64,000 nt of DNA from Anadara kagoshimensis. Its lineage: Eukaryota; Mollusca; Bivalvia; Arcoida; Arcidae. The translations under genes were made by a program, and so were the position numbers. This document shows positions 1 through 64,000 of this stretch, piece after piece; the stretch's first letter is position 1, and every line of letters starts with the position of its first letter. Location: the NCBI GenBank assembly GCA_021292105.1, contig CM037860.1:17378698-17442697 (forward strand), written 5' to 3'. The notes beneath the pieces were generated by a model. It ran no database searches. It worked only from the letters and a program-made list of their open reading frames with translations, and had not been told where the DNA came from.

Positions 1-100
1 CCAAAATTCATGGGTAATTTTGGTAATTCATAGTGTGGTCAGCACATTCCAGGTGAGTTGAGAACCCTGGTTTATACCATTTAAACATAAACATTTGTTA

Positions 101-293
101 TACAGTAAAACCTAGATTCATTGTCACTATTTGTTCATTTAAATTTTGGCATTTAATATAGGGGTTTAGCAATAAATTGATGGAGACCTGAAAAGGAAAC
201 TAAATAAGTAATTGATTTTGGGATTTCAAAATACTGTAGGTATAAGTGAGGCGGCAAAGTAATTGAAGACAATTATAAAGAGGTTTTACTGTA
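101..293. mobile_element. MITE family A copy, 193 bp, TA-flanked
   Basis: The ends TACAGTAAAACCT and AGGTTTTACTGTA are perfect inverted repeats with TA at the outside, as expected of Tc1/mariner-type non-autonomous elements. There is no coding capacity. Relatives occur at 9015, 29764, 36532 and 63460. Confidence 0.75.
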
Positions 294-1019
294 CGGTATA
301 TTATTGAAAGTCTTTTACCAATTTTGTCTAAAAATGCTAAAAGCTTGTTAATTTCTTTTCATCTGTTGATCTTCCCTAAACTTACCAGGTATTTTCTATA
401 TTGAAAAAAATTAACACCCTGATAAGTTTGTGTTTCTTTTTTGGGGCTGCATGTTGTTTTACAACACATCAGTAATTTTCAGCTAATCTAAATAGAATAC
501 ACTTCCATTAGCTTGTAGGATAAATCTTAACACATGATCATGATGTCACCTGTGGGTTTTTGAGTTTTTACAATGTACTTAATTTCCGCGTTTTTGTAAT
601 TACTAACCTTTTCCCTGGTGTAATATTCATAGATTTGTAAACCTGACTATAAAATCATGAATATATATTACGTGTAGTACAAATTTTAGGACATCAATAT
701 ATTGGTAGGTATAAGGAAGAACATCCGAAGTCGAAAATAGCGAAAATTACACCACAAATGAAACTACACTTGTGGTATTTCTGATGTGCTTATATACTAT
801 AGAAATCATGACAATAATTTAGTATACTAGCTAGCACACTTTCTCAAAATGTTTCAAATTATCATGATCATTAAAAATGGTTCTTTTGTATCATTATTTT
901 CGGAAGTGGAGCCATTGTATAAAGTGTTTTTAAGGAACAATTTTTCTTGCAAGTACAAGTGAAATCCTAAGATTTACTCACACTTACACACTTGGCCAGC
1001 ACAGTCCTTTGCTTGGTAT

Positions 1020-1148
1020 AGGTTGTTCACAATCTGATTGCATTGTTTTCAACGAATACATTTTAATATTTGGGTTGATGGAACAAATAAAGCACATAAA
1101 AGCCCGAATGTGAACACTGCCACACTGCCATCAGATGATGAACAACCT
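1020..1148. mobile_element. MITE family D copy, 129 bp
   Basis: The perfect 10-bp ends are AGGTTGTTCA and TGAACAACCT; the similarity continues inward (CAATCTGAT / ATCAGAT). It contains AATAAA. A relative lies in the kinase 3' UTR (33402-33563). Confidence 0.65.
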
Positions 1149-1200
1149 GCATAATCTACTGGTCTAAGGGAGATAACTCAATATTTTATTTTGATTTCAG

Positions 1201-1346
1201 TGGTATAATTCTTTATGCAATGGTTGTTGGAAAGCTGCCTTTTACTACACCGTATACTGACCAGTATCGCAAACAAAAACTACAACGACAAATAGAGAAA
1301 GGTCTATCAGAGAGACATGAAAAAGACATGGCCCATCTTTCATCTG
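1201..1346 (+). CDS. Kinase exon A: subdomain IX and start of the late C-lobe
   Basis: The acceptor is TTTTGATTTCAG and the donor GTATGT. The exon enters with one base of a split codon (T) and leaves with one base (G), giving 48 complete codons. The sequence starts GIILYAMVVGKLPF, the hydrophobic helix and G-x-LPF motif that follow DVWS in CAMK-group kinases. The DVWS exon itself is not in the first 1200 bases. A basic/charged stretch (residues 21-45) fills the variable region before subdomain XI. Confidence 0.85.
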
Positions 1347-4300
1347 GTATGTCGGGCATATAGAGTTATTCCTTTTATATTTTTAAATTGTATATCATTC
1401 TCACTGAATTTAAAGAGATTAACTTTCAACTTTCAGTGTCTTTTTTAGCTCACCTGAGCCAAAGGCTCAGATGAGCTATTGCAATCTATCACCGTCCGTC
1501 GTCCGTCGTTCGTCGTCCGTCGTCCGTCGTGCGTCGTGTGTAAACTTTACATTTTAATCTTCTCCTCCAAAACTACTGGGCCATATTTGATGAAACTCGG
1601 TGACTATCATGCCTAGGTAACAGCTTTTCAAAATTGTGTTCGGGGTTTGGCCACGCCCAACAAGATGGCCGCTGTTACTAAAAATAGCAAAAAGACAAAA
1701 AAATCTTCTTCTCTGAAACCAAAAGGTGCAGGCAAATTTTGATTGGATATTTGGATTCAGCATACTTGGGAACATTAAAATTGTGTTTTTCATGAAAATT
1801 AGACGAAAAATGGGTTACGCGTTTTTTGCGTAAAATTACGTAATTTTTAAAATGAGACATTTATTGTTATAACTTTATAACGGCTGAAGATAATTGTATG
1901 GAGTTTTCACTGTTGATCTTGTCTTGCAATTTTCTTCCAATTGATGTCAAGGTCGAAGGTCAAGGTCATGTCCCAGTTTTTGACCTTTGATAAAAAATGC
2001 TATTTTTTTAACATTTCTTGTGATAATGGCGTAGGATTTTCAGTTATTTGTAGGTATTGACATGACGATCATTTTGATACATAGATCAGGGTCATGGGTT
2101 CAAAGGTCAAGGTCACAGATGTCTAAGAATACCAAAATAGTTAATTATCTGCAAAACTATGAATTTTTTGTATAGGCATGTATATCAGAATATTGTAGGT
2201 AATGGCACAATGGTCATTTGGATATATGAATAAAGGTCATTGGTTCAAAGGTCAAGGTCACAGATGTAAACAAGTACTGAAATGGTTAATTATCTCAAAA
2301 ACTATAAACTTTTTGTATAGGCATGTATATTGGAATATTGTAGGTATTGGCCTAACGATCATTTTGATATATGAATGAAGGTCATAGGTTCAAAGGTCAA
2401 GGTCAAAGATGCGAATGAATACTTAAATGGTTAATTATCTCAAAAACTATAAACTTTTTGTATAGGCATGTATATTGGAATATTGTAGGTATTGGCCTAA
2501 TGATCATTTTGATATATGAATGAAGGTCATAGGTTCAAAGGTCAAGGTCAAAGATGCGAACGAATACTTAAATGGTTAATTATCTCAAAAACTATAAACT
2601 TTTTGTATAGGCATGTATATTGGAATATTGTAGGTATTGGCCTAATGATCATTTCGATATATGAATGAAGGTCATAGGTTCAAAGGTCAAGGTCATAGAT
2701 GCAAATGAATACTTAAATGGTTAATTATCTCAAAAACTATAAACTTTGTATAGGCATGTATTTTAGAATATTGTAGGTATTAGCCTATCGATCATTTTGA
2801 TATATGAATGAAGGTTATAGGTTCAAAGGTCAAGGTCATAGATGCAAATGAATACTTAAATGGTTAATTATCTCAAAAACTATAAACTCTTTGTATAGGC
2901 ATGTATATTGGAATATTGTAGGTATTAACCTAATGCACATTTTAAAATACAGATGTTTTAGCTGTTTATATTATATATTGTAGCTAGACTTTAAATATGT
3001 TATATATAGCATCCTTATAATTATAATAATTATTATAATTAATTTGCAAAAATACTTGCATATTATTGGCCCTTACTGCTGAAAATTTTGATATTCTTTT
3101 TTATTAATGTCATTGACCATTGAACCTCTGCATAAGATATGTACTGTTCCTCAGGTGAGCGTTAAGGCCCATGGGCCTCTTGTTTCATTTATAGTATATT
3201 CTATTTTATTTTGTTCTAATGTCCCTCTGACGATTTATTAAAAATCAGTATTTTTTGTCGCAATAAGTATGGCACAATAAACATGATAAACAAGTCTCGT
3301 TGATCAGTGAGAATTGAGATAAATACAATACATATGTACAAATTTCTGCAATGGCAAAAGTATTCTGACGGGGACATAAAATTATTTTCAATCAATTAGT
3401 AGAAAAAAATTCCAGTACTTGTGGTGTTCAGTTTTTAGGACTGACAATTGTTAATCTCCATGTTTGTTCTGTTTTCTAAAATATCAAAGCACTGACAGTG
3501 CTGATAATATAACTGTTTATATTGACAGGTTGTAAAGATTTGTTAAACAAATTAATAGAGCCGTCACAAGAAAAGCGTCTTCCATTAACAGACTGTGAGA
3601 CACATCAGTGGGTTACTGCATGTTCTAAGCTTCCATTTCATCCATTCCACTACTTCCCGAAAGAAAAAGGCATGAAATCACAGGTATGGGATTTGACACG
3701 TTTCAACTTTTTAATTTTAACAAAGCGCAACCATTGCTGTATTAGGAGTTCTAATGTATTACATTATAATAAAAAGAAAATACAATGTTGGAAAGATTTT
3801 CTGACAAAATATGTTGATGGATTGATCCAGAAAGATTTGCCACTTATCTGCATCTTCATCCATTCATTCATTCATTCATCAATATAGTTACTTACTATTT
3901 ATCTATCCATCAAATCATTCATCATTGAATATCATTCAACTTGCAGTTTATGCACAAAAACATTGCTTGAAGTAAAGAAATTGATTTTATAAATCAGTAA
4001 TTTATAAATTTTATCATAGATTTATTTTTGAACAATAGATTTTGATGATTTTTACACAGAATTATATAATTTTATTGCTATAAATTTTGGTATTTTTGTC
4101 CAAACAAATTCTACAACAAATTTGTCCCTAATTGTGTTTGCCTAGATGGTACACTAAAATTTTCAGGATTTTAAAATAAATTATAATAACATTATATGGT
4201 TTATATATATATCTGCTTTATGTGTTAGGAATCCCTTTTATCGGACTTAGAGTGTGAGGTAATTTATTGTCTCTGCTTGCAGGAACAAGAAAGTGTTCAG

Positions 4301-7300
4301 TATTTTACTTTTAATTCAACCATTTATTGAGTCTTTTATAGTCTATAAAGTGTAACCTGTCTAAACTCAACCCAGATTAAACTAAAAAATAAAAAACCCT
4401 GTCAAAACTGAACCTGAGTAAACTAAAACTTGTCAAAATTGAATCTCGAGTTAATTGAAAAACTGTCTTAATTAAACCCTGAGCGAATCGAAAACTAGTC
4501 AAAACTGAACTATTTTGCTAGGACACACCATTAGTATTTTGTGACAAATAAACCTGTATAATCAGAAGAAATGATTTCATCCTTCAGCTTTTTATCGAGA
4601 TTTAGTCATTTACTATTTGTGTGAAACTGTCAAACATAACCGTCTGTCACATCACTGTTTAATAAAACAGTCTACTGAGAAGAGATTGTGACTTCAAATT
4701 TTAGGATGGGGAAATAGTAAAACATTTATTTTGAATATGAAAAGAAGAAATATACTGAATGCTTTCTATATAACTCTTTTTGAATGTTCTTAATGATAAT
4801 GTTGTCAACCACAATGGTTGACCTTTTAACCTCAATGGTTGACCCTTTAACCACAATGGTTGAATGGTTGACCCTTTAACCCCATTGGTTGACTTTTCAA
4901 CCTCAGTGGTTGACGTTGACGTCAACCTCAGTTGTTGATGTAGACCTTTCAACCTCAGTGGTTGACGTTGACATTTCAACCTCAGTGGTTGACATTGACC
5001 TTTCAACTACAATGGTTGAACTTATAACCTCAGTATAATTTATTCTCATCTTGTATACTTATTTCATGATTGTGATGATATCAATTGTAGCAAGTTTATT
5101 GTCTCCCTTGATGTGAACTCTTTACTGTGTTGTGATGATGTGACTGACAAACAGATATCGTTGCTCTTTTGGTCAATTGTGAAAATTCATTTATACTTTA
5201 TATCTGCCTCTAATGAGTGGAGAATGTTACAGAAAACTGCTATTCTATTGCATGCTGGTCTATCTGCTGTATCAACTTTTGCATCCTGCTAACCCTATTT
5301 TGTGAAATTGCGGGTCAAAACCTAAATGCACCAAAGATGGGTTACCCACTGATGGGAAGGGGCGGAGGCTATGTGCATCCTCCTGAAAGAGAAAAGTTGG
5401 TACCTCTGTTACCCATGCATATTCCAACACTACCATACAGCTTTTTTTTTAAGCCGTTTTGCTATGCTATACATGAATTGAACTTTTATTGCCATTAACA
5501 TCATGGTATGTAAGGGCAGTAACTCTGATAAACAATACAAGATTGGTTGGTAAAATGTTGTTGAACAACTAGGAATAATCCTTTCTCAGTTGTGGTCAAC
5601 CGGGCTCAGTCGATTGGAGCCTGATGCACAGCAGTGAGTGCCTTGGATTTTGAATGTATACACCTCTAACACTTGGCGACCGTGTGCTTAAGAAAAAAGA
5701 TAAACAATTTTTAACAAGGAAAATTGTTTTACCTATTGCTTTGAGAAACTTTTAAAAAGACATTTTGAGCTTTCAATAATGGCAGAACATAAACATGTGT
5801 TTAAATCAAATTAAAATAAATAAATAAATAATACATTATGAAATAATATTTGGTGCATGTGTCTTGATAAATATATACACTTTGCTTGCCATTTTGAATT
5901 CAGATCTATGGAAGTATATGCATGAAATATCCACTACTTCCTCTCTAAAGCCAAGCATGCAGAATTTGGTTATACCTTTAGCTCACGTGTCATAAGGCCC
6001 TTAAATTGATGTTTCATCTCATGATTAAAGTGGGCAGTATTTAATGTTGCCAGTTGTACATATATGACACATACTTTGTTTTATGATCCATGAGTCTCTA
6101 TGTGAACAACGATTCTTCTTCTTCTTGTATACCCATACATCTACCACTAATGTGCAAGAAGTCCATGCAAGAACATCTTTGAAAAACATATGTCCAATTG
6201 ATCTGGTAAAACAATTAAAACATTTTTGACAATAGAATTAAGAATTAAAAAAGGTTCAAAAGAGTGACATTTCCAGTAGATCATTAAATTGTACTGTTTT
6301 TCATTGCATGTTTTGTGAAGTTTATATTAATACCCCCACCCCCCACCCACCCACTACATCAACATGTCCATCTGTAGACATTATTTTGTCTGAAGTATTA
6401 ATCAATTATCAGTATGCATGATCCATTTTTTACTGAAATTATGTACAAATGTACTTGCAATAAGAACATGTGAACTTGTGATTACTAGTTTGATCAGATT
6501 TTTTTGAATAATTGTGGTTTTCAGATATGAAATGAGATTCTCATGACCCAATTACAAAACCTATGGGGGAGGGGGATAAGTCAGCTTCACTGACATGTTT
6601 AGTTACATTTGCAATGAGAGTACTGGGGTTGATATGGACTATGAATTCCATTGATTACATGAAATCACAGGAAATTTGTCAAATAAGGAAATGTAAATAT
6701 GACTGATGAATTGTTTCAAAAATGACATTCATAGTGTTTAAATAATTTACTGTCTGGCAAAGTAAACTACATCTGTATGTACATAAGTCCCTTGCTAAAA
6801 TTATTTAAGAAATTAGAGCACTATAAATTCCATTTGAAAAAATGCAGTATTTAGTCAGAAATATACTGTTGACTAAATTTGCTACTATTTGAAATCTGAA
6901 AATCCTCAAAAACTAAGGTATACTCCCTCATGCAAAGTATTTCCCCAGCTTAATTTGGTTTAATTTGTTTTGGTACTTTGGATATTTTTTCAACCCCTTG
7001 GAAAACATTTTGGTTTCAAAATTTGGTCCAAGCACTACTGATGAGGAATTGCATTCCACAACAGCCATCTAGTGCTGTATAATTATTACTGGTATGTAAG
7101 TTACTACTTGCATTGACTTTTATCTTCTTGTTTTGTGTCCTATTCCATGTGTTTGTGTTGCATTATGCATTATAAAAAAAAAAATTATTGTCTTGAAAAT
7201 TTTTTACCATTCATATAATAGATTAGTTAATCTTCTTTAAAGATTTTTCAAATTAGTAATGGTTTCTTTAAAATTCAAATCTTTAGATTTTTACATCCCA

Positions 7301-10300
7301 ACGAATCAGAAAATTATATTTCTCTCAGCTAAAAATTTAGGTAGCAGTATTTTTGTTATTGCAGAGTTGATGATTTTAAAAAGAGTTTTTTCTTCTGTAA
7401 AATGCATTGTAAACTTGTAAGATTTTAGACTGCATGATTAATATCTAATTCAAATTCAATCATCAGAATCAACAACTTTTGCTTCTTTTGTGAAAAAGTT
7501 ATTGTCCATGATATTGTCCAGGCAGCCCTACAATAATTTTGAATATGTCTTATGTGTGACCAAAGTTGCACATCTATCACAAATCTGTAACATTATACAT
7601 GTAGTGTACCCAGAGTTTTGGTTGCTTGTATCATTCCACATTTAAAACAGAACATTTGAAATCATATTATCACTTTATCAAATTTGCTAAAACATAAAAA
7701 TTTATAATATTGTTGCTTAAAAATATTTTTTTATTTTGCGTTCATGTGTGTTTTCTATTGCAGGTTATTGATGAATTATCAGAAATTATGAAGTTATCCA
7801 GAGACAAAGTAGCAGAGACGGTTCATGAAAGTAAATGTGATGAACTTTCTGCCATGTTTAATATGATGATGGACAGCAAGAGAAATGAAAAAGGTAATCT
7901 ACAGTTTTGATAGATACCATATGATATAGTTATATAGAGTATATAGTCAAACAACATTGATCTATCTGCTTGACCTTTCATTAGGAATACTAATATAGGA
8001 TGATCCACCCAATACATGAATTCGCAGGTACCAGTAATACATAGATAATGCAGGTGATCATGTAGAGAAAATAAACATTTGTGTTCCCTAAACATAAATG
8101 TAACATTATAAATATTTAAGTTAAAGGTCAAGCATACAGGTCAATGTTATTTGCCTATACATTGTTTTGTATTCCGTATGCTTAATAAAAATATTTATCT
8201 ATCCCTGCATGCTGTCCATTGTATAAATATTTGCAGTGTTTAATCTATGATTTTAAGAAAGGGTCATTTTCAAAACTTTCCTCTAAAACAGCCAAAACAT
8301 TAATATTTTTGCACTGTTTAATGTTAAATATGACCCACTAAGGCCTTAACAATTGGGTTATTTAACAGAATAAGGGATCAGTGGCCCCATAGCCCCTTCT
8401 AGAATAGACACTGAATGGTTTTCTTTGTGAAATGAAATTTTCTGTGTTCTTGGCCTACAGATCATTCCAGTTTCTAGCTCAATACCCAAAAGGCAATTTG
8501 AGGTTATCGGTACATCTATGCAACCATTGTCAATACATTTTTGACTTCTCTAAAATGACTGCATTGATTTTAATGAAACTTTCTCAGACGTTTGTCTGTG
8601 CTGGTGCAATTAAAAATTTGTTTGTGGCATCACCATAACCCATAAGTGAGTCACTGGGCGCATTGACTTAAAAAATCCTCTTCAAAATCTGATGGGATAG
8701 TTTGATTTTGTTGGGTCTGACACCTTTTATTTAATCTTTTTGTACTATTTCTTAGAAGAACAAGTCAAACACTTTTGTGTTGAATTTTGAAAACATTGTT
8801 AAATTGCTGAACTAAAAGATACAATAAAATAAAATTAAAACTGCCTTATTAATATGAATGATCTCCCTTTGATTGTAAGTTACGGGTATATCCACAATAA
8901 ATGGTGTCAGAACAGTTTTATTGGTTCCATCTGGTTGTTTTTATATACAGGTTTTACCACTTTAGTAAATGTTCAAACCTGTAGATATTTGACAATTTAT
9001 ATTAAAATCTGCAGTACAGTAAAACCTTGTTATAATGCCTCTCGATAACTTTGTCAACTGGTTTTTCACCACTTTTATTTTGAAATCTGAAAAATACAAT
9101 TCTTCTATGTTTTTCTTTATAAGCCTTCCTCAATTTAGCATCAAACCCCTTTATACGGTAACACCAAAATCTGACTTATCAAATGATGGTGATGAATCAA
9201 GGTTTTACTGTATTATGGGAGGGAGTATGGGTATATAATCTGTAAGTCTTGTCATGAATTCACCTATTTTTAGGTTTAAGAACAATTTGCATAATTACAA
9301 ATTCCTAAATTGATGTCATTGAATATTTTCATCGACATTTCCAAAACTACCTTTTTCATATACTACCCCCGGTTTCACAATCATTTTTATAACTGAGATT
9401 TTCCCTAACTGAAATTTGGCAAATATATATTGTAGTAATTTATTTTAATGTTAAACATATTCAGGAATTTAAGGTGTCATTTTGAAGATATTCAGGAATT
9501 TAAAGTCATTTCAAGGATATTCGGGAATTTAAGGTGTCATTTTTAAATATTAGTCAAAGCTTATTACAGCTATATTTTAATTTGGTCAAAATTTGTTATT
9601 TTTATTGCTATAAAATATTGCCAAAATCAACCAGATTTTAGTTAAGAAATATCTTTGTTAGGGAATGATTGCGAAACTGGGGTCAGGTACTAAATCAAAA
9701 ACACCAGACATACAGACAAGACCCAGCTATATGTGTTATGTTTGGTAGTTCCATTATTCCATTACAACATTTTTGTGTTTATTGTTGTAATGTTAAGTTT
9801 GGTGTTAAACATTGTCATTAAATTTAAATGTTTGTTTGTTTGTGTCTTATAGAATTTGCCGCTGGTAAGTGTGAGTGTGTGTCAGCTTTTTATATGATTA
9901 TATTTACAATTGTATTGAATTCCGTTCAATAAACCCTTTGAGAGCAACTGAGGATATTATCCAATAACTTAAGTTGGTCACATGCGACCTTTCACCCATG
10001 ATGTTACTTGTTTGTTTCCTTTGCGTTGACAATTTCATCTGACATTAAAACTGAAACTGTTGAAACTTTGACAGTCCGAATTGGGCAAGTGGCACTGAGT
10101 GTTGCCCTATTTGGACCTATTTCTGGTCCTTTTGCATTCCTAGGGTTGAAAGATTGTAAATATAAGGATTAAAATTTGATTATACTGAATTTATTGGGTG
10201 ATTACTTCACTTGGTCATAGTCAAATTCCTTCATGATTGGCTTTGCCATTCATTCAATTTGCACGTGACAAACTGACGTTTTCACCCAATAAATTCAGCA

Positions 10301-13300
10301 CAATCAAAGTTCAATCGTTAAAATGAATGATATTATATTATATTTTTTTACAATAATTTTGATTTCTGTAGCTATATATTTATCTACAAATCTTATGTAC
10401 TATAAATTTTTATTGTTATAAAATTGCACACATCTTCTAAATACACAGCTCTTGTTGGAAATCGTTTTTATATCAAACAGTATTAACAATTTTGTCATGT
10501 TTTTTATGGTTTATAAAATGCAACTTTCGTTCTAAAAACATTTAAATAGATTAATTTGAAAAAAAATGAAGATAATTTTGACTTTCTTATGGAAAGATTC
10601 ACACCAAGCTTCCTTTATTTAGCTTCCACCATTATAGAGCAGCACAAACTTTAGTTGAAATTAGTTGATTGAATTTCTCTGGCCTGGTTAAGATTTGAAA
10701 ATTGTTAACCAGTATGAGATGAATGAACTTTAAATAGTACAAATTTTAATTTTGGATATCTGAAAATGAAACTTATTGCAATCTAGAGGCAGTTTTCCTT
10801 AATTTGAGTTATTATAGAGTTTTTTATCTTTGGAATTGATTTTTTGCATTTTTATATAAAAATCTGTAAAATTCTTTTATTTTTTTCTTTCTTTCTGTTT
10901 TTTAAATTTAACAACATTTTAATACTCTTTAAGCACTTCTTTTAATTTCCTTAAAAAAAAATCTTAATATCCTCAAGACAGCCTTTATCAAGATATTGTA
11001 AACATAAGATCGTTGAGGGATCATTAAAGGGGACTAAGGCAATATGATTCTTTTTCACAATTTAGTTTTTACATCATGTACCCATCCAACATACTTTAGT
11101 TTAGACTGTCTTTAAGGAGGATTATCTCAACACAACAAAACTGAAATTTCAATAAAACACTTATTAAATTATATTTCCAATTATCCACCACAGATAATGT
11201 TGGTGCATCAGAGAGTACCTCTTGTTACAGAATGGGTCTTGGGATTCTCTGACATACCACATGATTAGCCCCTAATGTTTGTACAGACTAATTATTTCAA
11301 CTCAATATGGGATCATATCAGTTCATGTTTTCCTGTAAAAATAATGCTTTTCTGAGAATTTGTGATGTAAACGTTTTCCAAAATGTCTGGCACAAATGTC
11401 AATACTTCTAAGTATATGATAGATAATTGTCTGATTGAAATAATGGTGATGTTTGTAACTTTGTCAGTATGTCTTCAGTAAATTAAAATTGTCTGTTAAT
11501 TTGTCTTTCAGAGTGTTCTATTATGTAATAACTGGTATTTAACTAAGTAAGGGTTTATTGCGTGATGTATAGGAGGTTTTTTCAGCAGATGAAGGTCATA
11601 GTTTCAGAACTGAAAGTTTTGTTCTGTTTCATTTGGGTTCTCCACCATCTGATGACTATTAATGTTTATGTCCATATGGATGTGGAGTCCCACCATTTGA
11701 ATTATCCAAAAAGGCAACTCAAACAGTTTCAATAGAAATGATGTTGCTACACAAACATGAATGGTTATCACATTAGCCATTGACAAATCTGATTGTTTCC
11801 TTCTGTATCTCCCTCCTTTTTAAATTAAGAGAACCTCCTCCAGTTATGTTTACTGCCACTTTTGTAAGTGTTCAACCACAACATGGGTCGTTTGTAAAGT
11901 GTATATTATAAATATTTTGTTTGTGTTTTCAGGTGTTTTTGATGTAGATTACACATCATTTGTAGAGAAGAAATCAGAACACAGACATCGACATAAAAAA
12001 CGACGGCCAAAAACAGATAAAGACAAAGATGGAGCTGCCAAATGTAAATATATATTATCATATGAAGTGCTCACAAAATAGATTCAATGTTCCCAGGACA
12101 TTTGGACTGATTAAATTGCAGGGTTTACCAGAACAAAAGAAATTTTAATGAACATGAAAATGATTAAAATTATTTTTACTTTGTTTCTGTTTTATACCAG
12201 GAATTGCCCCTTTAACATACTTCATTTAAAAAAACAGAAATCGGTGATCAATAGTTAACCAAAAACTGGTGCTGGACATTTGGTCCAGAATTTAACATTT
12301 TGCAGTGGTGCTCCAGTTTCCCCCACCTGATTCAAGAAATGAACCACCTCAATATAAATGAAAAATCTTTTCTTTGTAACAAAAGCTTAGTGGTTTTACT
12401 CTTGGTACTCCAGTTTCCCCCACCTGATCCAAGAAGTGAACCGTCTCAATATAAATGAAAACAACATTGATTAGGGCATAAAACAGTGTAAATTTACACT
12501 CCACTCCATGTTAGTCAACTTCATGTGTGTATGAGTGAGCAACTTAAATCAGAAATAATGGTACAAACTCTATCAGCACAGTTGGTGGAGTGCTCACTTT
12601 GTATGTGGGAGATCCTGGGTTCTGGACAAGACTTGGAAATAGGTACCGGGTAGTGACTGTTTCGCCAAGCACTCAGCATTTAGAAATGAAAGTCATGGGG
12701 TACTTTGAAACAGACTTTAAAAAACCAATGTCCATGTCGCAGTAGGCATGGCACATTAAAGAACACACCCTGCAAATTGCCCTGAGTGTACTGCAAAATT
12801 TCTATTACTTCACCTATAGCTGGTGACATCTCGATATAAGTGAAATATTCTTGAATTGGATGTAAAATCAAATTCAATCAATCAATAAATCATCACATAA
12901 TTTTGTAATTGTCATAAATCTTGAGATTTATAAAATTATGCTTCATTGATCATTAGAAGCTGAAAATTGCTGATGGACATTGATCAGTATATACCTGCCT
13001 TCAGACTCTTTCATTTATATGAGGTATTGTTCATAAAACACCAAAGAAGAGTGAAAAGTCAACTGTAAGTGAAATCAATGAATTTCTAAAAGAAATCATA
13101 ATAAACATTGACTTTGATCTTTATTGTTATCCAGAGATTTTGATATAATTGAGTACAATTTTTTAACAAGAATCCACTAGGAAAATGTAAACTTGAAGGA
13201 AATCTCTGGATTATGACCATGAATAGTTTTTGATCAGTCAGGTCTGTGGTTGTCATTTAGGCGGGTTTGTGATTTTCATTTCGGCAGTTTGTGATTGTCA

Positions 13301-16300
13301 GTTCAGCAGTTTGTGATGGTCTTTTAGCAAAAGATAGGTGTAATTACAAACCATGCCAAAGCATAATTGATAATATGGCATAATCCATGACAAAACACAA
13401 AAATCGGAGATTTCAAACATGGCTTGATTAAGTATTTAGTTACAAAATGGCCCTGCACTGTTTCTGTATTTAGCTTTGCAAAGATTGCAATAACTGATCC
13501 CTGACCTGTCTTATGAGATATGCTTTTTATCCCCGCCTTATGAAGAAAGAGGGGAATACTAAATTTGAGTTTCCGTCTGTCCATCCTTCCTTCCTTCCTT
13601 CCTTCTGTCCTTCAGTCTTGTCTGTACTAATTCTCCAAAACTGAAGCAATATTTCACAAAACTTGATGCAAAGTATCAACATAGATAGGAGATGCGCATA
13701 TCATAATCCAAGTTGCTTTGCTCATTTTCCTCAGATTTATGGCCCTTTGAACATAAGTGCAAAAAAGAACCTGCTTGCAGGGGATCCTAATTCACTGAAT
13801 TTTCACTGTATTTAAATTTGTTCTGATGTTTTATTTCAATTCAAATCAAATTATCTTCTATTTTTTATTTTCAAACAGCTGGAGACGCAGATAATCCATC
13901 AGGAGAGGCTTCTGAACAATCAGCTCAAGCGGAAGCTCCCCATCATGAACCTCCAAGGGTCAGCGCAAGCTTTGATTTCAAAGCTTTATGTAGTACTCCT
14001 TCCTGGCTTGGAACAGAGCGGCGTAGGTCAAGAAGAAGAAGGCATGCTTTAGCCTCACCTAACCCAGCAATTGTAAGTTGTTCAAATATCAGTTGCTGAT
14101 TGTTTATAGACAGCAGATATTGTTCATAGATAATATAAATTTCAACTTACAATAAAACATAGTACTGTAAATGTTCTTAATTTTACAGGTTCAAATTTTT
14201 TGTAATTTCCAGTCTTTTTGCAAAGTGTATAATATTCAGGGATTTATGAAATTTGCTCTAAGATCGAGCTTATATATAATTTTACATGTGGTACAAGCGC
14301 GTGGCCTAGTGGTTAAGGTGTTGGACTCATGATTCGAAGGTTGCGGGTTCGATCCCTGGGCCGGGCGATGTGTTGTGTCCTTGAGCAAGACACTTAATTT
14401 CACGTTGTTCCAGTTCACTCAGCTGAAAAATAAATGAGTACCAGCAAAATGCTGGGGGTTAACCTTGCGATGGACAGGCGTCCCATTCAGGGGAGAGTCT
14501 TGTACTCTCAGTCGCTTAACGCCACCGAAACCGGGATAAGCTCCGGCCTGATGGGCCTAATGGCTCGGGACAGACTTTAACTTTAACTTTTAACAATTTT
14601 TTGCAGAAAATTTTGATCACGAAATAAGCAAAAATAAGTACACCATTAATAAACCTTCTTACAGTAGTTTGTCACCTTCAAAATAATTTCTCTCATATGG
14701 ATTGGTTAACTTACCAGGGTATATGGAACTATGTTTGTAATTCTGCTGGAATACACAAAAAATGCATGTGGCATTAAGCATTAAAAGGCAAGTAACTTGT
14801 ACATGACAGATGTCTAGTTAAACAAAGACAAGTCACACACAAGTTGAAATTAAAAAGACCAAACTAGTACCGCTTTGTCGGGTGACAAAAATGATATACA
14901 GCTTTTTGGAAGGTTACACAGCCAAAAATAACCTGCCAAAAACCTGTATTACTTATACTATATGTAAGAAACTTTTGCATTTATATATGCCATATGTAAA
15001 ACACATTTTGGTCATACATATGAAAAACGCATTTCCATGATATGTTGTTTGTATCATAAAACAACATATATTTTCCATGTAGACCCCCTGTGTAAAATAT
15101 ATATTGAAATTTTTCTTTGATAACACTGTTGCTTTGAAGATGTTGATACAAATCATTTCTGTAAAGTATCATCAATATCTGATAGATGGTATTGGAGAAC
15201 CGGTGTGGCCAAAAAGTGAGGCACATGAAGGGACGGATGGACAGACAGATGGATAGAGGGAATGCATTACTATATCCCTTCACTGAGAATGTTTTCTTAA
15301 GTACCATGGATAACTCATTTTTATCCTCAGTATTTCAAAACCTTAATTAAGTACAATTTATTATACCCCTCAAATTATTTGAGGAGGGTATATAGGATTC
15401 ACCATATCTGTCTGTCCGTCTGTGAAAAATCATGCCCCGGGCCATATCTCATAATTGCTTTGGACTATCATTAAACTTCACATGAATAATTTTCATGGTC
15501 CAAAGATGTGTCGTGACCTTGAATGAAGGTCATATCTCCAAGGTCAAGTTAATTGGAAAACATTGAACCCTTGTACATGTTGGGGGTGGGGGTTATTTGT
15601 CTCTCAAGAGACAGTTCTAGTTTAATATATCAGAGCATAACTTTATCTCTTGTCATAATATTCATCTATATGCATTAAGCACTCAACCAATAATCAGCAA
15701 TGATTGGTATTTTTTCAGGATTTGTCAAAACTAAGTACAGATACTATTGGTTCTGCTTGTACAGCAACTTCGGATAATCCAAACTTCCTGTCACCAAATC
15801 AAGCAGCTACACAAATGCCAATCACTCGTCGTTCACTAAGGAGACGGTCTACAAGGAAACGTCGCTCAATATCATGTGGTCCAGGACAACGACGAACAAT
15901 GAGCTTGAAAGATAAACTATTAGCAGCATCTAGTTCACAACCAAACAGTCCTACAAATTTGAATAATCCTTTGATTCAGATTGACCCACCCCGACCGAAT
16001 CCTGTTCCTCGACCGGATAAATTGGGAGTTACTGAGTGTTATACATCTTCACCTTTGACCTTACAAGTGCCAGATATAAAATCAATGTCTTATTCAAATT
16101 TTAATGGACCAACTACTCGCAGTGAACAATTTCCTTCAGATAGTTCCAATCCTTGCTCAACAGTAGATTTGCACGATAGTTGTCCTGATTCAGCAGATAC
16201 TAACTATTCTGCATCGCAGACAGAATTTAAACACGATTGGCCAGATTCAGGTCATGATTCAAATGGATTTAATGTTAAACCCTCTTCCTTGGATAGAAAA

Positions 16301-19300
16301 ACAAAACAACGGTCGAATCATAATTGGTCAGAGAGTAAACAGGATTCTGTGGAAGCAAGGATAGCCTTAGCAGATATTAAGGCAATTGTTCGACCCAAAC
16401 AGTTACAAGCAAGCAAAAATAAAGTGAAATCCAAGGAGTTTGTTTCAGACAATTCCTATCTCTTGCCTAATGTTGATTCTGAACATGTGATAAATTCAAC
16501 GTCAGGATCATATGACCATTTCTCATCAGCTATGCAAACATGTAGTAAATATGATACAAGTTGTGCTCAGTGTAGTCGTTTGTTAATTCCCGAAACGGGG
16601 GATATTATTGTTGAAAGTGGAGAGGAAATGTTTAAAAATGTACATAGTGGTTTATATTCAGATGTGGATAGTGGGGAGGACCACATTGACAGTACCACAG
16701 CATTGTTAGGAGCAACGAGACAATTTCCTGATAAAAAAATGGCAACTGAAAGAAATTTTTGTGATTTAAACTCTATGAGTACTTTAAAAGAAAATATATG
16801 CATTGGGCCTTCTTTAGATTTCAAAGTGCCAGTACCTCTAAACGGGCCAAAATCAGTTGCCTGTGAAACCAAAGAAAGCAATGCAGATAAAATTTTGGCA
16901 AATTCTTGTAGTCGTCGTCTTTCATTAGAGGCTGATAGTCCAGCTGATTCAGTGAATTCTAAACACTCTTCCTGTTCTCTGTATAAAAATATAATTCCCA
17001 GCACACCTAACAGACAAATGTTCAAAATGCCCCTCGCTCGTATAGAGAGCTTCCATAGTGATGATTTTGACTCGTTAGCAGCTGATTTAGATTTCACCAA
17101 TGGGAAATCAGTTTCTACCTCACAAACGCCTTCTGGGTCTGTTAATACGCCAACTTTGCCATGTTTTGCCTATAAACTGCATCTTCTCTCTAAAATGAAA
17201 AGTGGAAAATTAAAACATAACAAGGACAAAGAATACACTTCCAATTCAATAGAATGCAATACTTATGCAAATGAGGAGAACAGAAGAACATTATCGGAAA
17301 ATGAGCCTCGGTAAGTATTGTGGGTAGAGGTACATATGTACTAATTTATGTATACAAACACATTTGCTTGTTGGATTTTCAAAACTGTGTTTTGCCATAA
17401 ATTGAGTGGAATAGAATTATAGTGTTATGCACTCTAATCAGGATTGTTTCACTTATATGAACGCAGTCATTTCTTGGATTGTGGAGGTAACCAGAGTGCC
17501 CCCAGGAAACCATTGACCTTTGGCAATCGATCTGACAAACCTTATTACACCAAGATCTAACGAAATGAGACCCAAACCTTGTTTGATCTATAAGCCTACA
17601 TTTGAACTACCGGTACTCTGTCACAGAGGCCACTGTGACGAATTGTAAACTACATGTACCTGCTGTATTTGATTAATTTGAGTTGATAATGTGAGGTTAG
17701 ATGAAATCTCTTGCAATACAGATTTGTTTTTGAGGAAACTTAAAACCAACCAATTACAAACTTCTCTTTTTTAAAAGATATTACTTAATGTTTCTAAACT
17801 TACACATTTAATACAATTTAGTAAATGTGAAGTAACTGTATATTACCGGTACCTCTATGAACTGAAGATTATTTTATTTTCATTGCAAAAAACTCAAATC
17901 AATATTGTGGTATAGTGTACTTGAAGAATCAAATCTCTATATTTATTTTTTAAAAGTTTTTGTGAGGTGGGGTGTGTGAGTTTTTCAATAGAATTCTATA
18001 TGTGTGCAAATCATAAATCCAAAATCTCTGTATTTATCTTTTAAAAGTCACAGATTAAAATTTTTATGAAAAGGGGCCCTGAGGAATTGATTTTTTATAT
18101 GTGTGTGTGCAAATTAAATCATTAATCCATAATTAAAATGTTAAAATTAAGTACGAAATGTAAATAAAAGTACAGCTGTACTGGTTATCATAAGTATTAT
18201 TATGCAAAGTATAGTTTGTCAAGTTTGATCTGGTCATTTGACCTTTAATTTGAATATTAGATTGGGCTAATAGACTGTGTGATTTAGGTAAGACAGCACG
18301 TTTCAATACCATAAACACCTGGGACCCAGTATTACTATTATCTCTCTATATATATCAACTTAAAATACCCCATAAATTTCACAATTGATATCTGTTTGAA
18401 TATTTAAATTAAAGGTCAAATGGCCAGGTCAAACTTGATGCACTATACTAATCCCCAAAACTACTTTGATTACAACAATATATACTTATTATACAATGTA
18501 CAAAATTTTTATTTTAATGTAGATATTATTTTTTTCCTTTTTTGGATCAATTAACTTTACTGATTTAAAGGTGTAACAGGTGCTTTAATCCTCTCCTTCT
18601 TAATGATTAAAAGATTAAACATTGGATTAACTTAATCCACGGGTATATCAAATAACCCTGGTTAATATTGCTTAACACACAAAACAGTCTCACTTGTGAA
18701 CTGTAAGAATAGGGTTTTAAGTACTTTGTAGTTAAGAGGTTTTATTGTCAGAAAAAAGAAACAAATACAATTGGAACAACCAAACTAACAGTTATAAAAA
18801 GTGATTCAAAATGTGATTGTCAAACTGTTATCGATTTAGAATAGAATCAACATTTTAATATAAAATATTTATTATAGGTTTTACTGTTTGATCCAATAGT
18901 GTGTAACAAAACCTAACCTAACCAATGACAGAAAAACAGACATGTATATTTTATGATAGTAACATTTGATAGTAGCCGTAATCAGTTCATTTACTGATAA
19001 GATTTTCACTTCAGGATCTTCAAGCCTTATGTTAGAGCACCAATCCTTGTAATGTGAACTGTGGGTTTAGTCCTCAGCAGGGACTCTGGATGATCAAGAA
19101 GTATAATTTTGATTTATTTTCCAGTTTTTGAGGTTTTTTGACAGAGTTGGATAGTATTGTTAGGCTCAGCAGTATTGTGGGTCTTTTGATAGTGTTTGAC
19201 AGAGAGTTTCATTTTAAATAAATTTGGATATTTAAGTTAACATGTCAGCACACAACATGATTAAGAGGAATTACCTACAATATTATACACGTTACAGGTT

Positions 19301-21328
19301 GCAGGACCCATCTAGTTCTGATTTGTTGTTTAGCTCAGGGAGTGATGGTCCAGGAGACAGGGGAAGTAATCTGGAAGATAGCTGTGATAGACTCACTGGT
19401 ATCTCCAGTAGCAGAGCCAAAATCCATCCCATGGAGAGAGGTAAGTCATAGGATTGTTTACAGGTTAGAGTTGGGAAGGTGAGGGGGGGCACGGGGAGTG
19501 ATGGTCCAGGAGACAGGGGAAGTAATCTGGAAGATAGCTGTGATAGACTCACTGGTATCTCCAGTAGCAGAGCCAAAATCCATCCCATGGAGAGAGGTTA
19601 GTCATAGAATTGTTTACAGGGTAGAGTTGGGAAGGTGAGGGGGGACTCGGGGAGTGATGGTCCAGGAGACAGGGGAAGTAATCTGGAAGATAGCTGTGAT
19701 AGACTCACTGGTATCTCCAGTAGCAGAGCCAAAATCCATCCCATGGAGAGAGGTTAGTCATAGAATTGTTTACAGGGTAGAGTTGGGAAGGTGAGGGGGG
19801 ACTTGGGGAGTGATGGTCCAGGAGACAGGGGAAGTAATCTGGAAGATAGCCGCGATAGACTCACTTGCATCTCCAGTAGCAGAGCCAAAATCCATCCCAT
19901 GGAGAGAGGTAAGTCATAGAATTGTCTGTAGGTTGGATTTGGGGAGGGGGTTCAGGAAGTGATGGTCCAGGAGACAGGGAAAGTAATCTGGAAGATAGTT
20001 GTGATAGACTCACCAGTATCTCCAGTAGTAGAGCCAAAATCCATCCCATGGAGAGAGGTTAGTGATAGATTTGTTTACCTGTTGAGTGGGAGGGACTCGG
20101 GGAGTGATGGTCCAGGAGATAGGGGAAGTAATCTGGAAGATAGTTGTGATAGACTAACCAGTATCTCCAGTAGTAGAGCCAAAATCCATCTCATGGAGAG
20201 AGGTTAGTGATAGAATTCTTCATGGGTTGATTGAATGTGGATATAGGGCGGAGTCAAGAATATTTCACTTATATTGAGACATCACCTGCTGTAGATGATG
20301 TGGCAGAAATTTTTACCTTTGCAGTACCCTAAGGGCACTGTGCATGGACGTTTCTTTAGCATGCCATGCCTTCCTTGACACAGGACATGGGGTTTTAAGG
20401 TCTCCTTCAAAGGACCAGTGACTTTCATTTCTAAATGCCAAGTGTTTGGCAAAAGAACAGCCATAAGTCATGGTTGGACCTGGCTAGGGTTCAAACCTAT
20501 GACTTCCCACATACCAAGCGAGCACTAGTACTCTACCAACTGAGCTACTGTAGTGGTTTATTTGTTTATGGGGTTGCAGAGGGAGAGTGATAGTCACAGA
20601 GACGGAAGTAGTTTATATTGAATCTGTAGGATAGTTTCAATAGAGTAAATCAGCGTAAAAAACCTAGAACCTTTAATTTATATCTTGGATTTAACAACTA
20701 GTATGTCATTGCATGCATTGCCCAAGTGAAAGTACCTCATAGTTAATATTGTTTATATTTATTCCTATCATTTTACACTTACTGATAAAAATACAGTACC
20801 TCTTGACTTTATTTTTATTAGTAAGTGTAAAGTAATAAGAATAAATACTCGTATAAACAAAATTACAATTTTTTATACCCGGTAGTTGGTGACAACCTGA
20901 TATAATTGAAGCATTATTGATTTTAATGTGTATTAATACTTCAGTCAAAACTTAAGTTTCTCTCTCTCTATATATATATATATATGTATGTAAAAACATG
21001 CAAATTTAAGATAGATGTACACACATTTGGAATCGGTTTTGATAAATGTTTTTTGTTATTTTTAGATGAGGAATCATCTGATTTAGTGATCAAAGGTACG
21101 AAGCTTAACAACAAGTCTATAACCAAAAGCAAGTGTACAACAACAACAACAACAGATACTACAGCTAATGATATCAAGTCCAAAAAACAGGTGTGATATT
21201 TTTGAAACTTCAAACTTTTTTAATGCTTTATGATTCATTAATGACATGTGTTTGTTTCAGTATCTTTATTTTTATCTAGCTGACTTCATGGGAAATAAGA
21301 TTTACAATAGTGTTACACATGTACCTTG

Positions 21329-21361
<33 letters not shown>

Positions 21362-24212
21362 CAAAAAAAAAAAAGACTACAATGAGAAGGAGTATGAAGT
21401 ATGGATTAAATACTATACATGTATATTGCCTTGTGTATAGGTAAAATTTTAACTGGGAAGCTATCAAAGAAACCTTGCCTTGTTTGGTTGAGCTTAGTTT
21501 GAACCCTGAAACTCAGCATTTCTATATCATCTAGCAAGTGTGAACCAAGAGTACTGGTATTAACACTGTTACATACTATTTGATACTCTTGTATGTGACT
21601 TAAACAACCCCATCAACTGTAATTCCCAATACAGTTAGTATAGGACACTTTCTTATTCAAAACATAATACTTGGTACTCCTATGAGAGACAATCAAAATT
21701 TTACAGCCTATATTTCCTATGCAAAAAAACTTTGCTTCAAAGCACTATCCAGAAATTTAAAATATTCAATATTTTGGTGACATATTTTGGTCTTTTACTT
21801 TATTCCTTTTGGCTTTTAGAAATATATAATCTTATAACTTGTTATATTCAAATTTTCAATGCAATGAAATTAATTTATTATAATTGGCCATTTAAGTGAA
21901 AAACAGAATTGTTTATATCTATCACACATTTACAGGGATGACAATCATTTAATCAGTATGTAAAATGTCTGCCAAATGCACAGTAATATTTGTTAAAAAA
22001 GCAATAGGATTGTTGCTTTATGAGGACCATAGCAGAAAGGTCAAGAGCACTTGCCATGCATTTTCCATTTGTGTTTTATGTTGATCAAAGTGGAAAGGTC
22101 AACAAACTTGCCATGTATTTTCCATCATAATTGTGTATGGAATGGATGTGCATTATACATGCAATGTTGATTTTGAGGTTTTGCATGATGCATAAAATTA
22201 TGATTTTGTTTTGTGTTTGTCCATCATAAAGTTTTATTTCACCTAAACAAAGTACAGATCAGACAAAGTATAAATGATTATACCCCTGTAAACAAAATTT
22301 AAAGGGTGTATAGGAATTGCCCTATCTGTCTGTCCATCCATTGGTTTGTCTGTCTGTCTAGGTGGCTGTCTGCATTACCATTGGTCCCAAAATCATATCC
22401 ACACCATATCCTCCATGTCTATGGCTGGATTTTTATCAACCTTGGCATAAATGTAAACCAACATGAGACAATGTGTCTCATACCAAATTTAGGCACATTA
22501 GCCAAGGGCCGAGGTCACAAGATCAAATCTTAGCAACAACAACTTTGTTTTCATGATTTTTGCATTGTGCTTTTGAATCTCTGAAATTAAATAGCTTGGA
22601 AGCAAAAATGATAAAATTAATAACAGATCTTGGTAGCACTAATTAGAGATTTCAGAAATTCCAAGCTGTGGAAGAGCTCCCTGTACAAAATCTTAGGGGA
22701 GACAAAAATTATTAAGTGCTAGCAGGTACTGTAGTGTTATCATACACTATATACAGAATGTACAAGCATGCAAGTTTTCAATAATGTAAGATTAAATATG
22801 TCTACACATGTAACCCGGGCTTTTTTCTTGGAGGTCAAGATATCAGACCATTTGTTTGAAAGTTTGAATATATGCACTAAAGCTCAGGAAATTTTTATTA
22901 CAGTGCTACTTTTTATAAGGAAAAAATTTAGAGACAATAAAATCATTGAAAGGAAAAAATTTAGAGACAATAAAATCATTGATTGAGATCAAGCTGAAAT
23001 ATATCTTTGGAAGACTGATTGACAAGTTCAAAGATAATTAAGAAAGAAAAAGAACTGCCTTGAATATTTTATTTTACTTTATTTTATTTTTTTTAATTTT
23101 ATTTTATTTTATTTTATTATTTTATTTTATTTTATTTTATTTTTTTATATTTTTTTTATTTTATTTTATTTTATTTTATTTTATTTTATTTTTTAATTTT
23201 GGATAAGCTACTCCAAATATTTCTCCTTTGATTTTACATTTTTATTAATTAACATTTTTTCAATGACTTAATTGACTCGTTTGTTTTTCTTTTTGTTATG
23301 CTTTTTTATTTTATCTTATTTGTAACATTTTGATTGTAATGTCTTAACATTTTTATATCTCATTAAAATGATTTCGATTCTCAATTTCATATGAGGTTTA
23401 CCAGTATATGTACTACACATTGCCCTGTTTGTACAATGACACTATTATCTCCATTGGATAGTGCACTAGTTATTATTTTATTATAGAAACGGCCGATGTT
23501 ATTTCATGAATTTGTGCAATGGGGTTCTGCGCTGTACCATATGATACCCTAACACTGGCATGGAACAATTATTCTATTGGATATCGAATCATATCAGTTC
23601 ATGTTTTTCCATAAAAAGGATGTTATTCTGGAAAATGGCACCATAAACATTTTCCGAAACATCGTAAACAGACGTTAAAGGGTATGGATCTTGTGGTACA
23701 CAGTAAACCCCATTACTATAGGATAATGATCACATGATATGCTAGCAAACCAATATTTAATTAAAAAACCTGCACAACAAAAATTATGGAAGTTTTGATG
23801 ACATAGAAGTCCAGTATATTTATGTAACTGTCACAGATTTTTGTAGGATTTGTGTGAACTTTTAAACCTACCCATGATTGACTGTCAGTCAAATGATATT
23901 TTTAAATTATGGGCCATAAAAAATAAATTTAAAAGATTCAGATGTAAAATTAATTATTCACCAGTTTTTCAAACAAGCCAAACAAGCCAAGTTAGGTAAA
24001 AGACAATAGGCCAGATTGATGCATTTGTATTTAAAAAACAAGGGTTGTTTTCAGTTATCATGGGGTAATGTTTCCCACGAATCAGAAACACTGAAAATGT
24101 ATTTTACAATAGTATGAACCATCTGATAACAGACACATAATACATTTATATCTAAAACTTGAGAGTTCAAAGAAACTGATTGAAAATTTAATTTGATTAA
24201 ATTGATTGATTG

Positions 24213-24266
<54 letters not shown>

Positions 24267-27200
24267 GAAATAAATTGTTGATACAACAAAACGTGAAATT
24301 TAACAATATCTTTCTAAGTTTCTAATTTTATTTACTGACAAACAGACTCTAGCTGTTTTACTAGTTCACACTATCAACACACTTATTTAACCATTAAGGA
24401 TTCCATTTGATAAAATCTTAAAAATTATGTAATTATGGGTTATGCCAATTTGGAAGATAAATTTCATATTTTACTCTTTCCAATTAAAGAGAATGATTCT
24501 CAGTTTGAACCATTTCATACTTAGATGTTAAAAAAATATGTAATTATGGTTTCTGCAAATTTGAAAAATAAATTTCATAATCTGCTCTTTCCAATTAGAG
24601 AGAATGATTCTCAGTTTTACACTATTTCATGATTCCAACGATGTGAATGTTGTGTGACCTTATTAAATTCATTCCATTTCACATAGCTGCTTATTCACAC
24701 AGTGTCTGAATGATTGACTGATAGGGCAACAACCCCAGTAACTGTTGTCTTGATGAGCTATTACCTAGAGATTTCCCTTAGTCTGCCTTATTACAAAGCT
24801 CACTTTGCTCACAGCCAGCCATGGCCACATTGAGGTAGCATAATGTCACTTGACACATTGGCACCAGAGTGTGACAATATGATAATACTAAAAAGTGAGT
24901 CCATAACTGCACAGGAAAAGAAGGGAAGAAGGTTATAAGCTTCCAAGTTTGTAGCAGTACCTTATTTATAACCAGTAACAGAATTATTTATTCACAAACA
25001 TTTTTTGATTAGCTAATACATGTAAGGGTTTTAAAATGTACCAAATGTAATACCCTATAATGTTTGAACAGAACTATAATTCTATTCAATACAGAGTAAC
25101 ATCATTCTATGCTGTTATGTTGACAACTAAACTGAACTCACAAATCTTGAGTCTCTAGTTTGAGACCTTAACAACTAAGCCAAACTCACAACCCTTGAGC
25201 CCTGAGTGTGTAACTTTTTCCTTATTCCAGGAATGGACTTCTCCAGTGTACCACATGATCAATACCCTTTAACCTTTATGCAGAACATTTTGGGAAAAAT
25301 TACGCCGAAATTTTGTGGAGTAACATCATTTTTATAGGAAAACTTGAACTGAAATAATTCCATCTCCAATGGGAATAATTGTTCTGCACAAACATAAGCT
25401 ATTATGTGGTACACTGGTGAACCCCATTTTACACACATTTTCCATAGTGGTAACAATAGCTCCACCTAAATGTTAATGGGTATATCACACGGTACACAGA
25501 CTAACCCTACAGGAACCTTTGCACTTGACAACACATTTTTGTTTTATATATCTCGGCTTATGCTTTATCAGCAACAGTATATTATTTTGTATATATAGCA
25601 TATAAATTTTAAATGAATTTTTTATCAGTTATATTCGGCTGTTCTTTTTCTTTCACTAATCTTGCAGCCCATGGCTTTTTGACATTTATCAGGTAAATAA
25701 AAGAATTTGTTCATTACCATGGTAACATTTTGCATCTTGATCTATCAATCTTTATCTCCTCTGTTCTATAATTCAAATGTTGTTCAGAGTAACTTGAAAT
25801 ACAACTGCATGTCTTTTTCATATTTGACTAAATTTTGTTTTCTATTTTTAATTTGAACTTTTCGATTGAATGCAGTGCATATTTGTCATAAACCATTTCT
25901 GCAAACCTCTCTATCAAATTGAAATGTAAATTGCGAGGAAAAAATTTATACAAAAATTTTGACCTCAAGAAAGAGATCACTACAATGTTGAAATATATGC
26001 TTTACTATAAGTTAAAGACCAAATAAATGTATGGTGGAAATTGTTATAGTATAGCCATTATGACATTGTTTATAGATATTTATTTTGTGGAAATATTAGC
26101 TATCTAAGGGTGAAGTAACCATTAAATCTGTGGATTTGTGGAAAATCTGTTAATTTGTGGTAAAAATTTAAAACCACTGAATTATGCCTATAATATGAAG
26201 TAGAGGCATTTTTTCTCTGTTTAGAATACAGGTTTGAAAATTCTGTTTTAAACTTTGTTTTGATCATTTGTTAAAAAAATACCATTAGCTTTTTACTATA
26301 TTTGGTTTGAATTGATAACTGGTTTGATTTTTGGGTAACTAATGTAGAAAACCAACCTTTATTGCTAAAATTTGGTAAATATTTTGAATGGTGTGAATGA
26401 ATTATGATTTCAAACTTACTTAAAAGTGCAAATGTACAGTATTGTGCCCAAAATCTTTCATGTAGAATTCAGAAAAATGATCAGTGTTCATTCTAGAAGG
26501 GTCATGAGACCTTATTTTGCCAAAGTAACACCATTGCTAAGGTCTTAGTGAGCCATATTTTATAAATGCAAAAATATTGATGTTATGGTGTTTTAGATGA
26601 AAATGCCCCCCTCTGAAAAATATTGAACACCAGCTTTTAGCTGAAAATGATTTTGCTACTTTTAAAAAATAAGAAAAAATCAAGTAACTTTGATAAATAA
26701 TGTGGTTTTTAACTTATGGACAAGTATATATTGTCTTGTTTCTTAATTTACTTACTTAAGGAGAATATCAGTGATTTTCCCAGTTTATGGTCTGTTTAAA
26801 CAAATGCTTACTGAAAAGACAACATCATTTTTCTTCTCATTTACATCTAATAAACAATAAGAAGTGGATTTGGAATCTTTCTGTAATAACCAAACTTTGG
26901 TCTTTCTCTCTCAGATTAATTAAATTGAATAAGATTTCTCATATCTGTGTCTAAATGTAATCCTCTCTGAATCATCCAAAAGTGGCTATCTATGTTGCCT
27001 GTTTTACAGTGTCAACCATTTTTACGGTGTTGTGAATGACATATATTTATAAAATTTATCTGCATATATCCTGCACTAAGTGTCACAGCAGCATCTTGCT
27101 TGTAAGCATATATATATAATTTTGTTTTTGTTTTGTTCAGATTTTTTATTTGGTCATATGAATTGTTTAAGCGCGTTGTCGCATTAGTTCATTCCATACC

Positions 27201-30200
27201 TCTGTGCTTCACAGCTGTGTTGGCCTTATAAAGTGTTCCCAAAAATGATTTTTTGAAACATTGCTATCTGTAAACTTTTGAGTTTATAATGTTTGTGATG
27301 TTCTTATAGAAAATGATCAGTTTATTTCATATTTAATTTTATCACTATAGTAGATTCCCTAATAATAATAGCACCTTTTTGGTCTAGAATTAATATTCAA
27401 AATTCACATGTTCATTTGAGCATTCCCTTTTTCGGATTTTGGTCAATTTGTAATAGTTGAACCCCTCTTAGTTTGCTTATGATGTTTAAACATTCACTTA
27501 TCACCTGGAAAACACTTATTTTACAATAGCAAGTATTTCTTGAAATCCAATGTTTTGTTAAACTTCTGTTTTATGAAATTCTGTCAATATTTTGTAGATT
27601 TTCATCATGTTCTTAATAAATAAATTTAGGTCATACTATAATGGCTTAGTTACTTTAAGGAAAGATTGGATTTTTATAATCTATCCATTATTGGTTTTTA
27701 AATGAAAGTTCTTAACTTTTTCCTTTATCTTATTTTCCAAATATTTCACTTCACCTGTCACCATTTGATTTTTATGCACTGATTTGACTACACACAACAT
27801 AGTGCAATAAATTACCACTTCTAACAAATTCTACAAGAAGTTTTGTTTTGTTCATTTCAATAAATGTGTATAGTAATTGATTTTTTGCATCGTGAACATG
27901 CACGCATAGAAAAGAGGGGATAAACACTGATAGCAAAGATGTAGGCATTTGATGTATACAAATTTAATAAACTATTTACATATTAATTTTGAATATTTGT
28001 GAGCTTGAAAAAAAAAAACCAGAATTTTAATTTACTTTTTAGAAAAGAAAAATTATATGCCATATGTAATAATTTAAAGTGTGCAATATATCATATTATA
28101 CATTAATTCAATGTATATTGAAATTATCACATATATATGTTGATATTTGAATCAAAAATTTATTTTTAAACCTGTGGCTGTTTGCTTATTTTCAAAATGC
28201 TTTATCCTGCTTAGCTACTACCTGATTGAAAACAAGGTCCTGTTAAAGAAACTACCCAGGTCCCACCTAAGCTACTACCTGATCGAAATTAAGTCCCTGT
28301 TTTCATCTACAAACTTGATTGAAACCAAGGTCCTGATTAAGGTAATGCCCAATTGAAAACAAGGCAGTGTTTAAGCTACAACTTGATTGAAAACAAGGTT
28401 CTTTTTAGCTACTGCTCGATCGAAAACAAGGCCCTACTTTCTGCTGCAACTTGATTGGAAGCAATGTTCTGTTTAGCCACTGCCCGATCAAAAACAAGGC
28501 CCTAATTTCTGCTGCAACTTGATTGAAAGCAATGCCCTGTTTCTGCTGCAACTTGATTGAAAACAATGCCCTGTTTAAGCTACTACCTGGTTGAAAACAA
28601 AGCCCTGCTTACGCTACCGCCTGGTTGAAAAAAGACCCTGATTATGCTACTGCCTGACTGAAAAAATACCCTGCTTACAGCTACAGCCTGATTGAAAACA
28701 AAGTTCTGCTTTATATAATTAGCTACTATGTGTTCATTGTACCTTCATTATCTGAATATTTGTATTTTGGTCTACTAACTTTGTGTTTTTATATTTATAT
28801 GCAGATACATTGGTTTGTCTTGGATAATATAATCTATAATACTCGTATATTAATGAAGTACACGTAAGACATTGTAAAATGTGCATCTTTTTGTTTTGTT
28901 TTTTTAATTTTCTTTACCTATTTATTAACCATCTGTTTTTATTTTTTTATCTTTCAGAATTCTATAGATAGGACAAAAAATTCTAATTCCGACAGTAGTA
29001 AGAAAAATGCAATTAAATGTTCACCATGGAAACATGGTTTTGTACAGTTTTTAAGAAAGAAGAAATCAGGTCAAGGTTACAGAACTGTTTCCCATAACAA
29101 CAATGACTCGTTAAGTGTTAATCATCATTCTACAAGCCATCCAAGCACAGCAGGAACCACCCGAAATGGCCATACAGCGACCTCATATACTCGCTCACTT
29201 CTGTCATCACAAGGGGAAGACAACAGCGGGGAAATGGAGACCCAATTTACATCCTCACCTCTTCCTACTTACTCTGGTTTGTAGTTTCTTCCTTTTTTAT
29301 TTTTATGTATGTACGTAACTGTTTATGAGGGACTTAAGTCATGCAAATGAAAGTGAACAATATTCAAGTCTAAAACATCTACAAATAAAGAACAATTAAT
29401 TCCAGGTAAAACATGTCACACTACAGTGAAACTTCAAGTGCTTTTGATTTTGACTTGTTCAAAGCTCTTGGTTGGTTTAAGTTTTTGATTTTGAAGAAGT
29501 TATAAAAAAAATCTTTGGATTAAATAATGATTTTGAATTATCCCTGGAATTTGAAGAAACAATGCCTAAGTAATCATAAATCTTCTGTATTTATTCTTAG
29601 GTAACAAAAGCCTTACTTTGTTTAACTGACCTTAATATGTTCCTCATATTCAGGGTATAAACTAAAATGACAGTTTATTAAGCTTTTTTATATGACCAGT
29701 TTTTAAAAAAGTGCAATCTATTATGTTTGAATATTTTGAAAAATTACAATACATTAATTGCTATACAGTCAAACCTGTCTATAAATGCCACCCAAAGGAA
29801 CCAACAAAAGTGGTCTTTATGGGCAGATGGTCCTCATATATAGAGGTTCGAATACCCTGAATAAAGAGCAATTGAGATAACATTTAATGGCCTTTAAAAG
29901 CAGGTGACCCATATATAGTGGCGGCCTTTTTTAGGCAGGTTTTACTGTAATTTTATCTTATTTGTATACATATACCCAATATTTAGCATTTGTGCTTATA
30001 GCCATGCTTTATATCATCTTCATTCATTCATCATTTGTTCAATGTTATTCATGTTTGTCATCATTCCCCATATCATATAATTTCTAAACATATATACTTA
30101 TTGATTGTCATAATTTCAATAAAAAGAAAGCAAGTAAAATTTTGGTTTCTGATAATTCAAATAACTTAGTTCAGCCAGTAACAATGGTGGGCATGTGTGG

Positions 30201-32869
30201 CTAAATTGTTGATGCCACTTACTCAGGATTCAATGGTCCCGGCATATACCAGCAAAAAATCTAGAGATAGACTTGGATCCTGTCCGATGAGAGGTCATCT
30301 TTTCTCAGTTACTGCACAGCAATAAGATGGGATGAGCACTTGCCATATGTGCTGTTAGGCTCCAAAAAACACACTTATAACACAACAAATATTTATGTTT
30401 AATGTAAAGGCCTTCTCTTCTGGATTTACCTTAATATTTGGGATAGATGAATATTCACAATTTTTATAGTAAATGAGCAACAATGAAAAAAAAAATCTTA
30501 GTGGAAATGTCCGACATATTATTTCGAGATAAGATTTCAGAAAAAAGACATATATATCATTGTAACAAATATTTTGTACAATATATTCTTATAAAATAAA
30601 TCAATATTTGAGCTTCAAATTATGTTCTTGATAAAACATTCAAATAAATACTACTATCACCATAGTAACAGAATCACTGAAGTTGTCAAAGTTGCTATCC
30701 CCAAATTCCAGTGAAAACATTATCCCATGTATAGACTACTTTTTCTATATTCATTACACATTCTTTTTTTTTATCATATAAATTTTGTGTCTTCATATTT
30801 TTTATGTTTTAATTTTTCTTTTATTTTATCACTTTTTTCATGGCAGATGCGCTTGAAATTCGTTCTTCACCTTTACCAGGTCACTCACCGACTCCTACTA
30901 CCACTAAAGTATTTGACTTCACTGTAATTACCGCAGAATCACCACAAGCTAAGTCGTGCCTTCTTAGCTGGAAAGGTTGTCGTGAATGTACATTCAGTGA
31001 TGACCAATTGTCTGACGATGATGTAAGTTGACACAGACCTCATGATTGATAACGGGTCAGTTTGATTTAATTAACAGTCACTTTGATTTAACTGTTGGTC
31101 AGTTTTATTTATATATATCACTGGTTAGTTTGAAGTAGTGTTTGGATATTGTAGTTAGGTCACATGTTACTATGATTTACATCACGACTGTTTGATTTTT
31201 ATCACTGGTTAGTTATATGGATTGATTAATATATTTTGGGGTTGATAAATAGAATGGGATACTTAAGAACTAATTAACATCTACCCCTGGTATCTCAATG
31301 AATACCTAATTCACAGACTGTAGTTCACATGCGGAAAAACATATCATAAAATGGCAAAGCCACCGAGTGATATATTAGCCACATGTAAACCATGACCATT
31401 TAATATCACGGGCTAGCTTGGTTTACTGTAGTTCACATGTGGAAGAACATATCATGAGATGGCAAAGCCACCAAATGATATATTAGTGGCATATCAACGA
31501 CGATCCTTTAATATCACAGGCTAGCTTGGTTTACATTGAGGGTTATGTTGGTTTATTATCACACATTAGTTAGATTAATATCATGGGTTAGTTTTATGAC
31601 AATTTTATTTTCAAGTCACTTATTCCCACTGAACTGTTAAAACACTTATTTTGAATGTTACTGCATGCATTATAAATCACTTGCACACACGTAATCACTA
31701 ATGATTGTCATTTACAAATGGTCATAAAGTGATTGACCTTCACTGTCGATGAATAACCTTCACCTACATTGAATGATTTTCACGTATTTGCATGCAAGGA
31801 AAGAAGCCAGAATTACCAAGAAAGATGAAAAATAAAAAATATACATATTTTTATTAGAATTTTTATATTTTCACAACCTGTTTTTATGATATGAAAAAGA
31901 AGAATGAAAATGTACAATTTTGAAAAGATTTTGCAGAATTACAAAGAAGATTTTTTATTTCTTACTGTAATGTCTGTGCCTTTATGAACCATTGGTTGCA
32001 CATCCTTAGACCTTGTCAGTTTTAACTACTAAACCACTGTGTCAACAGATTAATTATCTTTGGTGCATTCACTTCTTAATTTCTGCACTATTGAAAATTA
32101 CTTTGAAACAATTAGCATGAACATTTAGCATGTATGTTTAGTTTAGTTATTTAGAGTTATCAGTTTGTGGTTTACCGTATTTATAAACTATCACAAAATA
32201 CATTGGCTTATCATGTAGTGTTCATAATAGCTTTGCAATTACATTTTGGAACAAGATCATGCTAAATCATATTTATATCATATTTAAAACAAAGAAAAAG
32301 AAACATTCTATTTGTACAGGTTATGTATTTGGTCCCTTGCAAAGTGGAAAATCTTAATTAGAAGAGTTAAAAGGTCAACAACATAAATTATGTTAAGTCT
32401 TTAAGCCAAATAGACTCCACTCATTTATAAATACTTATAGATTGAGTTGTAGCTAAACTAGAAAATTATCCTTCTGGAGACATTTATTGTAAAGTAGGTT
32501 AACGGTTAATGTCATTGAGACATATATTGTAAAGAAGGTTAATGGTCAATGCCATAGTTACATTTATTGTCAAGTAGGTTAAAGGTCAATGTCATGGATA
32601 TAAATAAGAGAGAAAGGTTAGAGTTGCGGGCAGATACACAACTAGACAAACTAAAATCAGATCTCATTCAATTCTGGGGATGTAAAAAAAGCAATACATT
32701 TTATATATCTTGACATTTTTGATAAATCAAAATGTGTTTTTCATTTCAGGGCAGTGAATGTACTTTTCGATTAGAACAGAGTGTAGATGTTGCAATTAAA
32801 ACATCAATGGCCATCAAGAGTGTTCAAGATGCCAAGTCTTACAGTGCTTATAAATATGCACATACTTGA
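1201..32869 (+). CDS. CAMK/AMPK-related Ser/Thr protein kinase, C-terminal 1073 residues (12 exons; HUNK-like?)
   Basis: Joined exons: 1201-1346, 3529-3683, 7764-7893, 9853-9864, 11933-12043, 13879-14072, 15719-17310, 19298-19440, 21066-21190, 28958-29276, 30847-31022, 32750-32869. All have AG/GT borders, and every codon split at a junction rejoins in frame to a TGA at 32867. The first exon holds kinase subdomain IX (GIILYAMVVGKLPF) and the second the end of the kinase lobe, with the usual late Arg (EPSQEKRL). The third resembles the UBA/KA-like segment that follows the kinase domain in AMPK-related kinases. The remaining ~930 residues are rich in Ser, Asp, Asn and basic clusters and are probably disordered. 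Residue numbers in the exon entries count from the first complete codon at 1202. The N-lobe and catalytic loop lie upstream of the window. From remembered sequences the end of the catalytic domain and the following segment look most like HUNK, but TSSK and NIM1 also share features, so only the superfamily is firm. Confidence 0.85.
1447..3184 (+). mobile_element. Helentron/pearl-like non-autonomous element, copy 1
   Basis: It begins TTAGCTCACCTGAGCC, followed by a hairpin (GGCTCAGATGAGC). It ends TCAGGTGAGCGTTAAGG then the palindrome GGCCCATGGGCC and CTCTTGTT. GCTCACCTGA (5') and TCAGGTGAGC (3') form a subterminal inverted repeat. There are no visible target duplications. Inside are a (GTCGTCC)-type short repeat, a conserved ~550-bp head and a tandem core of six ~145-bp units (about 2090-2940). 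This layout (short inverted repeats, 3' hairpin, tandem core, no duplication, T-rich target) fits elements called pearl in bivalves and HINEs. Placement among Helentrons is inferred. Confidence 0.7.
2090..2940 (+). repeat. Tandem ~145-bp core array of element copy 1
   Basis: Six units, each with GGTTCAAAGGTCAAGGTCA, TTAATTATCTCAAAAACTAT, TTTTTGTATAGGCATGTATA and ATCATTTTGATATATGAAT in order. Units are nearly identical in the middle of the array and diverge at the edges, as in unequal-exchange arrays. Confidence 0.9.
3529..3683 (+). CDS. Kinase exon B: subdomain X-XI, end of the kinase domain
   Basis: The acceptor is ATTGACAG and the donor CAG/GTATGG. It encodes residues 50-100 and completes Gly49. 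It contains CKDLLNKLIEPSQEKRL and HQWV, the usual 'L..LL.PD...R....HpW' ending of protein kinase domains, then a His/Phe/Pro-rich linker. The invariant subdomain XI Arg is present (EKR). Confidence 0.9.
4350..4515. repeat. Degenerate ~32-42-bp tandem repeat
   Basis: About five imperfect units of the type CTGTCAAAACTGAACC-TGAGTAAACTAAAA. Confidence 0.65.
4803..5035. repeat. Array of palindromic CAACC-NNNN-TGGTTG units
   Basis: About eight units, spaced roughly 25-35 bp, each containing CAACCTCAGTGGTTG or a variant, so each can form a small hairpin. They are separated by GACCTTTT or GACGTTGAC linkers. It is open on the minus strand over 100 codons only because the repeat lacks stops. Confidence 0.8.
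6880..7090 (+). repeat. Dispersed repeat family E, copy 1
   Basis: Shares CCTCATGCAAAGTATTTCCC, CACTACTGATGAG and TCTAGTGCTGT, in the same order and spacing, with 46864-47080. It is a ~200-bp dispersed element of unknown class. Confidence 0.75.
7764..7893 (+). CDS. Kinase exon C: UBA/KA-like helical segment
   Basis: The acceptor is TTCTATTGCAG and the donor GTAATC. The exon encodes residues 101-143 and ends on the first base of codon 144. VIDELSEIMKLSRDKVAETV followed by SAMFNMMMDSK has the pattern of the UBA-like domain after the catalytic domain of AMPK-related kinases ('hitAtYhLL'), where it modulates kinase activity. The assignment rests on pattern and position. Confidence 0.85.
9015..9212. 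mobile_element. MITE family A copy, 198 bp
   Basis: Perfect 15-bp inverted ends TACAGTAAAACCTTG / CAAGGTTTTACTGTA, TA at both outer edges. Non-coding. Confidence 0.85.
9366..9683. mobile_element. MITE family B copy 1, with internal triplication
   Basis: Ends CCCCGGTTTCACAATCATT and AATGATTGCGAAACTGGGG are inverted repeats, followed inward by matching AACTGAGATTTTCCCTAAC / GTTAAGAAATATCTTTG. A ~30-bp internal motif (ATTCAGGAATTTAAGGTG) is present three times in a row (9469-9558); the relative at 60946 has it once and in the opposite orientation. Confidence 0.8.
9853..9864 (+). CDS. Kinase exon D: 12-nt microexon (E-F-A-A)
   Basis: Twelve bases, AATTTGCCGCTG, sit between a T-rich acceptor (GTGTCTTATAG) and a perfect donor (GTAAGT). 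The microexon enters and leaves in the same phase as its neighbours. Including it reads ...E-K-E-F-A-A-G-V...; skipping it reads ...E-K-G-V... with no frame change. It lies between the UBA-like segment and the basic tail. The evidence is splice sites and phase only, without transcript support. Confidence 0.6.
10180..10305. repeat. Short inverted-repeat element (possible MITE)
   Basis: CTGAATTTATTGGGTGA and TCACCCAATAAATTCAG face each other over ~125 bp, with more flanking complementarity. Single copy in the window. Confidence 0.5.
11228..11400. repeat. Family C dispersed repeat, diverged copy
   Basis: Shares ATACCACATGATTA, ATCATATCAGTTCATGTTTT and AACGTTTTCCAAAA with the family C element at 23521-23713. 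Its right end is not clear. Confidence 0.55.
11933..12043 (+). CDS. Kinase exon E: basic cluster RHRHKKRRPK
   Basis: The acceptor is TTGTGTTTTCAG and the donor GTAAAT. It encodes residues 149-184, starting GVFDVDYTSFVEKK and running into a His/Arg/Lys cluster (RHRHKKRRPK) and TDKDKDG. This could serve as a nuclear localisation or acidic-lipid/protein docking site. It enters with two bases completing Gly148 and leaves with one base of Ser185. Confidence 0.85.
12310..12470 (+). repeat. Two copies of a ~100-bp segment
   Basis: CTCCAGTTTCCCCCACCTGA...CAATATAAATGAAA occurs twice (about 12311 and 12408). It resembles the tail of the SINE next door (CTCGATATAAGTGAAATA), so these may be partial SINE tails. 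Confidence 0.65.
12566..12893 (+). mobile_element. tRNA-derived SINE (family S2), copy 1
   Basis: The head is a tRNA-like promoter: CAGTTGGTGGAGTGCTCAC (A box) and GATCCTGGGTTC (B box). The body contains GCATTTAGAAATGAAAGTCA and the tail ends in CAATCAATCAATAAATC. The same head, body and tail occur on the other strand at 20254-20560. Confidence 0.85.
13531..13790 (+). repeat. Hairpin-headed dispersed repeat (family H), copy 1
   Basis: Starts with a CCCCGCCTTATGAAGAAAGAGGGG stem-loop-like head, then a CTGTCC/TTCC short repeat, then CTCCAAAACTGAAG and CACAAAACTTGATG. Similar layout at 15361 and 22281. Confidence 0.55.
13879..14072 (+). CDS. Kinase exon F: tail with Arg-rich cluster
   Basis: The acceptor is TATTTTCAAACAG and the donor ATT/GTAAGT. 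It encodes residues 186-249. It begins with an acidic/Ala-Glu-His segment, then FDFKALCSTPSWLGTE and a second basic cluster (ERRRSRRRRH). No known domain is recognised. Codon phase matches both neighbours. Confidence 0.85.
14295..14592 (+). mobile_element. tRNA-derived SINE (family S1)
   Basis: The tRNA-like head has an A box GTGGCCTAGTGGTTAAGG and B box GGGTTCGATCCC. The body contains CCTTGAGCAAGACACTT, a motif common in metazoan SINEs, and a conserved GATGGACAGGCGTCCC region. It ends in a short (ACTTTA) tail near 14573-14592. Confidence 0.9.
15361..15625 (+). repeat. Hairpin-headed dispersed repeat (family H), copy 2
   Basis: The head CCCTCAAATTATTTGAGGAGGG is a palindrome, followed by CTGTCTGTCCGTCTG, a body with GACCTTGAATGAAGGTCATA, and an end with CTCTCAAGAGACAG, another palindrome. 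Confidence 0.6.
15719..17310 (+). CDS. Kinase exon G: long disordered Ser/Asp-rich tail exon (530 codons)
   Basis: The acceptor is GGTATTTTTTCAG and the donor GTAAGT. It encodes residues 250-779 and ends on two bases of Arg780. It opens near a third basic cluster (TRRSLRRRSTRKRRSIS, 15821-15877) offering RRxS-type sites. It continues with a threefold degenerate repeat around HDSCPDSAD, HDWPDSGHDS and HNWSESKQDS (16168-16352), a Cys-containing segment (CSKYDTSCAQCSRL), and late motifs CSRRLSLEADS and LARIESFHSDDFDSL that look like phosphorylation or 14-3-3 sites. There is no recognised fold. An antisense open frame inside this exon is taken as a shadow. Confidence 0.92.
17311..19297 (+). other. 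Kinase intron, 2.0 kb
   Basis: A dispersed repeat containing GGAGGTAACCAGAGTGCCCC lies at 17455-17580. The rest is AT-rich with no supported exon. Confidence 0.6.
17455..17580 (+). repeat. Dispersed GGAGGAAACC-type repeat (family G), copy 1
   Basis: Contains GGAGGTAACCAGAGTGCCCC and CCATTGACCTTTGGCAA. The same ordered motifs occur near 39325-39510 (minus) and 62320-62480 (plus). Confidence 0.55.
19298..19440 (+). CDS. Kinase exon H: copy 1 of a tandemly amplified exon
   Basis: The donor is AGAGAG/GTAAGT. Two acceptors are in frame: CACGTTACAG at 19297, and the more pyrimidine-rich TTTGTTGTTTAG at 19333, which would shorten the exon by 36 nt. Both complete codon 780 as Arg. The longer form encodes residues 781-827, including SGSDGPGDRGSNLED, a Ser/Gly/Asp-rich stretch like the rest of the tail. 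The last 100 bases plus donor recur five more times downstream; those copies are not in phase. Confidence 0.75.
19497..20210 (+). repeat. Five further tandem copies of exon H 3' part plus donor and intron flank
   Basis: The block starting AGTGATGGTCCAGGAG begins at 19341 (the exon) and again at 19497, 19653, 19809, 19958 and 20103, with period 156 then 149 and 145. Each copy keeps the exon-derived 100 bases and a GT donor (GTAAGT or GTTAGT). Most also carry a TTTACAG or CTGTAG acceptor about 33 bases upstream; in the last copy the AG is changed to CCTG. Using those acceptors, an exon would be 133 nt and enter in phase 0, which does not match the incoming phase of exon G or of a preceding copy's donor, and chained reading meets TAG. 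The copies are therefore treated as a minisatellite born from an exon rather than as usable exons. Confidence 0.85.
20254..20560 (-). mobile_element. tRNA-derived SINE (family S2), copy 2
   Basis: Read on the minus strand, the head is TAGCTCAGTTGGTAGAGTAC (A box) and GGTTTGAACCCTAG (B box). The body GCATTTAGAAATGAAAGTCA and tail CTCAATATAAGTGAAATATT match copy 1 at 12566. Confidence 0.88.
21066..21190 (+). CDS. Kinase exon I: poly-Thr tail exon
   Basis: The acceptor is TTGTTATTTTTAG and the donor CAG/GTGTGA, weaker than the others. It encodes residues 829-869: DEESSDLVIKG, a Lys/Asn segment and six Thr in a row from an (ACA)n tract. It enters with two bases completing Asp828, as exon H requires, and leaves in phase 0. 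The ACA tract could vary in length between individuals. Confidence 0.8.
21329..21360. repeat. (CA)n microsatellite
   Basis: About 15 CA dinucleotides, followed by an A-run. Confidence 0.95.
22281..22530 (+). repeat. Hairpin-headed dispersed repeat (family H), copy 3
   Basis: The head TATACCCCTGTAAACA...TTTAAAGGGTGTATA is an inverted repeat, followed by CTGTCTGTCCATCC and CTGTCTGTCT tracts, then a body with GAGACAATGTGTCTC. Confidence 0.55.
22917..22983. repeat. Perfect 32-bp tandem duplication
   Basis: The unit starting AGGAAAAAATTTAGAGAC occurs twice with no differences, so it is recent. Confidence 0.85.
23064..23196. repeat. (ATTTT)n pentanucleotide microsatellite
   Basis: About 130 bp of imperfect ATTTT/TTTTA repeats. 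Confidence 0.9.
23521..23713. mobile_element. Family C inverted-repeat element, 193 bp
   Basis: GGGGTTCTGCGCTGTACCAT at the left and TTGTGGTACACAGTAAACCCC at the right are imperfect inverted repeats of about 24 bp. Non-coding, MITE-like. Confidence 0.7.
24201..24264. repeat. (ATTG)n microsatellite
   Basis: About 15 tetranucleotide units. Confidence 0.9.
24419..24640. repeat. Direct duplication of ~113 bp
   Basis: TATGTAATTATGG...GAATGATTCTCAGTTT occurs twice in tandem with about 85% identity by eye. Confidence 0.75.
25244..25417. mobile_element. Family C inverted-repeat element, 174 bp
   Basis: Perfect 14-bp inverted ends CCAGTGTACCACAT / ATGTGGTACACTGG; the internal CTCCAATGGGAATAATTGTT is shared with 57866-58050. 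Confidence 0.8.
28205..28715. repeat. Minisatellite, ~35-45-bp units
   Basis: About thirteen degenerate units of CTACTACCTGATTGAAAACAAGGCCCTG type, with differing lengths. Confidence 0.85.
28958..29276 (+). CDS. Kinase exon J: basic patch and Ser/Thr/His-rich tail
   Basis: The acceptor is TTATCTTTCAG and the donor G/GTTTGT. It encodes residues 870-975 in phase 0 and ends on one base of Asp976. It contains CSPWKHGFVQFLRKKKSG, a short hydrophobic-basic motif that could be a membrane or partner contact, followed by a Ser/Thr/Asn/His-rich stretch. No stop occurs in this frame across 319 bases. Confidence 0.8.
29277..30846 (+). other. Kinase intron, 1.6 kb
   Basis: Holds a MITE family A copy (29764-29949). 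A segment near 30180-30365 looks like a dispersed repeat but has no second copy in the window. The rest is AT-rich. Confidence 0.6.
29764..29949. mobile_element. MITE family A copy, 186 bp
   Basis: Ends TACAGTCAAACCTG / CAGGTTTTACTGTA. Internal GTCTATAAATGCCACCCAA and CTTTATGGGCAGATGG are shared with 36532-36695. Confidence 0.85.
30847..31022 (+). CDS. Kinase exon K: Pro/Thr-rich to Cys/acidic segment
   Basis: The acceptor is CACTTTTTTCATGGCAG and the donor GAT/GTAAGT. It encodes residues 977-1034: SSPLPGHSPTPTTTKVFDFT, then CLLSWKGCRECTFSDDQLSDDD. The compact Trp/Cys-containing stretch is unlike the low-complexity tail and may be a conserved C-terminal motif. Phases match both neighbours. 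Confidence 0.85.
31318..31534. repeat. 108-bp direct tandem duplication
   Basis: CTGTAGTTCACATG...GGCTAGCTTGGTTTAC occurs at 31318-31425 and 31426-31534, with scattered differences. Confidence 0.9.
32475..32605. repeat. Three ~42-bp units
   Basis: GACATTTATTGTAAAGTAGG plus TTAATGGTCAATGTCAT repeated three times. Confidence 0.75.
32750..32869 (+). CDS. Kinase exon L: last coding exon and stop
   Basis: The acceptor is TGTTTTTCATTTCAG. It encodes residues 1035-1073, GSECTFRLEQ...YKYAHT, then TGA at 32867-32869. The C-terminus has the helical pattern SVDVAIKTSMAIKSVQDAKSY. Together with exon K it forms the part of the tail most likely to be folded. The 3' untranslated region follows directly. 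Confidence 0.85.
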   Translation, partial: GSECTFRLEQSVDVAIKTSMAIKSVQDAKSYSAYKYAHT

Positions 32870-33480
32870 CAGGAAGTGAAAGGAATGCTGGGAAGAAGAC
32901 TGAACTTGTACCTCTAACAGAGTGACTTGGAATGTTGGGATATGAACATATTAGTCTTGATCCCTGCAGTGTTTGTAAGCAGAAGGCAGAAAAGCTTGTC
33001 AGTTACATCTTGGAATACAAGTTTTATTGTGTCTTCTGAGACTTGTTATATATAATCCTTAAGGAAAACACAAGAGTATTTTTACAGTTCTAAAACAATT
33101 TTTGCCATTGGTTTAGAGATTCTAGAAATTATAGATTTTGATAAGAAAAAATAGATACCAAATTATAAATATTTTCTAAAATTGTTTCCTATTTAAATCT
33201 GTCCATCCTTCTCTTTATCCTTAATCAACATTCTTAAAACATTTTATCTAAATGATTTTAAACATTTTGATTTTATCTTTGCTATATTAATGATGAATAT
33301 AAAACCATATACACCATAAAGAATATTGCAGTTGTCATGGAAATGTTTTGATTTGAAGGTGGTAAATATTGTGAAGAACCTTTTTTGCTGATGTAACAGA
33401 TATAAGTTGTCCACAATCTGATGTCAAAGTAGACAGGGAGGGTAACTGTAACCAATAAAGTGTGAGCTGATGTGATTATT
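32870..33480 (+). other. 3' untranslated region of the kinase gene (end uncertain)
   Basis: AT-rich sequence without an open frame follows the stop codon. The first plausible poly(A) signal in a good position is AATAAA at 33454-33459, which lies inside a MITE-like repeat (33402-33563). The true end cannot be fixed from sequence and may be further downstream. Confidence 0.5.
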
Positions 33481-33563
33481 TACATACAGCGATATGCTAC
33501 TTACACCTATGTGAATGTGTTATTTATATAAACACTCTGCCATCAGATATTGGACAGCTCATA
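33402..33563. mobile_element. MITE family D copy, in the kinase 3' UTR
   Basis: Left ATAAGTTGTCCACAATCTGAT and right ATCAGATATTGGACAGCTCAT are imperfect inverted repeats matching the element at 1020-1148; both carry AATAAA. Confidence 0.65.
33454..33459 (+). promoter_or_regulatory. Candidate poly(A) signal AATAAA within a MITE
   Basis: AATAAA occurs about 585 bases after the kinase stop codon. The same hexamer occurs at the equivalent place in the related element at 1020-1148, so the element family carries it. Confidence 0.4.
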
Positions 33564-34180
33564 AGAAAATTATTATTGGAATCTTGAGACAATAACCAAT
33601 ACAAAATCATCAAGGAAATGTAGCCATAGTTTCTGAACTGTGGTAAATCACCAATTTAAGTTGCAAAAAAACTCTGCAAAACAGATAGATTTTCAAAAAA
33701 TTCTGCTATTGCCCCAAAAACTTAATTTATAGCTGCAAAGTTTTTTCTCAGTATGAAATTACACAAAAATTACTGGCTACCTCTATGATTATTTCAGTAA
33801 AATTTTAGGGTCCTTGAATAATTTAAAATGGGCAAAATTCAAAATGTGGGGTAATTACATTTAATAGTGAATTTTAGAAGTAAAATTCTGGACAAAAAAT
33901 TATTCAGTCATTTACCTTATTATATTAACCTTTTTATTTTGGCAATGCAGCTGTGCAATTTAAATGTGTTATTGACATTTTTATAATTAAAACTGTTTAA
34001 AGCTTAAAGCATGCTTTATGATAAACATTTTAATCATTTATTAAACATGTTACATTTAGGTTCAATTTCATCTCTCCATTAAGGTAAATTTTATTGAAGA
34101 ATGCCTTTGAAACCAATCAAACCTTTACTGCAATCATTGTTATTTGATCCTGTATGTAAAATGCTTTCGGACTTATCAGT

Positions 34181-34750
34181 ATGCTGTATTGTTTGATAAA
34201 TTTGATGTCTTCAATTATTCTATTGTCACCTTTGCTTTCCCATGCAGCAATATATCTGCTTCATTTGCTTATAGTGTATTATCAGAGCTTGCTCCCACTA
34301 TGTAAACTTTATACAACGAAGCAACTGCTTACAAATAAGTTGTTTACACAAGGATATTGCAAGCATAGGCTTATCAAGGTCCTTGCAAAGTTTAATGGCT
34401 GTCATCACAATATTGCTGATGTTTCTGTATCCAAAATTACCTTGGATATATTTGACATTCCATAGTACCATGTTCCTTTCACTCTCAATTTTGATTACAC
34501 ATGAGGCGGGTGTAGCTAGCTGAATAAAAGGTGCCTACACTCCCGGAGCACCCAGCCCCACTTCCCTGGTGTTCAACCTTATTTGCTAGTTTCAAAGTTT
34601 TTACTTTACTTTGGGTTTGTTGATTGGATATGGACTGGTATGTTTGTTTTTACTTTACTTTGGGTTTGTTGATTGGATATGGACTGGTATGTTTGTTTTT
34701 ACTTTACTTTGGGTTTGTTGATTGGATATGGACTGGTATGTTTGTTTTTA
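34181..34750 (+). mobile_element. Retroelement 3' end (family R), copy 1, truncated
   Basis: The ORF end LLTNKLFTQGYCKHRLIKVLAKFNGCHH (here split across 34310-34400) has the pattern of the C-terminal part of a reverse-transcriptase-bearing ORF seen in many invertebrate repeats. It is followed by a shared tail with GGAGCACCCAGCCCCACTTC and GTTTTTACTTTACTTTGGG. 5'-truncated and broken. The class of retroelement is not determined. Confidence 0.65.
34600..34750 (+). repeat. 49-bp tandem triplication at the end of the family R copy
   Basis: TACTTTACTTTGGGTTTGTT...TGGACTGGTATGTTTGTTTT occurs three times with period 49 and almost no differences. Other family R tails have one copy. Confidence 0.9.
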
Positions 34751-35824
34751 TTAAACTATTTATGTAAAGATCAAATGGCTTATAGTATGTAGTAAAGGTA
34801 AACAATATTGACCTGTCGACTTGACATTTTATCAGGATTATTTATATAGATAGTTCCCATAGACCTCTAGCAGACGAATTATTCAGTAGAGTAGTCGCCA
34901 TTTTATTAGGCAATCTATATCATTTATCTATCTATTTTAACCAAATTTGTTAATTTTTAAATTATTGTGTTTCAAAAAGTAATCCGGATATCAATACAGT
35001 TTTTAGATTTTTGAAATTGCCAATGTTTTGACTTTGATTTGGTATATTTTATAAAATTTTTGTCCCAATAAGAACGATGTGACAATAAATTTTATACACC
35101 CTATTTAAGAAAGAATAATAAGAGAGTCAATTACTAATGCCTACAAAAATGGCAGCTAGTTTACCTGTAAAGTTGACAGTGTGATGTCACATGGGAACTA
35201 TCTATGGAGGGTTCACCCAATAGTTAAGGTTCAAGTTAATACTAACAGTGCACAGGTGTTCTCTATGAGATGAGTATATCTCATGATGTATATAAATAAA
35301 ACACCTGTGCTCCCTACATATAGATGTACTTGGTCCGTGGTAACTATTTAAATGAAAGGTCAAACGGACAGGTCAAAGTTGTTTGGCTATAGGTTAGGAA
35401 CACTATGATATGCCGTAAACAATTACAGAGACCTAGAAATAATTTGCCTCCTTCAATCAGAACATTTTCATAAATTTTCAGAAAAACTTGAAAATGAAAA
35501 AAAAAAACATTTTGCTACAAATTTTTTTATTTCTGTTAGATTCTTAGTAATAGTCATACAATGTCATTTGAGTGTGTTACATTATTGTTATTTTTGTCAT
35601 TATGAAAATGACAAAACATTAAGAAACTTCCAAATTCATTATATTATGGAAATAATGAAAAAAGTATGAATATTTTAAGTTTCACAACAACATGGAATTG
35701 ACAAAAAAAGAGAAAATTTTGCTTCATAATATCATGAAAATTACAAAAAAAAATGTTCATAATATTTTGAGATGTTAGTTTTCCAGTTTCATACATATGA
35801 ACATAATGAAACTATTTTCCATTA

Positions 35825-35825
35825 G

Positions 35826-35867
<42 letters not shown>
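35825..35867. repeat. (CT)n microsatellite
   Basis: About 20 CT units with one interruption. Confidence 0.95.
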
Positions 35868-36309
35868 GTATATAAGGTTATTTTGACTATGTAACATAAC
35901 ATTCCATATTTCATATTTAGTGTGAAAACTGTACAAAATCATAATTTTTACCATCCAAGATTTTAATTAAAAACTGTTTTTATACAAAACCACAAAATCA
36001 AAAATCATATTCATAATTCCAGCATGTTGTGTAAGTTCATATATATAATATAAATAAATATTTACCATTTAAAAGCAATACCAAAATGCCTTTGATCACC
36101 GATATGCATGCACATTATATATTAAAATTAGAAATTAACTAATTTTTTGGTTAGAAACTAGTTTCCCATTTTCTTTTAATATTGGCATATGTAATAACAC
36201 TTTTAAAACCATAATTGTAATTATAATTCTTTGCTTTTCACAAGCAATCATGGGTATATGAAGGATATGTAAGATCATTAGAGAAGTAATAATGGAGTGA
36301 ATGTATTTT

Positions 36310-36522
36310 TTTTATATAAATTCATGATCAGGTATATACCACCTAATTCTCCCTAAACATGCAGTATCACATACCTGTATGTTTTTTAAATTTATGATCA
36401 GTTATATACCGCCTGGTTCTCCCTAAACATGCAGTCTCACAGCCCTGTATGTTTTTTAAATTCATGATCAGATAAATACCATCTAATTCTCCCCAAACAT
36501 GCAGTCTCACAGCCTGATTTTG
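36310..36522. repeat. 70-bp tandem repeat, three copies
   Basis: CATGATCAGGTATATACC...AAACATGCAGTCTCACAG with period exactly 70, three units. Confidence 0.9.
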
Positions 36523-36531
36523 TTTTATGAC

Positions 36532-36695
36532 ACAGTTCAACCTGTCTATAAAGGCCACCCAAGGGAACCAGTAAATGTGCTCTTTATGGGCAGATGGCGC
36601 TTATATACAGGTTAAAATAACATGAATAAAGAGCAGTTGGGATCAAATTTTACAGGCCTTATATAGAGGTGGCCATTAAGGCAGGTTACACAGTA
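36532..36695. mobile_element. MITE family A copy, 164 bp
   Basis: ACAGTTCAACCTGTCTATAA at the left, GGCAGGTTACACAGTA at the right, with the internal CTTTATGGGCAGATGG of the family. Confidence 0.8.
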
Positions 36696-37558
36696 ATATA
36701 TTTTTGTGGATGCCCAAAGATATTGAAGGTCAAGGTCAATATATTGCATATACACAAAGTTCCTACAACCATGGAATTTCATTGGTTCTGCAGAAATCCT
36801 TGGAGGATGTCACTTGTCACAGGGATAACTAACCTCATTGTCTTTATATATGGCGATATTGTGTCTAATATTTAATTGAAACCAAAATTTTGTGATTGTA
36901 AATTTGAAAATTAGTTACTGTATTACCAACTGTAGGGCCAATTCGCCAGATAGGAAATGTTAATTAGACATTTATAGAATATTGTTTTTTTTTTTACTTT
37001 TAAATGTTACTGGCCCAAATAAATATCACTGGACTTTACCAATGAATTATTTACTTGCCATTATAATTTTAGGAAAATTATTTGTCATTATATATATATA
37101 CTGACAATTTGACTGTTAAATCATGGAAGGAGATATTGGTCTATTAGGACAGAAATTGATGGTCTTGAACCTTGTACTGTTAGATTTGTTTTAGGCCCGA
37201 GGTTAAAAGAATTTTCTTGTAGATCTTGGGGTTATACATAAATTTTGTGATATGTTTGTTAAAGTGATTTTTTGTTTTCTTTATTATTGTTATTTTTTTG
37301 TTAATTTTGTTGTTAACAGTTGATATATTTCATAGACCTTTGTCTTTCAATTATTCCATTATTTCATTTTTAAATTTTTATTGTACATAGTAAAATGTTC
37401 ATTAACAGTTACCCCTTTTTGTTTTATTCTTGTAGGAATGAACAATTTCAAACTATGTTTGACTGAGTAAATATTTTTCATCAAACATTTATTTCTTACA
37501 CCATTTTATGAAATGTTATTGTAATAAACTATTCCCAAATTATCTGCTCTTAATTTTT

Positions 37559-39247
37559 AGCTCACCTGAGCCGAAAGGCTCAGATGAGCTATTGCTATCT
37601 ATCACCGTCCGTCGTCCGTCGTGTGTCGTGCGTCGTGCGTAAACTTTACATTTTAATCTTCTCCTCCAAAACTACTGAGCCAAATTTGATGAAACTTGGT
37701 GATTGTTATGCCTGGGTAACAGGCTTTCAAAATTGTGTTCGGGGTTTGACCACGCCCAACAATATGGCTGCCGTTACTATAAATAGCCAAAAGACAAAAA
37801 AATCTTCTTCTCTGAAACCAAAAGGTGCAGGCAAATTTTGATTGGATATTTGGATTCAGGATACCTAGATACACTAAAATTGTGTTTTTTCATGAAAATT
37901 GGACGAAAAATAGGTTACGCGTTTTTTGCGTAAAATTATGTAATTTTTAAAATGAGACATTTATTGTTATAACTTCATAATGGCTGAAGATAATTGTATG
38001 GAGTTTTCACTGTTGATCTTGTCTTGCGACTTTCTTCCGATTGATGTCAAGGTCAAAGGTCAAGGTCATGTCCCAGTTTTTGACCTTTGATAAAAAATGC
38101 TATTTTTTAAACATTTCTGGTGATAATGATGTAGGATTTTTTGGTTAATTGTAGGTATGACATGACGATCATTTTGATATATTGATTAAGTTCATGGGTT
38201 CAAAGGTCAAGGTCACAGATGTACAAGTTTACCAAAATAGTTAATTATCTGCAAAACTATGAACTTTTTGTATAGGCATGTATATTAGAATATTGTAGGT
38301 AATGGTCCAATGGTCATTTTGATATATAAATAAAGGTCATGAGTTCAAAGGTCAAGGTCACAGATGTAAACAAGTACTGAAATGATTATTTATCTCTAAA
38401 ACTATAGACTTTTTGTATAGGCATGTATATTAGAATATTGTAGGTAATGACCCAATGGTCATTTTGATATATGAATAAAGGTCATGAGTTCAAAGGTCAA
38501 GGTCACAGATGTAAACAAGTACTGAAATGGTTATTTATCTCAAAAACTATAGACTTTTTGTATAGGCATGCATATTAGAATATTTTAGGTATTATCCTAA
38601 CGATCATTTTGATATATGAATGAAGGTCATGGGTTCAAAGGTCAAGGTCACAGATGTGAATGAATACCTGAATGGTTAATTATCTTGAAAACTGTTCACT
38701 TTTTGTAAATGCATGTATATTAGAATATTGTAGGTATTAGCCTAACAACCATTTTGATATATGAATAAAGGTTGTGGGTTCAAAGGTCAAGGTCACAGAT
38801 GTGAACAAGGTCTGAAATGATTATTTATCTCAAAAACTATAAACCTTTTGTATAGGCATGTATATTAGAATATTTAGGTATTATCCTAATGATCATTTTG
38901 ATATATTAATGAAGGTCATGGGTTCAAAGGTCAAGGTTACAGATGCGAATGAATACCTAAATGGTTAATTATCTTAAAAACTATTAACTTTTTGTATAGG
39001 CATGTATATTAGAACATTGTTGGTACTGGCACAGTGGTCATTTTGATATATGAATGAAGAGCATGGGTTCAAATGTCAAGATCACAGATACAAACAAGTA
39101 CTGAGATGATTATTTATCTCAAATACTATAAACTTTTTGTATAGGGATGTATATTAGAATATTGGCCGAATTATCATTTTGATATTTGAATGAAGCTCAT
39201 GGGTTCAAAGATCACAGGTGAGCGTTAAGGCCCATGGGCCTCTTGTT
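37559..39247 (+). mobile_element. Helentron/pearl-like element, copy 2
   Basis: Same start (TTAGCTCACCTGAGCC and hairpin), head and end (CAGGTGAGCGTTAAGG, GGCCCATGGGCC, CTCTTGTT) as copy 1, in the same orientation. The core has about seven ~145-bp units (38190-39200). No target-site duplication is visible. Confidence 0.75.
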
Positions 39248-39324
39248 TAAGTTCTTATTTTAGAGGAAGTCATAGATAAGTTTTGGATATGGTTCATTTA
39301 CTCTGTCTTGATAAAGGCTGTTAT

Positions 39325-39510
39325 TCTCAATCTGTACTGGGTAGGAGCCTTGTTTGTCATGTGACCTGAAGCATCTGATTATGGACCACATTGCCTCCCT
39401 CCACCTGGGTTTGTTACAGCCCATTCTGACTGATAGAAAGTTTGCCAATACTCTTACCAAAGGGTATAGTTTTCTCTGGGTTCTTTGCTTTCCTCCAACA
39501 TCCTAGAAAT
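39325..39510 (-). repeat. Dispersed family G repeat, copy 2 (reverse)
   Basis: On the minus strand: GTTGGAGGAAAGCAAAGAACC, CAGAGAAAAC and CCTTTGGTAAGAG, in the same order as at 17455 and 62320. Confidence 0.5.
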
Positions 39511-39775
39511 GTTTTGACTACAACATTAAACACAATTATTACTGTCAGAGTACAAAATCCATTAAGATTTCAGCTAGCCCTGATTTAAGGTAGCCCTTAT
39601 TTAAGTTAGCCCTGATTTAAGGTAAGTTAGTCCCGCTTTTGGGTCACCATGATTTAAGGTAGTCATAATGTTTTTATTTTCGCTCTTATCTCCATATTCA
39701 TATATATAAGAGATAATGACATGTTGTATTACACTAAGAATTCTACTAGTTCTGCTTAATCTGTAGCAACTCCAC

Positions 39776-40155
39776 TTAAAGGCTACCAGAGCCCTATTCA
39801 AAGGTTACCAGAGCCCTACCCAACAGCTACCAAAGCCCTACCCAAAGGTTACCAGAGCCCTACCCAACAGCTACCAAAGTCCTACTCAAAGACTACCAGA
39901 AACCTATCTAAATGCTACCAAAGCCCTTCCCAATGGCTACCAAAGCTCTACTTAAAGGCTACTATAACCCTATCCAAAGGCTACCAGAGTCCTATCCAAA
40001 GGTTACCAGAGCCCCACTCAACAGCTACCAATACTCTACTCAAAGGCTACTATAACCCTATCCAAAGGCTACCCAAAGGTACAGAGACCTACCTAAATGC
40101 TACCAAAGCTTTATCCAAAGGCTACCATAGCCCTATCCAAAGGCTACCAGCCTTA
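39776..40155. repeat. Minisatellite, ~24-bp units
   Basis: About 15 units of GGCTACCAGAGCCCTACCCAAA type. It is pyrimidine/purine biased and partly translatable, but not gene-like. Confidence 0.9.
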
Positions 40156-41115
40156 ATGTTAACCAATGTTTTCAGCCATTGTTTTAACCAACTCTTTATC
40201 TTAGTGACAAAATCTACCTCAGCAACCCAAAAGCATGTAATTGTAAATCTGGAAGTTTAGTGTTTGTTTTATTTTCACATAAATTTGCAAAAACAAAGTG
40301 CAAAAATATGACATTAACATATATTTATTACTAATATAATTAACTTGCATTTCACGGACTAGTCATTCACAGACGTAAAAACGAATATAAGTTAAACCTG
40401 TAAAGGATGCTATTTGCCGATATTAACCGACTGATTCATAATAAGTTTGGAATATTGGTAGCTTAATGAAAAGTCCCATTCTTGAACCAATTAACAGGGT
40501 TTAAATTGATTTTTAATTTGTCGTTTTGCTAAAATCTTTTTAACATAGAAAGACGTTGTGTGTGTGTGTTCATATAATTCCATGCTATCTTTTTGCTTAA
40601 ACAATGCATGTTTATATTGGAGCTTGATTGTCTATTCATTAATATCAAGAAACACTTGTATGCCTGATTCTTTATTTGTGTCAGCCATTTGAGATTATTA
40701 TTATTATTATGAAGCACATGTCATTCTATTGGCACTTTTATATTTTTGTATCTTGAGAATTTCAGAAACTATGGTTGTACATTACTGTTTTTTTTTCTTT
40801 TTTTTGTGAATAAATTGTACATTTTTATTATGATAATATTCACAATGTCTTGGTCAATTCAATTGTCCAGATTTTAAACAATTGTAAAATGTTGTATGAT
40901 TTTCACAGATCAACATTGTTACAGCTCTGGTTACAGTGTTACATGACACAATTTGACATTTTGTAAGGTTTTTTTTTATCTCGAGATTTTAACAAAACAA
41001 AACAAAAGTGATAGACATTTTCATAAAATTTGACCATTATTAGTTAATTTTACATATGGTTACTATGATTATGGAAAATCGGTAACTTTATTCTGAGCAT
41101 TGTTTGAATTAGGTT

Positions 41116-41290
41116 ATCAAACTTATCATGTGGTCCACCATAAAGTCTGTGTGTACCGGTAATTATTATTTTCATTCAATATGGAACAAGTATCGCTTTT
41201 CTGAGAATTTGCTTCATAAAATGGTTTCCATAACATTCTATGGAAACATTAAGGATTATTGATCATAAGTTACCCCTTGGAGAACCCTAA
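41116..41290. repeat. Possible diverged family C repeat
   Basis: Shares GCTTTTCTGAGAATTTG and a following TTTTCC stretch with 11228-11400, but has no clean inverted ends. Confidence 0.4.
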
Positions 41291-41721
41291 ACACTACAAA
41301 TAAATGATATCACAATATGTTAAACGGGACTGTTTTTGTTACGTTAAATACAAATTGTTTCCAAAATGCTAATGTTTTATGCAGGTTTGTTTTTGTTTGC
41401 TCAAGATTAGCCAGTACATTAGAGCTAGTTCGGATGCATTATAAAGAACATCATGTTAAATATTTTATCATATGCAAATATTAAAAGTTGAAGTAAAAAA
41501 AATTTTACAATTTGTAAATATTTCATGTATAATATAAATCCTTAATGTCCAAATGTTCATTCCAGTTCATTTGCTAAAAATATGGGAGTATATATATAAT
41601 ATGCAACACATATGGCAACAGGTGGTTGCTTTTTTTAATGTTATCAACATGTAACTGACTTTTTTACTATGTAACTTGTTTCATGGAAGTCTTTAAAATA
41701 TCTTTCAGTTTTTTAGTTTTC

Positions 41722-41885
41722 ATTGTATGGAAATCAAAAACAAACAAAACAATCCATGTCCAAACCAAAATCCAAAAGCAAAGTAAAAACTTTGAAGATG
41801 ACAAATTAGGTTAAACATGTAACTTTCACCCAGGAAGTGAGGCTAGGTGCTCAAGAAGGGTAAGGGAAGGCAAGTTTTTGAATGA
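41722..41885 (-). mobile_element. Retroelement tail (family R), reverse copy
   Basis: Carries on the minus strand GTTTTTACTTTGCTTTTGG, CCAAACCATG-type end and GGTGAAAGTTACATG, as in the other family R tails. Truncated. Confidence 0.65.
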
Positions 41886-42539
41886 AATGACTGGTATAAA
41901 AAAAATTGAAAATACTTAGATTATTTCTGCGATGTCTCTTTATTTTATCACTTATGAGTAACTACAATGCTTTAATCACTTTCATGAGACAAAATGATAC
42001 AAGTTACTTGTTATTTGATAATAAAATTGTTGTTACATGTTGTTTAACATATTATCTTATAAATTTTGTTTTTTGAATAATTGTGATGAATTGCATTCAT
42101 TTTGAATATTTAATGTTATTAATTATGTTAATGTATAATAATTATCTGTGATGGTTGCCTGGTTACAGCCGTATGTTTATATACTTATTTTGTATTTTAT
42201 CACATGACCTTTACCCTGTTCTTGGTCAGATGAATGCTTGTATGTTATAATGATGAGTATAAAGTTACCCCTTTCTTTCAAACTTCTTCTGGATTTTCAT
42301 TTTTTAACTTCCACAGAATATTCTTCCATTCATTGGTAGATCTATACAACTATACAGTTATAATTGCGATCAAGTTGTTGTTACATTTTTCAATTTACTG
42401 TTTAATTATGAATATAACATTGTAGAAGATTTAAATCATGATCAATTAAAGTACTATTTCTCAATTGAATCAGTGTTTGTTACATTTCTGTATTAATAAA
42501 CCAGTTTATTATAAAGTTGGTTGCACTTGCCACTTGTTG

Positions 42540-42870
42540 ATTTATGAACAAGTTTATCAACAACTTTATTCTTTTGTAATCAATTTTTATAAAACTTGTT
42601 CCTGCTACAGAAACTTCATACCCGCTACAGGAACTTCATACAACTTAGCAAGCTGCTTATAGATAAATACTTGACTCAAGGATATTGCAAGCATATACTT
42701 ATCAAGGCCCTCAAAAGGTTTCATGGCTGCCATCACACAATGATCTCCATGTATCTAAAACTTTCCTGGCTTCTTATTTGGAGTAGCTAGCTATAAGTTT
42801 TTACTTTGCATTTGTGATTGTGACTTGAACATGGGCCGGTATGTTTGTGTTTGATTTGATGAAGGATTGT
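42540..42870 (+). mobile_element. Retroelement 3' end (family R), copy with ORF remnant
   Basis: LTQGYCKHILIKALKRFHGCHH is recognisable at 42670-42740, equivalent to the remnant at 34.3 kb, and is followed by the tail (AAGTTTTTACTTTGCATTTG). Broken and 5'-truncated. Confidence 0.65.
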
Positions 42871-43189
42871 TCCTAACAATATTAAAATAATATTGTTCTG
42901 TAAGATGTTAATTGACAAGAACCATATAGTTTGTAAAAAAATATGTGGTTTTATTGGAGATGCTCATTCAGTTGGACACTGAAATCTTCAATTTACATAG
43001 ACCATGTATTTTCTTGTCATTTTGCCAGTGACTGCATTGTGTTAGTGAACAATTAAACAAAATAGTTTTTTATGCCTTAATGCTTTGCTAAACACCATTG
43101 CTTGCTAAACTGCATAAAAAGAAATGCTACCTTAAGAAGTTAATCTTTATTATTCTAAGTAAATGACGAACTTTTAAGCATTACCACAC

Positions 43190-43505
43190 CACTATTATAC
43201 TATCAAAAATTTCCTAGTGTTATACTAGTGTGTAATGTCTCTTTATTGCTAATGATAAATAGTCTCTGATTTCAGTCCGAGGCTAGATAACACGATTCCA
43301 TTGGATTAAAGTTATATAGTTGTAGATTTTTTACGATTTATCCATCTTTATCAATAGTTATGATTACACTTCTGTCGTACCCCGCTACTTAAATGTTCTC
43401 TTTTTTAAAAGTCAGTTGCTAATGACTCTGGTCTCCATCTTTTCCGTATTCTCTATGCTGTTTTGAAACACCAGATCAGAAATATATTTAAATTCAGACG
43501 CAATT
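43190..43505 (-). pseudogene. Tandem copy 3 of the TRIM propeller 3' end, more decayed
   Basis: A third copy of the same 3' end, its anchor TGGTCTCCAT 316 bases beyond copy 2. It keeps the motif order (CCATCTTTATCAA, GTCTCCATCTT) but is more diverged and not openly translatable. The shared 3' flank (AGTATTACCAC, CACACCACTATT) shows the duplicated unit includes the 3' untranslated region. Confidence 0.75.
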
Positions 43506-43539
43506 TTAATATGAATCAACAGGGATCTTTAATGGTCTG

Positions 43540-43860
43540 AACTCTGCAGTATTACCACGCCACTAATCTACTGTTAAACATAATCTAGCTAAAGCTAGAT
43601 AATAGGGCTTGCCAATTCCATTGGATTTCACATCAGTTAAAGTTTTTTTTTTATTAATTTAACATCTTTATCAAGAGTAGTGATCACACCTCTGTCGCAC
43701 TCTGCTACACAGATGTTCTCTTTTAAGCCAGTTGCTGATGACTCTGGTCTCCATCTTGTTAAATCCTTTCCGTGGCCTCTATGCCATTTTGGGACACCAG
43801 ATGAGATACATTCAAAATCAAAACGAATTTTAATATAAATCAACAGGAATCTTTAATGGT
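43540..43860 (-). pseudogene. Tandem copy 2 of the TRIM propeller 3' end
   Basis: It repeats the last blade region and 3' flank of the TRIM gene. The translation includes KDLTRWRPESSATGLKENI and CDRGVITTLDKD, aligning to KDLSRWRPGSLATDLKDNI and YDRGVVVTLDKD in the intact gene. Its anchor TGGTCTCCAT is 386 bases from that of the gene. The frame is only partly open and there is no RING part, so it is a 3'-end duplicate. Confidence 0.85.
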
Positions 43861-43878
43861 CTGAACTTTGCAGTATCA

Positions 43879-44622
43879 TCACACCACTGTATTTTCTACT
43901 GTTAAAAATTTACTAGTGTTATACACGTGAGCAATGTCTCTTTGTTTGCCAAGAATAAATATTCTCTGATTTGAGTCTGAAGCTAGATAATACGGCTTGC
44001 CAATTCCATTGGATTTTGCATCAGTTAAAGTTTCTTTTACGAATTTTCCATCCTTATCAAGAGTAACGACTACACCTCTATCATAGTCTGCCACAAAAAT
44101 GTTGTCTTTTAAGTCAGTCGCTAATGACCCTGGTCTCCATCTTGATAAATCTTTTCTGTGGTCTTTATTCCATTTTCGAATACCACATTCTGTTGGAGCA
44201 TTGATGCAGGCGATTTCAGCACCATTTTCAAGATTTACAATTCGAATTGCGCTTTTGCTCCAATCTGAGATGATGATTTGACCACTTGAGTTTGCTGTAA
44301 GGTGTATTGGCAAGGCTTCGTTTAGATATATATTTTTGATATGATCGCCTTTCTGAGTAAAAACTGTCAACGGAAGAGAATGGGAGTAGTCTACATTGCC
44401 AGCTACAACACAACGCTCTCCGAAAGAAGTCAGAGGAATTGACACTCGATTGACACTTTGAACAGGGATATAATTTTGCCACGTGTTGTTTTTACACATA
44501 AAAACAACTTTTGAACTGTCACTGACTACTATCGTATCGCCACACACGGTTATGTATGATGGTGTTATTTTGTCAAGTCTGTAAATTCTTTTAATTTCTC
44601 CCTTGAGATCAATTGTTTTCAT
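43879..44622 (-). CDS. TRIM C-terminal beta-propeller (NHL-like) part, separate frame
   Basis: 247 residues. It begins MKTIDLKGEIKRIYRLDKIT, exactly where the upstream TRIM frame stops, so by homology it is the substrate-binding C-terminal half of the same protein. Recurrent blade endings are visible: TIVVSDSS, IIISDWSKSAIRIVN, IFVADYDRGVVVTLDKDG and FILGKQRDIAHVYN. Such six-bladed propellers recruit substrates or RNA in TRIM-NHL proteins. The start codon overlaps the upstream stop (ATGA), placing this frame at -1 relative to the N-terminal half. It could be a real frameshift mutation, a base-calling error in the adjacent AATAATAACAAAAC run, reinitiation, or a second cistron; without transcripts I favour mutation or error. 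Confidence 0.8.
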   Translation of the reverse strand: MKTIDLKGEIKRIYRLDKITPSYITVCGDTIVVSDSSKVVFMCKNNTWQNYIPVQSVNRVSIPLTSFGERCVVAGNVDYSHSLPLTVFTQKGDHIKNIYLNEALPIHLTANSSGQIIISDWSKSAIRIVNLENGAEIACINAPTECGIRKWNKDHRKDLSRWRPGSLATDLKDNIFVADYDRGVVVTLDKDGKFVKETLTDAKSNGIGKPYYLASDSNQRIFILGKQRDIAHVYNTSKFLTVENTVV

Positions 44623-46052
44623 GTTTTGTTATTATTATCATGTATGATAAGTGTTTCGTCGCCATATTTAGATACGACATTGGCGCAAGGTATTCTGGTA
44701 TCATCATTGGAATGTAGGGGAATTGTATATTTTTCTGGCAAGTGTGAAAAATCTAGATTGACTTTAACGTCCATACTCTTAACTCTGTTTGTCTGAGTTG
44801 ATTTATTGCATTTTCTACAACTCGCTGTCTGTGTGGCTACACTGGAGGCTACAGATGACTTCACTGGAAGCTCTGTTTGTGTAGATTTTATTTTCGTAAG
44901 GACTGAGCAGTCAGAGGCAGATTCATTTTCGACATTTAAACCACTAATTGAACCATTAGTATATGTTAATGTAAACATCCTTTTCTCCCCTTTATCGTTC
45001 TCTTTTAGGTCTTTAAATGTTACAGCAGTAATTGGAAGGTTGGTATTTTGCGCTTGTGATATTTCGTCATAGTTTTGCAACCGTAACAATTGTTGACGTA
45101 AACTTTTCTCTAAGGAGAGAATTTCAATGTCTTTCCCATGATGCAAGACGGTTTTACAAAATTTTATGCTGTTATTCATTATACTAATGACATGCTTGAG
45201 CTGCTGTATTTTCTGAACCCTGTCTTTTATAGGCAGTGCAAAACTATCTCCAACTTCTTTCAACGCTTCCGTTTTTTCTTTCACTACAGTTGATACCATA
45301 TCGTCAGCTTTTTCGATTATTTCTTGCATAAATTTTGATTCATGGTCTTGTAAATGTTTCTTAAAAGATTCTTCTTTGATCAGTTCACCTTGTAATGTTT
45401 CATATCGTTTGTCAACTTCTAAAACGAGCTGTTGTAAGCTATACATGCAATTATCTAAAGCATCGGGTAATTCAGTATGGGTATGACCCTTGTGTTCGGC
45501 AAGCATACATTCTCGACAAATTGCCATTGAACATGGCTGACAAAAGTAGTACATTTCTTCGGAAGCGTGATAGGGACACATCATTTTCTGAATGTGACGT
45601 ACTCTCGAGTCATATTTTCCATGCTTCAAATCTTCTAATGTCACAACAGTATGAGATATTGTATATTTGGTAAATGTGTGAGATTTGGCACATGTATAAC
45701 ACAAAAAATCGCTGCATTCTAAACACTTCTTTGTGGCAATATTTTGATTCCCGAAAGCTGAACACACTTGGCAAATTAACTTTTCAACAACCTTTGTTTT
45801 TAGAACTTGTAATAGATTGAAATAATACATGTTGGTATCAAATCTACATAGTTTATTTTCCCTTCGGAATAACTGCATTTTACATACCGGACAGGTAACT
45901 TTCTTGGATGTTGATTCATTGCAAAGCTTTTGTATACATTTCATGCAGAAGGTATCTAGGCATGGTAATATTTTTGGGTCTTTATATACATCAGAACATA
46001 TTTTACAAGTCAGATCAATCGTCTGGGCTGTCCCATTGAATGTTTCAAACAA
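44619..46052 (-). CDS. TRIM-family E3 ubiquitin ligase, N-terminal RING/B-box/coiled-coil part
   Basis: 477 residues from ATG at 46052. The RING (residues 16-57) has ligands C16, C19, C31, C36, C39, C54 and C57; the usual His after PCL is Asp33. B-box 1 is about 93-140 (CQVC...CLEC..FLC..C). B-box 2 is about 158-195 (CPYH...FC..C...IC..C...HKGH). A coiled coil runs about 203-330. The linker (about 345-450) contains KSTQT, VATQT and KSTQT at 389-421, which match dynein light chain LC8-binding motifs. TRIM proteins are cytoplasmic or nuclear ubiquitin ligases that often act in innate immunity. The frame ends at TGA overlapping the ATG of the next frame, which carries the expected beta-propeller; one ~720-residue protein would be normal for this class. 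An AG at 46073-46074 after a pyrimidine-rich tract suggests a spliced 5' leader. Confidence 0.9.
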   Translation of the reverse strand: MFETFNGTAQTIDLTCKICSDVYKDPKILPCLDTFCMKCIQKLCNESTSKKVTCPVCKMQLFRRENKLCRFDTNMYYFNLLQVLKTKVVEKLICQVCSAFGNQNIATKKCLECSDFLCYTCAKSHTFTKYTISHTVVTLEDLKHGKYDSRVRHIQKMMCPYHASEEMYYFCQPCSMAICRECMLAEHKGHTHTELPDALDNCMYSLQQLVLEVDKRYETLQGELIKEESFKKHLQDHESKFMQEIIEKADDMVSTVVKEKTEALKEVGDSFALPIKDRVQKIQQLKHVISIMNNSIKFCKTVLHHGKDIEILSLEKSLRQQLLRLQNYDEISQAQNTNLPITAVTFKDLKENDKGEKRMFTLTYTNGSISGLNVENESASDCSVLTKIKSTQTELPVKSSVASSVATQTASCRKCNKSTQTNRVKSMDVKVNLDFSHLPEKYTIPLHSNDDTRIPCANVVSKYGDETLIIHDNNNKT

Positions 46053-46194
46053 AAGTGTAGTGGTTGGAATGTCTACAAAATGAAAGAAAGGAATCTAAAT
46101 TTTGTTGAAAAACATGTGCTTAACGGTAATAGACTGTACTAAAACATTTAAACGCCATTTCTTGCTTATGGCCATTCCACTCTCGTATCGAGTT

Positions 46195-46475
46195 TAGTTA
46201 AAAAGTTTTATGGTCATCATCATAATATTGTTGATATGCATGACATTTCTCTATCCAAAATTACCATGAATATATTTGACGTTCCATAGTTCCATGTCCC
46301 TTTTATTCTTATTCATAACTGAACAGGAGATGCTTACCCTTTTGGAGCACCCGGTCTCACTTTCTTGATTAAAGTTCACGTATGGTACTTAATTTGCCAA
46401 TTTCAAAGTTTTTACTTTGCTTTAGGATTGTGGTTTAGACATGGATTGGTATGATTGTTTTTATTCTGTATGCTG
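46195..46475 (+). mobile_element. Retroelement 3' end (family R)
   Basis: Begins with ATGGTCATCATCATAATATTG (the ORF end region), then GGAGCACCCGGTCTCACTTT and the AAGTTTTTACTTTGCTTTAGG tail. Broken and truncated. It lies just upstream of the TRIM start. Confidence 0.65.
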
Positions 46476-46863
46476 TCTCCTTTTTTCCTGATACAACTTC
46501 AAACAAACTTATTATTGATGACGTACTAGAAATTTGTAAATCTAGGTGTAATCATGGCCAAAAGAATTATTTGTATTTAAAAAAAAATTTTCAATGGAAA
46601 TTGGGTTTCTTACCTTTTGTGGCCACTTGTCCCATTTTCCAGATCCTACATTGGTAAAACAAGGATACTTTTTTTACGATTTTCAGTCCTTGTATCGATT
46701 TCCTTAACGTTATCAACAGAACACCGCAGCACAATTTTCTGTAAAACAAACATATTTTTACAAATTATATGGTCAACATAGTCATTCCAAAATAACTTTA
46801 TTACTCTTTAAATAGTATAATTAAGAAAATAATTTATTGAAAATTGTGGGATAAATAGACCTT

Positions 46864-47080
46864 CAAGATTTGCTGTTATTTAAAATCTGAAATTCCTCAA
46901 AACCTAAGGTATATTTCCTCATGCAAAGTATTTCCCTGGCTAAATTTGGTAAAATATATGTTGATCTTTTAAATATTTTTCATCATCTTGGACAAAAAAT
47001 GAGTTCACAATTCTGATCCAATCACTACTGATGAGAATTATTTTCCAAAACGGTCGTCTAGTGCTGTTAAATTAACACTA
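46864..47080 (+). repeat. Dispersed repeat family E, copy 2
   Basis: Ordered matches to 6880-7090: CTCATGCAAAGTATTTCCC, CACTACTGATGAGAATT, CGTCTAGTGCTGTTAAATTA. Confidence 0.75.
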
Positions 47081-47519
47081 TAATAATGCAGTGGATTCAA
47101 TACCTTTGTTTTTACTTGTTTTGATGGACCACTCGTAGAACGACAGATGCGATGTTACTTTATCAAGAATATGTTCTAAGAATTTCAAGAACGGTAACTC
47201 TTCATTCCAAGGCTATATCAGGTAATAAACTAACTGGAGGGTTTATCGATGGGGTGCCCAGGTAAACTTTTAATGTTTAAACGTCAATAGATGATGATAC
47301 CATCAGTAACATGTATATTGTAAAGACCACTTTCTTACCTGTGTAATATTCTAAGATAAAATGAGTGGCTTGACAAATAGTGATCTAGAGTTTGAATCTC
47401 ATTTCCAATCACATTATATTAGAACATTCCACACTAAATCATATCCGTATCAAAAAGTAAATAATACTTTATTTTGATAACCATGGATATATTTTATTTC
47501 AATTAAATTATAGAATAAT

Positions 47520-47940
47520 GATATATAAATGCCCAATCTCTGATATAAAAAATATGTTAAAAATACATGAATTGTCTTAAAGTAGTTAAATAAATAAATA
47601 AATAAATAAATATTTACTGAAAATTAATCATGAATGCTAAAAATGCGGTAACACGAGATTAAAAAAATAGTTAAATACTTAGTCTCTGATATAAATAATA
47701 TATAAAATTAATACATGAATAGTCTATAAAGTAATTAAAATAAATAAATATTTAATGAAAATGAACCACGAATTTGATTTGTAAATTAATAAAAAATATG
47801 ATAAAATGCAGTATCATTGGATACAAAATAGTTAAATACGTAGTCTTTTACATAAATTATATATAAATAAATACATGAATTTTATAAAGTAATTAAAATA
47901 AATATTTAACGAAAATGAATCCGCAGTTGTAAATGAATAA
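47520..47940. repeat. AT-rich ~145-165-bp tandem repeat, three units
   Basis: The order GTCTCTGATATAAA ... ATACATGAAT ... AAGTAATTAAAATAAATA ... GAAAATGAA is seen three times, starting near 47536, 47681 and 47847. Confidence 0.8.
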
Positions 47941-47944
47941 ATAA

Positions 47945-47968
47945 AGAGAGAGAGAGAGAGAGAGAGAG
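47945..47968. repeat. (GA)n microsatellite
   Basis: About 12 GA units. Confidence 0.95.
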
Positions 47969-48070
47969 CTGTTTGATCCTTTGAGTACTTGCCGACCTCA
48001 AGCTGGGGAAAATTCCGAAGTGAAATTAGCTTCTCAGTGCACGCTTATTCAAAGCTTTTTTTTCGTGAGG

Positions 48071-48078
48071 TATATAAA
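48071..48078 (+). promoter_or_regulatory. TATA-box-like sequence (weak call)
   Basis: GGTATATAAAGG lies 45 bp before an ATG at 48116 that opens only a 13-codon frame. GC content is locally higher than the surroundings. No gene follows, so this is a candidate only. Confidence 0.25.
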
Positions 48079-48805
48079 GGTGGAGAAGAAGCCAACAATA
48101 GCACATTTATCTATAATGGCAAATTCCGAGAGAATGATTTATTTTAAGAGGTGCTGAATGTGTATTGTCGATGATGAAGATGTACATTTTAGAATTTTAG
48201 ATTCATGAGATTTCATGGATTTTTAATTTATTAAACTTTCAATTGATAAATGCAAAATTTGCCAATTGATAATTGACGCGTTGAGTGTTTATTGCATTAC
48301 ATAGAAAATAAACCCTTTGCTCTTTCAAAATTGTTCAGATGAAATAAACGTTGTACAAGGAATATTGAAATGAAACTTCAGATTTGAATATGTTCGAAGG
48401 ACTAAAATCAAACAAATAAGTAATTAAAAAGCTTCATTGGAGTGATACATTCACATATGTATATGATAACTTTACGTGTAAAGCAAAAGTGAAATCATCA
48501 CAAATTTGTCGTTGTCATGTTTGCATCTTCACCTACTTTGGCTGATTCACCATTTACTTTCAACAGAAGTTTGATCAATCTTTAAACAATCTTGAAGTGA
48601 AAATCAAACGACAAACATGTAATACTTTCAGAATCTGCCAGGGTGAAAGAAAACAGACCTCTAAGATTAGTGTGCCATTAACATGTTATGTTTGTCTTGT
48701 ATAATATCCAATCGTTTGAGTACTTGACCATCATAAAATATATTAAGTGGCCATGGAAATTAATTATTACTATAAGAAAACAACCTATCTTATAATGCAA
48801 AATGT

Positions 48806-48955
48806 AGCTAGCTAAACAAGAGGTTCATAACCTTCAGGAACACCCGGTCTCACTTCCCTGATGGAAATACACGTGCTTCACCTAATTTGCCAGTTTCAAA
48901 GTTTTTGCTAACCTTTGGGATTATGGTTTGGACATGGATTGGTATTGTCATTATG
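48806..48955 (+). mobile_element. Retroelement tail (family R)
   Basis: Carries GTAGCTAGCTAAACAAGAGG, GGAACACCCGGTCTCACTTC, CCAGTTTCAAAGTTTTTGC and GGACATGGATTGGTAT of the family tail. Truncated. Confidence 0.65.
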
Positions 48956-49524
48956 GATTGACAAAGAAAGTGCCAGAAAACCGATATTTTCTAATGCTTA
49001 TAGATACTGGAGGTAAATTTAACTGTGATTCTAAAGATAGAAATATATATATTCTTCAAGTTTTGAGAAGACATGGCACAATCAAGGCGTAGCAAATGTT
49101 GATGTTTTATGAACTCTTATAAACTCTGTACAATGATATGTCAAGTAAACTTATGCTCTTTACATAAATGTTAATTTAAACATATTTATTTATGGCACAA
49201 TAAAATTTAGATTTAGACATGCATTCTCGACTTTAAGAAATTGTAAACATGGTTTAATTATCGAATTGTTGTAGACATATGGGTCTCAATATAGACAATT
49301 TGTGACTTCCGTCTTGAGGAAGACAAATATGAAAATCCTATTACTGAAATGTTTAACAGCCAACTACATGTATCATCAGTTTATAATACTGATATCATAA
49401 AATAAGGAAATGATACGTCGATGTTTAATACATTTAAAGGTTAGAAACGAATTTCGATATATCGTAATGACATTGATAAATGTATTGACTGTACACATAC
49501 ATTTATATACATGTATATCAATGT

Positions 49525-49615
49525 TTTTGTCAAAAACAAACATATCAACCCATGTCTGAACCAACATTCCAAAGTAAAGTTAAAAAAAATTGAAGCTGTC
49601 AAATTAGGTGCGCCA
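49525..49615 (-). mobile_element. Short family R tail, reverse
   Basis: The minus strand reads GGTTCAGACATGGGTTGATA after ACTTTACTTTGGAAT and CTAATTTGACAGCTTCAA, a short 3'-end fragment of the family. Confidence 0.5.
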
Positions 49616-49649
49616 TTTTATGCTCGGGATAAATTGAGTAGGGGAATTC

Positions 49650-50350
49650 AAACGCGATAGAACGTTTTTAGAAGAGACGACCACTAGACGCGACCGACGA
49701 AGAACTGTGTAACAAAGTTTGGACTCTGCTAGTCTGATAGACAAATTCAAATAGAATAATCTTAAGTGTTGAGCAAATGACAATCAGACCATCAATATGC
49801 AGCGCTGTCTTGAAGATGATTTTCTGTTGCGTCTGGTGACTGTAGATGAGATTTGGATTATTATGAGCCAGAGGATAAAGCTCAAAGTCGTCTATGGGTA
49901 GGGTCTCGATACCCGAGGTCAAAGAAGTGCAAGATGCAACCATCTGCCGGAAAGGTGATGACTACAGTATTTCGATACGCAAAAGGCATTATTGTGTTGA
50001 CTTTTAGCCGAAAGAAGTAAATGTACAATAACTAGAGTGCACTATGCGAACTTGCTAGACCAGCTGAGAACCGCCATTCGCCAAACCTTAGGGTGTTTTG
50101 CTGCTACAGTAAAACGAGAGTACATACCTTTAAAGTTACAATGAATGATGTAGAGCGAAACGGGTGTAAATTAATACCACATCCTGCTTTTTCGCCTGGC
50201 CTAGCTCCTAGAGACTTCTTTTTTTTCGCAAAATTGAAAACGTATATTCGTAGACGCCATTTCTGGTCTAATGAAGAAGTCTTGAAGACAGTTAAGTGTT
50301 AAGTTCTGAATTGATGGCAGTTTAACGCGGTTGATCTAAGATATCTAAGA
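49650..50350 (+). mobile_element. Decayed mariner-type DNA transposon
   Basis: The conceptual translation shows mariner transposase landmarks in order. VTVDEIWIYYEPEDK (49840-49885) holds the first catalytic Asp (the DE(T/I)W block). SAGKV-MTTVF follows near 49945-49975. PHPAFSPGLAPRDFFFFAKLK (50180-50243) holds the third Asp of the DD34D catalytic core. RHFWSNEEV matches the C-terminal end. Several stops and frame changes break it, so it is inactive. Inverted terminal repeats could not be placed, and the left 200 bases are the most eroded. Confidence 0.85.
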
Positions 50351-50469
50351 AGATATCGACCAGAAATAAGTTAGGCTGGTTACTTATTGATTCGCCCTCG
50401 TACTTGCCCTTTCGAAGCACTTGCCTCAATTCCCTGGTGAAAGTGCACGCGTTTAACTAAATTTGTCAG

Positions 50470-50735
50470 TTTCAAATAAAATCAAACATAACAATCCATG
50501 ATCGAATCACAATCCAGAAGCAAAGTAAAAACTTTGAAACTGACCAATTAGGTTAAATACATGAACTTCCACCAGGGAAGTAAGGCCGGTGCTCCGTAAA
50601 GGTAAGCACCTCCTGTTTAGCTAGCTACACTGTAATCAAAATTAAGTGAAAGGAACATGGAACTATGGGACGTTAGATGTATCCAGGGCAATCCTGGACA
50701 CAGAGACATTAAACTTATCAACAATACTGTTGCTA
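50470..50735 (-). mobile_element. Retroelement 3' end (family R), reverse copy
   Basis: On the minus strand it contains GTCCCATAGTTCCATGTTCC, GTAGCTAGCTAAACAGGAGG, GGAGCACCGGCCTTACTTCC and AAGTTTTTACTTTGCTTCTGG, all in family order. Broken and truncated. It lies right next to the mariner remnant. Confidence 0.65.
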
Positions 50736-51389
50736 TATTATAACCGACTAATATTTTCAATTCACTCAACATTTATGTTTGTATATATATATATTTACCT
50801 TATGATCCAAAGCTCCCTTTGTCATGAAAATAAACTATTTGCGTGCAAGCACAGATAAAGACCTATATTCCGTCAGAATAGCTTCACACTTGTGTCTACA
50901 ATGATTGTATATTACACGTATACCGCTGTAAAACACGACAAAAATGATTGCCAGATAACAATCGACTTTAAATTTTGACTAGATCTACCTGTATATGTTA
51001 TTATAATCAAAGTGTAGACTATGTAACTTGTATAGTATAAGAAAAGTCAATAATTTTAATGGTTTTTACATTAATAATCTATGTTTTTATTATCGTTAAA
51101 TAAAAGGTGCAATAAGCATTGCAATAAATCAATAAAAATGTCGCATCAAACATGTTACACTGCCTTATCAATACCAGTTCAGTGGTTTGTTAGTAACGTT
51201 TTAGATAGCGTTTTGGTGCACTACTTAGACTGTTTATAAATAACTCGGTCTATTAGATAATACCTTACAATAGAAATGAAACAGCTGTCAACTTACTGCA
51301 TATAAATTTAATCAAATGGATCATTTAGTTTACAAAAATTGTCTAAACAATGTTTACAAAGCAGAAAATACAACTGATTAAGTAATTGA

Positions 51390-52632
51390 ACAAGAGGCAC
51401 ATTGGGCCCGATATGCTCACCTGACAAACAAGAGGCCAAAAAGGGCCTGTACCGCTCACCTGGGCTGTTAACAGCACAAAAACATAATAAATACTACATT
51501 TAAGGAGCAATAACTCTGATGTGGATATTTAGATATTTATGAAACTTACTACTCGCATCTGTGACCTTGACCTTCGAATCAATGACCATAATCTGTATAT
51601 CAAAATGATGATTGCATCAATACCAACAATATTCAAATATACATGCCTATACAAAAAGTTCATATTTTTTGAGATAATGAATCTTTTTGGTATTGTTTTG
51701 CAACCGTGACCTTGACCTTTAAACCAATGACCTAAATCAATATATCAAAATGATTGTTACATCAAAACCAAGAACATTCCAATATACATGTCTATACAAA
51801 AAGTTTATAGTTTTCAAGATAATTTACGATTTTGGTATTGTTTTGCTACTGTGACCTTTTTCTATACATCAAAATGATCGTTGTATCAATACCTACAACA
51901 TTCTAATATACATGCCTATACAAAAAGTTAATAGTTTTCAAGATAATGAACCATTTCAGTTTTCTTTCGCATCTGTGACCTTGACCTTTGCACCAATGAC
52001 CTGAATCTATATATCAAAATAATCATTACATCAATACCAACAATATTCTAATATACATGCCTATATAAAAAGTTTATAGTTTTCGAGATAATAAATAATA
52101 TTAGAAAGGTAAAAAATTAGGTCATGACCTTCATAATTGACCTTGACACCATTTTGAAGGTAATTACAAGAATATGTCAAAACTGAAAACCCCATGTCAT
52201 TATCTGGTCATATAGTCCGTCAAGTTATAACAATTTAAAAATATTTTACGATTTTTGCAAATTTAAACGCAAAAACTCGTAACCTATTTTTAAACCAAAT
52301 TTCATGAACAAACTAAAAGGTTAAGACTATGTAGAATCCAAATATCACATCAGTTTTTGCCTGCAATGAGTGGTTCAAGAGAAGAAGATTTTTTTAGGTT
52401 TTGTCTATTTTTAGTAACAGCGGCCATCTTGGATATTCGATCGTCATGATTTGAACAAACTATAGTTAGACTCTGTCAAGGACCTTCCATGGCAAATTTG
52501 GTTTCATTTGGCCCAGTAGTTTCGGAGGAGAAGATTAAAGTTTACTGACGCACGCACGCACGCACGGACGCACGCACGCACGCCTCGCCATGCCATGCCA
52601 TAAGCTCACATGGCCTTTGGCCAGGTGAGCTA
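51390..52632 (-). mobile_element. Helentron/pearl-like element, copy 3
   Basis: Reverse orientation: the left end is the element's 3' end (AACAAGAGGC...CTCACCTGA), followed about 38 bp inward by a second similar end (ACAAGAGGCCAAAAAGGGCC). The right end is GGCCAGGTGAGCTAATAATAG. The core has about four ~145-bp units (51500-52110), with a diverged head and a GCAC short repeat near 52550-52582. Confidence 0.7.
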
Positions 52633-52709
52633 ATAATAGCTCGAATGTCAAAATCTTTCATAATAGTAACGATTTGAGGCTAAATGGTAAAAACAAAAGT
52701 ACAAAAGTA

Positions 52710-54892
52710 ACAAGAGGCCCATGGGCCTTATACGCTCACCTGATAACTAATGGCTAGCTGATAGATTTAAAGTAAATGTAAATACTAAACCCCAATGACT
52801 TTTTTCTTTACATCAAAAGGATCATTGTATCAATACCTACAACATTCTAATATACATGCCTATGCAAAACGTTTATAGTTTTCAAGATAATTAACAATTT
52901 CAGTATTGATTTACATATGTGACCTTGACCTTTAAACCCATGACCTTTTTCGATACATCAAAATGATCGTTGTAACAATATCTACAACATTCTCATATAA
53001 ATGCCTATACAAAAAGTTTATAGTTTTCGAGATAATTAACCATTTCAGTATTGATTCGCATCTGTGACCTTGAACCCATGACCTTTTTCTATACATCAAA
53101 ATGATCGTTGTATCAATACCTACAACATTCTAATATAAATGCCTATACAAAAAGTTTATAGTTTTCGAGATAATTAACAATTTCGGTATTGTTTCGCATC
53201 TGTGACCTTGACCTTTGAACCCATGACCTTTTTCTATACATCAAAATGATCGTTGTATCAATATCTACAACATTCTAATATAAATGCCTATACAAAAAGT
53301 TTATAGTTTTCGAGAAATTAACCATTTCGGTATTGATTCGCATCTGTGACCTTGACCTTTGAACCCATGACCTTTTTCTATACATCAAAATGATCGTTGT
53401 ATCAATACCTACAACATTCTAATATAAATGCCTATACAAAAAGTTTATAGTTTTCGAGAAAATTAACCATTTCAGTATTGATTGGCATCTGTGACCTTAA
53501 ACTTTGAACCCATGACTTTTTTCTATACATCAAAATGATCGTTGTATCAATACCTACAACATTCTAATATACATGCCTATACAAAAAGTTTATAGTTTTC
53601 GAGATAATTAACAATTTCGTTATTGTTTCGCATCTGTGACCTTGACCTTTGAACCCATGACCTTTTTCTATACATCAAAATGATCGTTGTATCAATATCT
53701 ACAACATTCTAATATAAATGCCTATACAAAAAGTTTATAGTTTTCGAGATAATTAACAATATCAGTATTGATTCGCATCGGTGACCTTGACCTTTGAACA
53801 CATGACCTTTTTCTATACATCAAAATGATCCTCGTATCAATACCTACAACATTCTGATATACATGCCTATACAAAAAGTTTATAGTTTTCGAGATAATTA
53901 ACCATTTTGGTGTTGTTTCGCATCTGTGACCTTGACCTTTGAACCCATGACCTTTTTCTATACATCAAATTGATTGTTGTATCAATACCTACAACATTCT
54001 AATATACATGCCTATACAAAAAGTTTATAGTTTTCGAGATAATTAACCATTTCGGTATTGTTTCGCATCTGTGACCTTGACCTTTGAACCCATGACCTTT
54101 TTCTATACATCAAAATGACTGTTGTATCAATATCTACAACATTCTAATATAAATGCCTATACAAAAAGTTTATAGTTTTCGAGATAATTAACCATTTCTG
54201 TATTGTTTTGCTGACCTTGACCTTTGAACCCATGACCTTTTTCTATACATCAAAATGATCGTTGTATCAATACCTACAACATTCTAATATAAATGCCTAT
54301 ACAAAAAGTTTATAGTTTTCGAGATAATAATTATAATCAGAGGTAAAAAAAATTAGGTCACGACCTTCACAATTGACCTTGAGCTCATTTTGAAGATACT
54401 AACAAGAAGATGTCAAAACTGAAAACCCCATGTCATTATCTGGTCAAGTAGTCAAGTTATAACAATTTGAAGCTATTTTACGATTTTTTCAAAATTAAAC
54501 GCAAAAACGCGTAACCCATTTTTCGACCGAATTTCACAAAATGAACAAACTATAGGCTTAAGACCCTAGAGAAGCCAAATATCACATCAGATTTTTTCTC
54601 CAAACAATACTTTCGGAGAAGAAGATTTTTAAAGATTTTTGCACCCCTAGGTCACCTTGACCCAGTTATGGTAGCCATTACAACGCCACGAACAAATCTG
54701 AATTGCACCGACCAAGACATGCTTCTGACCAAGTCTCGTTGAAATCTGCCAAGTACTTTCAGAGGAGAAGTCGAAAATGTGTGTTAACGACGCACGCACG
54801 CACGCACACACGCACGCACGCACGCACGCACGCACGCACATACACACGCTGCACCATACCATAAGCTCACATGACCTTTGGTCAGGTGAGCT
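52710..54892 (-). mobile_element. Helentron/pearl-like element, copy 4, longest core
   Basis: The left end is AACAAGAGGCCCATGGGCC...GCTCACCTGA, the right end GGTCAGGTGAGCTAAAAATAC. The core has about eleven ~145-bp units (52800-54330) of very high mutual identity, indicating recent expansion. The head is as in other copies, with a (GCAC)n tract at 54785-54848. Confidence 0.75.
54785..54848. repeat. (ACGC)n microsatellite within element copy 4
   Basis: ACGCACGC repeats, interrupted by ACAC, at the place where plus-strand copies carry GTCC/GTCGTCC repeats. Confidence 0.9.
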
Positions 54893-57825
54893 AAAAATAC
54901 TAAGCCATTTTGGCATTTTTGGTATCTGTGACCTTGACCCTTGAATGCATGGCCTTTATTGTTATATCAAAATGATTCTGATGCCAATACCTAACAGTCT
55001 AATATACATGCCTATATGTAATGTTTATAGTTTTTGAGAAAATTAACAATTTCAATATTATTTTGCATCTGTGACCTTGACCTTTGAACCCATGATCTTA
55101 ATCTATATATCAAAATGTTCATTACATCAATATAACAATATTCTAATATACATGTCTTTACAAAAAGTTTATAGTTTACAAGATAATCAGCCATTTTGGT
55201 ATTGTTTTGCATCTGTGACCTTGACCTATGAACCCATGACCTTTTTCTAAACATCAAACTGATCCTTGTATCAATACTTACAACATTGCAATATACATAC
55301 CTATACAAAATGTTAATAGTTTTCAAGATAATTAACCATTTCAGTATTTTTTTTGCATCTGTAACCTTGACCTTTGAACCCATGAACTTAATCTATATAT
55401 CAAAATGATCGTTACATCAATACTAACAATATTCTTCTATACATGTCTATACAAAAAGTTTATAGTTTACAAGATAATTACCCATTTCGGTATTGTTTTG
55501 CATCTTTGACTTTGACCTTTGAACTCATGACCTTTTCAATAAATCAAAATGATCCTTGTGTCAATACCTACAACATTCTAATATACATGCCTATACAAAA
55601 AGTTAATAATTTTCAAGATAATTAACTATTTCAGTATTATTTCGGATCTGTGACCTTAACCTTTGAACCCATGACCTTAATCTGTGTATCAAAATGATCG
55701 TTACACCAATACTAACAATATTCTAATATACATACCTATACAAAATGTTAATTTTTTTCAAGATAATTAACCATTTCAGTATTTTTTTGCATTTGTGACC
55801 TTGACCTTTCAACCTATGACCTAAATCTATATATCAAAATAATTGTTACATCAATACCTACATCATTCTAATATACATGCCTATACAAAAAGTTTATAGT
55901 TTTCAAGATAATTAACCATTTTGGTATTGTTTTGCATCTGTGACCTTGACCTTTGAACCTATGACCTTAATCTATATATCAAAATGATCGTTACATCAAT
56001 ACTAACAATATTCTTATATACTTGTCTATACAAAAAGTTTATAGTTTTCAAGATAATTAACCATTTTGGTATTGTTTTGCATCTGTGACCTTGACCTTTG
56101 AACCTATGACCTTAATCTATATATCAAAATGATCGTTACATCAATACTAACAATATTCTTATATACATGTCTATACAAAATGTTTATAGTTTACAAGATA
56201 ACTACCCATTTCGGTATTGTTTTGCATCTGTGACTTTGACCTTTGAACTCATGACCTTTTCAATACACCAAAATGATCCTTGAATCAATACCTACAACAT
56301 TGTAATATACATACCTATACAAATTGTTAATAGTTTTCAAGATAATTAACCATTTAAGTATTTTTTTGAATCTGTGACCTTGACCTTTGAACCCATGACC
56401 TTAATCTATACATCAAAATGATCGTTACATCAATACCAACAATATTCTAATATATTTACAATTGCAATTGCTTCGTTCTATGTAAACATTGTTACAATTT
56501 CGTCGTTTATTTCCCCATAAAGTCTGTACAGAACGTGCAGAAATGCGACGTGAAGAACAATTAGCACAGGCCCCGAAACAGCACATGTATAGTGATTGAA
56601 AGAAAGTAACACCCTTTCGTTAATTGTATATACTTAAAAAAGTCGAATACGACCCCTGAATTTCACATATATTGCACATAGATATATAAGTTTCATTTTC
56701 TGATAAAAAAAATTGACGGTCATCAAGCTACTTTTTTCATAAAATTGCATCAAAATCCTGAAACCAGAAAAAAAGCCTTAATTTTTAGATAAGAAGTTAC
56801 CATTTGTGTCCTAGTGTACTACTATGAACTCAATATTTTCGTTTGGTATTAACAAATAAACAAAAACACTGATATTTAGCTTTTTTGGTGTGCAAAACAA
56901 ACCCAATTTTAAATATCATTTGGTCTTTACCCATAGCAGCCGTTACCAAACACAGATAAATTAAAGTGGAAAGGGAATTCGTATATATTGATGAAGCGTT
57001 CTTCATTCTAGGCCAACCAAATGAAACACAAATACAAGAGCATAGTCAATTTCACACAGAGAAAATTTAAAATATAGTATATTTGTTGAAGAATCGTCAG
57101 TTTGCGTCTTACTGTCTGTATTTAAATTCACCAAAAAAAGTCACATGAAGCAGATTTACAACACAGTACTTCAAATTTTAAACGGTGTACTCAAATTATT
57201 AAGAATTGTACCCTCAACAGCGTAGATCTTTCTAATTTCCATTAAAATATACATTTAGTTTAGTTCTTTAAATCGTACTCAAAATTCAAATTGTGAATTA
57301 TAATCTTTTGTAAATGCAGAAAATAATTCAAAATAGTACGCATAAAAGCGAGGCACCGAAGACCACATATTCATGACGTCACAGATGAAAAAGATGTCAA
57401 ATCAGACTTTTCGACCGTACGCAGAAAATGCCGACGTCACCATGGTATGGAACTACCTTAATTTTAAAACTATTTTGTTTGTTTGAACAAATGTAGGCCC
57501 CGAAACAGCACATGTATAGTGATTGAAAAACATTGAAATAGGTCGATGAAACATCAACAATGTGTATTGCAACGTGAAAGCACTGTGTTTGATGAATTAC
57601 AGTATCTGATGTTTTGTTAAAATTGTAAATATAAGAATTGACATAGTGTTTTGTGTCGTTTATGAGGTGATAAACGACGGTGAAAATACATGCTATACAA
57701 AAAGTTTATAGTTTTCCAGATAATAAATAAAATCAGAAAGGTAAAAAATTAGGTCATGACTTTAACAATTGACTTTGATTCCATTTTGAAGGTAATTACA
57801 CGAATATGTAAATTAAGGTTTTTTT
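54893..57825 (-). mobile_element. Helentron/pearl-like element, copy 5, truncated and interrupted
   Basis: Directly follows copy 4. The core has about eleven units (54910-56450) and is interrupted by a ~1.2-kb insertion (56453-57687). It resumes at 57688 with ATGCTATACAAAAAGTTTAT and the start of the head (to ~57825), where it breaks off without the terminal hairpin. Confidence 0.7.
56453..57687. mobile_element. ~1.2-kb insertion within the core array
   Basis: The array is uninterrupted up to TTCTAATATA and resumes with CATGCTATACAAAAAG, so what lies between was inserted (a few bases may have been lost). Near its ends are TTTCGTCGTTTATTTCC and GATAAACGACGGTGAAA, which form an inverted pair. 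A 34-bp direct repeat starting AGGCCCCGAAACAGCACATG occurs at 56568 and at 57495. No coding sequence is recognised. Two CRE-like CATGACGTCAC and CCGACGTCACC motifs lie near 57375 and 57430. Confidence 0.6.
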
Positions 57826-57865
57826 TTAACTTTATGAGATTTCAAAGATTTTCAGTTTCAATGGA

Positions 57866-58050
57866 GAATGTCGCTGTACCATGTGATCCATACCCATTAA
57901 CGCTAGGAAAAGGTTTTCGTTAAAAAATCCCAGAATAACACACTTTTTACTGGAAAACTGTTCCCGAAAACATGAACTAAACAAATTCTATCTCCAATGG
58001 AAATAAGTGTTCCACAGAATCATGATGGGATATCAGGTGTTAACCCATTA
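57866..58050. repeat. Family C repeat, diverged
   Basis: GCTGTACCATGTGATCCATA at the left, CTCCAATGGAAATAAGTGTT inside and TCAGGTGTTAACCCA at the right match the family C elements. Confidence 0.6.
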
Positions 58051-58684
58051 CAACAAGCAGAATATGAGTCATGAATAATAAAACAAATTTTTAACTGACA
58101 AAATTATTTATTAACAAATTGTAAAATGACATAAATTACCTTAAATATAAATAGATCAATTGTTTTATGTTTCATAAATCAATTTCAATATAAAACTATC
58201 AAAATATACAAAACTGTATACATTATCTGAGTGGTTAAACAATAAACAAAAATCCAAAAAGGTCTGTAACGCGAAACTGATAATTTATTTATATGTTTTG
58301 TTAAATGGCATTATACATCATAGAAGCTCATCAAAATGAAACAATCTGGGCTTCTTCCTAACAATGTTTTACTATTTTTCATGATTTTTTTTCTCCGAAA
58401 AAATGTTGAATTGTTACTAATTTAAGCATTTGACTTTACTAGTAAATTTGTTAGTAAATGTGACTTCAGAATCTGTAATAATATCCTTCTGAGTCTACAT
58501 AATAATAATAGTAGTAATAAAAAAAAAATAAATATCAAATATAAAATATAGATACAAAAAACTCAATTACAATGTAATTACAAGTACATATTTCTCGGAT
58601 AAGAACTCATATATTTCGGATATTTGAACTAACAGTACAAATGTATATTATAATATTTTCAATGATTATAATTAAATATATGTT

Positions 58685-58770
58685 AAAATAAAAAACAAAC
58701 ATACCAATCCATGTCCAAATCACAATCCCAAACAAAGTAAAATCTTTGAAAACTGGCACATTGAGTTAAA
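58685..58770 (-). mobile_element. Family R tail fragment, reverse
   Basis: The minus strand has AAGATTTTACTTTGTTTGGG, GGATTGTGATTTGGACATGG and ATTGGTATGTTTGTTTTTT, the extreme 3' end of the family. Confidence 0.6.
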
Positions 58771-58890
58771 ACACAAAATAAGGTGATTACTAGTAAATTT
58801 TAGGAATAGCAAAGTGATACTTGAGAAAAAATTAATCTTGCACAAATACGTTTACATAAATTAACTAAAGAGCATTCAAATTAGATCCAA

Positions 58891-59245
58891 GGCAGAGGCA
58901 GAATAGACAAGCACCTACTATACAATTGGAACAAACAAGGGCAAGAGGCAGAATAGACAAGCACCTACTATACAATTGGAACAAACAAGGGCAAGAGGCA
59001 GAATAGACAAGCACCTACTATACAATTGGAACAAACAAGGGCAAGAGGCAGAATAGACAAGCACCTACTATACAATTGGAACAAACAAGGGCAAGAGGTA
59101 GAATAGACAAGCACCTACTATACAATTGGAACAAACAAGGGAAAGAGGCAGAATATGCAAGCACCTACTATACAATTGGAACAAACAAGGGCAAGAGGCA
59201 GAATAGACAAGCACCTACTATACAATTGGAACAAACAAGGGCCTT
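58891..59245. repeat. 50-bp minisatellite, seven copies
   Basis: The unit GCAGAATAGACAAGCACCTA + CTATACAATTGGAACAAACA + AGGGCAAGAG has period exactly 50. Four or five units are identical; a few substitutions occur in the last three. Confidence 0.97.
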
Positions 59246-59289
59246 CTATAAATGTAGAAAGATAAGCATTTTCATAATTAGCAAGAAGT

Positions 59290-59985
59290 AGAAGTATTAA
59301 AGTTTCTGTGCAGGTGACAGAGCTAGGCACCCCTTGTCTAATTATCAAAAGTAGAAGTGGAAGAACCAAACAGCGTCTTTAAATGTGAGAGAGATAAGCT
59401 TTGTTCTTATTAATCAGAAGAAGAAATAGAAGTGGAAGAGATAAGCACTTACTGTTCTTATCTGCTGAAGTACAAGTGAAATGACAAACACTTTCTGTAA
59501 ATGTCAAAGGGACAAACACTTTCAGTTATGGTGGAAGTTACAAAACACTTTATATAAGGATGGAAGCATTTTCTGTTGGAATGAAAGTGATGTGCATTTT
59601 TTGTATTCTTGTAGAGGTGAAAGAACTGCGTTTCTGTAGAAGTGGAAGAGTGACGTTTTCTGTAACGGATGGTAAACCTATGCACTTTCTGCAGATGGGG
59701 AAGACACAAACACTTTATGGGGTGGAGTGGGTTGGAAGATATAACACTTTTTTGTAGATGTGGAAAAGATAAGCACTGTCTGTAGATGTGGAAAAGATAA
59801 GCAACATCTATAGAGTTGGAAGAGATAACAATTTGTAGAGTTGGATCAGATTAGCACTTTCTGTAAAGTGGGAGAGATAGAAAGTGACAACACTTTCATG
59901 AGGGTGGAGGGTTTAAGCATTTAAAGGGTGGAAGCGATACACACTGTAAGGGTGGAAAAATTAAGCACTTTCTAATAAATATTTT
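59290..59985. repeat. Degenerate minisatellite of GATAAGCACTTTCTGTAGA type
   Basis: About 15-20 irregular units (~30-45 bp) built from GTGGAAGAGATAAGCAC and TTTCTGTA. It shares AAGCAC with the adjacent 50-bp repeat. Confidence 0.8.
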
Positions 59986-60945
59986 CCATCAATAGAATAG
60001 ACTAGCACTGTAATAAAAACATAACATGAAAGCAAACCAGCTAACAACTTAAGTATTATTGAGTACCTTGAAAGGAGATTTAAAGATCTACTGAGAAAAT
60101 TTAACAAATTATTGTTAGTAATTCATATATTTATGAATAAGTTCAATGAATAATAACCCTAAAGGTGTTATCAATGATGCCCTGTAATGTTCAAATAAAG
60201 TGACAAGTTACATAAAATAAATATTCTTGGATTACATTTAACAAGTTAATGTAGATTCAAACAACAGCACAGGATAAAAACAAAAACAATTTTTATATAA
60301 TAATAACTTTAAATATTATATACAAGGACATGATTAAGTCAGTTCAGGTGGTCCTGATAAAACAGAATTTATCTGCTTAAGAATCCTAGTACAGTGGAAT
60401 CTGTGAAAACAATGTAAACCAAAAAACAAGCCAAAACTGGACTGTTTACCAGAACATACAACTAAAGTTAATTAATAAGAGGGTGTTCGGTTGAAAAGTT
60501 CCACTATACATGTGTTTGTTGGTGCTTCTCTGCCATTGGTAGCACTATATTTGACAAATAATTTAGGTGGTCACAGAGAATCTTACCTAAAGAGAAAAAG
60601 ACTACCAAAAACATCACAAATTAACAACACTGATCACATAAAATATGTCAACGAGAAACATACCAAAAGACTACCAAAACATCACAATTACACAATCAAA
60701 AGTTTGATTACATAAAATTAATCTCTGAAAAATATGTACTTTTTAAATACTAGTATGGAACTGTTTTATAATTCAAACATTGTATTTAGCTTTACTTAGC
60801 TTTATTTAGATTTTACAAACATTAGTTGTGAATTAGACTTCTTTTCAAAAGTCACTAACAAAATAAAGTAAGATACAAAAAGTTTAAAACATAAAAAATA
60901 ACAATGCAAAGAAATGTCAAGTTAGATACTAAAACTAAATACCCA

Positions 60946-61200
60946 AGCCCCAGTTTCACAATCATTCCTTAGCTAAGATTTTCCTTAACTTAAATTAAGC
61001 CAATTTTTGTAATCGCATTTTGACTGATGAATATTTTTGTAAAAGCGAAATTAAAATGTTTTAATCTAGCAGTGACCTTAAAAATGACACTTTAATTTCC
61101 TAAATATCTTGAAAATTAACAAAATTATTAAGTGTTGAAATTTGGCAAGATTTAAGTTAAGCAAAATCTTAGCTAAGGAATGATTGTGAAACTGGGGCCT
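60946..61200. mobile_element. MITE family B copy 2, long inverted repeats
   Basis: AGCCCCAGTTTCACAATCATTC and its reverse complement at 61179-61200 begin a near-perfect inverted repeat of about 55 bp, running through CTTAGCTAAGATTTTCC / AAAATCTTAGCTAAG. Young-looking relative to copy 1. Confidence 0.88.
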
Positions 61201-62319
61201 GTAAACATAAATATAGCAATAAAACTCACACCAAACTATTTTACCTACACATGTGTAAGTTCAAATAAGAACCATATTATATATATTTAACAAACTTAAT
61301 ATAATAAAATCTACAATAAAACTTTATAATTCTCATTACTTCTATTTAAAATACAATGTAACTTACAACAACAAAATCTGCAACACATTCAACAAATTAT
61401 TTTTTAAAAAGTCCATCATTGGTTTATACAAATTTATATTGTAGATCACTATATTTTCATGACATAAATTTCAATATAATCCAGGATTTATTTAATACTG
61501 GTATGTGAATTTGCAATTTTCAACTGGCCAAATGCTTAAATTTATATTATTTTGTTAATCCTGACTTTTTATTCATGTATTTCTGAAAATGTTCAAATAA
61601 AGACTGATAATCTACCCAAAGCTTAACATCCAATGCCATTTCACAGTAAAAATGTATACAGCCAAATTTTGTTCACATGAATTCAATGAATTTCTTAAAG
61701 TGTAGACCTTTTCTTTTATTCCAAGTTAAAAACTTCATCTGTAGGAAAAATATATTTTACAAACTGTTTTAAAATTGCGGCTTTGCGAGTTAACAAGATT
61801 TGACCTAGTGACCTATATTTTGATCCAACATGACCCATATACAAACTTGAAACTGGGCAGGTTTATCAATTTCTTCAGATTTTAATCTAAAAATTAAAAC
61901 TGGATATAATATACAATTTTTAAAAGCGATAAAAAATGTAACTACAACATATTTAATCAACATAAACAAAACAGAATTTAAACTAATAATCATTAACAAG
62001 TCAGTATTTAAATGACATTTGTGTTAAAATGTTAAGAAGAATTTTAAAAAACTAGCATTCGATGTAAATTAATTAAATAATTCCATATAAAAATGAAGAA
62101 GAAGAGAAATGATGTTGTTAAAGGCCCTGATAGTTACAAACTATTTTGCATATATTCATAACCGGTATATTTATAAAATAATTAAAAATATGTATATACA
62201 TTAAAAAATTCTGAACCTATTCATAATATATATATGCTATATTCTATCTTTATACTATATATAGACATGAAAAAGTGGAGTTGAATACATGTAATGACGT
62301 TTATTTTATGCCCCTGTAA

Positions 62320-62480
62320 AATTATTTCCCTTATATCAAGGCTTTTAGTTCTGTGATGGTGGAGGAAACCAAAGTGTAGAGAAAACCAAGGACCTTCAGC
62401 AAACAAAGTTAAATTCTTTCTCACACTAGCTAGACAGTGAGAGACCCTAGGATCTGTAAGTCAGTGTTATAAAACAACTT
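62320..62480 (+). repeat. Dispersed family G repeat, copy 3
   Basis: GTGGAGGAAACCAAAGTGTA, GAGAAAACCAAGGACCTTC and AGACAGTGAGAGACCCTAGG. Confidence 0.55.
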
Positions 62481-63249
62481 GGCCAGCAAGGTCCCTGGGC
62501 ATGCAAGAAATAATTACAATAAAAACAAACTGGTGTAGTTTATAAAACTTGGCAGTTCTACAGTAAAGTGTAAAATTTACCTTTGATAATGGTTAATATC
62601 GTATATATAAATAAAATAACATCTACAATCTTCATTCTTGAAAAAATGGTGATGACCACAAACAAAACTAGGCCAGTTACAAGAACAGTAATGCATGTTA
62701 CCATATGTAGTCCATCAAAAGACTTCATCATTTTTCAATCACAAACAAACTTCACCTAAACTTAAACGCTGATCTGTTATAAGTAAGAGGCTATCAACGC
62801 CTTGCCAAAATAGCACTGCAAGCACATCATGTCAACCTTTAACGTTTTAGAACTACAAAACAAATCTTAATCAGAAACTTTAATACTGAATGCTAAAGCT
62901 AATGCTCATCCATGAACTGCTAATATTACAATACAATATACATATACCTATCTGTATTTCCATGTATTTATACATATTAAGTACTATGTTTATATAATAT
63001 TAAATCCTGTATTAATATATAATAGGTTCTGTATTTATACATACTAAGTACATTTGCTTATGCATAGATTTATACCCTTTGATGATTGGGTCTATAAAGT
63101 ATGACATAGTATGAAGTACCTGTTATTAGTGGGTTTTTTTGTTTTAATTGTAATATTTTCCAGTAAAGGTGTTTTATTATGACCTTCAATAAATATGACA
63201 AGCTTATCACCACAGAATTTTTGAAGTCCCAAAATCCATTTCTCATATC

Positions 63250-63295
63250 TTTATATATGTATACATAATATATATATATATATATTATATATATA
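63250..63295. repeat. (AT)n microsatellite, palindromic
   Basis: ATATAT runs with a self-complementary centre. Confidence 0.9.
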
Positions 63296-63459
63296 ATCCA
63301 AATAAACTAGAATTAAAAAACTTGTATCACTTCATTTTACTCAACTAGTTTCATTGACATTCATCAGGAGTATCCTGACCTTGTGCAAGACTTTTTTATT
63401 ATTTGAACTATTATATATACAATGTATATATATTATGTATGAGCCTCCTTTTATATTAA

Positions 63460-63532
63460 CCACCAAACCTTTTTATAACGCCAAAATTGAACTGAACATT
63501 AACGGTGGCAATGATAAAAGGTTTTAATGTAT
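63460..63532. mobile_element. MITE family A, short degenerate copy
   Basis: CCAAACCTTTTTATAACGCC and AAAAGGTTTTAATGTA retain the family's facing ends over about 73 bp. Confidence 0.5.
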
Positions 63533-64000
63533 ACCTGCATTTAATAAATGTAATTTTGTTTTTTACGTCACAACACAATTATTATGTATGGCAAGTTTTA
63601 GCATTTCCAATCCTACTTTATGAAGAAGTAAAACACAGGTGAATCAATATTAATGTTTAATTACTTGAAGATTTTTTATCTATTTTTTACTATATTTCAA
63701 AAGATCATTTTCAGACGTAGATGACAATTTAAAGTTAATCCTGATGAAAAATAATAGTTACACATAAGTTATGCAACCCTTTGTTCTACAGGGAATTTAA
63801 AGACATAAGCCAAGTAAATCATAACAAAGTCATTTCTGGAATTAATTTTAGGCATATTTTTGAGAGTATAAAAATGTTAATTTTTCCATGATTTTTAAAT
63901 AAATATTACCGGTATTAGCATCAAATTTTAACATAATATACCAGGTACATCAGTGTTTGTGTTCAAGGTTTATTATTTTTTAAGTTATTATCTGGAAACC

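Follow-up and report, generated by a model that had tools for sequence, protein, structure and literature searches.

The gene studied here lies in a 64,000-nucleotide stretch of the genome of the bivalve Anadara kagoshimensis (the window; assembly GCA_021292105.1, contig CM037860.1, positions 17,378,698 to 17,442,697) and resembles two kinds of described systems: the TRIM2/TRIM3-type TRIM-NHL ligases, which we take to be class VII, and proteins with several binding motifs for the dynein light chain LC8. As in the former, a RING finger, a B-box, and a coiled coil are followed by an NHL-type β-propeller. Unlike TRIM2 and TRIM3, the window gene has three TQT sites, an aspartate instead of a histidine in its RING finger, and a propeller that is out of frame; again in contrast to the TRIM2/TRIM3-type, no filamin domain was among the Pfam matches of its main product (P0001). 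As in 53BP1, ASCIZ, and Nup159, to go by the excerpted text of the respective reports, several LC8-type motifs are situated in a likely disordered segment. 53BP1 trimers carry three LC8 motifs beside an oligomerization domain (PMC12187134, in excerpt), and this proximity to a self-associating domain is mirrored by the window gene, the linker of which adjoins the coiled coil. LC8 binding has been measured for 53BP1, ASCIZ, and Nup159, whereas it is predicted for the window gene, which, unlike these clients, encodes a RING protein. Judged by titles and abstract starts among the matches listed, no TRIM protein was presented as a direct LC8 client in the open-access literature.

Gene model and domain architecture

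The gene is encoded on the minus strand, and its first ORF (ORF1) contains a RING finger, two B-boxes, and a coiled coil (Table 1); with all of these present, it belongs to the TRIM (RBCC) family. This architecture had been proposed by an earlier, sequence-only reading of the DNA and was borne out by Pfam, by the helices of an AlphaFold model, and by fold matches. The RING finger matched those of TRIM3 and TRIM2 in the PDB, human TRIM2 was among the best RING structure matches of the fold search, and the nearest solved relative by sequence was TRIM3 (8amr; E 2.6e-21). The fold match to the tripartite motif of KAP1 (6qaj and 7z36 chains) had a TM-score of about 0.31–0.37 by query length. Mean pLDDT of the model was 66.9; the coiled coil was modeled as helices spanning residues 209–319, 322–340, and 342–347, with pLDDT mostly >80. 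The exon 2 ORF (ORF1) contains no in-frame ATG upstream of the RING finger. A short first exon is proposed further upstream, the phase of which is compatible with exon 2: in this predicted gene model, the acceptor before 46072 is in phase with exon 1 (ATG at 46635), and translation would begin with MGQVATK-DIPTTT.

Table 1. Features of the TRIM gene and its surroundings in the window.
Feature	Position	Strand	Remarks
Proposed exon 1	46614..46635	−	ATG GGA CAA GTG GCC ACA AAA G, then GTAAGA donor
Proposed phase-1 intron	46073..46613	−	GTAAGA ... TTTTGTAG; inferred
ORF1 (P0001)	46094-44619	−	RING, B-box 1, B-box 2, coiled coil, linker
Exon 2 (ORF1 part)	44619..46072	−	RING to TQT linker and propeller start, stop TGA
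RING finger, residues 28-74	45873..46013	−	Pfam zf-C3HC4, E 7.2e-7, above cut-off
Asp47 replacing the RING zinc-ligand His	45954..45956	−	alignment of 14 rows
B-box 1, residues 108-148	45651..45773	−	ANCHR-like B-box, 24.4 bits, cut-off of 27 not reached
B-box 2, residues 169-208	45471..45590	−	Pfam zf-B_box, E 2.4e-10
Coiled-coil helices, residues 209-347	45054..45470	−	AlphaFold model
Ser/Thr/Lys-rich linker, residues 349-455	44730..45050	−	probably disordered
LC8-type site 1, KIKSTQTE, residues 401-408	44871..44894	−	
LC8-type site 2, SSVATQTA, residues 417-424	44823..44846	−	
LC8-type site 3, CNKSTQTN, residues 429-436	44787..44810	−	
Frame break, linker/propeller start versus remaining propeller	44619..44631	−	
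ORF2 (P0002), remaining NHL-type β-propeller	43879..44628	−	249 aa
Degenerate tandem copies of the gene 3′ end	43195..43837	−	pieces with 77-94% DNA identity; translations with stop codons

ORF1 stops at 44619-44621, and the propeller resumes in a different frame (ORF2), where Pfam recognized an NHL repeat (E = 1.8e-4). Hence, the NHL repeat that marks the TRIM-NHL subclass is downstream of the TRIM ORF but out of frame with it. The linker had been proposed to connect the coiled coil with the propeller of one protein; it does follow the coiled coil, but because ORF1 ends where it does and the propeller is in another frame, the linker is near the C-terminus of the protein as sequenced. This product would comprise RING finger, B-boxes, coiled coil, and the putative ladder of LC8 sites, without most of the propeller. 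ORF2 shares 38% identity, over residues 3–142, with the propeller of another TRIM locus of this genome, L031, which reads through the equivalent of the frame break in one frame. An intron across the break is disfavored because L031 is collinear at the same place. Programmed frameshifting at 44619-44631 is not favored either; inspection by eye revealed none of the usual slippery heptamers.

The frame break may be an assembly error, a truncated allele, or a sign of early decay. As ORF2 is also open, over 249 codons, any break would be either recent or an assembly error. Frame break and Asp47 together suggest relaxed selection on the window gene, which may be losing its propeller. In a decay scenario, the TRIM gene would be a recent pseudogene or a segregating null allele, and its TQT sites a functionless relic. 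Besides the frame break, the replacement in the RING finger fits such a scenario: ≥90% of the 14 aligned rows have His in column 47, and the row with Asp is that of the window gene, while the other aligned paralogues keep His. Also, degenerate copies adjoin the gene at its 3′ side, and the L031 propeller likewise shifts frame, near its end, elsewhere than in the window gene (C16:941000-950000; locus partly masked). However, 491 codons have stayed open despite DNA of 32% GC, the remaining zinc ligands of the RING finger are retained, those of the B-boxes occupy conserved columns (14-row alignment; invariant for B-box 1), and ORF2 has stayed open too, which makes decay, although worth considering, rather unlikely.

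Three TQT sites in the post-coil linker

Three closely spaced TQT motifs had been singled out in the linker, an observation confirmed by coordinates, spacings, and shuffle tests. The motifs are exactly where they had been placed: the minus strand of 44790-44888 translates to KSTQTELPVKSSVASSVATQTASCRKCNKSTQT. Of the accompanying numbers, the spacings (16 and 12 residues) were correct, but the residue numbering was 14 too low, the three pentamers corresponding to residues 403–407, 419–423, and 431–435 of the gene model. TQT thus starts at residues 405, 421, and 433 and is absent from the rest of both ORFs. When the 740 residues of both ORFs were shuffled, three or more TQT per 41-residue span occurred in 4 of 200,000 cases; when the 105-residue linker was shuffled, this was the case in 0 of 200,000. 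The TQT cluster is non-random, and chance is unlikely to account for it. The surrounding linker is probably disordered: the model contains no predicted structure for residues 349–491 (pLDDT <50), in keeping with the unstructured context proposed before, although low pLDDT is weak evidence on its own because few alignment rows cover the linker.

Three TQ sites inside about 30 residues also comply with the usual loose definition of an SQ/TQ cluster, and ATM/ATR-type kinases might phosphorylate the sites instead of LC8 binding them. The motif of these kinases does not require Thr at +1. Yet, each of the three TQ in residues 348–455 is followed by Thr (3/3; p about 3.5e-4, given three TQ and the proportion of Thr in the remaining linker), no SQ or TQ beyond the three TQT is present in the same segment, and the counterpart in L031 is likewise TQT. 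All of this renders a kinase cluster highly improbable.

The quality of the putative sites was graded by the positional rules of PMC6607443, instead of LC8Pred. All three had been assigned to the consensus [K/R]xTQT, which is true for sites 1 and 3; site 2 (VATQT) does not fit. According to the excerpted part of PMC6607443, LC8 sites have no hydrophobic residue larger than Ala at −4, and 7 of 19 sequences predicted by PSSM bound LC8. Site 1 combines favorable residues (Lys at −3, Glu at +2) with a disfavored one (Ile at −4); in site 2, Val at −3 is preceded by a polar residue (Ser at −4), with Ala at +2 counting against it, and in site 3, Lys at −3 likewise follows a polar residue (Asn at −4). 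By the rules in this excerpt, site 3 would be good and site 2 weaker, and site 1 breaks one rule. The gaps between the 8-residue motifs, 8 and 4 residues, fall inside the range of linkers (3 to 41 residues) studied in multivalent ASCIZ–LC8 complexes, where, in the passages of PMC10046861 at hand, heterogeneous binding was tied to linkers of 3, 30, and 41 residues and not to those of 6 and 9.

The two KSTQT copies of the window gene differ synonymously only, which was not used as evidence because they had been picked for peptide identity. Elsewhere in the window, a serine-rich ORF of 536 aa (15704-17314, plus strand) contains ASQTEF, AMQTCS, and TSQTPS; Pfam gave no match to it even at E values of up to 1. 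Upstream of it, 3513-3887 looks, on visual inspection only, like the end of a kinase domain.

TRIM paralogues and LC8 genes in the same genome

Searching the genome of A. kagoshimensis with P0001 gave 88 matches, itself included, 51 of which were covered by a survey of 40 loci (longest ORF each) and 10 post-coil pieces (L031 holds two matches). For L012 and L016, the longest ORF was not the TRIM ORF, and reading the latter yielded no TQT; in these two and in L021, the TRIM ORF does not reach the expected linker start or stops shortly beyond it. Post-coil TQT was present in four surveyed loci: the window gene (three), L009 (one), L015 (four), and L031 (one). One more TQT, in L005, was left uncounted because it immediately precedes an ATG at the start of the ORF. 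Over the 34 loci with a recognizable RING finger, 9 of 55 TQ in the tails were TQT. The four loci account for 9 of 11, compared with 0 of 44 in the other 30, the groups being defined by this very outcome; of the 44, 29 are contributed by the repeat arrays in L002 and L003. These two loci are neighbors (C3:42.27-42.29 Mb), and short repeats, for example, REITPGAKQTTQDGNP, make up the long array that forms their post-coil linker.

In a tree of 32 of the 40 loci (two duplicates and six loci without the RING pattern were dropped), the window gene grouped with L031 and L002/L003 (97/94; inner order open, L031 on a long branch). L009 and L015, also TRIMs with post-coil TQT, were on a separate branch. 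Because these two pairs, window gene/L031 and L009/L015, sit apart, post-coil TQT needs two changes on the tree. L031 is the best propeller relative outside the window locus. Its single TQT site, RDVHTQTE, compared with three in the window gene, breaks no published rule and lies at the same distance from the conserved EI-SLEK motif of the coil: it is located 82 residues after the start of VEIMSLEK, as is site 1 of the window gene after the start of IEILSLEK. L002 and L003, the closest paralogues by their tripartite part, have TQG in the linker and no TQT, at a distance from the coil motif of 85 (L002) and of 95, 207, and 272 residues (L003). A first alignment paired site 1 with both the TQT of L031 and the TQG of L002/L003. 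Once the TQT/TQG letters were masked, site 1 no longer paired with the L031 TQT in any of the three alignment settings, so the homology of the two TQT would rest on spacing only. Sites 2 and 3 had no counterpart in any other surveyed locus, L031 included. An own-genome search with the 62-residue linker matched only itself (four candidates scored), and P0001 had no relatives among the 8 stretches of viral contigs and the 62 stretches of genome contigs that matched the pattern. Conservation of the three motifs, which the sequence-only reading had suggested checking in orthologous bivalve TRIMs, was not supported among the paralogues in this genome, where the single counterpart is that of site 1 in L031.

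The cluster might also have arisen by local duplication and drift in a disordered stretch rich in Ser, Thr, and Lys, without ever being bound by LC8. That sites 2 and 3 are confined to the window gene among the surveyed loci agrees with this notion, and so does the overall proportion of TQT among TQ (9/55 over 34 loci), which shows no marked enrichment across the family. Considering, however, the lack of a single comparable cluster in 200,000 linker shuffles, and the concentration of TQT in four (outcome-defined) loci at 9/11 against 0/44 in the 30 others, a non-functional cluster is quite unlikely.

The post-coil tail of L015 (with L045, C9:42566900-42571999) comprises 538 residues, 14% of them Thr, and contains four TQT; at least four were found in 37 of 20,000 shuffles. 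Variants (VQT, TMT, TNT, and TET) and many T-x-T are also present, and this tail may, by its sequence, be a second and longer ladder. No propeller family was recognized in the scanned parts of L009 and L015 (L015 was scanned up to its last 58 residues). Three TRIM pairs (L006/L007, L010/L011, and L027/L028) are near-identical, each pair 1.3–2.3 Mb apart on one chromosome and in opposite orientation, which suggests uncollapsed assembly duplication.

The proposed partner is encoded by the same organism. Of the 22 matches to PF01221 in its genome, 20 are near full length (one of these contains an internal stop), and most are clustered on C18 and C1 (C18:13601209-13601460, C18:23392375-23424669, C18:29911939-29948083, and C1:22197667-22634036; L046–L051). 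Six copies were translated, and one of them (L046) is identical in 87 of 89 residues to dynein light chain 2 of structure 1pwj. Because two clusters on C18 are mirror images of one another, part of this LC8 gene multiplication may again be uncollapsed assembly duplication.

A putative LC8 docking ladder

Taken together, the window gene is best read as a candidate multivalent LC8 client, the three-site set of which appears unique in the genome. That it is a TRIM-NHL-type ubiquitin-ligase gene with a small docking ladder for LC8 (DYNLL) in its post-coil, probably disordered linker has, in our estimation, about an even chance of being correct. The LC8 ladder proposed earlier is thereby supported in part: the TQT cluster, its unstructured context, the TRIM domains, and the presence of LC8 in the host speak for it, and motif conservation does not.

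LC8 dimerizes and holds two client strands next to each other, and, going by TRIM structures, the linkers of a TRIM dimer would leave the antiparallel coiled coil near its middle. In the best-supported mechanism, as many as three LC8 dimers could staple the paired linkers of one TRIM dimer or, alternatively, bridge two TRIM dimers, which would result in larger assemblies; a comparable arrangement is reported for 53BP1 trimers (PMC12187134). LC8 binding, linker disorder, and stapling or bridging are inferred. The other half of the earlier proposal, attachment to dynein, is less likely because LC8, in the excerpts consulted, is described mostly as a dimerizing hub.

A more far-reaching idea is that LC8 ladders were gained at least twice in TRIMs of this lineage (window gene/L031 and L009/L015) and formed LC8-gated ligases that sense LC8 abundance, the window allele being scaffold-only without a full propeller. 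We regard this as very unlikely. If true, the oligomeric state of such ligase assemblies, and hence their activity, would read LC8 abundance in a genome where the LC8 genes themselves are multiplied.

The motif cluster is real and non-random, its partner plausible, and its function in LC8 binding putative. Should binding fail, the locus would caution against calling TQT clusters LC8 sites by eye. TRIM ligases act through self-assembly, and LC8 is a general dimerizing clip; the two would be joined in a TRIM that carries its own LC8 ladder, a simple way of tuning ligase assembly.
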